Assembly: GCA_016872725.1 (NCBI GenBank)
Contig: VGZC01000018.1
Span: 1-64,000 of the forward strand
From: Planctomycetota bacterium
Lineage (GTDB): Bacteria > Planctomycetota > Planctomycetia > Pirellulales > Pirellulaceae
DNA length: 64,000 nucleotides
Reading direction: 5' to 3'
Shown: in pieces, positions 1 to 64,000 of the stretch
Position numbering within the stretch: position 1 is the stretch's first letter
Layout: each line of letters begins with the position of its first letter
Notes under the pieces: model-generated
Told to the model about the DNA's origin: nothing
What the model saw: the letters and a program-made list of their open reading frames with translations, nothing else
Database searches by the model: none
Program-made: the position numbers and the translations under genes

Positions 1-1483
1 TGGCCGGCGCAAGCCGCCCGCGAATCTGGAGCAGGTGGATATCATCCATGATCTGCCCGACGAGCTCAAACAAGATCTGGGTCCGGAAAACCTGATTCCT
101 CTGCCCGACGTCATCACGTTTCAATACGACTATCAAGCGGCCGTGGTGCGCTTGCTGCGTCACGTGCAGAAGAAATACGTGCATCGAAGCCCGGGCGACG
201 CCGCCGAGAGCGGCGAGCCGAATGCCGAACCGGCAAGCGAGGAGTCGACCCCGGAAGAGGGTCTTTCCCGGACCATCGAGCCGCAAGCCGCGGCGACGAC
301 GGCGGGTGGGCCCGTCGCGTCCACGACGACCGTACCGACGGAAGCAATCGCCGATGGAACGAACGGCGCGGTCGACGGCGGATCGCCCGCCATCGATCGT
401 GCCCGCCCCATGATCGTGATCGCGCCGAAGCCCTGGGCCATGCCAAGCTGCGAAGCGGCACCTGGGCTTCTGGCGTATGTCTGGCTGAGCAAGTACGGCG
501 ACCATCTGCCGCTGTATCGCCAGGAGGAGATTTGCCGGCGTTACGGAGTCAACTTTTCGCGATCGACCACCTGCGGTTGGATGATGGAGCTTGGGGAGGT
601 GCTCCAACCCCTATGGCGGCGCATCGTGGAGGAAGTGCTTGCGTCCCGAGTGATTCACACCGATGATACGCGCGTGCAGTTGCAGGATCCGGCGACGGGC
701 CATCGTTCCACGGCCCGGTTCTGGAACTACCTGGGCGATGAGGAACATGCGCTGACGGTGGTGGAATTCACGCGCACGCATGAGCGCGTGGGTCCGGCCA
801 CCTTCCTTGCGGGCTATCGCGGGTATCTGCAGGCGGATGCCTACAACGGCTACGACGGTCTGTATCTGCCCTCGGGCGGCGCCATCATCGAGGTCGGCTG
901 CTGGCAGCACGCGCGGAAGCGTTACAAGGAGGCGGCCAAGAGCGACGTCCGCGCGCTGTGCGCCCTGGCGTTCATCAAGAGCATGTACGCCGTGGAGGAG
1001 AGGATCCGCAAACTGCGCAGGACGGAATGGAGTACGTTGACGCTTGACGAGCGCGCGGCGCGGATCGTCGAGATCCGCCAACGCGAGACGGCGCCGATTC
1101 TGAAGTCGTTCCGCGAGTGGATCGACAAGACGGTCGGCAACACGCTTCCCAAGAGCGACCTGGGTGAGGCGTTTCGCTATACGCTCAATCAATGGGAGGC
1201 GTTGAACCAATTCACGCAGTGCGGACTGCTCGCGATCGACAACAACGTGTCCGAGCGTGCGCATCGGGGAATCGCGATCGGCCGCAATAACTGGAAATTC
1301 GTCGGCAGCGAACGGGGGGGACGGGCGGCGGCGATCCACTTCAGCCTGATCGCCTCGTGCAAGAGAAACGCCGTGGAACCGCACGCCTACTTGGTGGACA
1401 TCCTGAAGCGGCTTCCGTCGACGGCCGAATCGGAATTGGCGGACCTGATGCCCAATCGGTGGAAGCCTCGGACCAGCACGTGA
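1..1483 (+). mobile_element. IS66-family insertion sequence, right-hand part
   Basis: The transposase that starts before the window and stops at 1483 is of the IS66 type, so the left end of the window is the right-hand part of an IS66-family element. I could not identify the terminal inverted repeat or a target-site duplication, so the true right boundary is open and probably lies between 1483 and about 1770, where recognisable glycosyltransferase coding sequence begins on the other strand. The accessory genes found in many IS66 elements would lie outside the window. Confidence 0.6.
2..1483 (+). CDS. IS66 family transposase (5' end outside window)
   Basis: DDE-type transposase that would cut and move its own element. 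The reading frame is open to the left edge and already encodes the conserved N-terminal stretch GRRKPPANLEQVDIIHDLP there, so the apparent GTG start at 35 is not the true start. After a low-complexity linker (about 180-400) comes the IS66 core: HTDDTRVQ with the first acidic residue near 660, QADAYNGYDGLY near 835, GCWQHARKRY near 897, and NNVSERAHRGIAIGRNNW near 1240 with the catalytic glutamate. The IS66 C-terminal element follows, ending in ELADLMPNRW. The core is intact with no stop, so the gene may still be functional. It faces the broken glycosyltransferase on the opposite strand. Confidence 0.9.
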   Translation, partial: GRRKPPANLEQVDIIHDLPDELKQDLGPENLIPLPDVITFQYDYQAAVVRLLRHVQKKYVHRSPGDAAESGEPNAEPASEESTPEEGLSRTIEPQAAATTAGGPVASTTTVPTEAIADGTNGAVDGGSPAIDRARPMIVIAPKPWAMPSCEAAPGLLAYVWLSKYGDHLPLYRQEEICRRYGVNFSRSTTCGWMMELGEVLQPLWRRIVEEVLASRVIHTDDTRVQLQDPATGHRSTARFWNYLGDEEHALTVVEFTRTHERVGPATFLAGYRGYLQADAYNGYDGLYLPSGGAIIEVGCWQHARKRYKEAAKSDVRALCALAFIKSMYAVEERIRKLRRTEWSTLTLDERAARIVEIRQRETAPILKSFREWIDKTVGNTLPKSDLGEAFRYTLNQWEALNQFTQCGLLAIDNNVSERAHRGIAIGRNNWKFVGSERGGRAAAIHFSLIASCKRNAVEPHAYLVDILKRLPSTAESELADLMPNRWKPRTST

Positions 1484-1524
1484 CCCAACGACCGGCACGC
1501 TCGGTATCCGCGGCTCCAGCCGCA

Positions 1525-1956
1525 TCATCCAGCCGCCGCCGATTCGTAGGCCTTCTTATCGCGCGACTCTCCGAGCCGCGTCTTTCCGAATCGGAGCGAC
1601 GGGCGACGACGGGCGTCGCCTGACCGGACCACCCATCGCCCCGATTCAACGGCACCGCCCCTGCCCCCCGGCACCGTGCCGTTCGCCGACATCCGCAAGG
1701 CCGCCGCTCCCGCCCCGCCCGACACCCCCACCAACGCAATCCGCCGGACGTTTACGGGCACGAGCAGGTCGAATCGATTCAGGCGGAAGCGATGTACCGG
1801 ATCGAGGGCTCCCGTCATCAGACCATGGACGGCGAGCGCCGAGACGGCGCACGGCTTCCGCTCATGGGCAGCCTTCGCGATGCGGTCGACGGCGGCCGCG
1901 TAATCCACGGCGTCGATCCGGATTCCCAGGATGTTGAATCGTCCCAGATCGATCAT
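1525..1956 (-). pseudogene. Broken WecG/TagA/CpsF-type glycosyltransferase
   Basis: The first ~60 codons match the start of the WecG/TagA/CpsF (GT26) family: an ILGIRIDAVDY segment, then AVSALAVHGLMTG and RFRLNRFDLLVP. In intact members LVP is followed by DGQPVRWAL and the catalytic core. Here the frame after LVP (about 1770) becomes Gly/Arg-rich and unrelated, with hints of small deletions around the lost DGQPV codons, and it stops at 1525. About three quarters of the protein is missing. Its ATG overlaps the stop of the upstream GT4 gene (ATGA), so it was the last gene of the exopolysaccharide operon. The IS66 transposase lies just beyond, so insertion followed by decay is the likely cause. 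Confidence 0.75.
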
Positions 1957-3203
1957 GAGACTCCCGCCTCTTCAAGTACCTGATCCGAATCGGACATCCC
2001 GGCGACCGGGTCCGACGCTCGGTCGCGGACCGGCTTGCCCGCCATTTCCATAGCGCGACGATAGATGCCCATCAACCGCGCCGCATAGGGACCTTCGCCG
2101 AATTCCCGTTCGGCCGACTCCCGCGCCGCGGCGCCCAGCCGCCGACAGAGTGCCGTATCCCGCCACAATTGACGGATCTTTTTCGCGAGATCAAGGGGGT
2201 TGCCCGGCTCGAACAAGAGACCGGTGCCTTGATCCCGAACCAATTCCGGCAAGCCGCCGATGCGCGACGCGATGACCGGCAGCGAATGGCTCATCGCTTC
2301 GCCGATCACCAGCGGCCCCATTTCGTAGGTGAGGCTGGGGATGACGAGCATGCGGGCTCGGTCATAGAACGCGTTCAGGTCGTTGCGCGACAATTGTCCC
2401 AGCAAACGGACATTGGCGGGAGTCTGTTTCCAGTAGGACTCGAACAACGGACCTCCGCCCGCGATCTCGAACGGCAATTCGCGGAGTTCATCCGCCGCCG
2501 CGATCAGCGTATCGACGCCTTTTTCCGAGCTCAATCGTCCGGCGAATCCCACGAACGTCCCGGAGCTCGGATCGCGCCGATCGCGCGGCGCGGGCGCCAT
2601 GTTGCGAAGCACGACGATCCGCTCCCCATCGTATCCGGCCTGGATCAACCGCTGCCTTGCGAATTCCGTCAAGGCGATGAAGAGCGTGATGTGGTTGCGA
2701 AACCAACCGAACCGCCTCGCGACGGCGCTTCGGGCGGCGTACGCGACGCTTTCGAGCCAATTTCCGCGGCAGTTGCGGAACACACAGTGATATTCCCGGC
2801 CGCCGAGGCACCGATCGCACAAGGCGCCTCGGCAGAGATGGTCCGCGCGCGGGCAGGTCAGGCTTTGATTGTGGAGCGTCATGACGACCGGGATTCCGGC
2901 CTTTCGGCACGCGACGACGACCGAGGGCGAGAAGAGCGGGTAGAGGTTGTGCACATGGACGACGTCGGGTCGAAATTCCTTGACGACGTCGAGTACGCGT
3001 CGCGCCGCGAACGGATTGTAGATGCCGCCCGCGAAGGCCGCCCACTTCGCGCGCCAGCCGCGGATTTCCTGGCTCGACCGCAAGACGTTGCGGCATTGTC
3101 CCCCATGCCGCTCGATCAGGTCGGCCGTCCGGAAGACGACGTGCTGCTCGCCGTTGAATGCGCTCCGGTACTGATTGAAGATCTGCAGGACGCGAACCGT
3201 CAT
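1953..3203 (-). CDS. Glycosyltransferase family 4
   Basis: Predicted to transfer a sugar from an activated donor to the growing lipid-linked exopolysaccharide repeat unit on the cytoplasmic side of the membrane (416 aa). It has a GT-B layout: an N-terminal acceptor domain starting TVRVLQIFNQY, and a C-terminal donor domain with GFAGRLSSEKGVDTLI (residues 219-234) and an EX7E motif in YEMGPLVIGEAM (E294, E302). A cysteine-rich insert at residues 117-145 (CPRADHLC, CDRC and two more Cys) is shared with a subgroup of polysaccharide GT4 enzymes. I chose the ATG at 3203 because it overlaps the upstream stop as ATGA; the longer frame upstream is antisense-like sequence within the previous gene. The donor sugar cannot be told. 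Confidence 0.9.
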   Translation of the reverse strand: MTVRVLQIFNQYRSAFNGEQHVVFRTADLIERHGGQCRNVLRSSQEIRGWRAKWAAFAGGIYNPFAARRVLDVVKEFRPDVVHVHNLYPLFSPSVVVACRKAGIPVVMTLHNQSLTCPRADHLCRGALCDRCLGGREYHCVFRNCRGNWLESVAYAARSAVARRFGWFRNHITLFIALTEFARQRLIQAGYDGERIVVLRNMAPAPRDRRDPSSGTFVGFAGRLSSEKGVDTLIAAADELRELPFEIAGGGPLFESYWKQTPANVRLLGQLSRNDLNAFYDRARMLVIPSLTYEMGPLVIGEAMSHSLPVIASRIGGLPELVRDQGTGLLFEPGNPLDLAKKIRQLWRDTALCRRLGAAARESAEREFGEGPYAARLMGIYRRAMEMAGKPVRDRASDPVAGMSDSDQVLEEAGVS

Positions 3204-5482
3204 GACGCCACCTCTTGGATCTCCGGCCGACTCGAATCGGTCGCCGTGCAACGGCCGCCGTCCACCGGAACGCGCGGGGCGTGACACGGTTCGGCGGATT
3301 CCGATCGATCGATCTCGGGCCGCGCCGCGACAACCCGCCCGTTTCGAAACTCGATCGAACGGAAATAGGTGGATTGGGGGAACCATCGCGGTGCGAGGAT
3401 GCGGAGCGTGGCGCGCGCATATCCCTCAATGCGCCAAAGTCGGATGCGGGTGCCCAGCATACGCCCCGCGTCGCCGCGCCATCGCGCGAGCAGATGCGCC
3501 GGACCGACGGCCGCGACGGCGAACAGAAGGCGGAGCGCACAGCGGCGGGCCACGCCGAGTCGGCCGGATTCCTTGAGGTCCACGTCCCGGGCTTGTCCCG
3601 ATCCGCCGGACCTCGCGTCCCACCGCAGAAAATCCTCTTGAAGCCGCTCGGGCGGAATGCGATGACGGATCACAGCCTCGGGCGCATACCAAAGCTCGTA
3701 GCCGGACGCCCGCACGCGATGGAAGAAGTCGGTGTCCGATCCGCCCGTCACCATCGACTCATCAAACAGGCCGACCTGTTCGAATAGTCGGCGCGCAACG
3801 AGCGCGTTGCCGGTGCCCGGCATGTCGCGTCCGGCGTAGGGCTGAGTCCGTTCGTAGAAAGCGGCTTCCCTCAGCGCGCGCCGGCACGTTCGGTCGAGTC
3901 GCCGGAGTGTCGCATCGGGAAGATCGAGCAGTACGGGGCCGCCCACGACCAGGGCGCCTGTGGTTCGCGACGCGTCGAACAGCGAAACGAGCCAACGGGA
4001 GTCGGCAAGTTGGTCGTCGTCGAAGAAGGCGAGATACTCGCCTCGCGCGTCGCGAATTCCAGCGTTGCGGGTCGGGGCGTCTCCCGCCTTCGCCTGGTAT
4101 CGATAGTGAACGGGCACCGGCGTTCCGGCGGCGATCCGTTCGACGACGTCGCGCGTGTTGTCGGACGACGCATTGTCGACGACGACGATCTCGAACGTGA
4201 ATCGCCCGCGCGTTTCCTGGCGCGTGAGGGACTCCAAGGCCTCGCGCAGCCAGGCCGCTCGATTGAACGTCGGCACGACGACGCGGATCATCGGCCGAAC
4301 ACCCGGCGCCGCTCGTTCGCCCGATGCGCCGCGGTCCGCGCATTCCCCGTTGGACTCGACGCGACCTTCTCCCGGATCCCGCGTCCGCCCCGGTTCGAAT
4401 TCGATGTCGACGCCGAACGCGGGGGAGGCGCCGCCCCGAGTCGCGCGGGACGTGTTTATCGAGTCGGCCTGTCGAGCCAACCTCCGCGCGGCGTGAATCA
4501 ACCGATGCTGCAATCGCGGCGCCCAGGTGTACCATCCGTTCAACTTGGCGGTGAGCGTTCGTCCGGAGTCCCAAGGAAACACGTTGATCCGACCCCACCG
4601 AAACGGATCTTCGCCCGGAAAGACCAGGCCGCTTTCCGTCGTCAGCCCGCACGCGACGTCCGTTCGCTTGGCGGCGGCGATCAGCTCGCCGTCGACAAAG
4701 CCCAGATGGAACGATCCGTAGGGAAACGCGAATGTGGGATTCTCGATCCCGAACCGGTTCTTCAGGAACGCGAGACAAACGCGCAGATCGTATTCGAACG
4801 CGTCCGGTCGACCTCGAAAGTCCTGGTGCGTGTGCGTATGGGCGGCCAGCTCGATCAAGGGGTCGTCGTTGAGCTCCAGGCACTGCGGAAGACGCATCGG
4901 GCGGTACGATTCGGGTGGAACACGATGTCGATGCGCGAGTCCCCAATGGTCGAACGGGTAAGGCTCGTCGCTGTCAAGGAACGCGGTCGCGACGAAGATC
5001 GTCGCGGGAATCGCGAGTTCCCTCAGAACGGGCACCGCGTCGCGATAGACGTTTTCAAAGCCGTCATCGAACGTGACGACAACGTCGCGCGGCGGAATGA
5101 TCCGGCCGTTTCGCGCGTCGTCAAGAACGCTCCGCAGCGGACGGAACCGGAACCCGCGGTCGAGCAGTCCGCGAAGCTGGGCCCGAAACCGCTCCGGGGT
5201 CACGTTGATGGTCGGACGGGGCGCGCGGGCCGGCTCGCGCGCGATCCGGTGGTACATCAGGATGCCGAACGCGTTTCCCGCGATCGAACCGAAACAACCG
5301 TTCAACCCGACGGCCGCATGGGCCATGAGTCGTGTCTGAAGGCAGCGAATGGCCGCCTGGGGCGCTGCCGGGGGCGGCGCCCACCGCATGGCTTCCGTCG
5401 GCGCGGGACGAGGATGCAACATATCGGAATGCTCGCTCTCGAAACTCGGATTGGACGGAAATCCACGGAAATCAACGGACAT
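3200..5482 (-). CDS. Polysaccharide deacetylase fused to GT2 glycosyltransferase
   Basis: A 760-aa two-domain protein. Residues ~70-330 form a NodB-type deacetylase: ILMYHRI (75-80), VVTFDDGFENVY with the metal/catalytic D139-D140, the metal-binding histidine stretch HTHTHQDF (215-222), and FAFPYGSF (251-258). A low-complexity linker (~335-397) leads into a GT-A family 2 glycosyltransferase: IRVVVPTFNRAAWLREAL (399-416), VVVDNASSDNT and the metal-binding FFDDDQ (487-491). The C-terminus after ~680 is basic with no clear domain. No stop or frameshift separates the halves. An internal ATG at 4291 could start a free GT2 but has no Shine-Dalgarno. The likely role is adding a sugar and removing acetyl groups within one exopolysaccharide pathway. 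It lies 12 nt after the acyltransferase gene. Confidence 0.88.
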   Translation of the reverse strand: MSVDFRGFPSNPSFESEHSDMLHPRPAPTEAMRWAPPPAAPQAAIRCLQTRLMAHAAVGLNGCFGSIAGNAFGILMYHRIAREPARAPRPTINVTPERFRAQLRGLLDRGFRFRPLRSVLDDARNGRIIPPRDVVVTFDDGFENVYRDAVPVLRELAIPATIFVATAFLDSDEPYPFDHWGLAHRHRVPPESYRPMRLPQCLELNDDPLIELAAHTHTHQDFRGRPDAFEYDLRVCLAFLKNRFGIENPTFAFPYGSFHLGFVDGELIAAAKRTDVACGLTTESGLVFPGEDPFRWGRINVFPWDSGRTLTAKLNGWYTWAPRLQHRLIHAARRLARQADSINTSRATRGGASPAFGVDIEFEPGRTRDPGEGRVESNGECADRGASGERAAPGVRPMIRVVVPTFNRAAWLREALESLTRQETRGRFTFEIVVVDNASSDNTRDVVERIAAGTPVPVHYRYQAKAGDAPTRNAGIRDARGEYLAFFDDDQLADSRWLVSLFDASRTTGALVVGGPVLLDLPDATLRRLDRTCRRALREAAFYERTQPYAGRDMPGTGNALVARRLFEQVGLFDESMVTGGSDTDFFHRVRASGYELWYAPEAVIRHRIPPERLQEDFLRWDARSGGSGQARDVDLKESGRLGVARRCALRLLFAVAAVGPAHLLARWRGDAGRMLGTRIRLWRIEGYARATLRILAPRWFPQSTYFRSIEFRNGRVVAARPEIDRSESAEPCHAPRVPVDGGRCTATDSSRPEIQEVAS

Positions 5483-5494
5483 TCATCGCGCGGC

Positions 5495-6586
5495 TCATGT
5501 CGTTACTCGAAACGATGGAGGCTCGGAACGACCCGCCAACGATGCGCGGCACGCCTGCCACAGATTCCAGACGGGCCGCGTTCGTTCCGAGCGGCTGAGC
5601 CAGTCCCTCGTCCGCAGGATGCCCTGGCGAACGGACGTCGCGAAACGGCCCGTCGCGACGATACCCTCCGAAACGCGCTTCGACGCCGAGCCGAGACGCC
5701 GCTTGTAAGGCTCGTCGCCGCACCCCAGTTCAATCCGTTCGATTCCCAGGGATTGGGCGGCCTGCGCGAGTGCCACGGTGACTTGGAAACCGGGCGACAG
5801 CCGCCGGAATTCGGGATCGTACGCGAGCAGCCAGGCGGTCGCGACGCGGCCGGAGCGGATGAGCATGGCGCCGCCGATCATCCGATCGCTCCAGAAGACG
5901 CCGGCGACGATTCCCTCAAGATCGGGGTGACGGCATCGTGCCAGGCTTTCGAGGAGATCGAAATGCCAAGGCGACCTCATCGGGTTCAATTGGCGGCGTT
6001 CGCGGAGTTGATCGAATTTCCATTCGAGGATGCGGCGCAGCATGCCCGTGTCGCCGGAGCGAACCTCGAACCGCAGCGGATCACCTTCCCGCTCCAACTT
6101 GCGGGCTTTGCGCCGCGTCTCTTGGACATCATCGACGCCGGCCGCTCGCCGCGATTGCTGATACGCGTCGAAGCCGGACGAAAGGTCGAGGTAATGGTCG
6201 ACGTGCTCGACGACCGCGAACGGCGCGAACTGAGGCTGGGCGGTCCGCCATCGCCGCAGCCACAACCGGTGAAGACCGCAGGCCTGGAGCAGGGCGTTGA
6301 AGTCGACCGGAAGTTCGGACGAACCGACAAGGCCGTCTTCCTCGGCGAACGGACCGGCGACCGATTCACCGACCTTCGCCGAGGTTCGCTGATAGGGCAA
6401 GTAGCCGACGATCCGCCCCCCCTCCTCGAACCGCGCCGCCTCCACGCCGCGACAGACGCGCGCGACTTGCCGAAAGAACTCGGGGCACGAATGCGGCCCT
6501 TCGATCGCGTGCGAGGCTCGCAATGCGTCCCACGCCGCCCAGTCATCCGCGGTCAATTCGTCGATCGGAATCGGGTGGATTTCCAT
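5495..6586 (-). CDS. CelD/BcsL-type GNAT (FemAB-like) acyltransferase
   Basis: A 363-aa member of the GNAT/FemAB superfamily found in polysaccharide loci, presumed to transfer an acyl (often acetyl) group from CoA or a similar donor to a sugar or other envelope acceptor. The C-terminal half has the acetyltransferase-6 pattern: an RRKARKLEREG helix (158-167), GIVAGVFWSDRMIGGAML (225-242) and the hallmark LGCGDEPYKRRLGS (287-300). I chose the ATG at 6586 because the frame upstream is Arg-rich and overlaps the O-antigen ligase gene. It sits between the ligase and the deacetylase-GT2 gene, which argues for a polymer-decorating role. Its substrate is unknown. Confidence 0.82.
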   Translation of the reverse strand: MEIHPIPIDELTADDWAAWDALRASHAIEGPHSCPEFFRQVARVCRGVEAARFEEGGRIVGYLPYQRTSAKVGESVAGPFAEEDGLVGSSELPVDFNALLQACGLHRLWLRRWRTAQPQFAPFAVVEHVDHYLDLSSGFDAYQQSRRAAGVDDVQETRRKARKLEREGDPLRFEVRSGDTGMLRRILEWKFDQLRERRQLNPMRSPWHFDLLESLARCRHPDLEGIVAGVFWSDRMIGGAMLIRSGRVATAWLLAYDPEFRRLSPGFQVTVALAQAAQSLGIERIELGCGDEPYKRRLGSASKRVSEGIVATGRFATSVRQGILRTRDWLSRSERTRPVWNLWQACRASLAGRSEPPSFRVTT

Positions 6587-6678
6587 GTTCGGCGAGGCAT
6601 CTCCAGTCGAAGAGCGGAACGCGATGCGCGACGCGCGCTCGGCGCGGGGCTCGCGGGGAGCCCACGCGGCGGGGGCAT

Positions 6679-8076
6679 TCAAATATGGGGCGCCGATTCC
6701 CTCCGGTTCATCCGGTTGCCCTCGGGTGAGACTCGGCGGCCCGCCTCCTCGACCGAATATGCCGGAAGCGCCCTTTGCACCGACGGAGCGGACCGAGACG
6801 TCGGACCCGTCGACGCGGCCAGGACGACGGTCGCGAACTGAACGAGCGACGCGAAACCGGGCTGCGCGAAGACCGCGTCGGTCGTGGAATACAACGCCGC
6901 GAACGCCGTGAACCCGCTGATGAACCGGAATCCCGGGTCGCCCGATCGAACATGCGCCCGCGTCGCGGTCACGAAGGTCAAGAGGATCGCCCCGAACAGG
7001 ACGACGGCGCCGATGACGCCGACGTTGAGCACGGTTTCGAGATAGGCCGAGTGCGAATGGGCGATTTGCCATCCTTGGTTTTCGGAGATCCTGCGCATGC
7101 GGGGCACATTCCAGAACCCGCCGTATCCGTAGCCCAACCAGGGCCGCTCCTCGATGTATGTGAGGACCTCACGCCATAGCGGAACGCGGCCGGTCAGGGT
7201 CTCCGCTTCCTCGCCTCGCCCCATGAGGGCGACCGAAGCGATGCGGTCGGCCGCGTTCCAGTTCAAGAGATACGCGAGCAACAACAGGGCGACGGCCGCC
7301 GTCGGCGCGAACACGAATGCGACCGCTTTCCATGCTTGGGACGCGGACGGGAGCCAGATGATCAGGACGCCGAGCGCGAGTCCGGCGCACGACGTTCGGG
7401 ATTTGGTGAGCCAAAGGAACAGCGCCGCGACCGCCGCGATCGCGATCAATGCGAGCCGGCCGCGTCGAACCGATTTCGCGAGGCAACACGCGGCGAGCGC
7501 GACGCCCGCGAGTTGTACGCCCTGGTTGTTCGGGTGAATCGTTCCCGCGAAACGGTATTCGGCTCCCCACGGACGAAACGTGCCCAACGCGCACTCGGCG
7601 AAAAGACCGATCGCCCAATGCGCCAGGCCGACTCCCATCACAAGCCAACAGACCTCGCGCGCGGAAAGTCGGCGCGCGATGCCGACCGCGGCGAGCACCA
7701 GGAATGTGAGCACGCCGAATCGGCGGATCGTGAGCGGCCGGTCATCGGCCCAAACGACGCTCGCATAACACCACCCGACGTGGAACGCGAATAGGACGGC
7801 GATCGCGGGTGTCCAACGGAACGCGCGGCGAGCCGGAAAGACGCAGCCGGCCGTGCCGAGCGTTGCGAGCATCAGGAACCCGATACGGCGTCCCGCGTTG
7901 CCCTCGGCGACCAGGTCGTCGAGCTCCACGGTCTGTTCCTGCGGGGTTTCCAGATACGACGATACCGCGAAACCGTGGTCGATCAGGTAATACGCAATCG
8001 CGCAGACGGCGACGCCGATCGCCACCGCGGGCCAGTCCGGACGTTCCGGCGGTTCATCGCGACGGCCTTCGATCAT
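6679..8076 (-). CDS. O-antigen ligase/polymerase family membrane protein
   Basis: A polytopic inner-membrane protein (465 aa from the ATG at 8076) with about ten hydrophobic segments, a large periplasmic loop containing RVPLWREVLTYIEERPWLG and GYGYGGFW, and the HSHSAYLETVLNVGVIG segment typical of the Wzy_C/O-antigen ligase family. In such a locus it would polymerise the repeat unit or ligate the polymer to its carrier. The frame is open up to 8253, but the upstream start there is TTG without a Shine-Dalgarno and would add a charged, Arg-rich leader. The ATG at 8076 has a GGGG stretch upstream and places the first membrane helix near the N-terminus; an ATG at 8190 is also possible. The C-terminus is Arg/Ser-rich. 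Confidence 0.85.
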   Translation of the reverse strand: MIEGRRDEPPERPDWPAVAIGVAVCAIAYYLIDHGFAVSSYLETPQEQTVELDDLVAEGNAGRRIGFLMLATLGTAGCVFPARRAFRWTPAIAVLFAFHVGWCYASVVWADDRPLTIRRFGVLTFLVLAAVGIARRLSAREVCWLVMGVGLAHWAIGLFAECALGTFRPWGAEYRFAGTIHPNNQGVQLAGVALAACCLAKSVRRGRLALIAIAAVAALFLWLTKSRTSCAGLALGVLIIWLPSASQAWKAVAFVFAPTAAVALLLLAYLLNWNAADRIASVALMGRGEEAETLTGRVPLWREVLTYIEERPWLGYGYGGFWNVPRMRRISENQGWQIAHSHSAYLETVLNVGVIGAVVLFGAILLTFVTATRAHVRSGDPGFRFISGFTAFAALYSTTDAVFAQPGFASLVQFATVVLAASTGPTSRSAPSVQRALPAYSVEEAGRRVSPEGNRMNRRESAPHI

Positions 8077-8207
8077 GCGATGCCCCACCGGTTCCAGCGA
8101 GCCACTTCTCCGGGACGGTTGTTGCCGTTCATCCGCGGGACTCTCCCGCCGAGGTCGGACGGCGAACCGTCGTTCCGATCGGCATTCCATCGACGGCTCG
8201 TCGTCGA

Positions 8208-9317
8208 TCAATGCGACGCGCGGTGCAGGATGACCGCGAGAAACGTCTTCCAAAGGAGTCTAGCGTCGGCCAGGCGGGTTCGGCCGCGGACGTACCGCAG
8301 GTCCATGCGCATCCAATCGGCGAACGCGACACGCGAACGACCGCTATTGACCTGCCAGATACATGTCAGACCGGGGGTGACGTCGAGCCTCCGTTTCTGC
8401 CAGACCGCGCACCCGTCGGATTCGTCGCACGGCAGCGGTCGGGGGCCGACGAGCGTCATATCGCCCCGCAGGACGTTCCATAATTGGGGAAGTTCGTCGA
8501 TGCACGTTTTTCTCAAGTACTTCCCGACCGCCGTCACACGGGGATCGTTCTTGAGCTTGAACGCGGGGCCGTCCTGTTCGCTGATCGAACGCAGGCCGGC
8601 CTTCAGCCGTTCCGCGTCGTTGCGCATCGTCCGAAGCTTGTAGATCGTGAACGGTCGGCCGCCGAGCCCCGTGCGGCGTTGCAGGAAGAGGATCGGGCCC
8701 GGCGAGGTCGCTTTGATCGCCGTCGCGGCGAAGGCGAGCGCGGGGCCCGCGAGCACCAGGCCGATCGACGCGACGGCGATGTCGATCGCCCGTTTCCAGA
8801 GCGGAAGCGGCTTCACAAACAACATGCCGGTCGCGACCGGTTCCCCCGCCTCCTGCACGACTCCCCGCGCGCCCGCGCCGGTCCGGACCGACCCTCGATC
8901 GCTCGACGTTCCGTTGGAGGAAACATCGGGATACGCGAAGACGCGCCACGATACGGGCGGATCGGCGGGACACCCGCGCGCGATCCCCTCGGCGACATTC
9001 CGCGCCGCGTCCTCGCTCGTTTCCGGCAGGATTGCGCCCAATCCGAGCCCGTGGACCCCGAACTCGTCGGTGAGGCGGAGTCGCTGTTCGAGGGTCATGA
9101 CCAGCGTCTCGGTCCATACGGCGGGACGGGAACGCGTATCGAATTCAATGAAACTGAACGACGTTCCCATCCGGTCGGCGCGAAGGCGTTCGCGTTCGAG
9201 CGCGCTCCGGAACTGGCGCGCGTCCAGCATGCGTTCGCTGCCCAGGCGGTTCCCGATCAGGCGCTGAACCAGCGCCGGCACGAAACTCCAAACAGCCATC
9301 GTCTCGGTAGCTCCCAT
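8208..9317 (-). CDS. Undecaprenyl-phosphate sugar phosphotransferase (bacterial sugar transferase)
   Basis: The priming enzyme of exopolysaccharide synthesis: it moves a sugar-1-phosphate from a nucleotide sugar to the lipid carrier at the membrane. The C-terminal half has the full family signature: KRAIDIAVASIGLVLAGPAL (175-194, membrane segment), SPGPILFLQRRTGLGGRPF (205-223), YKLRTM (226-231) and DELPQLWNVLRGDMTLVGPR (274-293). The N-terminal ~130 residues are unusual. Instead of the four-helix membrane domain common in larger family members there is a soluble stretch with FRSALERERLRADRMGTSF, reminiscent of a degenerate GGDEF-like fold. The ATG at 9299 has a better Shine-Dalgarno (GGGAG) than the ATG at 9317, so the protein may be six residues shorter. 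It lies 14 nt after the CpsD-like gene. Confidence 0.9.
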   Translation of the reverse strand: MGATETMAVWSFVPALVQRLIGNRLGSERMLDARQFRSALERERLRADRMGTSFSFIEFDTRSRPAVWTETLVMTLEQRLRLTDEFGVHGLGLGAILPETSEDAARNVAEGIARGCPADPPVSWRVFAYPDVSSNGTSSDRGSVRTGAGARGVVQEAGEPVATGMLFVKPLPLWKRAIDIAVASIGLVLAGPALAFAATAIKATSPGPILFLQRRTGLGGRPFTIYKLRTMRNDAERLKAGLRSISEQDGPAFKLKNDPRVTAVGKYLRKTCIDELPQLWNVLRGDMTLVGPRPLPCDESDGCAVWQKRRLDVTPGLTCIWQVNSGRSRVAFADWMRMDLRYVRGRTRLADARLLWKTFLAVILHRASH

Positions 9318-9331
9318 TTCAAGGAATCATC

Positions 9332-10021
9332 TCAGAGTCGGCGGTAAAGCCACTCGGGGACATGATTCCGTCGCTTGTTCAACACCACTCCGATCAATCG
9401 GGCTCCGGCCTGGAACAGGTGGTCCCTCGAATGCGCTACGACTTGGCTGCGGACACGTTCCGCCTCGACCACAAGCAACACGCCGTCCAGCAGGCCGGCG
9501 ATGCGCAAACAACTCGTCAATTCGTTGCACGGCGGCAGATCGACCAGCACGAACGCGAATTCCTTCTTGAGGAACGCGAGCAACTCGATGAACGACTCGG
9601 CCGGAAAGTGACATCCGTTTCCGGCCCGCGGCGTCCCGGCGGAAAGGACGAAAACGTCGCGCGCCGTTCCGGGGCGCACACAGTCGGCGGGCTGCGCCGT
9701 CCCGGCCAGAATGTCGAAGAGTCCCGCGGCCTGGGCGGTCGCTCCGACCGGTGCGCGCGACGATTCCTTGGCGTCGAGAAGCAGAACCGGCCTGCGCAGT
9801 TGGTTCGCGGCCGCGATCGCGACGCTCTGGCACACGGTACTCACGCCTTCACCCGAAACGCAACTGGTGACGCCAACCGTCGCACTGTCCGGCTCCGCGA
9901 TCCGCAGCGCGTTGCGGACCTGGGAATAGAGGGCTCGGTAGTAGTCGCCAAGCCCGAGCGAGGCGGTGTCGAACGAAGCCGCGCCGGGTTGCCCGAACAG
10001 GGTGGAAGCTGAATCGATCAT
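9332..10021 (-). CDS. CpsD/CapB-like P-loop ATPase with degenerate Walker A
   Basis: A 229-aa protein in the slot of the tyrosine autokinase/co-polymerase partner that works with Wzz. The fold is the MinD/BY-kinase type: GVTSCVSGEGVSTVCQSVA (50-68) in place of Walker A, VLLLDAKESS (79-88) in place of Walker A', and FVLVDLPPC (156-164) as Walker B. The key lysine of GEGK-S-T is valine (V60, codon GTG), and the usual DADLR of Walker A' is DAKES. A C-terminal tyrosine cluster is absent; only one Tyr (LYRRL) is near the end. It is therefore likely catalytically poor or inactive as a kinase, perhaps a structural regulator of chain length. It lies 46 nt after the Wzz gene. Confidence 0.8.
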   Translation of the reverse strand: MIDSASTLFGQPGAASFDTASLGLGDYYRALYSQVRNALRIAEPDSATVGVTSCVSGEGVSTVCQSVAIAAANQLRRPVLLLDAKESSRAPVGATAQAAGLFDILAGTAQPADCVRPGTARDVFVLSAGTPRAGNGCHFPAESFIELLAFLKKEFAFVLVDLPPCNELTSCLRIAGLLDGVLLVVEAERVRSQVVAHSRDHLFQAGARLIGVVLNKRRNHVPEWLYRRL

Positions 10022-10067
10022 CGCGTCGGTCCCGCGGCTTGGGTTTCGAGGTGGTTTTCGGAGACGG

Positions 10068-11564
10068 TCAATTCAGCGACACGCCGCGCTGTTTCCAATA
10101 CGGGATCGCCATCAGAACGGGGACTCGGAGCTGGGATTCGATCTGCTCGGGTGTCTGGAACGAGTGATCGAAGAACTCAAACAGCAGGGCGACGGCGAGT
10201 CCGCCGAACGCCGCGACGAACACACCCAGCGGAAGCACGATGGCGACCTTCGGACTCACCGCCTTCGCCACGTACGTCGCGGGCTGCACGACCTTCAGAT
10301 TCGTCAGTTGTTCCTCGTCGAGCGCTCGGGCCACCCGGGACTGCTCGGCCTTCTCCGAGTAGCTCTGGAAGCTCGTTCGAAGCAACTCGACCCGCCGCTC
10401 CAATTGCATGATCGATACCTCGTTTTGGTTGAGTCGTTTCAGGCGATCGGCGTTCGCGGTGATACTCGTTTCGATCGCCGTGCGTCGTGCTTCGAGCGAC
10501 GCGGCGTTCGCGAGCTCGATCGAAAGCTCCTGCTTCGCCAGGATCTTCTCCACCTCGCGCACCTGTTGGTGGATGGCGATCAAGGCCGGATGCGAATCGT
10601 GGTATTTCGAGCCCATTTCCCGCTCTTGGATCTGCAGCTTGTAGAGCGTATCCCGCATCTGGTCGATCGACGACTGCGTCAGCCCTGTTCCGCTCGGAAT
10701 GAAGTCCCCGTCCGCCGGGTCGAGCTTCGATCGCAGCGCGGTGAGTTTCGCGTTCGATGCCGAGATCGACGACGCGTTGTCGCTTTGTTCCTTCGTCAGA
10801 TTCGTGATCTGGGACTCGAACAGTTCGCGTTGCCCGGCGATGGTGGTCAGGCCGAGCTCGTTCTTGGCCTCGCCGAGTTCCCGGGTCGCCTCGTCCAACT
10901 CTTCGCGCAGCTTTCCCGCCTGTTTTTGGAAGAACGCGTACGACTCGTTCGCGTTGACCGCCCGATGCTCGTTTCGATACGCGTCGACGAACACTTCGAC
11001 GATCCGTTGCGAAAGACGGGGAGCGCCCGCCTTGCAGCGGATCGTGACCACGTTGGATTTCTTGCCCGCCTCGACGTCGACCGAGTCCTCGAGCACGCGG
11101 ATCGCGCGTTCGTCGTCCGAAACCTCGTCGGTCGGCATGAATGTCCCCAGGGCGGCCTTGACCCAGGCCCGAACCTTGAACCCGGCCTCGTTCACTTCCG
11201 ACGCCGGCTTGTCCTCCGACTGATGCAAGATGGGACCGGCGCCCAACGCGGCGACGACGCGCTCGCGAATCACCCGGCTGTCGAGCACGTCGATCACCGA
11301 TCGGATCTCGCTTTCGCGCGAGTCCTGGATAGCGATCGTGGCGCCGACCGTCGCCGACGGGTCGAGACCGACGCTCTCGCGCCCCATCCGCACGAATAGC
11401 TTGGACTCCGAGACATACGTGCGCGGGCAAACGACCAGCCCGACGACGACGAGGACCATAATGGCCGTGAAGACGAACGTGAACTTCCATTTGTGGCGGA
11501 AAAGGATTCGAAAGACGTCGCGCGGGGCGAGTGTGCCGCGGTTCGTTTCCATGGTCGTTTCCAT
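10068..11564 (-). CDS. Wzz/GumC-type chain-length determinant (polysaccharide co-polymerase)
   Basis: A 498-aa inner-membrane protein controlling the length and export of the exopolysaccharide. It shows the N-terminal Wzz region (VFRILFRHKWKFTFVFTAIM), a first membrane helix at ~27-46, a long periplasmic coiled-coil part (about 215-400, e.g. KLREELDEATRELGEAKNEL), the GNVR-like segment near YSEKAEQSRVARALDEEQLT, and a second membrane helix at ~445-468. There is no fused kinase domain, so it pairs with the separate CpsD-like protein downstream. It is the first gene of the minus-strand operon. Two close ATGs (11564, 11552) are possible starts. An RQR-free cytoplasmic tail of ~30 residues follows the last helix. 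Confidence 0.9.
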   Translation of the reverse strand: METTMETNRGTLAPRDVFRILFRHKWKFTFVFTAIMVLVVVGLVVCPRTYVSESKLFVRMGRESVGLDPSATVGATIAIQDSRESEIRSVIDVLDSRVIRERVVAALGAGPILHQSEDKPASEVNEAGFKVRAWVKAALGTFMPTDEVSDDERAIRVLEDSVDVEAGKKSNVVTIRCKAGAPRLSQRIVEVFVDAYRNEHRAVNANESYAFFQKQAGKLREELDEATRELGEAKNELGLTTIAGQRELFESQITNLTKEQSDNASSISASNAKLTALRSKLDPADGDFIPSGTGLTQSSIDQMRDTLYKLQIQEREMGSKYHDSHPALIAIHQQVREVEKILAKQELSIELANAASLEARRTAIETSITANADRLKRLNQNEVSIMQLERRVELLRTSFQSYSEKAEQSRVARALDEEQLTNLKVVQPATYVAKAVSPKVAIVLPLGVFVAAFGGLAVALLFEFFDHSFQTPEQIESQLRVPVLMAIPYWKQRGVSLN

Positions 11565-12057
11565 CGGTGCGGAGGGCTCGGCGTGAATCGAACCCGGTCA
11601 AACGGGGTCCCTGACGCGCGGCCCGTGCCGCGACGCAAACCGGGTGTTTGTGACGGAGTTCCTTGGAAATCGTAGGTCTCGATTCGGCGCGCGGCGGAAG
11701 GAGCCGGGCAAGAAAGGGACGCCCTTTCGCCGGCTCCCGCCGCATTCCGGACGAATCACCGTCACGCGACGGCGGCACGCCTCGATTCCAGGCCGACCCA
11801 TCCGACGAACCGGGGCAAGACGGAATCGGCCCACCGACGCATCAACGGGTCCGCACCGGTCGATCCGATCGCGAGGGCTGTGACGGACGGGACGACCATG
11901 CCGGGCCGAGGAGGTGTTCGCGTTCCAAAACGCGAACGCCGCGCCATCGCGAAAAGGCGGAAAAAAGTCGCGCGAATCGCGTTGCACGGCGTTCCCGGAA
12001 GGAATACGATGGCGGCACAACGGCCGGCGGGTTGTCTGCCCCAACCGCCGGACGCGA
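11565..12057. other. Intergenic region upstream of the exopolysaccharide operon
   Basis: About 490 bases without a credible gene. It lies between the first gene of the exopolysaccharide operon and the end of cstA, so it must contain the operon promoter and possibly its regulatory sites. I found no convincing -35/-10 pair. A plus-strand frame (11663-12160) is Arg-rich, lacks family features and runs through the hairpin at 12058, so I do not call it. Confidence 0.5.
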
Positions 12058-12097
12058 GGCCATCGATCCCTGCCCCATCGATGGCCTTCTTTTTTTT
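12058..12097 (+). terminator. Rho-independent terminator with plus-strand T-tract
   Basis: A perfect 10-bp stem, GGCCATCGAT (12058-12067) pairing with ATCGATGGCC (12077-12086), with a 9-nt loop. It is followed on the plus strand by TTC and then a run of nine T. The run ends at the TAA stop codon of cstA on the minus strand. For cstA mRNA the hairpin comes right after the stop but without a downstream U-tract, so classical termination is predicted for plus-strand transcription, where I see no gene. Confidence 0.75.
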
Positions 12098-14006
12098 AGC
12101 GGTCGGCGGAAGGCGAGCTCAGGATGTTCCGCCAGCGGCGCGCCGCGTCCACGACGATGACCGCCGAAAGGGCGAGCATGACGACCACCAGGACGCACGC
12201 GAGCTTGGTGAGGAACGCGTCGATCGGCCGGGATTCGGGTTTCACCCACCACATGCCGATACTCCGCACGCCCGCCGTGAACACGGTGAGCACGGTGAAG
12301 GCCAGAGGGATCGCCGTGCAAAACGCGTAACGCCGTTTCGGTGCGTATACGAGCAAATAGGTCGTGCCGACGGCGAGCGCGATCGTGGCCAGCAACTGGT
12401 TGGCGATGCCGAGCATGCGCCAGAGCGTTTCCAGGTTGCCGATGTAGAGGAGGCCGCCCCAAAGGAAGCAGACCAAGAGGCTCATGCCGACATTCAGGCC
12501 CCATTTGGGTCGATGGCCGATCGCGGCGTCGGGACGAAACTGGGCGACCGACTCCTGAAAGACAAATCGCGCGACGCGCGTTCCCGTTTCGAGGAGCGTG
12601 AGGATGAAGAGCGCCTCGAACATGATCACGAAGTGGTACCAATACGCCATCAAGTGATCCATGCCCGGAAGGCTCGAAAACACCTTCGCCATGCCGACCG
12701 CCAGCGTCACGGCGCCGCCCGTGCGTCCGCCGAGTTTTTCGCGCACGCCCGTTTCGAGCGGTCCAAGCAAGGGCGGTTCCTTCGCCGAGCCCCAACCGGA
12801 CGCGAGGTCCTGTTCGAGCGTGGGCAGCTCTTGGGGAGTGAGGTCCCATTGGTGATCGGCGCGCGACGACGCGAGGATGGACGAGTACCGCGCCTGTTCG
12901 GCCGTCGTCCGCTGAGGCGTATTGATGCGGAAATAGTCGCCCGGTTCGAGCGCGCAGGCCGCCACCAGCGCGGTCAGCGCGACGAAGCCTTCGAGAACCA
13001 TCGCGCCGTATCCGATCGACGGCATGTCGGATTCCCGATTGATCATCTTCGGAGTCGTGCCCGACGCGATGAGCGCGTGGAAGCCGGAGAGGGCGCCGCA
13101 CATGATCACGATGCAGACAAACGGCCAAACCGCTCCCGAAACCACCGGTCCGCCTCCCGCCGTGAAATGGGTCGTCGCGGGCATCGCCAGATGCGGTTGA
13201 GCAACAAGCATCCCGGCCGCGAGGACGATGATGACGCCGATCTTCATGTAGGAACTCAGGTAGTCGCGGGGACACATGAGCACCCAGACCGGCAGGATCG
13301 ACGCCACGGCCGCATAGGCGGGCAAGAGGATCGACAACGTCGATTCGCTCAAGACGAGATGGGAGCCGAACGTCGAATCGGCGAACGGCTTTCCGAAGAC
13401 GACACCCAAGAGGACGATGGTGACGCCAAGGATCGAAGCTTCGCCCACGCGCCCGGGACGCAGTCGGTACATCCAAAACCCGGTGACGAGCGCGGCGGGG
13501 ATCGTCGTGAGGATCGTGAACATGCCCCACGAACTGTGGCTGAGCGCCTTGACCACGACAATGGCCACGCTCGCCAAGACGGCGATCACAATGAACAGCG
13601 TCGCGATGGCCGTCGTGATGCCCCCGATCGGACCGATCAGATTGCGGGCCAGTTTGGGAAGCGTCAATCCGTCATGTCGCACGGATGCGACGAGGATGAC
13701 GAAATCGTGGACGCCGCCGGCGAGGCAGGCGCCGACCACGATCCAGGAAAAGCCCGGCAAATAGCCCCACTGCGCCGCAAGAACGGGCCCGATCAGCGGG
13801 CCGGGCCCCGCGATCGCCGCGAAATGATGGCCGAACAACACAAGCCGTTTGGTGGGGTGGTAGTCGACGCCGTCCTTCAACCGATGGGCGGGCGTCGGAC
13901 GGCTGTCGTCGATCACGGCGACCTTGGCGGCCAAAAAAGCTCCGTAGAGACGATAGGCCACGGCGAACGCCGCGAGCGCCGTGAGAATCAACCAAATCGA
14001 GTTCAT
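12096..14006 (-). CDS. cstA: Carbon starvation protein CstA (peptide/pyruvate transporter family)
   Basis: A 636-aa polytopic inner-membrane transporter of the CstA family; characterised members take up peptides or pyruvate when carbon is short. The family core is clear: GHHFAAIAGPGPLIGPVLAA near residue 59, WGYLPGFSWIVVGACLAGGV after it, the conserved PRDYLSSYMKIG, and HALIASGTTPKMI. About 16 hydrophobic segments are visible. A soluble loop (about 372-440, with QHWDL-like and TLEQDLASGWG sequence) resembles the periplasmic insert of planctomycete homologues. The ATG at 14006 is preceded by GAGG; the longer frame upstream is not hydrophobic. It is divergent from an oxidoreductase pseudogene. 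A hairpin follows its stop directly. Confidence 0.93.
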   Translation of the reverse strand: MNSIWLILTALAAFAVAYRLYGAFLAAKVAVIDDSRPTPAHRLKDGVDYHPTKRLVLFGHHFAAIAGPGPLIGPVLAAQWGYLPGFSWIVVGACLAGGVHDFVILVASVRHDGLTLPKLARNLIGPIGGITTAIATLFIVIAVLASVAIVVVKALSHSSWGMFTILTTIPAALVTGFWMYRLRPGRVGEASILGVTIVLLGVVFGKPFADSTFGSHLVLSESTLSILLPAYAAVASILPVWVLMCPRDYLSSYMKIGVIIVLAAGMLVAQPHLAMPATTHFTAGGGPVVSGAVWPFVCIVIMCGALSGFHALIASGTTPKMINRESDMPSIGYGAMVLEGFVALTALVAACALEPGDYFRINTPQRTTAEQARYSSILASSRADHQWDLTPQELPTLEQDLASGWGSAKEPPLLGPLETGVREKLGGRTGGAVTLAVGMAKVFSSLPGMDHLMAYWYHFVIMFEALFILTLLETGTRVARFVFQESVAQFRPDAAIGHRPKWGLNVGMSLLVCFLWGGLLYIGNLETLWRMLGIANQLLATIALAVGTTYLLVYAPKRRYAFCTAIPLAFTVLTVFTAGVRSIGMWWVKPESRPIDAFLTKLACVLVVVMLALSAVIVVDAARRWRNILSSPSADR

Positions 14007-14204
14007 TGCGAACCTCGGCCCGGTGGTCGTTACGTCCCGACATGCGGGATTTTCGTATTTGTAGGGAACGCGCTCCATTGACGCAACGACCATCGCGGCG
14101 CCAAGCGAAACGGCGAGTCGTGCACGAGCACGAGTACCACCGCGCTGCGTGGGGTAGTATATTGCCGAACGAACGATCGACATGCGTGTCAAGGAGATCG
14201 ACCG

Positions 14205-14575
14205 ATGGCGGAATCGCAGACCACGGCGCCGAAGTCCCGTTCCGGCGCGGTGTCACGGCGCGATTGGTTGGGTCGAGTATCGGCGGGCATCGGCGCGCCC
14301 CTGTTTCTTCCGCGTTCGGTCCTGGGCGGCCGAGGGTTCGTCGGACCCAACGACCGAATTGGAATCGGCTCGATTGCATTCGCACTCGGGAACGGCCGGT
14401 CGCCGACGTCGAGATCGGACATCGGTCGATCACGGTCTGCCATTTGGCGAACATCGTGCGAAGGCTGGAGAGGAAGCTGACGTGGGATCCGGCGACCGAG
14501 ACGTTTCCCTCGGATCCGCAGGCCAATGCGCTCGTCGACCGGTCTCGCCGTCCGGGTTATGAACTCCCCTCATGA
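14205..14575 (+). pseudogene. Gfo/Idh/MocA oxidoreductase remnant with internal deletion
   Basis: Only the two ends of an exported oxidoreductase survive. Frame 14205 onward gives a Tat-type leader (SRRDWLGRVSAGIGAPLFL) and the start of the mature protein (VGPNDRIGIGSI, to about 14370). The C-terminus is in a different frame from about 14395 to the stop at 14573: VEIGHRSITVCHLANIVRRL, KLTWDPATETFPSD and RPGYELPS. It resembles the end of the intact oxidoreductase at 49561-50934 (LVNIARLVGEVG, LRWDPKAERFTNSE, RAGYELPV). Roughly 300-350 codons, including the NAD-binding and catalytic parts, are gone. The N-terminal frame terminates early after the junction, so no functional product is expected. 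Confidence 0.8.
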
Positions 14576-14594
14576 CGGGCCCATCGGCCCGCTC

Positions 14595-15986
14595 CTACTC
14601 GGGTAGCGGTTTCCCCTTCGTTTCCGGCAGGAACGGCAGGACGACGAGTCCGACCAGGAACACGACGCACATCGTGACGCCCGCGAGCCGCATCGGCTCG
14701 GCGTATTCGTCGAATACCTTGCTCGTCAACAGCCCCAGCGCGGCCGGACCGACCGCGGCGACGATTCGACCCACGTTGTAGCAGAACGACGTGCCCGTAC
14801 TGCGCAAATGCGTCGGAAAGAGCTCGGGGAAATAGATCGCGTATCCGCCGAAAAGGGCGAGCTGGCAGAAGCCCATGAGCGGAATCATCCAGAAGATCTC
14901 GTGGAATTCGGACAGTTTCCAAAACACCACGACCGTGCTCGCCAGTGCGGCGACGAGCGAGACGGCGAAGGCCGGTTTCCGGCCGGTGAACTGAGTCACT
15001 TGCGCGAAGCCATAGATTCCGAAGAACGCGCCGGCGTTCAGCATGACCGACGTGATTCCGGCCCAGTACGTCAGCTTGCCCGCGAGGGCCGTTCCTTCCA
15101 GTCCCTGCTCCTCGAACGTTTTACGAAGCACGAGCCGAACGAGGTCATAGCTGAAGAAACCGATGCCCCACAACCCGACCACACCGGAGAACGCGAGCAG
15201 CATTCCGAGAATCGCGTGCCGTCGCCAGACGGGATGCCGGAAGAGTTCGGCGTAGGACCCCGCCTTCTTCGCCACATCGCTCCGTTCCTTGACGTGCCTC
15301 CATTGCTCGGGTTCCTTCAAGCGGCCCCGGATCACGAGCGCCAGCAGCGCGGGGATCGCGCCGATGACGAACATGACGCGCCACGCGTCGTCAACCGCCC
15401 CGGTTTCCTCCAGATAGCCCAGACTGATGCTGATGAACGCGGCCGTGATATTGCCGACCGCCGACAGCGCTTGGAGGAGGCCGAGCGCGAATGGGCGCGC
15501 GCTGTGGGGCATCACTTCGGCGACCAGCGAAACGCCGACCGCGAATTCGCCTCCCACGCCAAGGCCCGTGATGAAACGATAGAAGGCGAAGTCGAAAAAG
15601 CCGACCGACAATGCGCTCAGGCCGGTGCAGATCGAATAGACGAGGATGGTGAGCATCATCGTGCGGGCTCGGCCGATCCTGTCGCCGAGGATCCCGAAGA
15701 TGATTCCGCCGCTCGCCCACCCGATCAGGAAGATCGACGTCACGTATCCGCTGTAACGGGCGACCATGCCGTCGTCGGGAGCGACTCCACTCGCGTCGAC
15801 AAGAAGGTCCTTCATCGCCGGCACTCGGGCGAGTGCGAAAAGCTGTTGATCCATCGTGTCAAAGAGCCAGCCGAGCGCCGCGACGGCCAGCACGAACCAG
15901 TGGTATCGCGTGAGCTGGGTGTGCCACGGCCCGGATGCGGAGTCCGAGAGATTTTTTGAAGTGGGAATGTCGTCGAACGAATGCAT
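14595..15986 (-). CDS. MFS transporter
   Basis: A 463-aa inner-membrane secondary transporter with twelve predicted helices. It shows the MFS loop motif GDRIGRARTMMLTI between helices 2 and 3, RFITGLGVGGEFAVG in helix 4, and a second-half counterpart near YAIYFPELFPTHLRSTGTSF, which is seen in the sugar/metabolite:H+ symporter branch. The start ATG at 15986 gives a 30-residue soluble leader before helix 1; the longer upstream frame is Arg-rich and unlikely. The substrate cannot be told. It ends 19 nt beyond the oxidoreductase remnant, tail to tail, so transport of a sugar derivative once handled by that enzyme is possible but only a guess. Confidence 0.85.
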   Translation of the reverse strand: MHSFDDIPTSKNLSDSASGPWHTQLTRYHWFVLAVAALGWLFDTMDQQLFALARVPAMKDLLVDASGVAPDDGMVARYSGYVTSIFLIGWASGGIIFGILGDRIGRARTMMLTILVYSICTGLSALSVGFFDFAFYRFITGLGVGGEFAVGVSLVAEVMPHSARPFALGLLQALSAVGNITAAFISISLGYLEETGAVDDAWRVMFVIGAIPALLALVIRGRLKEPEQWRHVKERSDVAKKAGSYAELFRHPVWRRHAILGMLLAFSGVVGLWGIGFFSYDLVRLVLRKTFEEQGLEGTALAGKLTYWAGITSVMLNAGAFFGIYGFAQVTQFTGRKPAFAVSLVAALASTVVVFWKLSEFHEIFWMIPLMGFCQLALFGGYAIYFPELFPTHLRSTGTSFCYNVGRIVAAVGPAALGLLTSKVFDEYAEPMRLAGVTMCVVFLVGLVVLPFLPETKGKPLPE

Positions 15987-16203
15987 GGCCACCGTCCCCT
16001 GGGCGCGATCGCGGGCCTTTGGACGGGCCGAATCCCGGAGGCGCGATTCGGCCACCCAAAACGGCCCTGGTCGCCGCGCTGGGGTACCGTACCCGTTGCG
16101 CGAGGCGCGCGAAGTGCCCAGCAGTATGGTGGCCCGGGCGGCGTCACGCAATTCCCCTCGACGAACCCCACGACCCGCGCGATCGACCCGCCCGCGCCGC
16201 GCG

Positions 16204-16872
16204 TCAGAGAAGGACCTTGATCGCGGCGAAGCCAAGCACGGCGAGCGCGAACAGGACGAGCGTGGCGACCTCGAAGTACTTTTCGAGCAGGTCTTTCGCG
16301 GCCCGCCCGAAAAAGAACAGCACGGTGGCCACAAGGAAGAACCGCGCGGAACGGCCGATCACCGACGCGCCGATCAGGGTGCCGAGCGGCACGAACTCGG
16401 AAAAGACGCCGGCCGTGACGGTGAAGACCTTGAACGGAATGGGAGTGAACGCCGCGCCCAGGATGGCGATAAACGCGTTCGACTCGTAGAGCCTTCCGAC
16501 ATGCTCGAAGTTCCCGCGCGAGAAACCCGGGATGGCCGCGAGGAAGAAATCACCGACTACCGACCAGGCCGCCCAACCGATCCAATATCCAACCAGCGCG
16601 CCAAGCACGGACGCGACCGCGGAGACCGCCGCGTAATAGTAGGAACGCCTCGGCTTCGAGACGGATAGCGCGATCTGCAGGACGTCCGGCGGAATCGGAA
16701 AAAACGAGCTTTCCGCGAACGAAAGGACAACAAGCGCCGGTGTCCCGTACGGGGTTTCCGCCCAATGGAGGACCCAATGATACAGTCGTCTCAGCGCGTT
16801 GGGGCGCCGCGACGTCGAGCCGCCGGAGGCGGCGCTTGCCGGGACGCTCGATGGGCCTTTTTCAGAGTCCAT
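16204..16872 (-). CDS. VTT-domain (YqaA/DedA-like) membrane protein
   Basis: A 222-aa inner-membrane protein of the VTT (SNARE-associated, DedA/YqaA) family; members act in lipid or undecaprenyl-phosphate translocation and membrane homeostasis. Signature: SFAESSFFPIPPDVLQIALS near residues 50-70, YYAAVSAVASVLGALVGYWI, and AAFTPIPFKVFTVTAGVF near the middle, which carries the reentrant-loop Phe-Pro pattern of the family. Residues 1-25 are polar and Ser/Arg-rich. The ATG at 16872 matches the family start; upstream frame continuation overlaps the next gene. It lies 68 nt downstream of the dimethylformamidase-like gene and may be co-transcribed. Confidence 0.85.
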   Translation of the reverse strand: MDSEKGPSSVPASAASGGSTSRRPNALRRLYHWVLHWAETPYGTPALVVLSFAESSFFPIPPDVLQIALSVSKPRRSYYYAAVSAVASVLGALVGYWIGWAAWSVVGDFFLAAIPGFSRGNFEHVGRLYESNAFIAILGAAFTPIPFKVFTVTAGVFSEFVPLGTLIGASVIGRSARFFLVATVLFFFGRAAKDLLEKYFEVATLVLFALAVLGFAAIKVLL

Positions 16873-16940
16873 AGGGAAAGATAGTCCAAAACGGATGCGG
16901 CGGATCCCGACGAGCGGACATTTTATTCCGGATCGCGCAT

Positions 16941-18506
16941 TCAGGGCCCGATCGCCCGATTCAGGAGATTCGCCGTGATCCGCTGGACCCGCCGGTCCGG
17001 ACCGTGCGGCCGGCTCCAGTGCGACCAGGGCAGCATATGCCCAGGCGGGGCCCCCAAGTCCTGGCACCAGAAAATGGTCGACGCGTTGAAAACAAAATTC
17101 CCCTTGGGCCCCGGATAGATCGTCGCGGTCCACTGTTGCCGTCGTACGCCGCCTTGCCACGCCGTGCCCGCCGCGACCACTTCGAGGCCGGGCAGGTCGG
17201 CTGGCGGATCACCGTGGTACTCCCAGCCGATCAAGCCGGGAATGCGATCCCCTCGTTTCATGCCCGTGCCCTCGAACATCCAGTGCTCGGGCTTGGTGAC
17301 GATCCAATCGCCGCCGCCGTTGACGGGATCGATGTTCCGAGCCCCCATCAGATAGCCTTCGTCCGGACCGCGGTGGGGAAACGGACCGTGGTCTTTTTCG
17401 CGCAGGGTCGCCCACGTGTGCTGTCCGCCGTACGGTCCGCCTCGGAAGATGATCCGGTTTTCACGACCGTTCGCGCCGGCCCGGAACGGGCTCACCCAAC
17501 AGACCGAATTTCCCGAAAAGAAGAGCAAACTGACGCCGGCGTCGCGCATCGCGATCGCGCTCTCGTACTGGCGGATATCCCAGTATTCGTCGTGCCCCAC
17601 GCTCAGGAAGGTCCTGCATTTCAGGCCGCGATCGGGCGAGATCATGTCCAGATTCGAGCAATACGCGACGTCGTACCCTTGGGATTCGAGCCAGTAGGCG
17701 AATGGGAACTCGAAGCAAAGCCATTCCCCCGATCCGATCGACAGGGGGTTCTCGTAGATCTGGGAATACGAGGCGTAGGGTCGATCAAAGCTGACATCGG
17801 ACCACGGGCCCTGGTTTCCCTTGGGATCCGTATAGACGGAGTAGCCGTCGGGCCATTGATTGTAGGCTTGCCACGTATTGTCCGAGCACTGCAGGAGTAT
17901 GTCGGCGGGTCGACTGTCGCGCACGATGAAGACGACGTACGACTGCCAGTACGGGGCGTTCTCGTCGGCGGGAAGGGTCGTGAGCCGCCCAAGATAAACG
18001 CCGCTCAGCCAATCCTCGGGGATTCGAACGCTCACCGAAGGTTCCCACCGGCATTCGCGGATCCGTTTCGGTCCGACTTCGGGAATCGGTTGCGGCTCGC
18101 CGTCGAAAGGGCCAAGCGTCGCCATCCGCCGCGCGCCGCGGCCTCCGTAGTAGCCGGTCCGAAAAATCTCGATCTTGAATTTCTCGGCCGGATCGGTGGA
18201 GACCATGATGTCGAGCGAATCCCCCGCCGCGACGCTCTGCCGCGAACAGTAACCCTCGATCCACTGGCACCGCAGCCCGCCGTCCCGTTCGGTTCGCACG
18301 CGCGTGAGCTGCCAATCGTCGCTTCCTTCGAGCGCGTTCTCGATCACGATCGGATTGGACTTGGGCTGATGCGCGCGGACCGTTCGCGGGAACGCGCCGT
18401 GGGATCCGGCGGCGAGTCCTCCAATACCCGCGGTCGCCGTCCTCAACAGATGGCGACGGTCGATGCGCCACTCCCCGGATTCCGCGCGGTGCTTCCTGTC
18501 GCCCAT
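16941..18506 (-). CDS. N,N-dimethylformamidase beta-subunit-like exported protein
   Basis: A 521-aa protein with a Tat-like leader (RRHLLRTATAGIGGLAAGSH). The mature part follows the pattern of the large subunit of N,N-dimethylformamidase: an N-terminal beta-rich part (FKIEIFRTGYYGGRGARRM), then a C-terminal hydrolase-like domain with DILLQCSDNTWQAYNQWPDG, SVGHDEYWDIRQYESA, GVSLLFFSGNSVCW and late NFVFNASTIFWCQDLG. The characterised enzyme splits dimethylformamide, but family members are widespread and most substrates are unknown, so amide hydrolysis is only an inference. The ATG at 18506 sits before the Tat motif. It is divergent from the sulfatase gene. Confidence 0.8.
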   Translation of the reverse strand: MGDRKHRAESGEWRIDRRHLLRTATAGIGGLAAGSHGAFPRTVRAHQPKSNPIVIENALEGSDDWQLTRVRTERDGGLRCQWIEGYCSRQSVAAGDSLDIMVSTDPAEKFKIEIFRTGYYGGRGARRMATLGPFDGEPQPIPEVGPKRIRECRWEPSVSVRIPEDWLSGVYLGRLTTLPADENAPYWQSYVVFIVRDSRPADILLQCSDNTWQAYNQWPDGYSVYTDPKGNQGPWSDVSFDRPYASYSQIYENPLSIGSGEWLCFEFPFAYWLESQGYDVAYCSNLDMISPDRGLKCRTFLSVGHDEYWDIRQYESAIAMRDAGVSLLFFSGNSVCWVSPFRAGANGRENRIIFRGGPYGGQHTWATLREKDHGPFPHRGPDEGYLMGARNIDPVNGGGDWIVTKPEHWMFEGTGMKRGDRIPGLIGWEYHGDPPADLPGLEVVAAGTAWQGGVRRQQWTATIYPGPKGNFVFNASTIFWCQDLGAPPGHMLPWSHWSRPHGPDRRVQRITANLLNRAIGP

Positions 18507-18712
18507 CGTCGTCTCCTCGTGAACAAGCGAACGGGTTTGGATCTCGCACCGACTAGCATGCCGAGCCTCATGACCGCCCGTCAATAGACCGTGCCCCGCG
18601 AGTTCCTTGGCTATTGGCGGAGCCGGGAGAACCGATCGTTCCCATAGGGCCTTGTACGCGGAAGGGATGACGGCCGACGAACGCGACGGCCGGCATCCGC
18701 CGGCATATCGGA

Positions 18713-18741
18713 TTGACACGGCGCGAGGGCGCGGACAAGAT
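18713..18741 (+). promoter_or_regulatory. Possible sigma-70-like promoter for the sulfatase gene
   Basis: A perfect TTGACA at 18713-18718 is followed after 17 nt by CAAGAT (3 of 6 matches to TATAAT), ending 59 nt before the sulfatase ATG. The spacing is ideal but the -10 is weak, so this is tentative. The rest of the 294-base gap between the divergent genes shows nothing else recognisable. Confidence 0.3.
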
Positions 18742-18800
18742 CGCGCGAGTCGCATGGCTGGGGCCCTTGCCGACGCACGCCACGAAACGGGAATCGGCGC

Positions 18801-20438
18801 ATGTCCATGGCGGACCCTTCCGGCTCGCGAACGTTCGGATTGTTCGCGTCATGCATGTTCGCCATGTTCGCCATGTTCGGCATGTTCGCCGACTCGGCCG
18901 CGATCGCCGATGAAGGGCTCCGGCCGCGTGTGCCGAACATCCTGGTCGCGATCGCCGACGACTGGTCGTTCGGGCACGCGGGCGCGTACGGTTGTCCATG
19001 GGTGCGCACGCCGGCGTTCGACCGCGTCGCGCGCGAAGGCATCCTGTTCCAAAACGCCTACACACCGAATGCGAAGTGCGCGCCGTCGCGCGCCTGCCTG
19101 CTCACCGGGCGCAATTCCTGGCAGCTCGACGCCGCCTGCAACCACATCTGTTTCTTTCCCGAACGATTCGCGACGTATGTGGACTCGCTCCGCTCACACG
19201 GCTATTTCGCCGGCGCGACGGCGAAAGGCTGGGGACCAGGAGTCGCGAACGACGCATCGGGCGCGCCGCGCGCGATGACCGGTTCGATGCACAACGCGCG
19301 CAAGGCCAAGCCGCCCTCCTCGGGCATCGCGAACAACGACTACGCCGCCAATTTCCGCGAGTTCCTCGACGCCGCGCCCACCGATCGACCCTGGTGTTTC
19401 TGGTACGGCGCGCTCGAACCCCATCGCGGCTACGAGTACCAGTCGGGCATTCGAAAGGGCGGCAAGAAACCGCAAGACATTCCGCGCGTTCCCGCCTATT
19501 GGCCCGATAACGAGACCGTTCGCACGGACATGCTGGACTACGCGTTTGAGGTCGAGCATTTTGACGAACATCTCGGCCGCATGCTCGCGATACTCGAAGA
19601 ACGCGGGCAACTCGCGAATACGCTCGTTGTTGTGACGTCCGATCACGGCATGCCGTTTCCCCGCGTCAAAGGCCAGGCGTACGACGCGTCCAACCATGTG
19701 CCCCTCGCCGTCCGATGGCCCGAGGGAATCCGGGAACCCGGCCGCCGGGTCGTGGAGTTCGTGAGCTTGATCGATCTCGCGCCCACGTTTCTCGACGTCG
19801 CGGGAATCTCCTCGTCCGAATCCGGCATGCAACCGATCACGGGCCGAAGTCTTCGCGACCTGTTCGCCGAACCGATCGGCTCGGATAGTCCGCCCGATCC
19901 CGCCCGCGATCATGTACTGATCGGAAAGGAACGCCATGATGTCGGACGCCCGGCCGATCAGGGATATCCGATTCGGGGCATCGTCCAAGGGGATTGGCTT
20001 TATCTGCGCAATTACGAACCCGATCGCTGGCCCGCCTGCAATCCGGAGACGGGTTATCTCAATTGCGACGGAGGCCCTACCAAGACCGAAGTCCTCACGC
20101 TTCGGAGAACCGGAACGGACGTCGAATCGTGGCGTCGATGTTTCGGCAAACGGGTCGCGGAAGAATTGTATCACTTGAAACAGGATCCCGACTGTCTGGT
20201 CGATTTGTCGACCGACCCCCGGTTCGCCTCGCGGAAAGTGGAACTGGCGTCGCGGATGATCGGGGAGTTGACCGAGCAGCTTGACCCGCGCATGGACGGG
20301 CGAGGCGGGGTCTTTGAGGCGTTCCCGTACGCGAACGAGGAAACCCGCGGATTCTACGAGCGATACCTGCGCGGAGAAAAAGTCCGGGCCGGGTGGGTAT
20401 CGCCGACCGATTTCGAGCCCGGTCCGATCGTCCCGTGA
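18801..20438 (+). CDS. Exported sulfatase (Cys-type)
   Basis: A 545-aa sulfatase, predicted to hydrolyse sulfate esters, probably of sulfated polysaccharides, outside the cytoplasm. The leader is hydrophobic with a run of Met-Phe repeats and ends near SAAIADEG. The mature protein has [14 protein letters not shown] (metal-binding Asp pair), the maturation motif CAPSR with C93 as the predicted formylglycine, LLTGRNSW, and [14 protein letters not shown] (metal-binding Asp-His). A Cys-type motif requires the formylglycine-generating enzyme or an equivalent, which is not in this window. N-sulfoglucosamine sulfohydrolase-like members share this layout. ATGs at 18801 and 18807 are both possible starts. 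No partner gene is adjacent. Confidence 0.92.
18856..18891 (+). repeat. 9-bp tandem repeat in sulfatase leader
   Basis: Four head-to-tail copies of ATGTTCGCC (third copy ATGTTCGGC), in frame, encoding [12 protein letters not shown] within the hydrophobic core of the signal peptide. Gain or loss of units would keep the frame but change the hydrophobic length. Confidence 0.9.
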
Positions 20439-20544
20439 CTCGCGCGGGCCGGACCCCGTGTCGTGCGCCGCCCAATCGGGACGCGGGATCGTCTCGCGCG
20501 GGAACGACGAAGGCGGCGGGCCAAACGGGAGCTCCGCAACGCGC

Positions 20545-20700
20545 CTACCAGGCCCATTCCAAACCGGTGAAGGCGCCGTGGTAGGACGCGTCGCCGTTGT
20601 CGGCGAGGCCCGCGCCGAGTGCGAAGTCGTTCGCGAGGAATCGGTCGGTCCGCGCGCCGAAGCCACAAGGCGTCGGCGGTGAGGATCCACGACCGGCGAT
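20545..20700 (-). pseudogene. Possible C-terminal fragment of a lost outer-membrane protein
   Basis: The 267 bases between the sulfatase and HNH genes hold a minus-strand stretch that reads like a real protein end: GFGARTDRFLANDFALGAGL, then ADNGDASYHGAFTGLEWAW and a stop. Alternating residues and a terminal aromatic are typical of beta-barrel outer-membrane proteins. There is no start codon in it, and upstream it runs into the HNH gene in another frame. I take it as a remnant, without a family name. Confidence 0.3.
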
Positions 20701-20705
20701 CTCCG

Positions 20706-21302
20706 CTATTCCTCGAGTTCGACGTTCCAATAGGCCTCGCTGAGGAACCGCGACCAGCTCGCGATGCGAACATTGTGCCATACGTACATCGGCTTCCACG
20801 CGGGCCGTTCGGGCTTGCGCAGGAGCGGCATTCCGGCCCGCTCGGGCGTGCGGTTCGCCTTGCGCGCATTGCAGTCCAGGCACGCGAGCACGCAATTCTC
20901 CCACGTCGACGTTCCTCCCTGCGATCTGGGGATCACATGATCGATGGTCAGTTCGTCGGAACGCGGGCGCGCATGGCAATACTGGCAGGTGTACTTGTCG
21001 CGCTTGTAGATGTTGCGGCGGCTGAACGTCACCGTCTTCGCCGGGATGCGATCATAGTGGTTGAGCGTGATCACTTCGGGAACGCGCAGTCGAAAGGTGA
21101 CGGCTCGAATGCACGGTTCGCCTTCCTGGGGAGTAAGTCGCGACCAGTCCGCCCAGTTGTAGAGGCGAAAGTCGTCGGGATCGACGATCATCGCGGCGCC
21201 ATTGAAGACGAGCGTCAACGATCGGGCGACGGCCGCGACGCCGACCGGCTGCCAATTCCGATTGAGGACAAGCGTCGGGCGGCTCAACACGGCGGTCGTC
21301 AT
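20706..21302 (-). CDS. HNH endonuclease family protein
   Basis: A 198-aa protein with an HNH_5-type nuclease domain in the second half: zinc-binding CQYC, the catalytic ELTIDHVIPRSQGG stretch, and a second zinc pair in CLDCNARKANRTPERAG. The N-terminal ~80 residues (LVLNRNWQPVGVAAVARSL, then NWADWSRL) match the leader domain common to stand-alone planctomycete and cyanobacterial HNH proteins. These are usually chromosomal, often not in mobile elements, and of unknown cellular role. The start ATG at 21302 has a GAGGTG Shine-Dalgarno six bases upstream. No restriction or toxin partner is adjacent. Confidence 0.9.
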   Translation of the reverse strand: MTTAVLSRPTLVLNRNWQPVGVAAVARSLTLVFNGAAMIVDPDDFRLYNWADWSRLTPQEGEPCIRAVTFRLRVPEVITLNHYDRIPAKTVTFSRRNIYKRDKYTCQYCHARPRSDELTIDHVIPRSQGGTSTWENCVLACLDCNARKANRTPERAGMPLLRKPERPAWKPMYVWHNVRIASWSRFLSEAYWNVELEE

Positions 21303-21459
21303 GCGGCACCTCGAACAACGAAAAGGGCCCGCGGCGCATCGCGGCCCTCGACGGCCCATCCTGGCCTCGATCGCCTCCACGGCCTCTAGTCTCGCACGGC
21401 GCGCGTGCGAAAAACAATACCCGTCGCGCGGACCGTGAGGATTCCGCGAGGATGGTGGG

Positions 21460-22560
21460 CTAGGGAGAAGGCCACGCGGGGCGCCCGGGCGTCGTCACGC
21501 GCAGGCTCCACAAGGTTCCGCCGGCCGTGACGTGGAGCGTCCGAAGGTCGTTGCCGCCGAAAGCGCAATTCGTCGTTTCGTCGCGTGGAATCCCGACGAA
21601 GGTCAGCAGTTGGCCGTCCGGAGCGAACACATAGACGCCGGCCGTTGGTTGCTCTTGTGTTTCCGCGGGCGCGTTTTGTCCGTTCCGTCCCGCCGCGACG
21701 AATAAACGGCCCTCGGCGTCGACCTTGATTCCGTCGGGGCCCCGCGTCGTCTTCCAATCGTGAAGCAGGGATTGTGTCGCCGGATCGACCGTGCCGTCCG
21801 GACGCAGCGCGAATCGCCAGAGTTTGCGCGCGCCTCCGACCGTGTCGTTGTTGTTGTCGGCGACATACATCCACTTGTCGTCGGCGCTGATCGCGATGCC
21901 GTTCGGACGTTCCACCTCGCGATCGAGGATGCGGACCACGCGCCCGTCCGGGTCGATCCGGTAGACGCCCTCGATCTTGCGTCCCTGTCCATCGACCATT
22001 TCCATCCGCGAGCGATCCCCGTAGCAGGGGTCCGTGAAGTAGATCCGGTCGCGCGAGTCGATCGCCAGGTCGTTCGGCTGGTTGAACGGCTTTCCGTCGA
22101 ATCGATCGGCGAGCACCGTGCGTGTTCCGTCGTCGTTCCATCGGCTGACGCTCCGCGCGACGGGTTCGCATGCGATCAGGCGCCCGGCGCGATCGTAAAG
22201 CAGTCCGTTCGTGCCCGCGTTTTCACGGTAGATGGTCACGTTGCCGTCAAGATCGCGTCGATAGATGTGCCCGTTGCCGCTTGTCATGAGCCCCAGGCTT
22301 GGATGCCACGCGGGGCCTTCCCCGGCTCCCGTCTCTTGGAGCAGGACGGGTGTCGCATCCGGACCCAGCACGGGATCGGTTCGCGTTTCGGCGGCGCCGG
22401 GCTCATGCGTTCTTCCGATCGGTCCGAACCAAGATCCGAACCCGGAAACGCCGCCGGCCATGGCGCACGCGGCCAGTCCGGCCAGACGTCGCCAACCTCC
22501 AACCGCGCGCAACGAACCGGTTGCCGGCGCCGGAGAACGGTTTAATCCGAGAGGTACCAC
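21460..22560 (-). CDS. SMP-30/gluconolactonase-like exported protein
   Basis: A six-bladed beta-propeller lactonase of the SMP-30/gluconolactonase/LRE family (366 aa), predicted to hydrolyse sugar lactones outside the cytoplasm. Metal-site signatures are visible: the Glu in GAGEGPAWHP, the Asn in FNQPNDLAIDSRDRIYFTDP, the Asn in ERPNGIAISADD, and the Asp in GPDGIKVDAEGRLFVA. A hydrophobic leader (LAGLAACAMAGGVSGFGS) precedes them. The GTG at 22560 overlaps the upstream stop by 19 nt, which suggests translational coupling; an internal ATG in the leader (CAMAGG) would leave no proper leader. It fits with the sugar-acid aldolase gene two genes upstream. Confidence 0.85.
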   Translation of the reverse strand: MVPLGLNRSPAPATGSLRAVGGWRRLAGLAACAMAGGVSGFGSWFGPIGRTHEPGAAETRTDPVLGPDATPVLLQETGAGEGPAWHPSLGLMTSGNGHIYRRDLDGNVTIYRENAGTNGLLYDRAGRLIACEPVARSVSRWNDDGTRTVLADRFDGKPFNQPNDLAIDSRDRIYFTDPCYGDRSRMEMVDGQGRKIEGVYRIDPDGRVVRILDREVERPNGIAISADDKWMYVADNNNDTVGGARKLWRFALRPDGTVDPATQSLLHDWKTTRGPDGIKVDAEGRLFVAAGRNGQNAPAETQEQPTAGVYVFAPDGQLLTFVGIPRDETTNCAFGGNDLRTLHVTAGGTLWSLRVTTPGRPAWPSP

Positions 22561-22967
22561 AGATTGTCGACCCGCGCGAAGACCACGACCTTCTTCTTAC
22601 CCAAGGACTTGACCGATTCCGGTATCTTGTAGACGGCCTCGGCGCCTTCCTTCCTCATCTCGGGTTCTTGGTCCTGAATGGACTTGAGCACATTGAGCAG
22701 GATGCCCGCTTTCGACTCGCCCCACTCCATCGCGAACGACTCGAATCCGCCATTCTCCATGATGAACTTGCGGTCGTCCTTGCCTGCGAAGGTCTTCAAG
22801 AAGAGCACGTAGTCCTTGTTCTCAAGCACCTTGATCGCGGCGGGGATCGCCGTTTCGAGTTTCGCCTGCGGATGGGCCTTCGCCTCGCCGGCTTCCTGAG
22901 CCAACGCGGCGCCATGGATGAACAACCACGATAGGAAGGGAAGCAGCGCGTGGCGGGAATGGGCCAT
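22542..22967 (-). CDS. Small secreted protein of unknown function
   Basis: I do not recognise a family. The 141-aa product starts at an ATG with a GGAG Shine-Dalgarno and has a clear Sec signal peptide ending ALAQEA at about residue 24. The mature 117 residues are charged: LETAIPAAIKVLENKDYVLF, a KDDRKFIMENGGFESFAMEW segment, helical middle, and a final beta-like KKKVVVFARVDNLWYLSD. The composition suggests a small alpha/beta periplasmic or surface protein. Its 3' end overlaps the lactonase gene start, so the two are probably co-expressed. The 261 bases upstream, before the aldolase gene stop, hold nothing recognisable. Confidence 0.75.
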   Translation of the reverse strand: MAHSRHALLPFLSWLFIHGAALAQEAGEAKAHPQAKLETAIPAAIKVLENKDYVLFLKTFAGKDDRKFIMENGGFESFAMEWGESKAGILLNVLKSIQDQEPEMRKEGAEAVYKIPESVKSLGKKKVVVFARVDNLWYLSD

Positions 22968-23228
22968 GGCGATTCTCCGTGCGTTGGACCCGGCGCGAAT
23001 TCCCGTCAGTTTAGCGTCGCCGAGTCCCTTGGACAAATGGCCCCACGGAAAGACCGTAACCGCGCGCGGCGCGGGTTCCGGCCCGTCATTCCGCAAGAAA
23101 ACGGCCGGTCGCGGTTGGACGTTGCCGCCGAAGAGTTTGCGGGACCCGTTCGCGTCGAACCCACGAGACCCAGGCGCCTTGAACGGCGACCCATCGTCGC
23201 GCCCCCGTCGATCCGTACCTCGATCGGC

Positions 23229-24005
23229 TCAAGGAATCGACCGGCGGAGTTCGTCGATGCCGTGCCGCAGGGCCGTTTGATAGAGCCACAGGTCGCCGCC
23301 GTAGGCCAGCATCCGGAACCCCTGGGCGAATCGCCGTTTCCCGGCATCGACGTCGGAGGCCATAAACCCCGCCGTCTTGCCGTGCCGCCGGCACGCGTCG
23401 AGGATTTTCTCGACCGACTCCACGAAACGGGGATGGTCGAATTGGCCCGGGATGCCCATCGAACAGGTCAGATCAAAATGGCCGAGCCAAAGGACATCAA
23501 GGCCTTCGGTGGCCGCGATCGCATCGACGTTCGCAATTCCCGCGACCGATTCGATCAGCGCGATCATCAGCGTCTCGTCGTTCGCCGATCGCATCTTGTC
23601 GACGATATCGCCGCCGGAATAGTCGTCGTGCGAGATGCCGAAGGCTGCTCCGCGGCGTCCGACGGGCGGATATTTGGCGCAGGCGACCGCCGAAGCGGCC
23701 TGACCGGCCGACTCCATCATCGGCACCATGATTCCGGCCGCGCCGACATCGAGCGCCCGCGCGATGAAGTGGTATTCGGTCGCCGGGACGCGGACGAGCG
23801 GAACCAGTTCGGTTCCGCGCGCCGTCGCGATCCACCGCCGGATCGACTCGACGCTCCAGCCCGTATGCTCCATGTCGACCAACGCAAACTCGGCGCCGCA
23901 GCCCGCCGCGATCCTCGCCGTCCCCGACGTGTTGAACTCGAAGATGAACGTCCCGAGCGACGCGCCGCCCGACGCCAGTTTCCGCTTGACCGGGTTGATT
24001 CGCAT
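23229..24005 (-). CDS. HpcH/HpaI aldolase family protein
   Basis: A 258-aa class II (metal-dependent) aldolase of the HpcH/HpaI family; relatives split 4-hydroxy-2-oxo acids such as 2-keto-3-deoxy sugar acids to pyruvate or a related fragment plus an aldehyde. Signatures: ALVDMEHTGWSVESI (residues 41-55), the conserved Arg in LVRVPATE, GAAGIMVPMMESA, ALIESVAGIANVDAIA with the metal-ligand Glu, and LWLGHFDLTCSMGIPGQFDH with the metal-ligand Asp. All key residues appear present. It probably works with sugar-acid breakdown; the lactonase gene two genes further along the minus strand would supply such acids. The start ATG at 24005 matches the family length. Confidence 0.88.
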   Translation of the reverse strand: MRINPVKRKLASGGASLGTFIFEFNTSGTARIAAGCGAEFALVDMEHTGWSVESIRRWIATARGTELVPLVRVPATEYHFIARALDVGAAGIMVPMMESAGQAASAVACAKYPPVGRRGAAFGISHDDYSGGDIVDKMRSANDETLMIALIESVAGIANVDAIAATEGLDVLWLGHFDLTCSMGIPGQFDHPRFVESVEKILDACRRHGKTAGFMASDVDAGKRRFAQGFRMLAYGGDLWLYQTALRHGIDELRRSIP

Positions 24006-24051
24006 GGAGCCCTCAATCGCGGGATGACGAACGACGGACCGGCCATTCCCG

Positions 24052-25185
24052 TCACGTCGCCGTGTTCGCCGGTACGCGAATCACCTCGGCCGACTCGACG
24101 GGAAGATACAGGCAATCCGGTTCCTCGCCGAGCGGATCGCCGGTGGCGGCGTACGCGCGGGCCCGGCTTCCGCCGCATACATGGCGGTACTCGCAGACGC
24201 CGCACTTCGGTTGAAAACGATCGGGGTCCCGAAGGGCGCGGAACGTGGGATGGTCTTGATAGACGTCGATAACCGAGTCGGTCGGAAAGCGTCCGCATTC
24301 GAGCGGAAGGAACCCCGAGGGATAGATCTCGCCCGTGTGACCGACGAACACGATGCCCTTTCCGTCCCCGATTCCCAAAGGCGCTCGATGCCGAGCGTCC
24401 GCGCCGCGAGGCCGATCGAGGAGGCCGCCGCGGGGGCCGTCGAGCGGGTTCGCGCCGTGTTCCATGACGAATCGGCGATAATGGGGCGCCTCGGTCGTCT
24501 TCACCGCGTACGGCTGGGTTCCCGCATGGTGGAAAAGGCGTTCGAACGCGATCTCATATTCAAGCGGCTGGAGTCGTTCCTCAAGAACGCCCCGGCCGAC
24601 GGGAATCAGGAAGAACGCCGCCCACATGGCAATCCCCTGGGTGGAAAGGAGGTCCGCCATCGCATCGAGTTGTGGAAAATTGCGCCGCGAAATGGTGGTG
24701 TTCACCTGGACGGGGAGTCCGAGCGAGCGGGCATCCGCCATCATCAGGAGCGTGCGATCGAAGCTGCCTTGCCACCCTCGGAACGCGTCGTGCGTCGGCG
24801 CGTCGGCGCCGTCCAGGCTCACACCGATCCTCCGAACTCCGGCCGCTTGGGCCCGTTCGAGCGCGTCGCGGGTCGCGAGAGGCGTCGCGGACGGCGTCAA
24901 CGCAACGTGCAGTCCGCACTCGGCCGCATGCGCGATCAGTTCGAAGAGGTCGCGGCGCTTCAGCGGATCGCCGCCCGTCAGGACGAGCGAGGGCGGTTTC
25001 GGAAACGCGGCGATCTGATCGATGAGCGCGCGGGCCTGGTCCGTGGTGAGTTGTCCGGGATGCGCGATCTCCTGGGCCGACGCGCGGCAATGCCGACAGA
25101 CCAGGTCGCACGCCTGCGTGACCTCAAAGTAGAACATCAACGGGCTGTGCCCGAAATCGTCGGCCGTATAGTCGCCGAACCCCAT
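24052..25185 (-). CDS. Radical SAM/SPASM domain protein
   Basis: A 377-aa radical SAM enzyme. The cluster motif CDLVCRHC (C-x3-C-x2-C) sits near residue 27 after FYFEVTQA; SAM-binding GGDP follows in LVLTGGDPLKRRDLFELI. The C-terminal SPASM part has CGVCEYRHVCGGSRARAYA with a further Cys in EPDCLYLP, expected to bind extra Fe-S clusters. This layout is that of NirJ/heme-d1 or peptide-maturation relatives and closely resembles the TIGR04053 type. No peptide precursor gene is seen next to it. The ATG at 25185 has a strong GGGAGG Shine-Dalgarno and is preferred over an upstream start. The substrate is unknown. Confidence 0.88.
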   Translation of the reverse strand: MGFGDYTADDFGHSPLMFYFEVTQACDLVCRHCRASAQEIAHPGQLTTDQARALIDQIAAFPKPPSLVLTGGDPLKRRDLFELIAHAAECGLHVALTPSATPLATRDALERAQAAGVRRIGVSLDGADAPTHDAFRGWQGSFDRTLLMMADARSLGLPVQVNTTISRRNFPQLDAMADLLSTQGIAMWAAFFLIPVGRGVLEERLQPLEYEIAFERLFHHAGTQPYAVKTTEAPHYRRFVMEHGANPLDGPRGGLLDRPRGADARHRAPLGIGDGKGIVFVGHTGEIYPSGFLPLECGRFPTDSVIDVYQDHPTFRALRDPDRFQPKCGVCEYRHVCGGSRARAYAATGDPLGEEPDCLYLPVESAEVIRVPANTAT

Positions 25186-25352
25186 ACCGCTCCCTCCCCC
25201 GCCCCGCGACCCGATGCGCCCCGCCAACGGCGCGAACCCGGTTGTTCATCGATCGGAGCCGGCGGTCGGTTCCATAGCCGACCGCCCGCGCGACTCCATC
25301 TTAGCATCGCCCGCGGGCTTCGCCGAGCGGACGTTTTCAAGGGGCGGGGGGG

Positions 25353-26654
25353 CTAGGAGTCGTCGTGGAGCGATCGGCGATGCGTCTCGGAGGCCAGGGC
25401 CACGGAAACCAGCGTGATGGCGGCCATCACGATCAAATAGACGGCGATCGGCGCGGGATCCCCGCCGCTTTTTCGAAGCAGGGCGGTCGCGATGAGCGGC
25501 GCGAGGCCGCCGGCGAGCGGCGAGGCGAGTTGGTAGCCGATCGACGCGCCCGAGTACCGGACACGTGTTCCAAAAAGCTCGGAGAAGAAGGCGGCCTGCG
25601 GCGCGTACATCATCGCATGGATGAGCAATCCGATGACGATCGCCGTTTGGATGAGTCGAGGTTCGTCGGTGGCGACGAGCCGGAAGAACGGAAACGCAAA
25701 AAGGCCAAGACACGCGGCGCCGGCAAGATAAACGGGTCGACGCCCGACCCGGTCCGAAAGGGCGCCGAGCAGGGGAATCGCGACGAACTGCGCGCTCGCG
25801 CCCATGAGCACGCCCGCGAGGACTTCGGACTCTTGGACCTTCCTCGCCTGCGTCGCGAAGGTCAAGACGAATACGCTGAAGATATAGAACGACGCGTTCT
25901 CCGCGAAACGAGCGCCCATCGCCAGCAGCACATTGCGGGGGTGGCGCCGCAACGCGCCGAGGACCGGGATCGCCTCGGCCTTCCCCGCGTTCCGCGCCGC
26001 CGCGAAAACCGGGCTCTCGAATACTCTCACCCGAATGAACATGCCGACTCCGAGCAGGACGATGCCAAGGAGGAAAGGAATGCGCCATCCGCCGTCGAGG
26101 AATTGTTCGGGTGTGAACAACCGCGAACAGACGGCGAACGCGCCGGTCGCGAGCAAGAGGCCGGCCGGAACCCCGGCCTGCACCCAACTCGCGTAAAGTC
26201 CCCGCCGACCTCCGTCGCCGTGCTCGACGGCCATCAATACGGCGCCGCCCCATTCGCCTCCGACACCGATTCCCTGCGCGAACCGGAGCAGTACGAGCAA
26301 GGCGGGGGCCGCGATGCCGATCGCGCCGTAGGTCGGTAGCAGGCCGATCAGAAACGTCGCGATTCCCATCATCATGAGCGTCGTGACCAACATCGACTTG
26401 CGCCCGATCCGGTCGCCGAAATGGCCGAAAAGGACTCCGCCGAAAGGCCTCGCGAAGAATCCGATCGCATAGGTGCCGTAGGCGGCCATCGTTCCGGCCC
26501 AGGGTTCGATGTTCGGGAAAAACAGCTTGTTGAACACGAGCGCGGCGGCCGTTCCGTAGAGAAAGAAGTCGTACCATTCGATCGTGGTTCCGATAAAGCT
26601 CGCCAGCACAACGTGGAACACCGACGACGTTCGATCGTTTGGGGCGCGCGTCAT
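25353..26654 (-). CDS. MFS transporter, metabolite:H+ symporter (MHS) family
   Basis: A 433-aa inner-membrane transporter with twelve helices. The N-terminal FIGTTIEWYDFFLYGTAAAL is the hallmark of the MHS branch (ProP, ShiA, KgtP relatives), followed by FFARPFGGVLFGHFGDRIGR and RFAQGIGVGGEWGGAVLMAV. MHS proteins import organic acids, shikimate or osmolytes with protons; the substrate here cannot be read. The ATG at 26654 has an excellent GAGGAGG Shine-Dalgarno. It is divergent from the RND adaptor gene with ~107 bases between the starts. The proximity to aldolase and lactonase genes would fit an organic-acid substrate. Confidence 0.88.
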   Translation of the reverse strand: MTRAPNDRTSSVFHVVLASFIGTTIEWYDFFLYGTAAALVFNKLFFPNIEPWAGTMAAYGTYAIGFFARPFGGVLFGHFGDRIGRKSMLVTTLMMMGIATFLIGLLPTYGAIGIAAPALLVLLRFAQGIGVGGEWGGAVLMAVEHGDGGRRGLYASWVQAGVPAGLLLATGAFAVCSRLFTPEQFLDGGWRIPFLLGIVLLGVGMFIRVRVFESPVFAAARNAGKAEAIPVLGALRRHPRNVLLAMGARFAENASFYIFSVFVLTFATQARKVQESEVLAGVLMGASAQFVAIPLLGALSDRVGRRPVYLAGAACLGLFAFPFFRLVATDEPRLIQTAIVIGLLIHAMMYAPQAAFFSELFGTRVRYSGASIGYQLASPLAGGLAPLIATALLRKSGGDPAPIAVYLIVMAAITLVSVALASETHRRSLHDDS

Positions 26655-26761
26655 TCGGGAAAACCTCCTCGTTGGCGGCGGGCATGCTCTAGGAATCGGG
26701 TTCGGCGTGGCGCATGATATCGACTGGAAGCTCCCGCTTGAATTCCCACCGGATCCGCCGC

Positions 26762-28111
26762 ATGCCGCTCGCCGTTCGTCCACACCGACGCCGTCATGAT
26801 CGTTCGACCGCCCGGATCGCGCTCGGGGCGGTCCTCGTCGGATCGATGATCGGATGCGGACCGCGTGAGCAATCGGGCTCGGCGCCGAACGCGGCCGCGT
26901 CGGCCGCCGCGCCACGGAAGGAAACCGTCGCCGTATCGGCGTTTCTCGACGTCGCGCCCGTTCCCTGGCCGACGGTGATCCGAGCACAAGGCAACATGGC
27001 GGCCTACGAAACGACCGTGCTCGGCGCCAAGGTGGCCGGACGCGTCGAATCGGTGCTGTTCGATCTGGGTGACGCCGTTTCGGCCAATGAACGGCTCGTC
27101 GCACTCGACGAACGCGATCTCGAACTGCAACTCGCGCAGGCGACGGCCCAACTCGAAGAGGCCCGGGCCGCAATCGGTCTTGAACCCGGGCGTTCCGACG
27201 CGTCGCTCGATCCCGAGGCGTCGCCTCCGGTTCGGGAGGCGAAAGCCGTTTGGGAGGAATCCGTGCTCCGGAAGGAACGCATCCGGCAACTGCGCGATCG
27301 CGATGCGGCGAGCGAGGAGGAACTGCAACAGGCGGAGGTTTCCGTGAAAGTGGCCGAATCGCGCCACGCGGCGGCGTTGAATGCGGCGAGGGAACGCATC
27401 GCGCAAATCGCCGTGCGGGCGGCCGACCGCGATCTCGCCGAACAACGACTCAAGGACGCTAAGACACTCGCTCCGTTCGACGGATTCGTGCGGGAACGCC
27501 ACATCGCGCCGGGCACCTATGTTCAGGTCGGCCAGCCGCTCTTCACGCTCGTGCGAACCGATTCGCTGCGATTCCAAGGCGCCGTGCCCGAACGGCTCGC
27601 CGGACGCCTTCGCGTCGGGCAACACGTCCTTCTTTGGATCGAAGGCCACAACGAACCGCGCCGGTGCGCCATCGATCGCATCAGCCCGGCAGTCGAGGAA
27701 TCCAGCCGCGCGCTGCTCTTCGAAGCGCGGGTCGAGAATCGAAACCAGGACGTTCGAGCGGGGTTATTCGCCGAAGCGCATGTCGAGATCGATCCCGACG
27801 CGACGGCGATCGTCGTGCCGAACTCGGCGATCGCCGAGTTCGCGGGCGTCGAGAAGGTCTGGATCGTGCGCGAGGGAGTCGCGCGCGAGCACGTCGTGCG
27901 AACCGGCGATCGACGCGAGGAACGGACCGAAATCGTCGCTGGCCTTCGCGAGGGCGACCGGATCATCGCGGTCGCGTCCGAAGGCCGCGCGGGACCCGTC
28001 CACCCTCGGACATCGGATGGCGGTCCGCGCATCGCGGGCGGATCGGACGGCAACGCGGCCGCTCCACCGGCATCCGGCGCCCCCAAACGGACGTCGGACG
28101 CGGGCTCGTGA
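26762..28111 (+). CDS. RND efflux periplasmic adaptor lipoprotein (membrane fusion protein)
   Basis: Links an inner-membrane RND pump to an outer-membrane channel (449 aa from the ATG at 26762). A lipobox VGSMIGC places the lipidated Cys at 32. Then follow a barrel-sandwich/lipoyl half (TVLGAKVAGRVESVLFDLGD), a coiled-coil hairpin (about 115-215), the second lipoyl half (LAPFDGFVRERHIAPGTYVQ), and a beta-barrel ending VPNSAIAEFAGVEKVWIV. The C-terminal ~40 residues are Gly/Pro/Ser-rich and low complexity. The frame is open from an ATG at 26714, but that leader would be too long. The RND pump gene follows 37 nt later. No outer-membrane factor gene is nearby. Confidence 0.92.
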   Translation: MPLAVRPHRRRHDRSTARIALGAVLVGSMIGCGPREQSGSAPNAAASAAAPRKETVAVSAFLDVAPVPWPTVIRAQGNMAAYETTVLGAKVAGRVESVLFDLGDAVSANERLVALDERDLELQLAQATAQLEEARAAIGLEPGRSDASLDPEASPPVREAKAVWEESVLRKERIRQLRDRDAASEEELQQAEVSVKVAESRHAAALNAARERIAQIAVRAADRDLAEQRLKDAKTLAPFDGFVRERHIAPGTYVQVGQPLFTLVRTDSLRFQGAVPERLAGRLRVGQHVLLWIEGHNEPRRCAIDRISPAVEESSRALLFEARVENRNQDVRAGLFAEAHVEIDPDATAIVVPNSAIAEFAGVEKVWIVREGVAREHVVRTGDRREERTEIVAGLREGDRIIAVASEGRAGPVHPRTSDGGPRIAGGSDGNAAAPPASGAPKRTSDAGS

Positions 28112-28148
28112 CGCGGCCCGCCCCCCCCAATCCACGGAGTATCGGTTC

Positions 28149-31100
28149 GTGTACTGGCTCGCGGAAATCTGCGTGCGGCGCCCCGTCTTCGCGCTGATGC
28201 TCGTGATGGCGCTCGTCGTCGCCGGGATCGCCGCGTTCCCGAACCTGGGCGTCGATCGATTTCCGAGCATGGACCTGCCGTCGATCTACGTCCGCACGAT
28301 CTATCCCGGCGCCGCGTCGACCGAGGTCGAATCCGAAGTCACGCAGGTACTCGAGGACGCGATCGCCACGGTGGCGGGAATCGATGAACTCCGCTCGATC
28401 TCCTCGGACGGCAGTTCGTTCGTCATCGTGACGTTCCACCTGAGCCGTAACCTCGACGCGGCCGTACAGGACGTGCGCGACGCGGTCGCGAGCGTCCTGA
28501 ACCGACTGCCTCCCGGAGTCGATCCTCCCGTCGTTCAGAAACAGGATACCGATTCCTCGCCGATCCTCACCTTGGCCCTTTCGGGGGAACGGACGTCGAG
28601 CGAGTTGTATCTGTTGGCGGATCGGTTCGTGAAGAACGTCATCGAATCGGCGCCGGGCGTGGGGCGGGTCTCGATCGCCGGAGCGGCGGATCGCGCCGTG
28701 CAGGTCAACGTCGACGCGCATCGGCTCGCCGCGCACCGCATCTCCGTGCTGCAGGTGCGGGAAGCGCTCGCGCGGCAAAACGCCGAAGTCCCCGGCGGCC
28801 GGGTCGACGAGGGAATTCGGGAGCGGGCGCTCCGGACGCTCGGACGCGTGCCCCACGCGCGCGACTTCGCCAACCTCGTCGTCGCCACGGTCGACGGCAC
28901 GGCCGTGCGGCTCAGCGATCTCGGCGAAGTCGTCGACGGCACCAAAGAAGTCCGCACCATCGGCCGGCTCAACGGCGAACCGGCGGTCGTCCTCCAGGTG
29001 CAGCGCCAGTCCGGCGAAAACACGGTCGAGGTGATCGAGGGCGTGAAGAGCCGACTGCCGCGATGCGAGGCGCTCCTTCCTTCGGATGTCCGGGTCGCCG
29101 TCCTGCAGGACCAGTCGCGCTACATCCTCGCCGCCCTGCACGAAATCGAAGGGCACCTTGTGTCGGGCAGCATCCTGGCGTGCCTGACCGTGCTCGTGTT
29201 CATGCGATCCTGGAAATCGACCTGGATCGCGGCCGTCGCCATCCCCGCCTCGATCATCTCCACATTCGCGTTCATGCGCTGGTTCGGCTTCACGCTCAAC
29301 AACGTCACGATGCTCGCCCTCGTTCTGATGGTCGGCGTCGTGATCGATGACGCGATCGTCGTGCTCGAAAACATCTACCATTGCATTGAAGAGAAGGGAG
29401 TGGATCCGGTCCGCGCTGCGATCGAGGGAACGCGTGAGATCGGATTGGCCGTATTGGCGACGACGTTGTCGCTCGCGATCGTCTTCCTTCCCGTGTCGTT
29501 CCTTTCGAGCGTGACGGGGCGCATGTTGTTCGAGTTCGGCATCACGGCGACCGTCGCGATCCTCGTGTCGATGTTGGTCAGCTTCACGTTGACGCCCATG
29601 ATGTGCAGCCGCATGCTTCGGCCGGTCACGGCGTCCGGCGCGGCCCCCGCGTCGCGCCGAGGCCTTTACGGCGCGATCGAGTGGGCCTACATGCTGTGCC
29701 TGCGGTTCTCCATGCGGTTCCGCTGGGTCGTGCTCGCCCTGTCGATCGGCGTGATTCTCGCGAACGCGCATTTGTATCGGATCGTCAAACAGGACTATAT
29801 CCCGACGAACGTCGATGAATCGGAGTTCGAAGTCGGCGTGTTGGCCGGAGAGGGCGCGAGTCTTCTCGCGATGAATGAGGCGTTGCGGCGCGTCGAGGCC
29901 GAGGTGCGGGCGATCGAGGGCGTCGAGCTCATTCTCACGTCGGTCGGGACGCGGGGTTTCGGCGGCGTCAATCGGGGCGAGCTGTTCGTTCGGCTGCGGG
30001 ATATCGAGCTGCGCACGTTTTCCCTCAAGCGATTCTGGAACGGGATCCGCGCCGGCGACTACGCGGCCGCCTGGCGGGATAACTTTTCCCAAGGGCAGAA
30101 GATGGCCGAAGTGCGCGGGCGGCTCGGACAATTCGCCGACTTGCGGATATCGGTGCGCAATCTGACGTCCTTGCGCCAAGGCGCGCCCGTCGACATCGAC
30201 TTCTCGATCACCGGGCCCGACATGCGCGGGCTCGCCGAGTTCAGCGAGAAACTCCGTACCCGCGCGCTCGGAATCCCCTCGATCGTCGATGTCGACACGA
30301 CGTTGCGGCTGGATAAGCCCGAACTGCTGGTCGACATCGACCGCGAGCGGGCGGCGGCGCTCGGCATCGAGGTCCGCGAGATCGCCGATACGCTCCGGGT
30401 CGCCGTGGGCGGAGACGACCGCGTGTCGCGGTACCGCGACGAGCGCGCCGATGACGCGTACGATGTCGAACTGAGGCTCGTGGGGATCGACCGGCGCGAC
30501 ATCGAGTCGATCTCGCGGTTGTTTGTCCGCACCAACCCCGCCGCGATCAAGCGGGTGAACCGGCTCGCCGCGGCCGGCGACCCAAGTCCGTCGCTCGCCC
30601 GGATCGACAACGTCGTGTCGTTTCGGTTCGGTTTCGCCTCCGCGCGCATCGACCGGCTTGACCGCGAACGGATGGTGGCCGTCCGCGCCAACGTCGCGCC
30701 CGGGCACGCGCTGGCCGACGGGATCCAGGCGCTCCGGGACGCGTCGGCCGAACTGGGCGTTCCGCCCGGCTATGAAATCCACGTCTTGGGAAGGGGCCGC
30801 GAACTCGAACGGACGCTCGAGGATTTCGTCTGGACCTTCGTGCTTTCGTTCATCTTCATGTACATCGTGCTCGCCGCGCAGTACGAGCATCTGGTCCATC
30901 CGTTCACGATCCTGTTGTCGCTTCCGTTGGCCGTTCCATTCGGACTGATCAGCCTGCATTGGGGCGGGGAAACACTGAACCTCTATTCCGCGCTGGGCAT
31001 CCTTGTGCTCTTCGGCGTGGTGAAGAAGGCGGCCATCCTGCAGATCGATCATACGAACGCGCTGCGCGCCCGGGGACTTGGCCGCACCGAAGCGATCCTG

Positions 31101-31448
31101 CGGGCCAACCGCGACCGCCTTCGCCCGATCCTGATGACGACCATTTCGTTCGTCGCCGGCCTGTTGCCGCTGCTCGTCGCGACCGGACCGGGCGCGGAGG
31201 AGCGGCGTTCGATCGCCGTGCTCGCCGTCGGCGGCCAGACCCTCTCCCTCTTGCTCACGCTGCTCGCGGTCCCCGTCATCTATTCGTATCTCGATGACCT
31301 CGGCGCGTTGCTGGCACGGTTGGCGCGGATCGGGGCGTACCGCGCCGATCGTTCGCCGACGGCGCGTTCGGGACGACCGGCCGGCGAACCGGCCCGGCCG
31401 GCGGCGGTCGGCGGCGAGCTCGCGTCGAGCGGGGAGGCCTCGCGATGA
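28149..31448 (+). CDS. RND efflux transporter (HAE-1/AcrB-like permease)
   Basis: A 1099-aa proton-driven inner-membrane pump. Start: GTG at 28149 after GGAG; upstream frame is antisense-like. Helix 1 is ALMLVMALVVAGIAAF, then porter domain PN1 with IYPGAASTEVESEV. TM4 carries the proton-relay pair D400-D401 in GVVIDDAIVVLENIY, followed by FLPVSFLSSVTGRMLFEFG. The second half begins near 29690; LPLAVPFGLISLHWGG and LGILVLFGVVKKAAILQIDH are in TM9-TM11. Around residues 620-690 the porter has a long insert (FWNGIRAGDYAAAWRDNFSQ) of the kind seen in planctomycete members. It could export drugs, lipids or metals; HAE-1 sequence features favour organic compounds. Its stop overlaps the PilT-like gene as ATGA. 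Confidence 0.94.
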   Translation: MYWLAEICVRRPVFALMLVMALVVAGIAAFPNLGVDRFPSMDLPSIYVRTIYPGAASTEVESEVTQVLEDAIATVAGIDELRSISSDGSSFVIVTFHLSRNLDAAVQDVRDAVASVLNRLPPGVDPPVVQKQDTDSSPILTLALSGERTSSELYLLADRFVKNVIESAPGVGRVSIAGAADRAVQVNVDAHRLAAHRISVLQVREALARQNAEVPGGRVDEGIRERALRTLGRVPHARDFANLVVATVDGTAVRLSDLGEVVDGTKEVRTIGRLNGEPAVVLQVQRQSGENTVEVIEGVKSRLPRCEALLPSDVRVAVLQDQSRYILAALHEIEGHLVSGSILACLTVLVFMRSWKSTWIAAVAIPASIISTFAFMRWFGFTLNNVTMLALVLMVGVVIDDAIVVLENIYHCIEEKGVDPVRAAIEGTREIGLAVLATTLSLAIVFLPVSFLSSVTGRMLFEFGITATVAILVSMLVSFTLTPMMCSRMLRPVTASGAAPASRRGLYGAIEWAYMLCLRFSMRFRWVVLALSIGVILANAHLYRIVKQDYIPTNVDESEFEVGVLAGEGASLLAMNEALRRVEAEVRAIEGVELILTSVGTRGFGGVNRGELFVRLRDIELRTFSLKRFWNGIRAGDYAAAWRDNFSQGQKMAEVRGRLGQFADLRISVRNLTSLRQGAPVDIDFSITGPDMRGLAEFSEKLRTRALGIPSIVDVDTTLRLDKPELLVDIDRERAAALGIEVREIADTLRVAVGGDDRVSRYRDERADDAYDVELRLVGIDRRDIESISRLFVRTNPAAIKRVNRLAAAGDPSPSLARIDNVVSFRFGFASARIDRLDRERMVAVRANVAPGHALADGIQALRDASAELGVPPGYEIHVLGRGRELERTLEDFVWTFVLSFIFMYIVLAAQYEHLVHPFTILLSLPLAVPFGLISLHWGGETLNLYSALGILVLFGVVKKAAILQIDHTNALRARGLGRTEAILRANRDRLRPILMTTISFVAGLLPLLVATGPGAEERRSIAVLAVGGQTLSLLLTLLAVPVIYSYLDDLGALLARLARIGAYRADRSPTARSGRPAGEPARPAAVGGELASSGEASR

Positions 31449-32539
31449 ACGCGCCGCGCTCCCGGAGCGATGCCTTGGACTCGATCGATACATGGCTCAT
31501 CGAAGCGGCGCGCGCCGGGGCGTCCGACCTGCATCTCGTCGTGGCCCATCCGCCGACGCTGCGCGTTCATGGCCGCCTTGAACCGCTCCGACCCGCACCG
31601 CTCGACGCCGACGAGGCCCGGGCGGCGCTCGAATCGGTCTGTCCCCGCGGCGCGTTCGCGACGTTTCTCGAAGCCAGGAACCTCGATTTCGCTTTGCAAC
31701 GCGAGATCGACGGTAGGTCGAGGCGGTTCCGAGCGAACTTCTTTTGCGGCGGCGACGCGGTCGGCGCGTGCTTTCGGGTCATTCCGGACGGAATCCCCGA
31801 ATTCGCGTGGGCCGGATTTCCCCGGGACATCGCCGAGCGGTTGGCGTCGTTCCGCAACGGACTCGTGCTGTTCTCCGGCGTCGCCGGCGCGGGCAAGTCG
31901 ACGTCGCTCGCCATGATCATCAACCTCTTCAACGCGCGGGGCGGCGTCCGGATCGTGACGATCGAGGAACCGATCGAATACGTATTCCCCGTGTCGAGCA
32001 GCTCGATGATCTCGCAGCGCGAGGTCGGGCGGGACGTCGCGACGTTCGCCGACGGATTGAAGTACGGCCTTCGCCAGAATCCCGACGTGTTCCTCGTTGG
32101 AGAAATCCGTGACCGCGAAACGGCCCAATTGGCGCTCAGCGCCGCCGAGACGGGACATCTGGTCTTCTCCACGCTCCATACGCGGGACGCGAAAGGGGCC
32201 GTCTCGCGGTTCGCCGACCTGTTCCCGCAGGCGGCCCAATCCGACATCCGGTCGCAACTCGCCCTCAGCCTCCGCGCCGTGGTCAGCCAACACCTGCTGC
32301 CGAGCTCCGATCCGACGGGCAAACGCGAGCTGGCGCTCGAAATCCTGTTCGCCAGCTCGGCGGTCGCCGCCGCCGTGCGGCTCGGGAAACTCGAATCGAT
32401 CGACACGGCCATCCAAACGGGCCGGTCGCAAGGGATGCTCCCGTTGGACGAATCGGTCAAACGGCTCTTTCTCGACGGCCGGATCACCGAGGAAACGGCG
32501 CGCTACTTCATGACCGATATCGGTCAGCTTTGGAAGTAG
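31445..32539 (+). CDS. PilT/PilU-like twitching motility ATPase
   Basis: A 364-aa secretion-type ATPase of the GspE/PilT superfamily, PilT branch. In PilT-bearing cells it powers pilus retraction. Domains: an N-terminal PAS-like part (ASDLHLVVAHPPTLRVHGRL, residues 21-40), then the RecA-like part with Walker A GVAGAGKST (145-153, K151), the Asp box IVTIEEPIEYVF, Walker B FLVGEIRDRETAQLAL, and the His box HLVFSTLHT. All catalytic residues are intact. The odd feature is its place: it is translationally coupled to an RND pump instead of other pilus genes. A secretin gene lies ~9.5 kb away. The final helix region FMTDIGQLW is short. Confidence 0.9.
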   Translation: MNAPRSRSDALDSIDTWLIEAARAGASDLHLVVAHPPTLRVHGRLEPLRPAPLDADEARAALESVCPRGAFATFLEARNLDFALQREIDGRSRRFRANFFCGGDAVGACFRVIPDGIPEFAWAGFPRDIAERLASFRNGLVLFSGVAGAGKSTSLAMIINLFNARGGVRIVTIEEPIEYVFPVSSSSMISQREVGRDVATFADGLKYGLRQNPDVFLVGEIRDRETAQLALSAAETGHLVFSTLHTRDAKGAVSRFADLFPQAAQSDIRSQLALSLRAVVSQHLLPSSDPTGKRELALEILFASSAVAAAVRLGKLESIDTAIQTGRSQGMLPLDESVKRLFLDGRITEETARYFMTDIGQLWK

Positions 32540-32592
32540 TCCGCGATAGGGGCGCTCTCGCCCAACGGTCGAACGGTTCGCTTACGTCGGCC

Positions 32593-33177
32593 TCACGCAA
32601 CCGTTGGCGAAACCCGGTTGCGGTAGAGCGTCGGATCGATCGCGGTCAGCATGCCGGCCGGGTCGGGGCGGCCGTCGAGGAACGCGACGACCCGCTCGAT
32701 TTCCGGTCGCGGATCGGCGATCAGCCGATTGTAGTTCACCACAAGCACCGACAGGCGGGGTTGGGTCGGAAGCCAGCGGAATAGGCGTTCCAGATGGATT
32801 GCGAACGAACGGCGCATCGCGTCGGCGGGAGCCGACGGCCGCCCGAGTCGCCGCAACATCTTCTCCTGCGACTCGAGCACCTCGTCGATCTCCCGCCGCA
32901 TGAATACCACGCGGCACCGCTCGGAGTCGGGCAGGTCGTAAAGCAGCGACGAGACCATCTTCACGACCTTGCCTCGCGATTCCGGAATCCACGAAGGATC
33001 CTCCTTCGTCTTCTTCACCCGTTCGTATTCCAGATACCCGCGCGGATTGTCGGAGTCCGCGGCGCGGATCGCGTCGGTCACGACGTCCATGCCTCCACTC
33101 GCGAGCATCTGCATCATCAGCGATGTGCCCGATCGCGGAAGGCCCGACACGATCGTCAGCTCGGTTTCAATTCCCAT
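32593..33177 (-). CDS. Sulfotransferase-like P-loop protein
   Basis: A 194-aa protein with a PAPS-type phosphate-binding loop at its N-terminus, TIVSGLPRSGTSLMMQML, as in sulfotransferase-3-type families. A second conserved region, CRVVFMRREIDEVLESQEKM, matches the 3'-phosphate motif (RxxxxVxxS-type). It is shorter than classical sulfotransferases (~250-300 aa) but similar in length to the small planctomycete/acidobacterial versions that sit beside alkaline-phosphatase-superfamily genes. Transfer of sulfate to a sugar or protein is an inference. The ATG at 33177 is preferred over GTG at 33186 because of a GGAG Shine-Dalgarno. It follows the membrane-protein gene by 15 nt. Confidence 0.75.
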   Translation of the reverse strand: MGIETELTIVSGLPRSGTSLMMQMLASGGMDVVTDAIRAADSDNPRGYLEYERVKKTKEDPSWIPESRGKVVKMVSSLLYDLPDSERCRVVFMRREIDEVLESQEKMLRRLGRPSAPADAMRRSFAIHLERLFRWLPTQPRLSVLVVNYNRLIADPRPEIERVVAFLDGRPDPAGMLTAIDPTLYRNRVSPTVA

Positions 33178-33192
33178 TCGCCGCACTCCGAT

Positions 33193-34035
33193 TCACATGT
33201 GCACGCCGAAGACCGGGCGCGCGGCGAACGCCGCCGCCAGCGAAATGACAAACCAATAGACCAGCCATGTACGGCTTCCCGCCGTCCAGGACGATCGCTC
33301 CGGATACTCGATCTCGATCGAACGGACCGGCGATGCCTCGGTGAACGGCCGCTCGCGCGGATGCAACAGCAATTCGAACAGGCCGCGATCGGGCCGCTTC
33401 ATGCTCGTCGGCATCCACGCGCCGCCGACCGCCACCGAAAGCTCCTTCGAAAAAACGGCGCCGTCGAGATCGAATGCCAGTCGATGGAGGCCCGGCTCGC
33501 GGGCCTCGACGCTCCAGCACACAATCCCCTGCGCCGGAACGCGGATCGGTCCGACTCGGGACAGCGCGGACGACGACGGACCCATCTGGACCGCGGAAAG
33601 CCGATCCAACCGATCCTCGGCGAGCCGCACGGTGACCACGGCCTGTTCACCGACGGCGAGCGGGCGGACCTGGTACCAGAGGGCGAGCTGCGCGAGCAGC
33701 AGGCACATCGGCGGGAACATCACGAGCATCGGGACGATCGAGAGGATCAACAGGTTCGCGGCGCCGAGCAGCAACGCGCCTTGGCAACGCAGGCCAACGC
33801 GGATGTCGTCGCGAAACAGGGCGAGCGCCAGCAGGTTCGCCTTGATCCGGTCGCGCGTCGCGCGGATCGCCGACTGGTTCGACGTGTACTTGAACGCGAC
33901 GAGCATGGCGATGCCGGTCACCGCGCCGATCGCCGTGATCGACAGCCAGCCGGGACACCACGCGACGGGCATCAGGAGCGGTTTCGCGACCGCGCTCGCA
34001 AGTCCGTTCAACGCGATGAGAAGTTGAGTGAGCAT
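33193..34035 (-). CDS. Conserved membrane protein of unknown function
   Basis: A 280-aa protein of a family I recognise from planctomycete and acidobacterial gene neighbourhoods but which has no assigned function. Residues ~1-40 hold two hydrophobic stretches, then comes a conserved cytosolic segment FKYTSNQSAIRATRDRIKAN LLAL with a following LFRDD, and two more hydrophobic segments (GAANLLILSIVPMLVMF) ending LWYQVRPLAVGE. This part recalls the YidC/EMC3 arrangement of a basic coiled stretch between membrane helices. The C-terminal half is beta-rich and probably periplasmic, with a final anchor helix. Start ATG at 34035. It probably acts with the sulfotransferase-like protein and the phosphatase-superfamily pair. 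Confidence 0.7.
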   Translation of the reverse strand: MLTQLLIALNGLASAVAKPLLMPVAWCPGWLSITAIGAVTGIAMLVAFKYTSNQSAIRATRDRIKANLLALALFRDDIRVGLRCQGALLLGAANLLILSIVPMLVMFPPMCLLLAQLALWYQVRPLAVGEQAVVTVRLAEDRLDRLSAVQMGPSSSALSRVGPIRVPAQGIVCWSVEAREPGLHRLAFDLDGAVFSKELSVAVGGAWMPTSMKRPDRGLFELLLHPRERPFTEASPVRSIEIEYPERSSWTAGSRTWLVYWFVISLAAAFAARPVFGVHM

Positions 34036-34066
34036 TCGACGATCCGATGGGCGAGCCGCCCTCGCG

Positions 34067-34252
34067 CTATTCGATATACCCAAGCCCGCGGAGCTGCTCG
34101 GCGACCTGCCGTTCCGCATCCGCCTCGCCAAGCCGCTTCAACTCATTCTCGATCGCCGTGGCGATCAGTTCGTCGACGCTGCTGTAGCCCGCCAACGCCG
34201 CGGCCTGCTTCGCACGCTCGTACAGATTCGCGTCAATCTGGACCTTGCTCAT
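34067..34252 (-). CDS. Small ribbon-helix-helix-like protein
   Basis: A 61-aa protein starting at the ATG at 34252, which has a GAGAGG Shine-Dalgarno; an ATG at 34273 has none. It begins with a beta-like strand SKVQIDANLYERAKQAAALA followed by GYSSVDELIATAIENELKRL, the pattern of short ribbon-helix-helix or VapB-type DNA-binding proteins, and ends with a charged helix. No toxin-like partner is adjacent, so an antitoxin role has no support. It could be a local regulator or an oligomeric scaffold. It lies 31 nt upstream of the membrane-protein gene and downstream of the phosphatase pair, same strand. Confidence 0.65.
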   Translation of the reverse strand: MSKVQIDANLYERAKQAAALAGYSSVDELIATAIENELKRLGEADAERQVAEQLRGLGYIE

Positions 34253-34359
34253 TCCAAAAACCTCTCGTGCCATTGATCACTCGTGCCAACGACTCGCCGC
34301 GCCCACGAATCGGCGTCTCGAAGCGTCTCCACCAATTCACAATCGGGATGATTCAAGAA

Positions 34360-36471
34360 CTACGACTCAAAGACGCCGTGCCCGGTCATCGAATCGGGCA
34401 CGGAAACTCCGAACTCGCCCAGGATCGTCGGCGCGATGTCGATCAAGGACGGCTGCTTCGCGCGAATGGAACGATTGCAGAACAGCACGCCGGGGACCTC
34501 GAGCGCATCCGCGCAGTGGTCCGCGCTCCACGCGGACGGGTTGTCCAAGAGCACGTCGGGCGTGAGCTCGCCGAGACACGTTTCCCAGGACGCCCGATAG
34601 CCCCGCGCGTATCCGATAATCAGATCGGGGGCGAGCGCGGTCGCGTCGCCCGAGTAGATCTCGCTCGACCGATACACTTTCCGGATCACTTTCGCGCCGT
34701 TGAAATCGCGCACGGATTGAAGCCGCGCGATGAGCTGCCTGGTGAGCTTCTCCTGTTCCTCACCCGGTTCGACGATGCCGTCGCGTTCGCGGCCCTTCCG
34801 GTTCAGATAGAGTCCGTTGATGCCGAGTCCGTAGGCTCGGGTTCGGGACCAATCCACGTCGGTCAGGATCGACGTGCATTCGCGAGGATTCAAATATCCA
34901 AAATCCCTCAGCCACGCATTGACGTTGAACTGCCGGCCGAAGTTCGCGAATCCATGGTCGCTCATCACGAGAATCGTCGCCTTTCCGCCGTAGCGGTCGT
35001 GGATGTCGCCGATGACGCCGTCGAGCCGTTGATAGAGGGCCTTGACGTGCTCGAACCGGGCCGCCGCCTCTCCGGTCGCCCGGGTCGGATGCGTCGGATT
35101 CTCGTCGCCGTTCCACCAGAACATGTGCGACTGCAGGTCGCTGCTCGAGAAATAGAAGAACAGCAGGCCGTCGTCGTAGTTGTCGACGGCGTATTCGAAT
35201 TGGGCGAGCCGATCCTCGAGCACGATCGTCGCCTGCGCTCGGAATTCGTCGTCGTTGAAGACGCCGTTGGAGCGCGCCTTGTGGTCCTCCTGAAACCCCG
35301 TGGTATAGAACAGGCCGAGTTCCTTCGCCATGGCCTGGATCATCGACGGAGGTTCGGAGAGCGGAACGGCCGGATGCGAAGGGTCGACGTTGATCGGCGT
35401 GACATAGAGCCGGAAATTCGGAGCGACTTCTTGGAGCAGGAACCGGCAAATACCGCCCGCGTGTTGGGTCGGGAACGGTCGCGGCGTCGAGAGCGCGAAG
35501 TCGACTTGCACCCAGCGGCTCCATTGCCCCCGGTTCAACAGGATACGGTTTCCCTGGATTTCGATCATCGCGGCGTCCGACTCGCGGTCGCGATGGATGT
35601 CGAATGCGACGCGGATCGGGTGGGGCGTCTCGAGCAGGCTGTCCTCGGGCCCGACGAGCGAGGCGCGCGCGGATTCCCCGTCGAACACGAGCCGCGCGCG
35701 GCGTCCGCCGCCCTCGTCGATCGCGTCCGCCGGAGCGTCCTCGGCGTAGTACTGGTACGTCCCGTAGGTTCCGAGCATGTCGGGCGTGCCCATCCCCGAG
35801 ATGCATCGATGGTGGCCGTACTGCGACGGGCTCGGCGGATAGTTGGAAGGCAAATCGTAGAAGACCGACGTGATCCGGCGGGCGTCGAGGTAATCCCAGA
35901 ACGGAACGCCCTGCCGGCGCAGCACGGTGCGAGGCGGCTTGTGGTTGAACGGCCAGAAATCGAGTTGGAGTCGGTGGTCGTCCCATTCGAGGAACCCGTC
36001 GCCCGGCAGCGTTTCCGCCGCCGAGAAGAACGGCGCGCACTGCTCGTGCGGGTGCCGGTGGATGAAGTCGAAGATCCCGTGCGAGCCGGGCCCCGCGCCG
36101 TTGATGAAATTCGCCCAGGCGACCGGACTTTGCGGCGGAATGCTCGTCGCCAGATCCGAAAACCCGCCCTCGGCCGCCAGTTTCGCGAGATTCGGCAATC
36201 GGCCGGCCTCGATCAAGGCCCGGCAAAGCCGCGGGTCCATGCCGTCGATTCCGATCACGATCACTTTCTTGCCGAGCCCGCGCGACACGCGGTTGATCCC
36301 GCCCGAGAAGTACCCGGCCGCGCCGACGCCGCCCGCTCCGATCGCGGCCGCGGCGCCCCACAGGACGCGGCGCCGCGAAAGGACGTGACGCGAACCCGTC
36401 ACTCGACCCGCATCGGGAACCGAACCGGACGCGGATTCCGACGCCGAACCTGACGCGCCATGTTGGGTCAT
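34360..36471 (-). CDS. Alkaline-phosphatase-superfamily phosphodiesterase, exported
   Basis: A 703-aa enzyme of the type I phosphodiesterase/nucleotide pyrophosphatase branch. A Tat-like leader SRRRVLWGAAAAIGAGG begins at residue 32. The metal/nucleophile core follows: VIVIGIDGMDP with D76, then PQSPVAWANFINGAGPGSHG where S115 is the likely nucleophile; later YFSSSDLQSHMFWW and ATILVMSDHGFANFGRQF give Asp-His metal ligands. Middle residues ~230-400 are a beta-rich insert. The substrate is unknown; phosphodiester or phosphonate-type cleavage of surface polymers is plausible. Its ATG overlaps the upstream paralogue's stop (ATGA), so the two are co-translated. Confidence 0.88.
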   Translation of the reverse strand: MTQHGASGSASESASGSVPDAGRVTGSRHVLSRRRVLWGAAAAIGAGGVGAAGYFSGGINRVSRGLGKKVIVIGIDGMDPRLCRALIEAGRLPNLAKLAAEGGFSDLATSIPPQSPVAWANFINGAGPGSHGIFDFIHRHPHEQCAPFFSAAETLPGDGFLEWDDHRLQLDFWPFNHKPPRTVLRRQGVPFWDYLDARRITSVFYDLPSNYPPSPSQYGHHRCISGMGTPDMLGTYGTYQYYAEDAPADAIDEGGGRRARLVFDGESARASLVGPEDSLLETPHPIRVAFDIHRDRESDAAMIEIQGNRILLNRGQWSRWVQVDFALSTPRPFPTQHAGGICRFLLQEVAPNFRLYVTPINVDPSHPAVPLSEPPSMIQAMAKELGLFYTTGFQEDHKARSNGVFNDDEFRAQATIVLEDRLAQFEYAVDNYDDGLLFFYFSSSDLQSHMFWWNGDENPTHPTRATGEAAARFEHVKALYQRLDGVIGDIHDRYGGKATILVMSDHGFANFGRQFNVNAWLRDFGYLNPRECTSILTDVDWSRTRAYGLGINGLYLNRKGRERDGIVEPGEEQEKLTRQLIARLQSVRDFNGAKVIRKVYRSSEIYSGDATALAPDLIIGYARGYRASWETCLGELTPDVLLDNPSAWSADHCADALEVPGVLFCNRSIRAKQPSLIDIAPTILGEFGVSVPDSMTGHGVFES

Positions 36472-38591
36472 GCGACCTGCGACTCCGTTTCGACACGGGA
36501 GGCCTCGGCCGCAACACGCTCGCCGATCACCACCGGCTTCCCGTCCATGTGTTCGGGAATCGGGCAGCCGAACTGTTCGAGCACGGTCGGAGCCAGATCG
36601 AGCAATCGCACCGAATCGGAGCGGATCGCGTGATTGCTGAAAAGGACGCCGGGCACAACCGACGGATCCACGCAATGGTCTCCGCTCCACGCCTTTCGAT
36701 TGTCGTGAAAGACCTGTCGGCTCGCCCGACCGACGGCGGCGTCCCACGAGACGCGATATCCGCCCGCGTAGCCCACGATCAGATCGGGCGCGTTTTCCTT
36801 GTACGGTCCCCGGTACGTCTTCACCGCCTGGTACACCTTGTGGATCGCCCGTGTTCCATTGAGCGGATCGGTCAACGTGCCGAGCCGGCCCGCGATCTCA
36901 TCGCGAACCGCCCGCGCCTCGTCGCCCGGCTCGACGATTCCCCGCTCGAATCGGCCCCGCTGATTGATGAAGATCCCAGTAAGGCCGATCGCGAACGCGC
37001 GCGTCTTGGACCAATCGACTCCCGCCAGATATTCCTCGCCGCGGCGCGCGTCGTCGATGACCAGATAGCCCTGCTCCTCGAGCCATCGGTTCAAGTCGAC
37101 GCCCCGGCGAAACGTGTTGAACCCGTGGTCCGATAGGACCATCAGGAGCGTGTCGTCCCGATCGCACTTCACCATCGTGCGTCCCACAAGCCCGTCCATC
37201 CGGACATACAGATCCTCGATCGCCGATCGATACGCGGCGGGGATCTTGGCGGGGCGCGCCGGATGCGAGGGATCGTGGTATCTCCAAAACATGTGCTGCA
37301 TGCGATCCGTGCTGTCGACGACGCAGACGATAAAACCCCGGGGGACCTTCGCCAATCCGTCCATGAACATCGACTCGCGCTCCACGTCGATGTCCATGCA
37401 CTGCCGCGCGAAATGCTCGTCCTCCAGAACCTGCTCGCTCAGCCCCCACGTATCCTCGGCGAGTCCAAGCGTCGCGTAGGGACCCTGGCGCTTGGCCAGA
37501 TACATCGAATAGACGGCTGGATAGCCGATCGCCATCGCCGGTTTCTCCGGATCGATATGGATCGGCGTCACGTAAAGACTGAATTCGGGATTCGCGTCGA
37601 GCAATAGGAATCGGCACACGCCCTGGACGGAGACCGACCAGCCGACTCGGAATCGGACTCGGATCCAGTCGGTGTACGTGCCGCGTTTCAGTCGATGGCG
37701 GCTGCCGCCGATCGTCAGCGTCGCCGCATCGTCGCCGTCGATCCGGACCGTGAACGGAACGCGGAGCGGCCCTTTTTCCGGGTCGGTCGGATGCGGCGGG
37801 CCGAGCAACTCGCACGCGATGTCGCGCCCCGCGCGCCGCACGACGTGCACTTCGCCGCCCGTCTTCTCCGACTCGTCGCGCGCCCGCGTCGTGTAGTGCG
37901 AAAAGGTGCCCTGCGTTCCTCGAAGATCGGGCACGCACATCGCCGATAACTGAACGCCGCGCAGTTTCTCGGGTGGAAACGTGATCGGAACGCGCAAGAC
38001 GCAGTTCACGATGCCGTAGTCGCTCAGCACGCTCCAAAACGGTTTGCTCTTTCGGAGCATGCGGATGTCCGGTCGGCTCGCCGTGAACGGCCACAAGCCC
38101 GCGAACGGCCGGTAACGCGCCGACCGGATCTCCACCGAACTCAGTTTCGGCGCGTACGTCTTTTCGTCAGGCGTCAGGAAGTCGAAGATGTTATGCTTCC
38201 CGGGATTCACGCCCGTCTGGAAAGTCGACCATGCGACGGGAGAAATCGGAGGAAGCGTGCTGCCGAGCGGTTGAAAGCCGCCCCGCCTCGCGAGCTCGGC
38301 CATGTTGGGGAGCTTGCCCTCCGCCAACAATCGCGTCGTCAGGCCGTGATCCAGGCCATCGAGACCGAGCATGACGATCCGCCGAAAACGGGCCTTCTTG
38401 GGCGGCCGTTTTCGAAAGAGGACTCGGACCAACCTGCGGATCGGCCAAAACAGGATCATCGACGCGGCCGACAGGATGGCCCCAATCACGGCGATGAACG
38501 AACCGGCGAGCGCGAATCCGGCGCCCGGCCCGATGTAGGCCCACAGGCAGGGCATCGGGAATTCCATCGCAAACGGCGACGCGAAAAACAT
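36468..38591 (-). CDS. Alkaline-phosphatase-superfamily phosphodiesterase, membrane-anchored
   Basis: A 707-aa paralogue of the next gene. Instead of a Tat leader it has a hydrophobic N-terminal anchor at ~15-55 (YIGPGAGFALAGSFIAVIGA) followed by a basic stop-transfer stretch (RRLVRVLFRKRPPKKARFRR). Catalytic features: RIVMLGLDGLDHGL with D78, PPISPVAWSTFQTGVNPGKH with S117 as the likely nucleophile, VVDSTDRMQHMFWRYHDPSH, and LMVLSDHGFNTFRRG. The membrane topology suggests an inner-membrane-bound periplasmic enzyme, with the second copy soluble or Tat-exported. Such pairs occur next to sulfotransferase-like and small membrane-protein genes in related genomes; the pathway is not established. 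It lies 19 nt after the arylsulfotransferase-like gene. Confidence 0.88.
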   Translation of the reverse strand: MFFASPFAMEFPMPCLWAYIGPGAGFALAGSFIAVIGAILSAASMILFWPIRRLVRVLFRKRPPKKARFRRIVMLGLDGLDHGLTTRLLAEGKLPNMAELARRGGFQPLGSTLPPISPVAWSTFQTGVNPGKHNIFDFLTPDEKTYAPKLSSVEIRSARYRPFAGLWPFTASRPDIRMLRKSKPFWSVLSDYGIVNCVLRVPITFPPEKLRGVQLSAMCVPDLRGTQGTFSHYTTRARDESEKTGGEVHVVRRAGRDIACELLGPPHPTDPEKGPLRVPFTVRIDGDDAATLTIGGSRHRLKRGTYTDWIRVRFRVGWSVSVQGVCRFLLLDANPEFSLYVTPIHIDPEKPAMAIGYPAVYSMYLAKRQGPYATLGLAEDTWGLSEQVLEDEHFARQCMDIDVERESMFMDGLAKVPRGFIVCVVDSTDRMQHMFWRYHDPSHPARPAKIPAAYRSAIEDLYVRMDGLVGRTMVKCDRDDTLLMVLSDHGFNTFRRGVDLNRWLEEQGYLVIDDARRGEEYLAGVDWSKTRAFAIGLTGIFINQRGRFERGIVEPGDEARAVRDEIAGRLGTLTDPLNGTRAIHKVYQAVKTYRGPYKENAPDLIVGYAGGYRVSWDAAVGRASRQVFHDNRKAWSGDHCVDPSVVPGVLFSNHAIRSDSVRLLDLAPTVLEQFGCPIPEHMDGKPVVIGERVAAEASRVETESQVA

Positions 38592-38610
38592 CGATCGAAA
38601 CCCCGCCTCC

Positions 38611-40974
38611 CTAATTCCGAGGCCCAGCCGGCGGACCGGGAGGAACCGGCCGGGAAGGGCCGACTTCGGCCAAGAGCTTGCCGGGCTTCAACTCTTTGCC
38701 CGATAGGCCCGCGTAGTCCACGTCATACCGGTAGACGCGGAAGATGCCGCCCGGACCGCCACCGGGTCCGCCACGACCGGGCCGAGGTCCGCCTGGAGGT
38801 CCGCCCGCGACGTTCGGAGGACCTTGAGGACGCGGACCACCCGGAGGTCCGCCGGGGCCCCGCCCCAAGGCGTTCCGCATGTCGTCGATCCGCCCTTTTT
38901 GGTCGTCGGTCCAGATCCTGCCAAGCTCTTCCGCGATGAACGCGTGGAGAGCCTTCAACGCGACCTGCTGCGCGTCGGTCAGTTCGAGCGGGCCGACCGC
39001 GAACTCGGGGATGATCTCACCGACCTGCGGCGGTCGAAAACCGCGGAAGCCGGGCCCGCCCGGTCCACCCGCTCCCGAGCCATTCGGCGCATCGGGCGGC
39101 GGCGGCCCGTCGGGTCGCGGCCCACCGGGCCCGAATCCCGGTGGCCCGAACGGCGGTGGGTTGCGGAATTTCTTGAGCTGTTCCTCGTTGAGCAATTGGG
39201 CGACGCGCGCGTCGACGTCCGATTGAAGCCCGTCGATCGCCTTCTTCTGCAATTCACTAAGTCCCAACATGCCTCGCAGGAATTCGGGGACGATCTCGCC
39301 CGGTCGACCGAACGCCATGTTCATCGATGCGCCGGGCAGCTTGAATTGCCATACGATCTTCTTGTCCGGAGTCACCTCGAAGACGACCGCCGAATTGCCC
39401 GAGCAAATCAGCGTGTTGCCGTTGGCAAGGCGCTGCGCGCCGGAAATCAGCATCGAATAGAACGATGCCTTGTCGGGAGCCGCATACGACCAGGTCGCCT
39501 GTTCGGGACCGAACGCGACGTATTCGTCCTTGTCGTAGAGTCCCTTGTCGTTGAGGGGCAGTTCGATTTCGTCGACCGTCGAATAGGTGCCGTCGGGTCG
39601 TTGATTCCCGTTGTTGAAGACCAACATGTGGCCTTCGCCCGGAACGCCCTCGGCGATCCAATGCGCGCAGTGTTGGGCGAACAGGCGTTGATCGGCGTTG
39701 GAACCGCTGCGATAGACACGGGGATTCCCCCACCGATACAAGAGATCGCCGCCGCGCCCCGATTGACCTCCCTTGCTCGTCGCCGCCTCCTCCGAAGTCG
39801 TACTGTGGTCGATGACCCAAACCTCGCTCAATTCGTGGACGCTGACCATGATCTGATCGAGCTTGGGATTGTAGGTGATTGAATTGAAATGAAGCCAATC
39901 GCCGGTCATCGGACTCGCGCCGACTCGACCGTTCGGTCCACCGGGACCATTCGGTCCACCGGGACCATTCGGTCCACCGGGCCCATTCGGTCCACCAGGC
40001 CCATTCGGTCCACCGGGCCCATTGGGTCCACCGGGCCCCGGACGGGCGGCGTCGTTTCGGTTTCCGCCCGGACCCCGACGCGCGTTGCCCGTGTCGCCCC
40101 GAGGTCGATCGCCGGGCCGAGCGTTGGGATCGGCATTCCCGGCGTTTCTCGGGCGGGGCGCGTTGGGGTCGGGTTTGACGTCGCCGTCGGCCGCCGGTGT
40201 TCCGCCGCCGACATAGCCGAGCGACCGCAATTGGGCCAATTGTTTGGGATCGGCCATCATGCGGTCCATCCTGTGCGTGCTGAAGTTGACGTCGATCCGC
40301 TCGGGGCGTTCCGATACGTCTCCGTAATTGGGTTTGTTCTTGTCGACATCCTGAACCAGATGATCCCATGCGGACCATTGCCAAACGACTTCGCCCGTCG
40401 TGGGCCCCGTCGGTTTGATTTCGAAAATGCACTCGGACACGATTTGCCCTGGAACCGTATCGGGGCGTCGGCCGGCGGCGACGGCGTCCTCGACGGTGCG
40501 AGGGTCCCACACGATCGCCAGGACGTTTCCGTTGGGGAGCGGGCAAACATCATGGTGGGGACGGCGTTTCGCTGTGCCGAACGAGTAGTCCCACACCAAT
40601 TCGCCTTCCCAGTTGAATTCCTGAATGCGTCCGCCCGCTCCCGGGCCGTCCATGCCCATGCCTCGTTCGGCGCCGGGCCGAAGCAAATGACCGTTCTTGA
40701 GCAGGTAGGCGCAGAGCGCCGGAGTGTAGTCGCTCTTCCATTCGTGAACGATGCGGCTGTCCATGTCGATCAGGTAGGTCGATGTCGAGTTCATCGGCGT
40801 GATCAGCGTATATCCCGCATGGGCGCCCGGCTCATGAATCGATAGGCCATCCTTGACTTGAGGCGGCGCGCCTTGGGACGGCGGCCCCGGCGGGAGGGGC
40901 TGCGCATGCACGGCGATCCAGCCGACGAGACCGGCCAATGCGGCGGCCGCCGCGATTCGTACACGACCGTTCAT
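38611..40974 (-). CDS. Arylsulfotransferase (ASST)-like secreted protein with collagen-like repeat
   Basis: A 787-aa protein with a Sec signal peptide ([18 protein letters not shown]). Two propeller-type parts of the aryl-sulfate sulfotransferase family are visible: [15 protein letters not shown] with [15 protein letters not shown], and [19 protein letters not shown] with [20 protein letters not shown]. They are split by a low-complexity block (about 290-375) containing six GPGGPN repeats. A C-terminal region (about 575-760) is again Gly/Pro-rich with short EF/helix-like elements. Catalytic transfer between phenols is known for classical ASST; here the function is inferred, and it may simply be a propeller binding protein. 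The start ATG at 40974 has GGAG upstream. First gene of the minus-strand cluster. Confidence 0.75.
39932..40039 (-). repeat. 18-bp tandem repeat coding for collagen-like GPGGPN units
   Basis: Six head-to-tail copies of an 18-bp unit (plus-strand form TTCGGTCCACCGGGACCA, with 1-3 substitutions among copies). On the minus strand it encodes consecutive Gly-Pro-Gly-Gly-Pro-Asn units between the two propeller parts of the ASST-like protein. Copies 1 and 2 are identical, which points to recent slippage. Confidence 0.95.
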
Positions 40975-41093
40975 GAGGAGACTCCATGAGTGAAAAAGGG
41001 GGCCGAGCGGAAGCGGGGCCATCGGCCCGTCGCGGGAAAAGCCACGGTCAATCGAGGGCTCCCCGGCGCTGAAAGAGCCGGTCCCACATCCCT

Positions 41094-41640
41094 TCATGCG
41101 TCAATCGCGCGAAACAGGGGCCAAATGACAGGGCCAGCGCATATCGAAGTCATGATCCCAGCAGAACTTGCTCCGAATAGTCCGTACTCCAGCTTGCCAT
41201 TCGCATCCATGGTTGCCACCAGGATTTCGTACCACGAACCGATCCGGGGCGAGAGCGACATGCGGGCATCGATCGAGCGCAGCTCAATTCTCCGGTTGGT
41301 TCCCGGCGAGTACACGAACTGTCGGAACGCGTGCCGACCAAAGATCGTCCGAAGCGGTCGCTCGTGTGGAGCATCGGACCGATGTAGCGTCTTCCCTTCG
41401 TCCGGTCGTGGTCGATTCGCCCGAATCGCCCTCGCCCTGCAAGAGAAGGAAACCGTCGACGCAAGCCTTGCCCATTTTCAGTATGGACTGCAGTACTTCC
41501 GATTCGAGGTCGCGCAGCGACTCTCCTTTCCGGGCGGCGTTCTCCACCCGATCGCAGAGCGATTCCGCCATCGCCCGAATGTCCGAAAAGCGCTTGCCGG
41601 CAGCCGAATCTTCCGCGATGCTCACCGTTACGGCCTCCAT
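41094..41640 (-). pseudogene. ISKra4-like transposase remnant, frameshifted and truncated
   Basis: Read from 41640 leftward, the first ~78 codons (MEAVTVSIAEDSAAG, later SLRDLESEVLQSILKMGKAC and FLLLQGEGDSGESTTT) match the N-terminus of ISKra4-family transposases of planctomycetes. Near 41390 the frame shifts; in the new frame the expected continuation appears: TLHRSDAPHERPLRTIFGRH, AFRQFVYSPGTNRRIELRSI and DARMSLSP. After ~41245 the sequence (SWYEILVATMDANGKLEYGL onward to a stop at 41094) no longer fits the transposase and may be the tail of another gene joined by deletion. At least two thirds of the transposase, with its catalytic part, is missing. No terminal repeats were found. Confidence 0.7.
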
Positions 41641-41990
41641 GTCAGGTTCTTGGGGGGGAAACGTCCCAAAGCATGGCAGAGATGCCGATTTTTGTTTACC
41701 CCAGTTTGCGGCCCCCCCAGCCTACCGCCGCCGGGCCCGCGGAACGCCGGTTACACCCCTCGCGAAACGCCGGTCCGCCTCGTCCAAGGCGCATCCCGAG
41801 CGTCGGCCGCCACCCTTCGGTCAACCTCGCCGGAAAGGAAGAAAGGCCCGCGTAGGCGGCTCCTTCGATCCGGCATATTCGGCACATCGCCCGCGTCCAC
41901 CGCAGGCCCTACGACTGATCTTTTCGGCAAATCCGGTCGATATTGCCCATAGGGATGCTATGTGGCGGTGAGCCATCGACGCGGGGAATC
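41641..41990. other. Intergenic region upstream of the secretin gene
   Basis: About 350 bases between the transposase remnant and the secretin gene. It has a few short homopolymer runs (seven G at ~41655, seven C at ~41713) and an AT-rich ~15-base stretch near 41690, but no gene, clear promoter or repeat. Part of it may be the decayed left flank of the ISKra4-like element. Confidence 0.45.
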
Positions 41991-43676
41991 ATGCGACGCG
42001 ATGCCGTTCCAATCCGAGCGCATAGCGCCGGTCCGAGCGTTTACGTTCGGATCGGCGTCGCCCTGGTTCTGCTTGGTTTCAAGGGACCTACGGTCGCTTC
42101 GGGCCAGGAAGGGTCGTATCGCACGGTCCTTGCGCGGGTACAACCGCCCGACCCGGCGGGCGAACGGGAGCAAGGGCTGCCTCCGCCGATGCGGGAGCCG
42201 ATTGACCCGACGTTGCCGCCCGGCCAGCCGTCGTCGGCGGTGGCCGGGAAGTCGGATATGGACCTTGCGATCGGCGAATCGGTGCGTATCCGGATTCCGC
42301 CGGAGATCGGCGCGTTTCGACGATATGTCGTCAGTCACGACGAAAGTCTGCTCATTCTCGGCGCGCCCGTTGGCGGACCCGAGGCCGGCGACGCGCGGTT
42401 CCTTGTCGTTACCGGTCGACGATTCGGCGTCTTCGATCTCACCCTCCTGGGCGATCAGGGCGTTCACTCCTACAGGCTTCGTGTCGTTCCCGGATTGAAA
42501 CACGTGGAAGCGATCCTACTGACCCAGTTCCCCAATTCGAACGTGCGGATTCGCCAGGTCGCCGACAAGATTCTGCTCGTCGAGGGAGAACTCGACTCGG
42601 TGACGGAGGTCGAACCGATCCTGACGCTCCTGAGGAACCTGGTGAGCGCCGACGGAGGAACGGTGATCAACGGCCTGCGAATCGCGGGTGTCATGCAGGT
42701 TCAGTTGGATGTCGTCATTGCCAGTATCGCGCGGTCGAAGGCCCGTCAGCTCGGATTCAATTTCCAGCAGGGAAACCCGCCATGGTACGCGGGCAGTCAG
42801 GTCGGCGGGATGATCCAACCGCCCGCGATCGCGCCGACGGGCGGCGCGGGCGCGTTGCTTCCGACCGCGGGCGGCCCCAATTCGCCGGTCATGTCCGGGG
42901 CGTCGACGTTGTTCTTCGGCGTCGCGCACGACAAGGAGTCGTTCTACGGGTACCTCGAAGCCCTGCAACGCGAAGGATGTTTCAAAGTCCTCGCGAATCC
43001 CTCGCTTGTGACGCTCAATGGCCAGCAAGCCCAATTCCTGGTGGGAGGCGAGCAGCCGTATCCCGTCCCCGCGTCGTTGGGACAACCGCCGGGTATCGAG
43101 TTCAAGAATTTCGGAACGGAGTTGACGTTCATGCCCGTCGTGCTCGGGCAGGGCAAGCTCCGATTGGACGTGAGCCCGAAGGTCAGCCGTCTTGATGAAA
43201 CGAACGCCGTGCTCTTTGCCACGACGTCGGTGCCGCGCATCGTGAAGCAGGAGATGCGGGTCACGGTGGAAATGGAGAGCGGGCAGACGCTGATCCTGGG
43301 AGGCTTGCTCGAGAACCAGATCACGGCGACCGTACAGCGCGTGCCGCTGATGGGGAGCCTGCCGGTGATCGGCTCCCTTTTCCGGCGCATCAAGCACGAA
43401 GAGACGGAACAAGAGTTGTTGATCATGGCGACGCCGCGCCTCGTCAGCCCATACGAATCGCACCAGCGACCGGCGCGGTGGCCGGGCGACGAATCACGCG
43501 TGCCGGGGGATTGGGAGGTGTACGGTCGCGGGCAGATCGAAGTTCCCATGACGCCATGCGATATTCCGCGCGGCATTCGATCGATGATCGACGCGCCGCC
43601 CCAAGCGGAAACACACACCGAACCGATGTGGGCGCCCCAGCCAACGCCGGCACCGCCCACCAACGAGTCACCCTGA
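41991..43676 (+). CDS. CpaC/RcpA-like secretin (type II/III secretion family)
   Basis: A 561-aa outer-membrane channel protein. Signal region at ~20-42 (VRIGVALVLLGFKGPTVAS). The N-domain part resembles the CpaC type: IGESVRIRIPPEIGAFRRYV and a BON-like segment (ILLVEGELDSVTEVEPILTL). The secretin core begins near VMQVQLDVVIASIARSKARQ; the conserved end is LGGLLENQITATVQRVPLMG with SLPVIGSLFRR. A Pro-rich tail of ~70 residues follows. Oligomeric gate formation in the outer membrane for pilus or protein export is known for the family. No ATPase, pilin or inner-membrane platform gene is adjacent. The start ATG at 41991 has GGGGA upstream. Confidence 0.9.
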   Translation: MRRDAVPIRAHSAGPSVYVRIGVALVLLGFKGPTVASGQEGSYRTVLARVQPPDPAGEREQGLPPPMREPIDPTLPPGQPSSAVAGKSDMDLAIGESVRIRIPPEIGAFRRYVVSHDESLLILGAPVGGPEAGDARFLVVTGRRFGVFDLTLLGDQGVHSYRLRVVPGLKHVEAILLTQFPNSNVRIRQVADKILLVEGELDSVTEVEPILTLLRNLVSADGGTVINGLRIAGVMQVQLDVVIASIARSKARQLGFNFQQGNPPWYAGSQVGGMIQPPAIAPTGGAGALLPTAGGPNSPVMSGASTLFFGVAHDKESFYGYLEALQREGCFKVLANPSLVTLNGQQAQFLVGGEQPYPVPASLGQPPGIEFKNFGTELTFMPVVLGQGKLRLDVSPKVSRLDETNAVLFATTSVPRIVKQEMRVTVEMESGQTLILGGLLENQITATVQRVPLMGSLPVIGSLFRRIKHEETEQELLIMATPRLVSPYESHQRPARWPGDESRVPGDWEVYGRGQIEVPMTPCDIPRGIRSMIDAPPQAETHTEPMWAPQPTPAPPTNESP

Positions 43677-43677
43677 A

Positions 43678-44574
43678 ATGAACGGACTCCCGGACAGGAA
43701 GCCGCAAATGACGGCGCGGACACAACCGATGCCGCATTCCCCGCGGGGAATCGCGGGGCGCGCGGGGCGCCTCCTGGCGATGGCCGTCCTCGCGCTCTCG
43801 GGGTGCCCCGCCGCGCGGGACGGCCGGACGTCGATCTCCGACGGGGCCTACGGTACGCACCCGCATCGCGTGCCGTTCGCGATGCGGAGCGTTCCGGATA
43901 TCCATGGCCTTGGAGACTGCGCGGCCGAGGCGACCGTGACCGCCAAGGGTGTGCAGCAGGAGAACGGCCGCGTCTTGTCGCTGACGCTTTGGAACTACCA
44001 CTTCGAGACGAAGTCCTCGCAATTGCATCCGAGCGGAATTTCCTTGCTGAATCAGATCCTGCGCAACCAGACGCCCGGCGAACCGATCGTGATCTATCTC
44101 GCCACGGCCCACGATCAGGATCTGAACTACAATCAGGACCAGCCGAGCGAATTGGTCGAGACGCGAAACCAACTCGACTCGGCGCGCGCCAAAGCCGTTA
44201 CCGACTACGTGACGGCGATGCGGCCGGGCGAACCGATTCAACTGCGCGTCCATGACCCCAAGGTCGTCGGCATGAGTGCCGACGAGGCGCTCGTGGGCTA
44301 CCAGCGCATGCTCGAGTCCGTCGGCCGGGAACGCCTCACCAATCCCGCGGCGAACGCATCGGGCGGGGAATTCGGTTCGGGTGGTTCGTCACCCGGTGCA
44401 TTCGAGGGCGGAGGCGTGCCTCCCGTCACGGCGACGAACCAAGGCTCAAGCAACGCGGGCCCCGAATCCGGTTCGGACTCGGGCGGGCTCTTGATGCCGT
44501 CTCCGTTCGAATCCGGCGAGATGGAGTCTCCGGCTCCTGAAATGCCGTCGGACTCCGGATCGTTCCCGCCGTAG
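43678..44574 (+). CDS. Lipoprotein partner of the secretin (OmpA-like region)
   Basis: A 298-aa predicted lipoprotein; the lipobox VLALSGC lies near residue 41 and other ATGs (43708, 43729) give shorter leaders. Residues ~95-180 have LWNYHFETKSSQLHPSGISL and later TRNQLDSARAKAVTDYVTAM, which recalls the peptidoglycan-binding OmpA fold, though key residues are not certain. The last ~75 residues are Gly/Ser/Pro-rich and low complexity. It starts 1 nt after the secretin stop, so co-expression is certain and a pilotin-like or periplasmic anchor role is a reasonable inference. I do not have a firm family name. Confidence 0.7.
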   Translation: MNGLPDRKPQMTARTQPMPHSPRGIAGRAGRLLAMAVLALSGCPAARDGRTSISDGAYGTHPHRVPFAMRSVPDIHGLGDCAAEATVTAKGVQQENGRVLSLTLWNYHFETKSSQLHPSGISLLNQILRNQTPGEPIVIYLATAHDQDLNYNQDQPSELVETRNQLDSARAKAVTDYVTAMRPGEPIQLRVHDPKVVGMSADEALVGYQRMLESVGRERLTNPAANASGGEFGSGGSSPGAFEGGGVPPVTATNQGSSNAGPESGSDSGGLLMPSPFESGEMESPAPEMPSDSGSFPP

Positions 44575-44656
44575 CGCGGCGATACGAACCGAGCCGCGTC
44601 GGGCGTTCCCCGACAAGCATCCGGACATTCGTCGATCGGTTTCGGGCCCGCTCCGA

Positions 44657-45148
44657 TCAGAAGAGGGGAGCACGGCCGAGCTTGCGGCGGATGACGGCCC
44701 ATTGGCCGCCGTGCATCAGCCAGTGCGTCGGCTGGAGCATGAGCAACGCCGCCCACGTCGGAGCATAATGAGCGAACGGTTCCGGAGAAGGCTGGTCCAA
44801 ACTCGACTCGGTCTGTGACGCGATCACCCGCGACGTGGCCTCCCGCTGCTCGTGATGGATCCGCATCAGGTCGGCCTTGGAATCGAAGTCGGCCGGGTTG
44901 TCGCTCGCGCACGTGTCCTTCGTGTACCGTTCTCCGAATCCCGCCGGAAGCGCGGGCATCGATCCCGGAACGATCGCGCTGACCATTCCGTGCTCGGCCG
45001 CGATCAAATGGCCCAACTGCCACTTGATGTGGTTACACCCCTTCGCGGGGCGGACCATCATCTCCTCATCCGTCAGATCGCTCAAATACCCGTCGCACAC
45101 CATGGCCGCCATCCGCATGGCGCATTGGAATCCGTCGACGACGTTCAT
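44657..45148 (-). CDS. DinB-superfamily protein
   Basis: A 163-aa four-helix protein of the DinB/YfiT superfamily. Typical elements: an N-terminal helix with MAAMVCDGYLSDLTDEEMMV, HIKWQLGHLIAAEHGMVSAI carrying the first metal-binding His, and the closing motif HWLMHGGQWAVIRRKLG with the other two His. Such proteins are metal-binding and include thiol (bacillithiol/mycothiol) transferases; a precise reaction cannot be assigned. The start ATG at 45148 is preceded by GAGGGA. It is convergent with the lipoprotein gene; its promoter region contains the 15-bp tandem repeats. Confidence 0.8.
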   Translation of the reverse strand: MNVVDGFQCAMRMAAMVCDGYLSDLTDEEMMVRPAKGCNHIKWQLGHLIAAEHGMVSAIVPGSMPALPAGFGERYTKDTCASDNPADFDSKADLMRIHHEQREATSRVIASQTESSLDQPSPEPFAHYAPTWAALLMLQPTHWLMHGGQWAVIRRKLGRAPLF

Positions 45149-45200
45149 GCACGTTCCCTCACGATTGTGAAACCACCGCCGAGAATCGGCGGTACCGGTT

Positions 45201-45266
45201 GGTGACGATACTGTTGGTGACGATACTGTAGGTGACGATACTGTAGGTGACGACACGGTAGGTGAC
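45201..45266. repeat. 15-bp tandem repeat in divergent promoter region
   Basis: Four full copies of GGTGACGATACTGTA (first ends TGTT, fourth is GGTGACGACACGGTA) plus a partial fifth (GGTGAC). They lie 52 nt upstream of the DinB-like gene start and ~104 nt upstream of the divergent membrane-protein gene. Copies 2 and 3 are identical. No coding role is evident; iterated binding sites for a regulator are possible. Confidence 0.95.
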
Positions 45267-45369
45267 TAGATCCGATTGGTCAACATTCCGCATCGGTCCG
45301 AGGCACGGCCCCCCGGAGTCGCTCGGTTCGCCGGAGAATACCAATCTACCAATAGCGAGGTCGCGCGCC

Positions 45370-46014
45370 ATGACGATGTCCACGGTCTTCACCATTCTCG
45401 CCGTGATCGTGGGATTCGGTCTTTCGATGGCGGCCATGTCCCTTCTCGCCGTATCCCTGTTTCCGCACTGGATGGACCGGGCCTCCGGGCGATTGTCGAC
45501 CATGCCGCGCCGCACGTTCCTGACCGGGCTCGTCATCGGTGGCGTCTTCCTTGCCGTCAGCGTGGGGACGCTGCGAGGCGGCGGACCTTGGGGCCTGGTC
45601 GGCGGCGTGCTCGCCGCGCTGACGGCCGGGTTCGCGCTGTTCGGTTCGTCCGCCGTCGCCCGATCGATCGGGGTCGGTCTGCCGTCACCGGCGGACGAGA
45701 GCCGTCCCTGGAGACGGATCGTGAGGGGGTGGATCGTCCTTGCCCTGGCGTGCCTGTTCCCCGTTCTCGGCTGGTTCGTCATCTTGCCCGCCGCGCTTCT
45801 CATGGGTTTTGGCGCCGCGTGGCTCGCCCTCTTCCGGCGGCCTGTGTCCGAGTCGGACGACTTGGGTCCGTCGAGCGACGCGTTTGCGGCCAAGATCCGT
45901 TTGGGCCAAGCGAACAGCATGCGTGAACCCGCGAGCGGACCGATCGTCGCGGACGGGCGCCGATTGAACGGCGACTCGACCGCCGAGCCGTCCGGCGCGA
46001 AGGAGCTCGCGTGA
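45370..46014 (+). CDS. Small membrane protein of unknown function
   Basis: A 214-aa protein with about five hydrophobic segments: an N-terminal FTILAVIVGFGLSMAAMSLL, two near FLTGLVIGGVFLAVSVGTL and GPWGLVGGVLAALTAGFALF, and two more (WIVLALACLFPVLGWFVIL). The last ~60 residues are soluble, acidic and Ser-rich. I do not recognise the family. Its stop overlaps the start of the DUF1800 gene (TGATG), so it is translationally coupled to the DUF1800/DUF1501 pair and may anchor or accompany it. The ATG at 45370 has a GAGGT upstream; an ATG two codons later is also possible. Confidence 0.7.
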   Translation: MTMSTVFTILAVIVGFGLSMAAMSLLAVSLFPHWMDRASGRLSTMPRRTFLTGLVIGGVFLAVSVGTLRGGGPWGLVGGVLAALTAGFALFGSSAVARSIGVGLPSPADESRPWRRIVRGWIVLALACLFPVLGWFVILPAALLMGFGAAWLALFRRPVSESDDLGPSSDAFAAKIRLGQANSMREPASGPIVADGRRLNGDSTAEPSGAKELA

Positions 46015-47546
46015 TGCCGCTCGACCGACGTCAACTCGTCACGCTCGGCGCGGCCGCCGGCACGGCGCTCGCGTCGGGGTGTTCCGACGCGCCCGCCTGG
46101 AATCTCCTGGCTCGGCGACTCGAGTCGCGGCCCGCGGACGTGCGCCTGCCGCGCGGCGACGCGGTGGAACCCGCCGCGCGTCTTCTCAACCGGCTCGGAT
46201 GCGGTTGGCGGCCCGGTGAGCTCGACGAAGTCCGCGCGAAGGGGATCGACGCCCACATCGAGGAACAACTCGCGTACGAGGCGATCGATGATGCGCCGTG
46301 CTCGATTCGCGCGGCGCGGTTCGAGACCATCGAGTCGTCACCGGGCGACATTTTTGAATATCGCAAACAGGTTGTCGAACGCGAACTGTTCCAACATACG
46401 ATGCTCCGCGCGGTGTACAGTCGGCGCCAGCTCTACGAGACGATGGTCCGGTTTTGGACCGACCACTTCAACATCAGCCTTGGCAAGGGCGACTGTGCCT
46501 GGTTCAAGACGGTCGACGATCGGGCGGTCATCCGCCCGCACGCGATGGGGAACTTCGGGGACTTGTTGCGAGCCTCGGCGCTCAGTCCCGCCATGCTCGT
46601 TTATCTCGACGGCAAGGACAACCAAGAGGCGTCGGGCGCCGATGGCCCGAACGAGAACTACGCGCGCGAATTGCTCGAACTGCATGCGCTCGGCGTGCAT
46701 GGCGGCTACACGCAGCGGGACGTCATGGAGGCCGCGCGCTGCCTGACCGGTTGGACGATCGACGCGTCGTGGTTTCGCGGACGTGTGGCGTTTCGCGGCG
46801 ATCGGCACGACGGGGGAGAGAAGCGCGTGCTCGGCCAGGTGATCCCCGCCGGGCTCGGTGACGCGGACCTCGATCGACTGCTCGACATCGTCATCCGGCA
46901 TCCCGCGACGCCGCGGTACATCGCCGCGAAACTCTGCCGCAAATTCGTCGGCGACGCGCCGCCCCCGGAACTGATCGAGCGGGCGGCCGAATCGTTCCGC
47001 GCGTCCGACTACGCGATCCGACCGATGGTGCGGACGATCCTCGCGTCCGACGCCTTCCGCGATCCCCGCGCTTCGCCGTCGCACCAACGCCTCAAACGGC
47101 CCTTCCGGTTCGTCGCCTCCGCGCTCCGCGCGCTCGACGCCGATACGGACGGCGGCGATCGGCTCCGCGAATGGCTGCAGCGGATGGGCCATGCGCCGTT
47201 CAACTATCCGACGCCCGACGGATATCCCGACGAACCCGGACCCTGGCTCGGTTCGCTCCTGTGGCGATGGAATTTCGCCATTGAGTTGGCGTCGAACGGG
47301 ATACCCGGCACGCGCGTGGATCTTGCCGGAGTGGCCCGGCTGTGGCGAGCGGACGCGTCGAGCGATCCGAGCGGAGATTGGGCCGCGCACGTGCTGGGCC
47401 GCCGCATGGCGCCCGACGAGGCCGAGGCGATGCGGCTGCTTGCGGCGAATCCGTCGCAATCCGCGGATCGCGGCGCGACGCACGACCATGATGCGCCGCT
47501 CGCCGCCGCCCTCGCACTCGCATCGCCCGCATTCCAGAAGTATTGA
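46014..47546 (+). CDS. DUF1800 domain protein (short form)
   Basis: A 510-aa DUF1800 protein of unknown biochemical role, typical of planctomycetes, where it is almost always next to a DUF1501 gene. It has an RRQLVTLGAAAG leader (Tat-like, ending in a possible lipobox ASGC), then the domain core: ARLLNRLGCGWRPGELDEVR, FWTDHFNISLG, the conserved GPNENYARELLELHALGVHG GY stretch, and CLTGWTIDASWF. Unlike the two copies at the right end it lacks the Ala-rich helical N-terminal domain. The GTG at 46011 is an alternative start. It is coupled to the membrane-protein gene upstream. Confidence 0.9.
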   Translation: MPLDRRQLVTLGAAAGTALASGCSDAPAWNLLARRLESRPADVRLPRGDAVEPAARLLNRLGCGWRPGELDEVRAKGIDAHIEEQLAYEAIDDAPCSIRAARFETIESSPGDIFEYRKQVVERELFQHTMLRAVYSRRQLYETMVRFWTDHFNISLGKGDCAWFKTVDDRAVIRPHAMGNFGDLLRASALSPAMLVYLDGKDNQEASGADGPNENYARELLELHALGVHGGYTQRDVMEAARCLTGWTIDASWFRGRVAFRGDRHDGGEKRVLGQVIPAGLGDADLDRLLDIVIRHPATPRYIAAKLCRKFVGDAPPPELIERAAESFRASDYAIRPMVRTILASDAFRDPRASPSHQRLKRPFRFVASALRALDADTDGGDRLREWLQRMGHAPFNYPTPDGYPDEPGPWLGSLLWRWNFAIELASNGIPGTRVDLAGVARLWRADASSDPSGDWAAHVLGRRMAPDEAEAMRLLAANPSQSADRGATHDHDAPLAAALALASPAFQKY

Positions 47547-47650
47547 ACGTGTACCAGGCCACTCCTGTTGGCGGACCGCAAGGTGGATCGGAAGTCGCGA
47601 ATGGCGAATCGTCCCGGAAAAGAAACGCTTCGCGGGATCGGAGCGCGACG

Positions 47651-48838
47651 ATGGGCATGACGCGTCGAAGGGCCTTGCGTTTGTGGATGGCGGGTTCCGA
47701 ACGTCCCGAGCCGCGCGGCGTCCTGGTCAACCTCTTCCTGCGCGGCGGCGCGGACGGGCTGAACCTGGTGCCGCCCCACGCCGAGGACGCGTACTATTCG
47801 GCCAGGCCGAGCCTCGCGATCGCGAGGCCCGATGGGCGGTCGGACGATCGTTCCAAGACGGCCATCGACCTCGACGGTTTCTTCGGCCTTCATCCGGCGC
47901 TGCGTCCTCTGAAGCCGCTCTATGACGGCGGGCAACTCGCCATCGTCCACGCCGTCGGCTCGGACGATCGGACGCGTTCGCATTTCGAAGCCCAGGACTT
48001 GATGGAACGCGGGGGCGCCGCCGGTCGGAACCCCGGGTCGGGATGGCTCGCGCGGCACTTGCGGACGCGTGCCGAGTCGGGAACGCCGCTCGCGGCGGTC
48101 GCGATCGGCGAGACGATCCCCGAATCGCTGCGCGGCGCGCCGGGCGCGAGCGCGGTGCGGCGCGTCGACGCCTTCTCGATTCAATTGCCGCCGGACCGCC
48201 GCGCGACGTTCGACCGGGCGCTCCATCGACTTTATGAAGCGGAGGGCGGCCAGCTCGGCGCGGCCGGACTGCAGGTGCTCGAATCGGTCGCCGCCATGAA
48301 TCGGCTCGACGCGTCCGAAGGCGAGTCCCATTCGGGAGCGGCGTATCCCGAAGGCGAACTCGGCGACGCTCTGCGGCAAGTGGCCCGGTTGATCCGCGCG
48401 CGGGTCGGCCTCGAGATCGCGTGCGTCGAACTCGGAGGATGGGATACCCATTTCGTGCAGGCCACGTTGTTTGGTTCGCTCGCCGGCGCGTTGGCCCAGG
48501 GTCTCGCGGCGTTCGCGGCGGATCTCGCGTCGGATTGGAATCGGACCACGATCGCGGCGATGACCGAGTTCGGGCGTCGGGTGCGCGAGAACGTGAGTTT
48601 AGGGACCGATCACGGCCGAGCCGGCGTGATGTTTGTTCTGGGCGGAGGCGTCCGCGGCGGCCGCGTGATCGCCGATTGGCCCGGTGTCGCCGCCGATCGG
48701 CTCGAAGGTCCCGGCGACGTGCGCGTCACGACCGACTACCGCGACGTGCTCGGCGAAATCGTCGCGGTCCGGCTCGGCAACGAGCGGGTCGCCGAGGTCT
48801 TTCCGGGCCACACGGTCCGTCCGATCGGCATCGTCTGA
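47651..48838 (+). CDS. DUF1501 domain protein
   Basis: A 395-aa DUF1501 protein, distantly related to the sulfatase/alkaline-phosphatase fold by family knowledge but of unknown function. Motifs: VLVNLFLRGGADGLNLVPPH near the start, LHPALRPLKPLYDGGQLAIV, VELGGWDTHF, MTEFGRRVRENVSLGTDHGR, and a C-terminal YRDVLGEIVAVRLG. The N-terminus (MTRRRALRLWMAG) is a short RR leader without a long hydrophobic stretch, so export is less certain than for the right-end copies. The ATG at 47651 has GGAG upstream; the frame is open back to 47543, just past the DUF1800 stop. It is the partner of the preceding DUF1800 gene. Confidence 0.9.
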   Translation: MGMTRRRALRLWMAGSERPEPRGVLVNLFLRGGADGLNLVPPHAEDAYYSARPSLAIARPDGRSDDRSKTAIDLDGFFGLHPALRPLKPLYDGGQLAIVHAVGSDDRTRSHFEAQDLMERGGAAGRNPGSGWLARHLRTRAESGTPLAAVAIGETIPESLRGAPGASAVRRVDAFSIQLPPDRRATFDRALHRLYEAEGGQLGAAGLQVLESVAAMNRLDASEGESHSGAAYPEGELGDALRQVARLIRARVGLEIACVELGGWDTHFVQATLFGSLAGALAQGLAAFAADLASDWNRTTIAAMTEFGRRVRENVSLGTDHGRAGVMFVLGGGVRGGRVIADWPGVAADRLEGPGDVRVTTDYRDVLGEIVAVRLGNERVAEVFPGHTVRPIGIV

Positions 48839-49058
48839 CGGCGAGGCGACCGCCGGGACTCGGCGCGTGCCGCTCCGCGCGTTGGCGGAGAACACCGCCC
48901 GGAAGGGAGCGTCGCCGCCGGATCTCGAATCGGGCGTAAGGCAATCGTAGCGGACGATGGGCCGTGCCGATCGGCGGGATCGATCGCCGGCGCCGGCCGA
49001 GCGGCGCGAGGACATGGCGTCGGGCGCGGGGAAACATGGAGCGTGCCGCCGCGATCGG

Positions 49059-49424
49059 CTAGCCGAAGACGCATTCGAGGAACCGATCGCAGGTGAACGA
49101 TCGTTCGTCGCGTCCGGCGAGTTCGGCCATGAGTTGCCGGAACCGGTCGCGGCGCACCGAGTAGAAAACGTGTTTGCCGGAGCGCCGCGTCGCGAGAACG
49201 CCCGCCTCGCGCAGTCGGGCCAGGTGGTGGCTGACCAGCGGCTGCGGAAGACCGACGAACTGACATAAATCCGTCACGTTCTGCTCGCCCTGCCCGCTGA
49301 TCCGAAGGACGATCCGCAACCGGTTCCCATCGCTCAGCAGCTTGAACAGGGCAGCGAACTCGGCGATGCGTTCCGCGTCCATCGGCGCATGCGGTTTGGC
49401 GGGCGTCTGGCGTGACGCGATCAT
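49059..49424 (-). CDS. ArsR family transcriptional regulator
   Basis: A 121-aa winged helix-turn-helix repressor. Order: EFAALFKLLSDGNRLRIVLR, recognition region LCQFVGLPQPLVSHHLARLR, and the wing GVLATRRSGKHVFYSV. It has a single Cys in TDLCQF and two near the C-terminus (FTCDRFLECVFG) instead of the ELCVC metal site of ArsR/SmtB, so metal sensing is uncertain; redox or ligand sensing by the C-terminal Cys pair is possible. No obvious target operon is coupled; the neighbours are a DUF1501 gene (convergent, 220 bases away) and an oxidoreductase. That 220-base gap holds nothing recognisable. Confidence 0.88.
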   Translation of the reverse strand: MIASRQTPAKPHAPMDAERIAEFAALFKLLSDGNRLRIVLRISGQGEQNVTDLCQFVGLPQPLVSHHLARLREAGVLATRRSGKHVFYSVRRDRFRQLMAELAGRDERSFTCDRFLECVFG

Positions 49425-49527
49425 CGGTGGTTCTCCGGGGCGTCAGGGCCCGTCGCGGCCCGGAACGCCCGTTCGCGGGCCGGCGGGAAGGGAATGGCGG
49501 GTTATCGGGCGGAATAGGACACGACGC

Positions 49528-49553
49528 CGCGCCGCGACCAGGACCGCGGCGCG
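49528..49553 (-). terminator. GC-rich hairpin after oxidoreductase gene
   Basis: A perfect 9-bp stem, CGCGCCGCG with CGCGGCGCG, and an 8-nt loop, beginning 7 nt beyond the oxidoreductase stop codon on the minus strand. There is no T-tract, so termination efficiency is doubtful. Confidence 0.35.
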
Positions 49554-49560
49554 CCCCGCG

Positions 49561-50934
49561 TCATACGGGCAGTTCGTAGCCGGCTCGGCGTTCGCGCGCG
49601 AGGAGCGAATTGCCTTCCTCGCTGTTTGTGAACCGCTCGGCCTTCGGATCCCATCGAAGCGTCTTGCCGACCTCGCCGACAAGCCGCGCGATGTTCACGA
49701 GATAGCAGAGCGACGAGCTGCGCTGGCCGTACTCGATGTCCGCGTTGCACCGCGCCCGGGACTTGACGCACTCGATCCAGTTCCGCAGGTGCGGTTCATT
49801 CTCGGGGATCGATAGAGCCTTGGGCCGGTCGGGTGTGTTGATCAGCTCCTTCGGGTTGGCCGCGATCTTGTCGCGGTTGATTTCGATCTTCCCATTCTCG
49901 CCGACGAAAATGCACCCGAGGCCCGGCCCCCAATCGCCGTCGAGATCGAGCCGCAATTCGGTTCCGTTGGCGTACCGCATGCGGATCTTCGCGCGGGGGC
50001 CGATCACTTCCTTGCACATGCCGTAGTAGCCGGCGCCCGTTTCGTCGTCGGTCGGCTTGCGCGGATCGAACTTGCCGCACGACATGTCCACGGGGGATTC
50101 CTCGAGCACGATCTCGACGGGGCCCGTTTCGTCGGTCCCCAGGCCGCGTTGGATCTGATCGTAACTATGGGCGCCCCAGCCCGTGACGCCGAAGCAACGG
50201 CCGCCTCCGTCGTAGCCGTCCCAACTCGCCCATCCGTAATGCAGGTCCGCGTGATACGGACGCATCGGCGCCTGATTCGTCCAAACATCCCACCACGTGT
50301 CGCTGCCGCCCGCGGGGAGCGGCTGACCCGGTTGGTCTTTCCAGGCGACCGGTCCGACGAAATTCGGCGCGAGGACCGTCTTGATCTTGCCGAGCGCTCC
50401 GCTCTTGACAAGGTCGCTGGCCCAATTGTTGAGCGGAATCGACCGCTGTTGCGTACCGACCTGCGTGACGCGTCCGTGCTTCCGCGCGACGCGCACCATG
50501 TCGCGGCCCTCGGCGATCGTGAGCGCCATCGGTTTCTCGATGTACGCGTCCATGCCGGCCGCCATCGCGTGGCAGGCGACCCAGGCCCGCGCGTGCGTCG
50601 TCGTCTCGACCATGACCGCGTCCAGCTTCTCCGACTCGATCATCTTGCGGAAATCGCTGTAACCCTTCCAATCCTGTCCCGTTCCCGCCGCTTTTTGGAA
50701 CGCGTCGATGCGGGGCTCGAAACAATCGCAGATCGCGACGATCCGCATTTCGGGAACGCCAAGGCAATCCTGGACCAGTCCGCGGCACCGGCCTCCCAAT
50801 CCGATCAGGCCCACGTTCACCCGCTCGTTCGCCGAAGGACCTTGCCGTCCGAGCACCTTCGAGGAAACGAACAAGGGCGCGGAAGCCGCCGCGGCCTTGA
50901 GCACCGTTCGCCTCGTGATCGGTCGATTCGCCAT
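49561..50934 (-). CDS. Gfo/Idh/MocA family oxidoreductase, Tat-exported
   Basis: A 457-aa NAD(P)-dependent sugar oxidoreductase-like protein with a Tat leader (TRRTVLKAAAASAPLFVSS). The Rossmann part starts VNVGLIGLGGRCRGLVQDCL (residues ~40-60), with the conserved Glu-Lys-Pro in DAYIEKPMALTIAEG. The C-terminal part is the beta-sheet domain, with DLHYGWASWDGYDGGGRC and a GVTGWGAHSYDQI segment carrying the catalytic-like His. Exported planctomycete versions act on oligosaccharides or keto-sugars in the periplasm by family inference. The ATG at 50934 has GAGGAG upstream. The 15-bp repeat array lies 52 nt before the start. Its C-terminus resembles the remnant at 14205-14575. Confidence 0.9.
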   Translation of the reverse strand: MANRPITRRTVLKAAAASAPLFVSSKVLGRQGPSANERVNVGLIGLGGRCRGLVQDCLGVPEMRIVAICDCFEPRIDAFQKAAGTGQDWKGYSDFRKMIESEKLDAVMVETTTHARAWVACHAMAAGMDAYIEKPMALTIAEGRDMVRVARKHGRVTQVGTQQRSIPLNNWASDLVKSGALGKIKTVLAPNFVGPVAWKDQPGQPLPAGGSDTWWDVWTNQAPMRPYHADLHYGWASWDGYDGGGRCFGVTGWGAHSYDQIQRGLGTDETGPVEIVLEESPVDMSCGKFDPRKPTDDETGAGYYGMCKEVIGPRAKIRMRYANGTELRLDLDGDWGPGLGCIFVGENGKIEINRDKIAANPKELINTPDRPKALSIPENEPHLRNWIECVKSRARCNADIEYGQRSSSLCYLVNIARLVGEVGKTLRWDPKAERFTNSEEGNSLLARERRAGYELPV

Positions 50935-51263
50935 GGTTTCGTTCTCCTCGTCGTTTTGATGGTCCCCGCGCACAGCCTTCGTCAAGACCGCCGTCCTCGA
51001 AACCGCCGTCCTCGAAACCGCCGTCCTCGAAACCGCCGTTCTCGAAACCGCCGTTCTCGAAACCGCCGTTCTCGAAACCGCCGTCCTCGAAACCGGAGCG
51101 TCGTTTCGCCGGACGAAAAAAAACGCCGCGTACGACGGACCGGCTCCCCGCGCGGATCTTGACAAGGCAAGTCCAGTCTATCAACTTGGCCGATCAATGG
51201 ATAGTCTGAGGCCGACGCCGAAGGATCCCCAAGCGGGGTCCGGACAGGGGAAGGAGAGTCCGC
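50935..51263. other. Divergent promoter region between oxidoreductase and DUF4242 genes
   Basis: About 330 bases between two divergent starts. It holds the 15-bp repeat array (50986-51095), a run of seven A near 51120, and a perfect TTGACA at 51159-51164 on the plus strand without a convincing -10 at normal spacing. No gene is seen. Confidence 0.55.
50986..51095. repeat. 15-bp tandem repeat in divergent promoter region
   Basis: Seven full copies of AACCGCCGTCCTCGA (first starts GACC; copies 3-5 have CGTTCTCGA) and a partial eighth, ending 169 nt before the DUF4242 gene and starting 52 nt before the oxidoreductase start on the other strand. The near identity of copies suggests recent expansion. 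Confidence 0.95.
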
Positions 51264-51536
51264 ATGCCCAAGTTCGTCATCGAGCGCGTGATACCGGGAG
51301 CGGGATCGTTGTCGGCCGACGACTTGCGCGCCGTATCGCAAAAATCGTGCGGCGTCCTCCGACGGCTCGGCCCGCAGGTGCAGTGGGTCCAGAGCTATGT
51401 GACCGACAACAAGGTCTACTGCGTCTACATCGCGCCCGACGAGGCGGCGGTGCGCGAACACGCCGCGCTCGGCGGTTTCCCCGCGGACAGCGTGGCCGAG
51501 GTTCGCCGCGTGATCGACCCGACCACGGCCGAATAA
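51264..51536 (+). CDS. DUF4242 domain protein
   Basis: A 90-aa ferredoxin-like alpha/beta-fold protein of the DUF4242 family (some members bind nickel). The whole protein is the domain: KFVIERVIPGAGSLSADDLR, then VSQKSCGVLRRLGPQVQWVQ, SYVTDNKVYCVYIAPDEAAV and the closing FPADSVAEVRRVIDPTTAE. Its function is unknown. An AGGAGAG Shine-Dalgarno is 8 bases before the ATG. It starts the plus-strand cluster with URO-D, DUF1080 and an oxidoreductase; the URO-D gene follows 3 nt after its stop. Confidence 0.9.
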   Translation: MPKFVIERVIPGAGSLSADDLRAVSQKSCGVLRRLGPQVQWVQSYVTDNKVYCVYIAPDEAAVREHAALGGFPADSVAEVRRVIDPTTAE

Positions 51537-51539
51537 CGG

Positions 51540-52640
51540 ATGCACTCGATGGCCAACTTCACGAACCTTCGCAAAGCCCTCCTGTGCCAAGGTGAGCCCG
51601 ACTACGTTCCCCTTTTCGAAGGCTCGATCCACGACGACATCAAGAGCCGGTACCTCGGCAAACCCTCCGGAACGCTCGAAGCCGAGGTCGAATTCGCCGA
51701 GGCGGCCGGATACGACTATGTCCACATCACGATGGGCATGCGCCAGACGATGCGCGGCGAGAAGCTCGGCCTGATGGGCGCCAAGACGGTCGAGAGCGGC
51801 GTGCTGAAGGCCGTGTCGGCGCGCTACAATCCCCGCGAGGAACGCGAAAACACGCGCCTTTGGGCCGAGGAGGGCCAAGGGTTGATCCGCGACGACGCGT
51901 CGTTCGACGACTACGCGTGGCCCGATCCGTCGAGCTTCGAGTATTCGGCCCTCGAACGGCTCGGCCGTCTGCTCCCACCCGATATGAAGGTCGTCGTCAA
52001 CGTCGGCTACATCTTCACCGCGCCCTGGATGCTCATGGGCATGGAGCCATTCTGTATTGGACTTGCCGCCGGCGAACCGCTGCCGCTTCGCGTCATCGAC
52101 CGTGTCACCGGCATTCAGCGCCGCGTCGTCGAGAACGTGTTGCAGTTCGAATGCGTCGGCGCGATACGCATGCCCGACGATCTCGGCTACACGACGGGGC
52201 TCATCGTGAGCCCTCGCTTGCTCCGGAAACACGTCTTTCCGGCCATCAAGGGCATCGGCGATCTGACGAGGGCGAAGGGACTGCCCTATTTGTGTCACTC
52301 CGACGGAAAGCTCTACGACGTCCTCGACGACCTCGTCGACTGCGGGTTCCACGCGCTCCATCCGTGCGAGCCCGCTTCGATGGACATCGTCGAAGTCAAA
52401 CGGCGCTACCGGGGCCGTCTTTGCCTCTGCGGCAACATCAACCTCGACTCGACCCTCACGCTCGGAACGCCGAGCGACGTCGAGGAGGAAGTCAAGCTCC
52501 GCCTGAGGACCGTCGCGCCGGGCGGCGGCTACTGCTGCGGAGCGTCGAACTCGGTGCCCGAGTACGTGCCGTTCGAAAACTACGTCGCGATGATCAACAC
52601 GGTCAAGAAGTACGGCAACTATCCGATTCACGCGGATTGA
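51540..52640 (+). CDS. Uroporphyrinogen-decarboxylase (URO-D/MtaA)-family protein
   Basis: A 366-aa TIM-barrel protein of the URO-D family, in the branch nearer to corrinoid/methyl-transfer enzymes (MtaA type) than to heme-pathway HemE, because the N-terminal substrate-binding Arg cluster of HemE is not visible. Motifs: YVPLFEGSIHDDI, YDYVHITMGMRQTM, LPYLCHSDGKLYDVLDDLV, CLCGNINLDSTLTLGTPSDV and GGGYCCGASNSVP. His/Cys positions in LCHSDG and CLCGNI fit a zinc site. ATGs at 51540 and 51549 are both possible. The link to DUF4242 and DUF1080 suggests a role in a degradation pathway, not in tetrapyrrole synthesis. Confidence 0.82.
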   Translation: MHSMANFTNLRKALLCQGEPDYVPLFEGSIHDDIKSRYLGKPSGTLEAEVEFAEAAGYDYVHITMGMRQTMRGEKLGLMGAKTVESGVLKAVSARYNPREERENTRLWAEEGQGLIRDDASFDDYAWPDPSSFEYSALERLGRLLPPDMKVVVNVGYIFTAPWMLMGMEPFCIGLAAGEPLPLRVIDRVTGIQRRVVENVLQFECVGAIRMPDDLGYTTGLIVSPRLLRKHVFPAIKGIGDLTRAKGLPYLCHSDGKLYDVLDDLVDCGFHALHPCEPASMDIVEVKRRYRGRLCLCGNINLDSTLTLGTPSDVEEEVKLRLRTVAPGGGYCCGASNSVPEYVPFENYVAMINTVKKYGNYPIHAD

Positions 52641-52738
52641 TAATACGCGGATGGCTCGATGCGCCGCGGCGTCCCGCGCGATACGGCGGGACGGTCCCCG
52701 GATGGCCCTCCACAGTCCTTCATCACGGAGCACGACGA

Positions 52739-53527
52739 ATGCCGATCGCGAAACACGCCCCAGGCCCCGCACCCGTTCGACGGCTTCCCCGCCGCCCGTT
52801 CGCCGCGCTCGGAGCCGCCGCCGCGCTCGGAGCCGCCGCCGCGCTCGGAGCCGCCGCCGCGATGGCGGCCATCGCCCTCACGCATGGTCCATCCGCCCGC
52901 GCCGAACAACCGGCGTATGTCGCCATGTTCAACGGAGTCGACCTGACCGGCTGGGAAGGACAGCCCGGCTGGTGGTCGGTTCGGGACGGAGTCCTGTTCG
53001 CGGAGAGCACGGCGGAGAAGCCGTGCGCGAGGTCGCACTATTTGTATTGGAAGGGCGGGGAACCGGCCGACTTCGACCTCCGCTATTCGTTCCGCATCTC
53101 CGCCGAGGGAAACTCGGGGATCCAATTCCGCAGTGAGCGGCGGCCCGAGTGGGACACGTGGGGTTATCAGGCCGACATGGACGGCGCCGGGGTGTACATG
53201 GGTTGCCTTTACCAGCACGAGAGGGGCCTGGTCGCGGAACGGGGCCAAAAGGTCCGGATCAACGAATCGGGTGAGAAGGCGATCGAGACGTTCGCGGACA
53301 AGGCCGAGCTGCTGCGTTCGGTGCGCCCGCTCGAATGGAACACGGCGCGGATCGTCGCGTCCGGACCCCGCGTTTCCATCTGGATCAACGGCGTCCTGAT
53401 GTGCGAGGTCGAGGACCATCAACCGCGGCTGGGGCTGCGCAAAGGCATCATCGCCCTGCAAATGCACCAGGGCCCGCCGATGAAAGTCGAATACCGCGAC
53501 ATGAAGATCCGAGTGGACCGATCCTAG
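52739..53527 (+). CDS. DUF1080 (3-keto-disaccharide hydrolase) exported protein
   Basis: A 262-aa jelly-roll (concanavalin-like) protein of the DUF1080/3-keto-disaccharide hydrolase family. Characterised members cleave or bind 3-keto-glycosides. Sec-type leader 1-56 with an unusual Ala/Leu/Gly repeat (AALGAA three times). Mature domain: FNGVDLTGWEGQPGWWSVRD, then SGIQFRSERRPEWDTWGYQA, and closing GIIALQMHQGPPMKVEYRDM, all standard for the family. It sits just before an exported oxidoreductase that could make the 3-keto sugar. The ATG at 52739 has GGAG upstream; the longer open frame to 51860 overlaps the URO-D gene. Confidence 0.9.
   Translation: MPIAKHAPGPAPVRRLPRRPFAALGAAAALGAAAALGAAAAMAAIALTHGPSARAEQPAYVAMFNGVDLTGWEGQPGWWSVRDGVLFAESTAEKPCARSHYLYWKGGEPADFDLRYSFRISAEGNSGIQFRSERRPEWDTWGYQADMDGAGVYMGCLYQHERGLVAERGQKVRINESGEKAIETFADKAELLRSVRPLEWNTARIVASGPRVSIWINGVLMCEVEDHQPRLGLRKGIIALQMHQGPPMKVEYRDMKIRVDRS
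52805..52858 (+). repeat. 18-bp tandem repeat in DUF1080 leader
   Basis: Three exact copies of GCGCTCGGAGCCGCCGCC, in frame, encoding three Ala-Leu-Gly-Ala-Ala-Ala units of the signal-peptide core. Loss or gain of one unit changes the hydrophobic length by six residues. Confidence 0.9.
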
Positions 53528-53580
53528 GATTTTGGGTTTTGGACTTTGGATTTTCGATTTTGGATTTTGGATTTTGGACA
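53527..53580. repeat. AT-rich TTTTGGA-type repeat
   Basis: An imperfect array of 7-8-base TTTTGGA/TTTCGA-type units in a single AT-rich block, between the DUF1080 stop and the next gene's Shine-Dalgarno. It resembles short intergenic repeats known from planctomycete and cyanobacterial genomes that read as KSKIQNPK on the other strand. Composition differs sharply from the GC-rich surroundings. Confidence 0.8.
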
Positions 53581-53611
53581 CGACCGAACGATCCCGAGCG
53601 AGGAGTTTGTG

Positions 53612-54997
53612 ATGAACGTTCCTTCATCCCGCGTCGCCCGCCGAACGTTTCTCAAGCGGATCGCCGCGGCCGGCCTGTTTCCCACGATTATCCCCGCATC
53701 GGCGCTCGGCCGCTCGGGGACCGTCGCGCCCAGCAATCGCATCCGGATGGGGCTCATCGGATGCGGCGGTCACGGTACCAGCTGGAATCTGGATCGGATG
53801 TTCGAGAATCCCGACCAGCAGGTGGTCGCCGTGTGCGACGTGGACGGGCGGCACGCGGCGGAGGCGGAGCGGCGGGTCAACGAGCATTATTCCAAGGCGC
53901 TGGGCATGCCGTACCGGTGCGATGTCTTCCGCGACTTCCGCGATCTGATCAACCGCAAGGACATCGACGCGGTCGACGTCGCGACGCCCGATCATTGGCA
54001 CGTGCTCCCCGCGCTCATGGCGACTCGGGCCAAGAAACACGTCATTTGCGAAAAGCCCCTCTCGCTCACGCTCGCCGAAGGCCGGCAACTCGCCGACGAA
54101 TCGGCCCGGTCGGGACTCGTCTTCCAGACCGCGTCCGAGAACCGGTCGATCGACTCCTATATCCAGATCGTCGAATTGGTGCGGGGCGGCTACATCGGTG
54201 AATTGCGTCACGTCAAGGTCATGCTGCCCAAGGACAACGAGGCGCGCGGCAACGAGGACTTCACCGTCCAACCTCCCCCCAAGGAACTCGACTACGATTT
54301 CTGGCAGGGGCAGGCTCCCATCGCGCCTTATTGCCCCGCGCGGGTGCACAACACGTTCCGGTGGAACCTGGCCTATTCGGGAGGCCGCATCACCGATTGG
54401 GGCGCGCATCTGTTCGATCTGGCGCAGTGGGCGAGCGGCCACGAGCGGACGGGGCCGGTCGAAGTCGAGGGAACGGGGACGTTTCCGCCGGGCGATTCGG
54501 TCTGGAACACGGCGGGCATCTTTGACGTGCGGTATCGCTACTCGAGCGGCCTCACGATGCACGCGTGGAGCGAAGGGACGCCGGGCGTCAAGTTCGAAGG
54601 CACCGAGGGCTGGGTGATGTTCCGCGGCTGGCGCGCGCCGCTCACCGCGAGCGATCCCAAGGTCCTCGACGTCGTCATCCCCGAGTCGAAACGCGCCCAC
54701 CGGCCGACGGTCATCTGTCGGCGGGATGCGGCGAGCGGCCCGGCGGGGGGCGAGCATCTCGACTTCACCGACGCGATCAAGAACAACAAGCCGACGTACG
54801 CCCCGGCGGAAATCGGCCATCGCACGATCTCTATCGCGCATATCGCGAATATCGCCATGCGCCTCGGACGGAAGCTCGGCTGGGATCCCGACAAGGAGGA
54901 GTTCGTCGGCGACGCCGAGGCGAACGCGATGCGCGCCCGCGAACAACGCGAGCCGTGGACGCCGAAGAACGTCGACGCGTGGCTCAACGTGAGCTGA
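53612..54997 (+). CDS. Gfo/Idh/MocA family oxidoreductase, Tat-exported
   Basis: A 461-aa exported oxidoreductase paralogous to the one at 49561. Leader ARRTFLKRIAAAGLFPTIIP with the RR motif. Rossmann core IRMGLIGCGGHGTSWNLDRM, ATPDHWHVLPALMATRAKKH, ICEKPLSLTLAEG with the conserved Glu-Lys-Pro. C-terminal domain with GGRITDWGAHLFDLAQWA (the catalytic-like His) and GVKFEGTEGWVMFRGW. Unlike 49561 it has the ENRSID segment seen in the inositol 2-dehydrogenase-like exported subfamily. The ATG at 53612 has AGGAG upstream. It is the last gene of the DUF4242-URO-D-DUF1080 cluster and converges on the ThuA gene. Confidence 0.92.
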   Translation: MNVPSSRVARRTFLKRIAAAGLFPTIIPASALGRSGTVAPSNRIRMGLIGCGGHGTSWNLDRMFENPDQQVVAVCDVDGRHAAEAERRVNEHYSKALGMPYRCDVFRDFRDLINRKDIDAVDVATPDHWHVLPALMATRAKKHVICEKPLSLTLAEGRQLADESARSGLVFQTASENRSIDSYIQIVELVRGGYIGELRHVKVMLPKDNEARGNEDFTVQPPPKELDYDFWQGQAPIAPYCPARVHNTFRWNLAYSGGRITDWGAHLFDLAQWASGHERTGPVEVEGTGTFPPGDSVWNTAGIFDVRYRYSSGLTMHAWSEGTPGVKFEGTEGWVMFRGWRAPLTASDPKVLDVVIPESKRAHRPTVICRRDAASGPAGGEHLDFTDAIKNNKPTYAPAEIGHRTISIAHIANIAMRLGRKLGWDPDKEEFVGDAEANAMRAREQREPWTPKNVDAWLNVS

Positions 54998-55014
54998 TCC
55001 GCGGTGAGCGGATC
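54996..55014. terminator. Small hairpin between convergent genes
   Basis: GATCCGC (54996-55002) pairs with GCGGATC (55008-55014) across a 5-nt loop, overlapping the stop of the plus-strand oxidoreductase and lying 10 nt from the ThuA stop. There is no T-tract; a shared weak terminator is possible. Confidence 0.3.
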
Positions 55015-55024
55015 CGTTCGGGCC

Positions 55025-55927
55025 TCAGTTCGATCCGGTCGCCAATTCGCGGCAGCGGGGCGTGACCGCGTCGAGATTCGCGGGCAGATCCGCGTCGACA
55101 TCGCCGACGATCCAAGCGAGCGCGCCGAGCACGATCTGTTGGAACGGGTCCTCGACCCAGACGTTCTCGCGATGCGCCATGGTCGTGACGTAGACGCGGC
55201 CCTCTCCGTGGCGGCGCGCCCAGGTGGACGGATAAGGCGGCCGCTGGTAGCAGGCGCCGCGCATGCCGGCCGTCTCTTGAACCAGGATGACGTGCAGGTC
55301 GTCGGCGAAATTCTTGACCGCGTACCATTCCTCGGTGAGCCGAAATGACGGGGCGAGGCCTCGCATGCCCGGAAATTCGGGCGACGCGACGCGCATGACC
55401 GCCTCCTGCTGCGGGCCGTGCTCGATGAACTCGCCCCCGATCATCGCAATGTACGGGTCGACGTCCTTGCGGTTCTCTTTCGCGGGCCCGGGTGTGCGCC
55501 AGCACGCGCACGCGGAATGGAATGCGAGGAACCCTTTGCCCCGCGCGACGGCGTCCAGGAACCGGCGTTTGCCCTCGCCCGTCATCGGCGGATCGCCCCG
55601 GTCGTTCGGCGCGGTCGGATCGTTGTTCGTGTAGAACGCGAACGCGTCGAACCGGTCGAGATCGCCGTCGAACACGCGGCCATCCTTGGTGCACTCGACC
55701 TCGATCCCCGCGCGCCGCCCCAGCTCCGTCAACGCCCGTTCGGAATGACTCGGCGCGTCCCCCGTGCGCCGGACGACCGAATGGTAATAACCGACATTGC
55801 GGGTGAAGTAGAGTATGCGCTTGGGGCGTCTCGGCTGTCCGAACGATGCGAACGATGGAGAGGCGAGCGGAAGGGCGAGCGGTACGGCCGCCGCGCCGAC
55901 CATTTTGAGCAGATCCCGGCGTCGCAT
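55025..55927 (-). CDS. ThuA-domain exported protein
   Basis: A 300-aa protein with a Tat-type leader (MRRRDLLKMVGAAAVPLALP) and a ThuA-like (class I glutamine-amidotransferase-fold) domain. Signatures: RILYFTRNVGYYHSVVRR, then FDAFAFYTNNDPTAPND, GKGFLAFHSACACWRT, and the late EGRVYVTTMAHRENVWVEDP. ThuA proteins are tied to trehalose or keto-sugar use; catalysis is unproven. The ATG at 55927 has a GAGGGA Shine-Dalgarno. Placed next to DUF1080 and oxidoreductase genes, in line with a keto-sugar route. It is divergent from the large DUF1800 gene. Confidence 0.85.
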   Translation of the reverse strand: MRRRDLLKMVGAAAVPLALPLASPSFASFGQPRRPKRILYFTRNVGYYHSVVRRTGDAPSHSERALTELGRRAGIEVECTKDGRVFDGDLDRFDAFAFYTNNDPTAPNDRGDPPMTGEGKRRFLDAVARGKGFLAFHSACACWRTPGPAKENRKDVDPYIAMIGGEFIEHGPQQEAVMRVASPEFPGMRGLAPSFRLTEEWYAVKNFADDLHVILVQETAGMRGACYQRPPYPSTWARRHGEGRVYVTTMAHRENVWVEDPFQQIVLGALAWIVGDVDADLPANLDAVTPRCRELATGSN

Positions 55928-56091
55928 GGTCGTCCCTCGACAGTCGCTTTTGGTCCCCGACTCCACCCAAGCCGCCCCATGCCGTCCCTGTTTACCGGAT
56001 CGGTGGCGGCGAATCCAGTGACCACTCCCGATCCGGTAACCGGCCTTTCGGAATTCCGCTAGCAGTCGACGCGCCGCCGACCGTCGCATGG

Positions 56092-56120
56092 TTGACATTT
56101 GAATCGCGCGGGTGTATACG
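56092..56120 (+). promoter_or_regulatory. Sigma-70-like promoter of the DUF1800/DUF1501 array
   Basis: TTGACA (56092-56097, perfect -35) and TATACG (56115-56120, 4 of 6 to TATAAT) are separated by 17 nt. It lies in a locally AT-rich stretch of an otherwise GC-rich region and points at the DUF1800 gene, whose ATG is 340 nt downstream. It is the best promoter match I found in the window. Confidence 0.6.
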
Positions 56121-56132
56121 TAAACACAATAA

Positions 56133-56148
56133 ACAAAGTCGACTTTGT
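56133..56148. promoter_or_regulatory. 16-bp palindrome, probable operator
   Basis: ACAAAGTCGACTTTGT is a perfect inverted repeat without a loop. It sits 12 nt after the -10 box, so at or just after the expected transcription start, the usual place for a repressor site. One perfect 16-bp palindrome is expected by chance in 64 kb, so its position, more than its existence, is the evidence. Confidence 0.45.
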
Positions 56149-56459
56149 GCGACGATTGCCGAGCCGCAGGGAAACGGCGGGCACGTTCGCCGACCGACAC
56201 TCCCGCCTGGTTCGACACACCCATCGGGCACCCGCCCGTTTTCGCGCGAACAGGAATGTTCCGCCGCCAAACACAACGGCACCCGCCACCTTATCGAGGC
56301 CCGCATGGTTGCGAATGTTCACGAGATGGGGTCGGTGAGGGGGCGGATCCGCGTTCCCCGGCATCGGCGCATCACGTTCGCCGGGCGCTCGGCGCGTTTC
56401 GAGAAGATGACGGTGTTGGAGCCCCTGTTTGGAAACATGTCGGTGGAGGCAGGCGTTCG

Positions 56460-59171
56460 ATGAGAGCGATCGAGCAAGAATCGAGCGTGGCGCGAATGGC
56501 GGCCCGAATGGCGGCCCGAATGGCGGCCCGAATGGCGGCCCGGATCGACGGCAGGGACCGATGGAAGGGCGACGCGGGCGTCGGTCGGTCGAGTTTGTCC
56601 GCGATGGCGGGAGGTGACAACGGGCCGTCGCGCTCGGCGATCGCGATGGTGTTGTCGGCGTCGGTGTTCGCCTCGTTCGCGGCACCGGCGGGCGAAGCGC
56701 GGGGTTGGCAGCCGAGCGGGGCGGCGGCCGAGGATCCGGTGAAGCGTGCCGAGGCGGCCGCGGCGAAAGCGGCGGCCGACAAGGCAGCCGCCGAAAAGGC
56801 GCTCGCCGCCGCGGTCGCGGCCGAAAAAGCCGCCGCCGAACAGATGGCGGCCGCGCAAGAGTCGGCGAAGATCTCGGCCGTCAAAGCCGCCGCGCTGAAG
56901 GAAGCGACCGCCCGCGTGGCCGCTCGCCGAACCGCGCTCGAAAGGGCGATCGCCGACGTCGCCGCGAACGACGCGGCGCGCAAGGGCGAATTCACCGATC
57001 GGGCCGTACGGGAGAAGGTGGCCCGCGATGAGGGGGCGATCGAGAAGGCCAAGGCCGATTTGGCCGACGCTCAGAAGGTACTCGAGGACAAGAAATCGGC
57101 GACCGAATCGGCGCGCGGCGCGACGCAGGCCGCGCTCGACGCCTCCAAAACGGCGCCCGACGATACGGCGAAAGGACGCGCCGCCGAAACGGCGCGGACG
57201 GCCCAGGATCGCGCCGAACGCGATCAGGCCAACGCCGTGACGGCCGCCCGGTCGATCGACGTGTCGTTGCGGGCCCTCACGACCGAACTGGCGGCCGGCA
57301 AGGATGTCCTCGCGCTCATCGACAAGGTCGAGGCCGCGAAAAACGGCGGTCCCGCGCTCGACGCCGACGCGGCCCGCAGAGCCAATCAAACGATCGACGC
57401 GTTCAAGACCGCCGCGCTCACCCAGGCGATCGACCTCGAGCGGGCGGCGCACGAAAAGGCCGTCGCCGACCGGACGGCCGCCGAACGCCTCTTGCCCCAA
57501 CGCGCCGCCGCGGTCGAAACGGCGCGGGGAAAACTCGGTGCCGCGAAGGCCGCCGCCGAAATACTCGCCGCCGACGCGCCCGCCGACAAGCGGTCGGCCG
57601 CCGAACAGGCGGTCGCCGCCGCGACCGCGGCCGTCGAATCGGCCGCCGCCGAGGAGCGTGCGACCCGCGAGGAATTGGAGAAGATCGGGCCCCGAATCCG
57701 CGAGTCCCTCGCGCGCTACCACGAAACACTCGCGCTCGTCCAAAGCGGGTTGCCCCTCCTTCCCGCCGACCAGTGGGATTACGCCAAGGCCCGCCATCTG
57801 CTCGTGCGCGCGGGTTTCGGCGGATCGTCCGACGAAATCGAACGGCTGCATGCGATGGGCCTTCACGCGGCCGTCGAGTACCTCGTCGACTACGATCGGA
57901 TCGAAGCGCTCGATCTCCCGTTCCACGCCGTGCTCCCCGAACCGGCGATCCCCAACGAAAACCGGTTGGCGTCCATGCGGCAGCGGGAAATGACCGATCG
58001 GCGGCGCAACGCCGATACGCGGCAGCAGGCCGCGCTCCGCGATTGGTGGATCGAACGCATGGTGCGCACCCCGCGTCCGCTCGAGGAAAAGCTCGTCCTG
58101 TTCTGGCACGGACATTTCGCGACCGAATACCAGACGGTGCGCGACAGCTACGCGCTCGCCATGCAAAACGACCTGCTTCGCGAACATGCGGTGACGAGCT
58201 TCGCCGCGCTGCTCCACGGCATCGTTCAGGATCCCGCCATGCTGCGGTATCTCGACAACAACAGCAATGTGAAGGGCCGCCCCAACGAAAACCTCGCCCG
58301 CGAGATCATGGAGTTGTTCGCGATGGGGGAGGGTAATTACACCGAAAACGACATCATGGAAGGAGCGCGGGCGTTGACCGGATATACGTATGATCCGGCG
58401 ACGCGGCAGTTCCGGTTCGTCGTTTCCCGGCACGACACCGAAAACAAAACGATCTTCGGGCGCACGGGCGATTTCGCGGGCGACGATTTCGTCGACTTGA
58501 TCCTCCAGCAGCCGTTCACCGCGCCGTTCATCGCGGGCAAGGTTTTTGGGTTCTTCGCGCACGATGCGCCGAGCGAGGAAACGGTGACGCGTTTGGCCGG
58601 CGTACTCCGGACGCATCAATACGACTTGCGGCCGATGCTCAAGAATCTGTTCATGTCGCGGGAGTTCTACAGCGAGTCGGCCGTCGCGACGCAGATCAAG
58701 AGCCCCGTGCAACTCGTCGTCGGAACGCTCCGGGACCTCGGCATCCGGGATGTTGCCTACGGACCGCTCAGCGCGGGAATGACGGCCATGGGCCAGGAAC
58801 TTTATGGGCCTCCCAACGTCAAGGGATGGGAAGGCGGCGAGTATTGGGTGAATGCGAACCGCGTGTTCGTCCGTTACAACGGCATCGCCGATCTGATCGA
58901 CAATATCGCCGTTCCGAACCAACCGCGGGGCCTGGATCTGGTCGGCGCGCTCGAGGGCCGCGTGTTGAATTCGCCCGAGGAAGTGGTCGACTATCTCGCG
59001 CGAAGCTGCCTCGCCGTGCCGCTGCCGGACGAAAAACGCAAGATCCTGATCGATCGGTTGGGCGGCCTTCCGCCGAGCGCCGACTGGAGCGGCCAGCGCG
59101 CCCAGGTGAACGCGAGATTGCGGACGATTCTGGTTCTGATGATGAGTATGCCCGAGTTCCAGTGCACGTGA
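56460..59171 (+). CDS. DUF1800 protein with long Ala-rich coiled-coil N-terminal domain
   Basis: A 903-aa protein. Residues ~13-28 carry a MAAR repeat, ~62-85 a hydrophobic leader (AIAMVLSASVFASFAAPAGE), then ~93-425 an Ala/Glu/Lys-rich helical region (AAAKAAADKAAAEKALAAAV and similar) that should form long coiled coils. The DUF1800 domain covers ~437-900: AKARHLLVRAGFGGSSDEIE, LFWHGHFATEYQTV, GRPNENLAREIMELFAMGEG, ALTGYTYDPATRQFRFVV and MLKNLFMSREFYS. Function unknown; the architecture suggests an exported, elongated protein, perhaps a surface scaffold. Start codon choice is open because four ATGs in the repeat, and one at 56604, are in frame. It is followed by a DUF1501 gene. Confidence 0.88.
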   Translation: MRAIEQESSVARMAARMAARMAARMAARIDGRDRWKGDAGVGRSSLSAMAGGDNGPSRSAIAMVLSASVFASFAAPAGEARGWQPSGAAAEDPVKRAEAAAAKAAADKAAAEKALAAAVAAEKAAAEQMAAAQESAKISAVKAAALKEATARVAARRTALERAIADVAANDAARKGEFTDRAVREKVARDEGAIEKAKADLADAQKVLEDKKSATESARGATQAALDASKTAPDDTAKGRAAETARTAQDRAERDQANAVTAARSIDVSLRALTTELAAGKDVLALIDKVEAAKNGGPALDADAARRANQTIDAFKTAALTQAIDLERAAHEKAVADRTAAERLLPQRAAAVETARGKLGAAKAAAEILAADAPADKRSAAEQAVAAATAAVESAAAEERATREELEKIGPRIRESLARYHETLALVQSGLPLLPADQWDYAKARHLLVRAGFGGSSDEIERLHAMGLHAAVEYLVDYDRIEALDLPFHAVLPEPAIPNENRLASMRQREMTDRRRNADTRQQAALRDWWIERMVRTPRPLEEKLVLFWHGHFATEYQTVRDSYALAMQNDLLREHAVTSFAALLHGIVQDPAMLRYLDNNSNVKGRPNENLAREIMELFAMGEGNYTENDIMEGARALTGYTYDPATRQFRFVVSRHDTENKTIFGRTGDFAGDDFVDLILQQPFTAPFIAGKVFGFFAHDAPSEETVTRLAGVLRTHQYDLRPMLKNLFMSREFYSESAVATQIKSPVQLVVGTLRDLGIRDVAYGPLSAGMTAMGQELYGPPNVKGWEGGEYWVNANRVFVRYNGIADLIDNIAVPNQPRGLDLVGALEGRVLNSPEEVVDYLARSCLAVPLPDEKRKILIDRLGGLPPSADWSGQRAQVNARLRTILVLMMSMPEFQCT
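56496..56543 (+). repeat. 12-bp tandem repeat at the DUF1800 N-terminus
   Basis: Four copies of ATGGCGGCCCGA (last ends CGG), in frame, encoding Met-Ala-Ala-Arg four times. Each unit carries its own in-frame ATG. Confidence 0.93.
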
Positions 59172-59236
59172 CCCGTGGCGCGAGAAACGCATGGCGCGCA
59201 CACCGCGTGTTGTGCGAGACGAGTGGAGGATAGCGT

Positions 59237-60514
59237 ATGACGTCCCGAATCGACATTGCGACGCGGCGTTCGTTTCTGACCCGGGGGCTCGGCGTCGTGG
59301 GAATCGCGGCCGGCGCGCGGGCTGTCGTGCCGGACTTTCTCGTGCGCACCGCGCTCGCGGGGGACCGTTCGGTCTCCGATCAGAAGATCCTGGTCGTGCT
59401 CCAGCTCAGCGGCGGCCATGACGGCCTGAGCGCCATCGTGCCGTACGGCGACGACGCCTACGCCAAGAACCGGCAGGCGTCGCGCATTCCGGAGAGCGAC
59501 GTGCTCAAGATCGACGACTATTCCGGTCTGCATCCAAACCTCACGGCCTTCAAAAACCTGCTCGACGCGGGCCATTTCGCGGCCGTGCAGGCGGTCGGTT
59601 ATCCGACGCCCAATCAGAGCCACTTCACGTCGATGGACATCTGGCATCTCGCCGACAACGAAGCGCGCAGCAACAGCACGGCCAAGGAGAGCCGGTTTGG
59701 TTGGATCGGCCGATACTGCGATCTGGCGTGCAAAGACGCGCCGAATCCTCCGATGGCCATTTCGCTCGGAACGGGTCAGACTCCCCGCGCGCTCAACGGA
59801 CGGCTCAGCCCGGGCATCAGCTTCAGCCAGCCGCAATCGTTCCGATATCTCGGCGATCGCGGCAACAAGGAACGAGCGGAGGCGTACGGGAAGATGCACG
59901 AGACGACGCCGACGGGCCGTTCCCACGCGCTGGACTTCGTGACGCGGACGGCGATCGACGCGAACGCGGCGAGCTCGGCGATCCGCGACCTCGCCGGCAA
60001 ATACAAGACGGCCGTGACCTATCCCAACGGCTCGCTCGCCGCGTCGCTCAAGACGGTCGCCGCGCTCGTCGCCGGCGGATTGAGCACGCGGGTCTACTAC
60101 GTGTTCCAGGGCGGCTACGACACGCACTTCATTCAGAAGAGCCGCCACGACGCGCTCATGGCCGAGCTGGGTGCGTCGGTCGGCGCGTTCCAGCAGGATC
60201 TGGCCTCGCAAGGCGACGCGCCGCGCGTGCTCACGATGACGTTCAGCGAGTTCGGTCGGCGCGTCACCGAGAACGGGAGCCAGGGCACCGACCACGGCAT
60301 CGCCGGACCGATGTTCCTGGTCGGTCCCGGCGTGAAGCCGGGCCTGCACGGCGAACCTCCGAGCCTCGAGCCGGATCGATTGGTCGCCGGGCGCGATTTG
60401 CAACACAAGATCGATTTCCGCGGCGTCTACGCCGCCGTGCTCGAGAAGTGGCTCGGCTGTCCGAGCGAGCCTGTGCTCGGCGGCACCTTCGAGCCGGTCG
60501 ACTGCATCGCGTAG
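59237..60514 (+). CDS. DUF1501 domain protein, Tat leader
   Basis: A 425-aa exported DUF1501 protein, partner of the preceding DUF1800 gene. Leader TRRSFLTRGLGVVGIAAGAR ends around residue 40. Core motifs: LVVLQLSGGHDGLSAIVPYG (55-74), DDYSGLHPNLTAFKNLLDAG, AVGYPTPNQSHFTSMDIW, GGYDTHFIQKSRHD, FSEFGRRVTENGSQGTDHG, and a final FRGVYAAVLEKWLGC. All family hallmarks are intact. The ATG at 59237 has GGAGG upstream. It follows the DUF1800 gene after 65 bases and precedes the next by 24 bases, so the four genes are likely one transcript. Enzymatic role unknown; the HDGLS and THF motifs recall metal sites of the alkaline-phosphatase fold. Confidence 0.93.
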   Translation: MTSRIDIATRRSFLTRGLGVVGIAAGARAVVPDFLVRTALAGDRSVSDQKILVVLQLSGGHDGLSAIVPYGDDAYAKNRQASRIPESDVLKIDDYSGLHPNLTAFKNLLDAGHFAAVQAVGYPTPNQSHFTSMDIWHLADNEARSNSTAKESRFGWIGRYCDLACKDAPNPPMAISLGTGQTPRALNGRLSPGISFSQPQSFRYLGDRGNKERAEAYGKMHETTPTGRSHALDFVTRTAIDANAASSAIRDLAGKYKTAVTYPNGSLAASLKTVAALVAGGLSTRVYYVFQGGYDTHFIQKSRHDALMAELGASVGAFQQDLASQGDAPRVLTMTFSEFGRRVTENGSQGTDHGIAGPMFLVGPGVKPGLHGEPPSLEPDRLVAGRDLQHKIDFRGVYAAVLEKWLGCPSEPVLGGTFEPVDCIA

Positions 60515-60538
60515 GTTCCTTACACGAGGGTTCGGGTC

Positions 60539-62851
60539 ATGAAACGACGAGTATCGATGTGGCTGGGGATCGCCGGCGCGGTGGCGCTTTGGGCGGTCGG
60601 CGGCTTGCGGGCTGACGAGCCCACGCCCCTGCAAACGGCCGAGGAAGCCGCCAAGAAGGCGGTGGCTTCCGAGGAAGTGATGCAAAACGAGTGGAATTCG
60701 CGCGAGATGGCCCGATCCGCGACGCGTGAAATCGCGCGGGTCGAGCGGTCCCGTTCCGAAAGCGCGGTCGCCGATTATCGGCGGGCCATCGAAGGTGTGA
60801 CGGCGGCGGAAGCGGCGGCGAAGGCTGCGCGGGCGGCGGCCGACGGCGAACCAGACGCGGCCAAGAAGACGCCGCTCGTCGAAACGGCGAACCAGGCCGA
60901 CGCGGCCGTGGCGGCCGCGAAGGCGAATCTCGAACAGCGGCTCGCCGCCATGCACGCGGCGCTCGATCGGTTGATCGAGGATTCGGTGGCGGGCGAGCGG
61001 GCCGCCAACGAACTGCTCGTGTCGGAGAACGGGCTGCGGGACAAGATGGCCGAATCGCGCGCGGTCGAATTGAAAGTCCTGGAGATGAAGGCGGCCTCCG
61101 CCGATGCGGCGTCCGTCGACGCGGCGAAGCGGGCCATCTTCGAAATGCAGGCCGTGCAGTTGTGGGAACGCCAGCTTTGGGCCGGTGTGCAGCAGGGTAC
61201 GCTCGGCCAGATCATCGAAATGACCGACCATGCCGGGCGGATCGCCGCCGATGCCGCGACGATCGAACCCGACGCGGCGCGCAAGAAGACGCTCGAGGAA
61301 TTCGCGCAGCGCGAAACGAAGGGCAAGACCGACGCCGAGAAAACGAACGGCGAATGCGCGGCGATCGTGGCGAAAGCCATTTCCGAGATCTATCCGCTGC
61401 GCGCGGCCGCCATGGGCGGATTGACTCCCCTCGCGCCCGAGAAATGGGACCTTGCGAAGGCCCGCCATCTGCTGGTCCGCGCCGGATTCGGAGGCACGCC
61501 GCAGGAAGTCAAGAACCTGCATGCGATGGGACTTTACGCCGCCGTCGATCACCTCGTCGATTTCCATCGGCAGGCCCCCGCGCCCGCTTCGCTCGATGTC
61601 ATCCCCGTGCCCCTCCCCGATCCGCTCGAAGGCAAGCTCCGCAACGCGTTCGTTCGCGGCCAGGCGGCGGGCGCCCGGAACTCGATCGACGGCGGTCAGT
61701 TCGGAGCTCTTCGCCAATGGTGGATCAAACGCATGGTCGCCTCGCCGCGACCCCTGCAGGAGAAACTGACCCTGTTCTGGCACGGGCACTTCGCCACCCA
61801 GCAAAGCGTCGTCCAGAACACGTATATCCTCTATCACCAGAACCAGCTCTTCCGCGAACACGCGGCCGGCAATTTCGGCGGTCTGCTCTACGGCATCGTC
61901 CACGATCCGGTGATGATCCGGTACCTCGACAACAACCTGAACGTGGTCGGTCATCCGAACGAGAATCTCGCCCGCGAAATCATGGAACTGTTCGCGATGG
62001 GCGTCGACCAAGGCTACACCGAGCACGACATCCGCGAGGCGGCTCGGGCACTCACCGGCTATACCTATGACAACGCGACCGGCCAGTTCCGCTACGTGCT
62101 CAAGAGCCACGACCCCGGCGACAAGACGATTTTCGGAAAGACGGGTCCATGGACGGGTGACGATCTGGTCAACCTGCTGCTCGAACAGCCGTCGACGGCC
62201 CGTTTCATCAGTTTCAAGTTGTACGAGTACTTCGTGAAGAAGGATCCCGCGCCGGAAGTCGTCGACAAGATGGCGACCGTGTTGCGGACCAACCAATACG
62301 AACTGAATCCAATGCTGAAGAATCTCTTCCTTTCCGAGGAATTCTACAGCGACGCCGCGATGGGGACCCAGATCAAGAGCCCCGTGCAGTTGGTGGTCGG
62401 CATGCTCCGCGACCTGGGCGCGAAGGAGGCGACCAACTTCGGCCAGATCGACGGCATGATTCAGGAGATGGGGCAGCAGTTGTTTGAGCCGCCCGATGTG
62501 AAGGGATGGCGGTACGGCCGGTCCTGGATCAGTTCGAACCGCGTCTTCTCGCGATACAACGCGGCGGCGACGCTCGCGAACTCGGTGCCCCTGGCGAGCG
62601 GCGCTTCGGGTGTGGACCTTGTCGGCTTGCTGGCGACCGAGGAGTGCAAGACGGCGGAGGACGTGATCCAATGCCTCGCGAAGGTCTGCCTCGCCAAGCC
62701 GCTCAACGACGAGCAGCGCGCCAAGCTTGTCGCGTACCTGGGACAACTGCCGCCGCAAGCCGAATGGGCGGGGCAGAAGGACGCCATCAATGCGAAACTG
62801 AGGAACGTGCTCGTGCTCCTGTTGTGCACACCCGAATACCAGGTGACCTGA
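60539..62851 (+). CDS. DUF1800 protein with shorter Ala-rich helical N-terminal domain
   Basis: A 770-aa paralogue of 56460-59171. A clear Sec leader (MWLGIAGAVALWAVGGLRAD) is followed by a helical Ala/Glu-rich region of about 270 residues (AEEAAKKAVASEEVMQNEWN and similar), then the DUF1800 domain at ~302-768 with AKARHLLVRAGFGGTPQEVK, LTLFWHGHFATQQSVVQNTY, GHPNENLAREIMELFAMGVD and ALTGYTYDNATGQFRYVLKS. The two DUF1800 domains align throughout, whereas the helical domains differ in length and sequence. Start ATG at 60539, GAGG upstream. It is flanked by DUF1501 genes on both sides. Confidence 0.92.
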   Translation: MKRRVSMWLGIAGAVALWAVGGLRADEPTPLQTAEEAAKKAVASEEVMQNEWNSREMARSATREIARVERSRSESAVADYRRAIEGVTAAEAAAKAARAAADGEPDAAKKTPLVETANQADAAVAAAKANLEQRLAAMHAALDRLIEDSVAGERAANELLVSENGLRDKMAESRAVELKVLEMKAASADAASVDAAKRAIFEMQAVQLWERQLWAGVQQGTLGQIIEMTDHAGRIAADAATIEPDAARKKTLEEFAQRETKGKTDAEKTNGECAAIVAKAISEIYPLRAAAMGGLTPLAPEKWDLAKARHLLVRAGFGGTPQEVKNLHAMGLYAAVDHLVDFHRQAPAPASLDVIPVPLPDPLEGKLRNAFVRGQAAGARNSIDGGQFGALRQWWIKRMVASPRPLQEKLTLFWHGHFATQQSVVQNTYILYHQNQLFREHAAGNFGGLLYGIVHDPVMIRYLDNNLNVVGHPNENLAREIMELFAMGVDQGYTEHDIREAARALTGYTYDNATGQFRYVLKSHDPGDKTIFGKTGPWTGDDLVNLLLEQPSTARFISFKLYEYFVKKDPAPEVVDKMATVLRTNQYELNPMLKNLFLSEEFYSDAAMGTQIKSPVQLVVGMLRDLGAKEATNFGQIDGMIQEMGQQLFEPPDVKGWRYGRSWISSNRVFSRYNAAATLANSVPLASGASGVDLVGLLATEECKTAEDVIQCLAKVCLAKPLNDEQRAKLVAYLGQLPPQAEWAGQKDAINAKLRNVLVLLLCTPEYQVT

Positions 62852-62977
62852 TACCAGGTGAACGGTTCCAGGCGCCCGAATGGACAAACGCGCTCGGCGG
62901 GGCACCCGCCTCGGGCCGGGACGAAAACGGTTGGACCCTCTCGATGTCAGGCTTAACTTTGTGAACGAGGATGGTAT

Positions 62978-64000
62978 ATGTCGAATCCACGTATCGTGAC
63001 GCGGCGCGAGGCTTTGACGCGCGGCATGGGGATGGTCGGCGTCGGCGCCGCACTTCCGAATTTCCTGCTCAAGACGTCGCTTGCCGGACCGGAGACCTCG
63101 CCCGATCACAAGATCGTGGTCGCGCTCGCCCTGATCGGCGGCCATGACGGGCTCAGCACGGTCGTACCGTACGGACACAAGGAATACTACGACCTCCGGA
63201 AGGTGACGCGGATCGAGGAAAAGGACGTTTTGAAGCTCAACGAGGAGGTCGGCCTGCATCCGAATCTCGCCGGCTTCAAGAACCTGCACGACGAGGGCAA
63301 GCTCTTGACGGTGCTCGGAACGGCCTTTCCGAACTACAACCTCAGCCATTTCACGTCGCGGGACTTCTGGGAATCGGCGACGGCCAAGGACACGACGGGG
63401 AAGGAGGGTTCGACCGGCTGGCTCGGCCGGTACGTCGATTACGCCTGCAAAGGCATCGACGACCCGAAGCTCGCCGTCGCCGTCGGGCCGGGCCGGCACC
63501 CGCTCATCATCACGGGCAAGGACCACCCCGGCATCGCGTTCAACACGCCCGACACGTTTTCGTTCCGCGGAGAGGGCTCTCCGGCGGGGAAGGCCGTCTA
63601 CCGCGAACTGAACGAACTTTCGAAGAACTGCCCGAGGAACGGCGATGATCTGTTCATCACGCAGACGGCGATCAACGCGAACGCCGCGAGCGAGACGATC
63701 CGCGAACTCGTCAGCGGATACTCGACGAATGTCGAGTATCCCGACACGCAGTTCGGCAATTCGCTGAAGACGATCGCCGGATTGATCGGGCGCGGCCTGA
63801 GCGCCCGCGTCTATTACGCGGCGCAGGGCATTGCCGTCTTTGGCGGTTATGACACGCACGTCGACCAGCCTCGCCGTCACGGGCAGTTGATGGACGAGCT
63901 TTGCCAATCGGTGTGCGCGTTCCAAAAGGATTTGGCGGCGCAAGGAAACGCCGACCGGGTCCTGACGTTTACGTTCAGCGAGTTCGGACGCCGAGCGAAG
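62978..64000 (+). CDS. DUF1501 domain protein, Tat leader (3' end outside window)
   Basis: The first 341 codons of a DUF1501 protein paralogous to 59237-60514. Leader TRREALTRGMGMVGVGAALP; core KIVVALALIGGHDGLSTVVP, EEVGLHPNLAGFKNLHDEGK, YNLSHFTSRDFWESA, FGGYDTHVDQPRRHGQ and, at the edge, TFSEFGRRAK. The frame continues past 64000, so about 80 residues are missing. The ATG has GAGG upstream and lies 126 bases after the DUF1800 stop; that gap contains a direct repeat of TACCAGGTGA (near 62839 and 62853). The array may continue with further copies beyond the window. Confidence 0.93.
   Translation, partial: MSNPRIVTRREALTRGMGMVGVGAALPNFLLKTSLAGPETSPDHKIVVALALIGGHDGLSTVVPYGHKEYYDLRKVTRIEEKDVLKLNEEVGLHPNLAGFKNLHDEGKLLTVLGTAFPNYNLSHFTSRDFWESATAKDTTGKEGSTGWLGRYVDYACKGIDDPKLAVAVGPGRHPLIITGKDHPGIAFNTPDTFSFRGEGSPAGKAVYRELNELSKNCPRNGDDLFITQTAINANAASETIRELVSGYSTNVEYPDTQFGNSLKTIAGLIGRGLSARVYYAAQGIAVFGGYDTHVDQPRRHGQLMDELCQSVCAFQKDLAAQGNADRVLTFTFSEFGRRAK

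Follow-up and report, generated by a model that had tools for sequence, protein, structure and literature searches.

The window, that is, the whole 64,000-nucleotide stretch of DNA analysed here, ends inside a same-strand cluster of five genes: two DUF1800-DUF1501 pairs, then a gene of the putative nitric oxide (NO) dismutase (nod) type, with four of the five within the window (Table 1). The original prediction of two pairs lying head to tail with short gaps was borne out by Pfam matches and by intergenic gaps of 65, 24, and 126 bp, in order. The nod-type gene starts 89 bp after the array, and the cluster is probably co-transcribed. All DUF1800 and DUF1501 proteins of the window scored above the Pfam gathering cut-offs (26.1 for PF08811 and 27 for PF07394). 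The PF08811 matches span window positions 56496–59168 for protein 1 and 60539–62848 for protein 2, and the PF07394 match of 93.9 bits lies at 59237–60511; DUF1501 protein 2, taken whole (L058:7979-9235), reached 85.7 bits. Of the span first proposed, 56092–64000, the array itself stood and the borders did not: the open frame simply has its first start codon at 56092, and the far end lies past the window at C18:64238. The ATG at 56604 gives DUF1800 protein 1 a signal-peptide-like segment; other possible starts are 56460, 56496, and 56145, and a codon-usage script favored 56460, differing from the choice based on the signal peptide. A third pair had been described as lacking the helical arm of the other two, which the Pfam analysis upheld (46011–48838). 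The gene at 45262–46014, earlier called a membrane protein, gave no Pfam match above cut-off.

Table 1. Features of the DUF1800-DUF1501 array and its surroundings.
Feature	Position	Strand	Basis or remark
DUF1800 protein 1, armed, 855 aa	56604..59171	+	PF08811 382.6 bits; start at signal-peptide-like segment
Arm of protein 1, 344 aa, 33% Ala, heptad-periodic	56712..57743	+	Shuffle test, KLAP164 orthologue
DUF1501 protein 1, 425 aa, twin-arginine motif	59237..60514	+	PF07394 93.9 bits; AlphaFold
DUF1800 protein 2, armed, 770 aa	60539..62851	+	PF08811 413.7 bits; AlphaFold
Arm of protein 2, 266 aa, four long predicted helices	60617..61414	+	Periodicity, AlphaFold
DUF1501 protein 2, cut by window end	62978..64000	+	Continues to C18:64238; PF07394
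nod-type gene, beyond window, after DUF1501 protein 2	C18:64328-66823		
Third-pair DUF1800, unarmed	46011..47546	+	PF08811 406 bits
Third-pair DUF1501	47543..48838	+	PF07394 109 bits

In both armed DUF1800 proteins, an Ala-rich arm follows the signal-peptide-like segment, which supports export of the arms; the proteins would then be periplasmic. The arms measure 344 and 266 aa, so that the unequal lengths proposed earlier (about 330 and 270 residues) were close, and they have diverged while the DUF1800 domains align, as had also been claimed: identity between proteins 1 and 2 is 56% over 468 aa in the cores and 32% over 261 aa in the arms. The best match of each arm was its orthologue in KLAP164 (protein 1, 48% over 245 aa, E 2e-46; protein 2, 62% over 266 aa, E 3e-89), and none of 450 heptad-register-shuffled arms matched another arm at E<1e-5; hence, the resemblance between arms exceeds chance. 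Heptad periodicity was found in each of 15 arms, with at most 10 of 200 shuffles reaching the observed value (1 of 200 for the arm of protein 1). The AlphaFold model of protein 2 (pLDDT 90.9, pTM 0.81) places arm helices at residues 30–102, 107–187, 190–242, and 246–291, with block pLDDT values of 81–96 across residues 31–290. Long predicted helices combined with heptad periodicity are consistent with a stalk or coiled coil, and the high pLDDT, the conservation between orthologues and the group-specific length run counter to disordered, non-recurring arms. When the whole model of protein 2 was searched for similar folds, nothing but generic helix bundles came back (VIA Z at most 11.5; no Foldseek match at E<=0.001); as the arm fills the match list, this search describes the arm and does not address the fold of the DUF1800 core.

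Twelve of the 18 DUF1800 genes in the genome are armed, and a DUF1501 gene follows all 18. Scattered Planctomycetota and Verrucomicrobiota have orthologues whose arms match, and arm length is characteristic for each orthologue group and conserved between orthologues. The arms are a distinct putative stalk family that is conserved, differs in length between paralogues and is common to two phyla; the arm of protein 2 belongs to the arm-A family, with 19 rows in the tree. Recent tandem duplication of the two pairs was ruled out, since KLAP164 has the same tandem and, in the tree, both copies cluster with their respective KLAP164 counterparts (support 100/100 and 100/99). The armed DUF1800 proteins may form one clade, a grouping with a support of 85/58 that is defined against three unarmed rows, because 27 DUF1800 rows scoring below 500 bits with our own profile, including five of the genome's own six unarmed genes, were dropped from the 48-row tree, which also lacked two unarmed PLA5 genes from the outset.

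To our knowledge, no function is known for either DUF1800 or DUF1501, both widespread families. The AlphaFold model of DUF1501 protein 1 (pLDDT 86.3) structurally matched 7cba (VIA Z 19.8, rmsd 3.4, 251 aligned) and 7mw8 (VIA Z 19.7, rmsd 3.1, 241 aligned), with a best Foldseek E of 9.4e-7. By its modeled fold, DUF1501 is a member of the alkaline phosphatase superfamily, like nucleotide pyrophosphatases and sulfatases, with only 11–14% identity in the listed structural matches and with the usual nucleophile Ser/Thr not located in the sequence. Residues R10, R11, D62, S128, H129, D295, H297, E338, D352, and H353 were invariant in 62 DUF1501 rows; from the alignment, D62, D295, H297, E338, D352, and H353 are candidate metal ligands. 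The twin arginine (R10, R11) was present in 62/62 rows, a count favored by the many row starts that a script chose near R-R or K-R, and suggests export of DUF1501 by Tat. In 77 DUF1800 rows, invariant positions (100%) included E408, Q434, N474-E475-N476, R479-E480, E483, D497, D525, and K529, among others, and with such dense invariant polar residues the core looks like an enzyme. Neither the DUF1800 nor the DUF1501 profile matched the PDB at E<=10, and protein 2 had no PDB sequence relatives at E<=10; one PDB sequence match of DUF1501 (E 0.77) was taken as chance.

Planctomycetes carry PSCyt2-PSD1/DUF1501 modules (DUF1549-DUF1553), in which a PSD1-bearing protein precedes DUF1501, the same order as DUF1800 and DUF1501 here. 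Positions 258–418 of the DUF1800 profile, at its C-terminal end, matched the PSD1 region of L086 with an E of 1.1e-5, just under cut-off. The modules have PSCyt2, whereas the window DUF1800 proteins gave no PSCyt match and have an arm or nothing in its place; neither PF07583 nor PF07587 reached its cut-off, the best score being 14.1 bits for PSD1 against 28.5, in the protein at 46 kb.

The original prediction suggested a structural role, such as an envelope or surface scaffold; in that reading DUF1800 and DUF1501 would assemble into a lattice at the surface or envelope, spaced by the arms. The predicted helical structure and export of the arms, their periodicity and their conservation stand, and arm length fixed per orthologue group together with many paralogues per genome would suit a lattice; nothing was found that shows the scaffold itself, and no test made indicates a lattice. 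The majority of the relatives' DUF1800 genes are unarmed, and because of the DUF1501 fold and the dense invariant polar residues present in each family, the pairs look enzymatic. We regard the scaffold as very improbable.

The gene downstream of the array is qNOR-like. Where canonical qNOR has an HH pair and a catalytic Glu, it has HN and Q, the two substitutions (His to Asn at FeB, and Glu to Gln) described for nod, the likewise qNOR-like putative NO dismutase from Methylomirabilis oxyfera and strain HdN1 (PMC3413370). Such a dismutase would make N2 and O2 from NO. A plain NO reductase was therefore dropped as a candidate. Together with 27 relatives, the gene forms a nod-type set with HN and Q in 28/28 members; the other aligned qNOR genes had HH and E in 24/24. 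NCBIfam gave no family match among the four nod-type proteins scanned. According to PMC13386854, NO dismutation by nod proteins is disputed, biochemical characterization is lacking and opposing results exist. It is accordingly possible, although doubtful in our view, that the gene encodes another NO-binding or NO-reducing qNOR variant, not a dismutase, which the pair would serve; both published substitutions in all 28 genes speak against it.

The nod-type genes are linked to DUF1800-DUF1501 pairs. In the armed genomes, 5/6 nod-type genes adjoin a pair. For a second set, drawn from the same phylum, a pair adjoins 10/20 nod-type loci vs 0/20 canonical qNOR loci (Fisher 0.0004), the controls being 20 of 69 canonical-only genomes that were chosen for long contigs, came from one order and were unmatched for DUF1800 number. 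Counted by genus, the linkage is 6/13 vs 0/18 (0.002). The nod-type loci came from 29 genomes; G000 and G570 were excluded for sharing the contig position of ARS1434, and 20 of the remaining 27 were used. The omission of G709, G625, and G540 followed no rule, and G731, G647, G525, and G435 ranked lower in the list. Flanks were short on one side for nod-type loci L292, L299, and L310 and for control L314. The idea that the arm is what connects to nod was dropped: 11/15 linked pairs are unarmed, including all ten of the second set, so that it is the pair, not the arm, that tracks nod. Neither nod nor pair requires the other, since, at the threshold applied, 3/9 armed genomes lacked a nod-type gene and the examined flanks of 10/20 nod-type loci in the second set had no pair.

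That DUF1800 and DUF1501 co-occur was known already; the nod-type context of the pairs is what this analysis adds. In Proteobacteria, such pairs lie beside chitin synthase genes (PMC5122149), with the same two Pfam families, adjacent, and the DUF1501 twin-arginine motif; unlike here, an arm or a nod-type gene is not mentioned in the accessible text of that study. The nod setting also differs, with DUF1800-DUF1501 neighbors here vs pmoA-C near nod in M. oxyfera (PMC13386854). What nod-derived oxygen is used for, outside the oxidizers of methane and hydrocarbons, is described as an open question, and no clear oxygen-consuming system emerged when nod neighborhoods were examined (PMC13386854). The repeated linkage points to a specific candidate partner in both puzzles, the function of the pairs and the fate of the oxygen, and is a testable lead.

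Most likely, each DUF1800-DUF1501 pair would be an exported enzyme module and not a passive scaffold. Tat would export DUF1501 as an alkaline-phosphatase-superfamily protein, and DUF1800 may be its obligate partner, in contact with it and bearing its own active site. The arm would be a helical stalk that links the export end of DUF1800 to the core and sets membrane distance or drives self-association, each paralogue retaining its own arm length. Module and nod-type protein may act together in low-oxygen, NO-linked metabolism; we give this reading as a whole an even chance. Its more specific form is quite unlikely: that DUF1800-DUF1501 is a dedicated NO dismutase partner in Planctomycetota and relatives, using its O2 (or NO), expanded in some lineages into a dozen stalked paralogues whose set arm lengths fix the distance of the enzyme from the membrane.

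Neighbors in nod clusters include Crp/Fnr, truncated globin, ferredoxin-like, and Ser/Thr kinase genes. RIC, an iron-sulfur repair protein, is encoded some kilobases away from the armed C9 locus (TIGR03652 score of 244.7 bits vs a cut-off of 204.7) and also within the UBA7890 island. FNR-type boxes precede 6/8 armed genes in two Verrucomicrobiota, UBA7890 and Gw_Inlet_196, which have 86 and 73 sites genome-wide. These observations would fit envelope defense, in which low oxygen or NO induces the pairs with the nod-type gene and the pairs repair or remodel the envelope without acting on NO or oxygen; the boxes would equally suit the low-oxygen enzyme module described above. The pairs abut nod-type genes, however, and not the 20 canonical qNOR genes, an association more specific than expected from a shared stress response, and we consider envelope defense unlikely. 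A general regulatory role for the FNR-type box was not supported: the box was found in 0/37 armed upstream regions in seven other genomes, including the window genome's own 12, and CSMAG_116 has 188 sites genome-wide, yet 0/6 armed upstream regions with a box. Separately, CGCG-N3-CGCG, a motif chosen post hoc, occurs in 7/12 of the genome's own armed upstream regions, a count that random segments reached in 6/1000 draws.

The original prediction of tandem DUF1800-DUF1501 pairs with exported arms was borne out, the arms being of 344 and 266 aa. The genes of the array are separated by gaps of 65, 24 and 126 bp. At the N-terminus of each of its two DUF1800 proteins stands a signal-peptide-like segment, followed by the arm, a linker (GGLxPL or SGLPLL) and the sequence WDxAKARHLL, which opens the DUF1800 domain. 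The same two pairs were found in identical order on contig C335 of KLAP164, and each DUF1800 of the array clustered with its KLAP164 counterpart (100/100 and 100/99), so the tandem predates the split of the two genomes. Short tandem repeats occur at several places in the window, the 12-bp array lying immediately ahead of the start of the first DUF1800 protein. An open frame that runs antisense across the array probably reflects GC-rich codon usage and nothing more. The third DUF1800 of the window has an RR motif at its start and a lipobox-like LASGC, and may be a lipoprotein.

Coordinates of the array and of the features discussed with it
Feature	Position	Strand	Remarks
DUF1800-DUF1501-DUF1800-DUF1501 array	window 56604-64000	+	last gene cut by window end
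End of the array's last DUF1501 gene	C18 (whole contig):64238	+	
nod-type gene	C18:64328-66823	+	qNOR-like: PF00115 E 3.2e-44, PF22085 E 7.2e-38
Third DUF1800	window 46011-47546		
Short tandem repeats (12, 15, 18 bp)	window 39932-40038, 45201-45266, 50987-51095, 52801-52861, 56489-56542		
Antisense open frame	locus L058:3992-9082	-	1696 aa
UBA7890 stretch, ~70 kb	G403:C13:127-198 kb		loci L280-L283
DUF6807, ferredoxin-like and RIC genes	loci L046:11866-14565, L222:88-2628		G000, KLAP164

The genome carrying the window (G000; 5.24 Mb, 100 contigs) holds 18 DUF1800 genes, from 19 matches of which two fell in one gene, and a DUF1501 gene follows in 18/18 cases. Twelve of the 18 carry an arm, the shortest being 152 aa and the longest 638 aa. 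In a search of 40 genomes, PLA5 (G032) gave six DUF1800 matches and the remaining 38 relatives 0-3 each, weak partial matches counted. We gathered 45 armed proteins from nine genomes: G000 and KLAP164 (12 each), CSMAG_116 (6), UBA7890 (5), PLA5 and Gw_Inlet_196 (3 each), ARS15 (2), ARS1434 and Baikal-G161 (1 each). CSMAG_116, UBA7890 and Gw_Inlet_196 are recorded as Verrucomicrobiota; KLAP164, PLA5, ARS15, ARS1434 and Baikal-G161 as Planctomycetota or Gemmataceae, and G000 lies in PLA5's order. Arm A is rare, with 2/396 genomes of the order and 1/392 of the phylum.

The arms are a real feature of the DUF1800 proteins. For each of 15 arms (12 from G000, three from PLA5), the hydrophobic periodicity at 3.5-3.6 residues was reached by at most 10 of 200 shuffles, and none of 450 heptad-register-shuffled arms matched another arm at E<1e-5. 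Among the 45 real arms, seven likewise gave a weak match at best, which means that part of the B arms cannot be aligned. Over 13 orthologue pairs, identity was 41-75% in the arms and 73-86% in the cores. A tree of 48 cores contained a single arm-A group of 19 rows (99/98); the armed proteins as one clade apart from the unarmed ones had weak support (85/58), with three unarmed rows only. Orthologue groups in this tree share similar arm lengths (e.g. 267/264/267, 255/256, 280/285, 268/271, 266/266/270, 196/193, 191/185/174, and 643/644/642 with 733 and 829), counted from the hydrophobic segment and hence a few residues off the arm lengths given above. Mismatches were seen for the first window protein (353 vs 497 in KLAP164) and for one other (160 vs 127).

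In the gene that begins 89 bp past the array, alignment with relatives shows HN in place of the FeB pair HH and Q in place of the catalytic E. Ettwig et al. (PMC3413370) describe these two changes, together with loss of the quinol site, for the putative NO dismutase; our nod-type class was assigned from HN and Q, two of the three published changes. In the alignment, HN and Q were present in 28/28 nod-type sequences, and HH and E in 24/24 others. The subtype (>=70% identity) occurs in 4/396 genomes of the order, where other matches were at most 38% identical. In Planctomycetota, nod was already known from two Scalindua MAGs (PMC10359470).

The linkage of nod-type genes to DUF1800-DUF1501, the strongest new result, is a property of the pair and not of the arm. 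A nod-type gene is present in six of the nine armed genomes and adjoins a pair in five. The pair is armed in G000, KLAP164, PLA5 and Gw_Inlet_196, whereas that of ARS15 lacks the arm and is convergent with the nod-type gene; in ARS1434 no pair lies near it. In an independent set of 20 further nod-type loci of the phylum, ten had a pair in their flanks, all unarmed. Eight of these pairs share the strand of the nod-type gene; measured between open frames, nine lie no more than 100 bp away and the tenth at ~2 kb. None of 20 canonical qNOR loci had a pair (Fisher 0.0004; by genus 6/13 vs 0/18, 0.002), these controls coming from one order with DUF1800 number not matched to the nod-type set. The nod-type genes of genomes G067 and G161 lie on short contigs that contain no pair; at the end of another G067 contig lies a DUF1800 fragment 66% identical to a PLA5 armed core. 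In the open PMC set, DUF1800 is named in 4 papers, DUF1501 in 10 and the two together in 2. Searches of the main text of open PMC papers turned up no account of nod next to a DUF1800-DUF1501 pair. A Ser/Thr kinase gene stands near the nod-type gene in 5/6 genomes (loci L267, L269, L270, L271, L272), with sigma-like or ferredoxin-like genes between the two. DUF6807, ferredoxin-like and RIC genes recur some kb from DUF1800 pairs.

Crp/Fnr genes seen nearby prompted a search for FNR-type boxes (consensus TTGA-N6-TCAA) within 220 bp of gene starts. Such boxes precede 4/5 armed genes in UBA7890 and 2/3 in Gw_Inlet_196, whose third armed gene lies downstream of a nod-type gene that itself has a box before it. 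By the same criterion, one of the eight unarmed DUF1800 genes in these genomes has a box; in a second unarmed case the box is ahead of the DUF1501 gene, which there comes first. Genome-wide counts were 86 in UBA7890 and 73 in Gw_Inlet_196 (reversed-pattern controls 41 and 16). The ~70-kb UBA7890 stretch contains 11 boxes, an armed pair, a RIC-type gene, CtaA genes and several HZS_alpha-like exported proteins. No box was found upstream of any of the 37 armed genes in the other seven genomes, including CSMAG_116 with 188 sites genome-wide. The motif CGCG-N3-CGCG, chosen after inspection, lies upstream of 7/12 armed genes of G000, a number reached in 6/1000 random draws.

The original prediction took the diverged arms to suggest paired proteins of different reach, such as an envelope or surface scaffold; we consider a scaffold less probable than a stalk-borne enzyme module that is exported. 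In the model of the second DUF1800 protein (77-row alignment, pLDDT 90.9, pTM 0.81), the arm forms helices at residues 30-102, 107-187, 190-242 and 246-291, with structural matches to generic bundles only, and the core is mostly helical. The DUF1501 model (62 rows, pLDDT 86.3) resembles the alkaline phosphatase superfamily. Invariant polar residues of both DUF1800 and DUF1501 would suit active sites, as judged from the alignments. In a PSCyt2-PSD1 protein (locus L086), the PSD1 region matched positions 258-418 of the DUF1800 profile (E 1.1e-5, 25.3 bits, cut-off 26.1), and its gene, like DUF1800 genes, stands ahead of a DUF1501 gene. A remote kinship between DUF1800 and PSD1, with DUF1501 as common partner, is therefore possible. 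Similar weak partial matches were seen in other relatives, L086 being the one scanned for domains.
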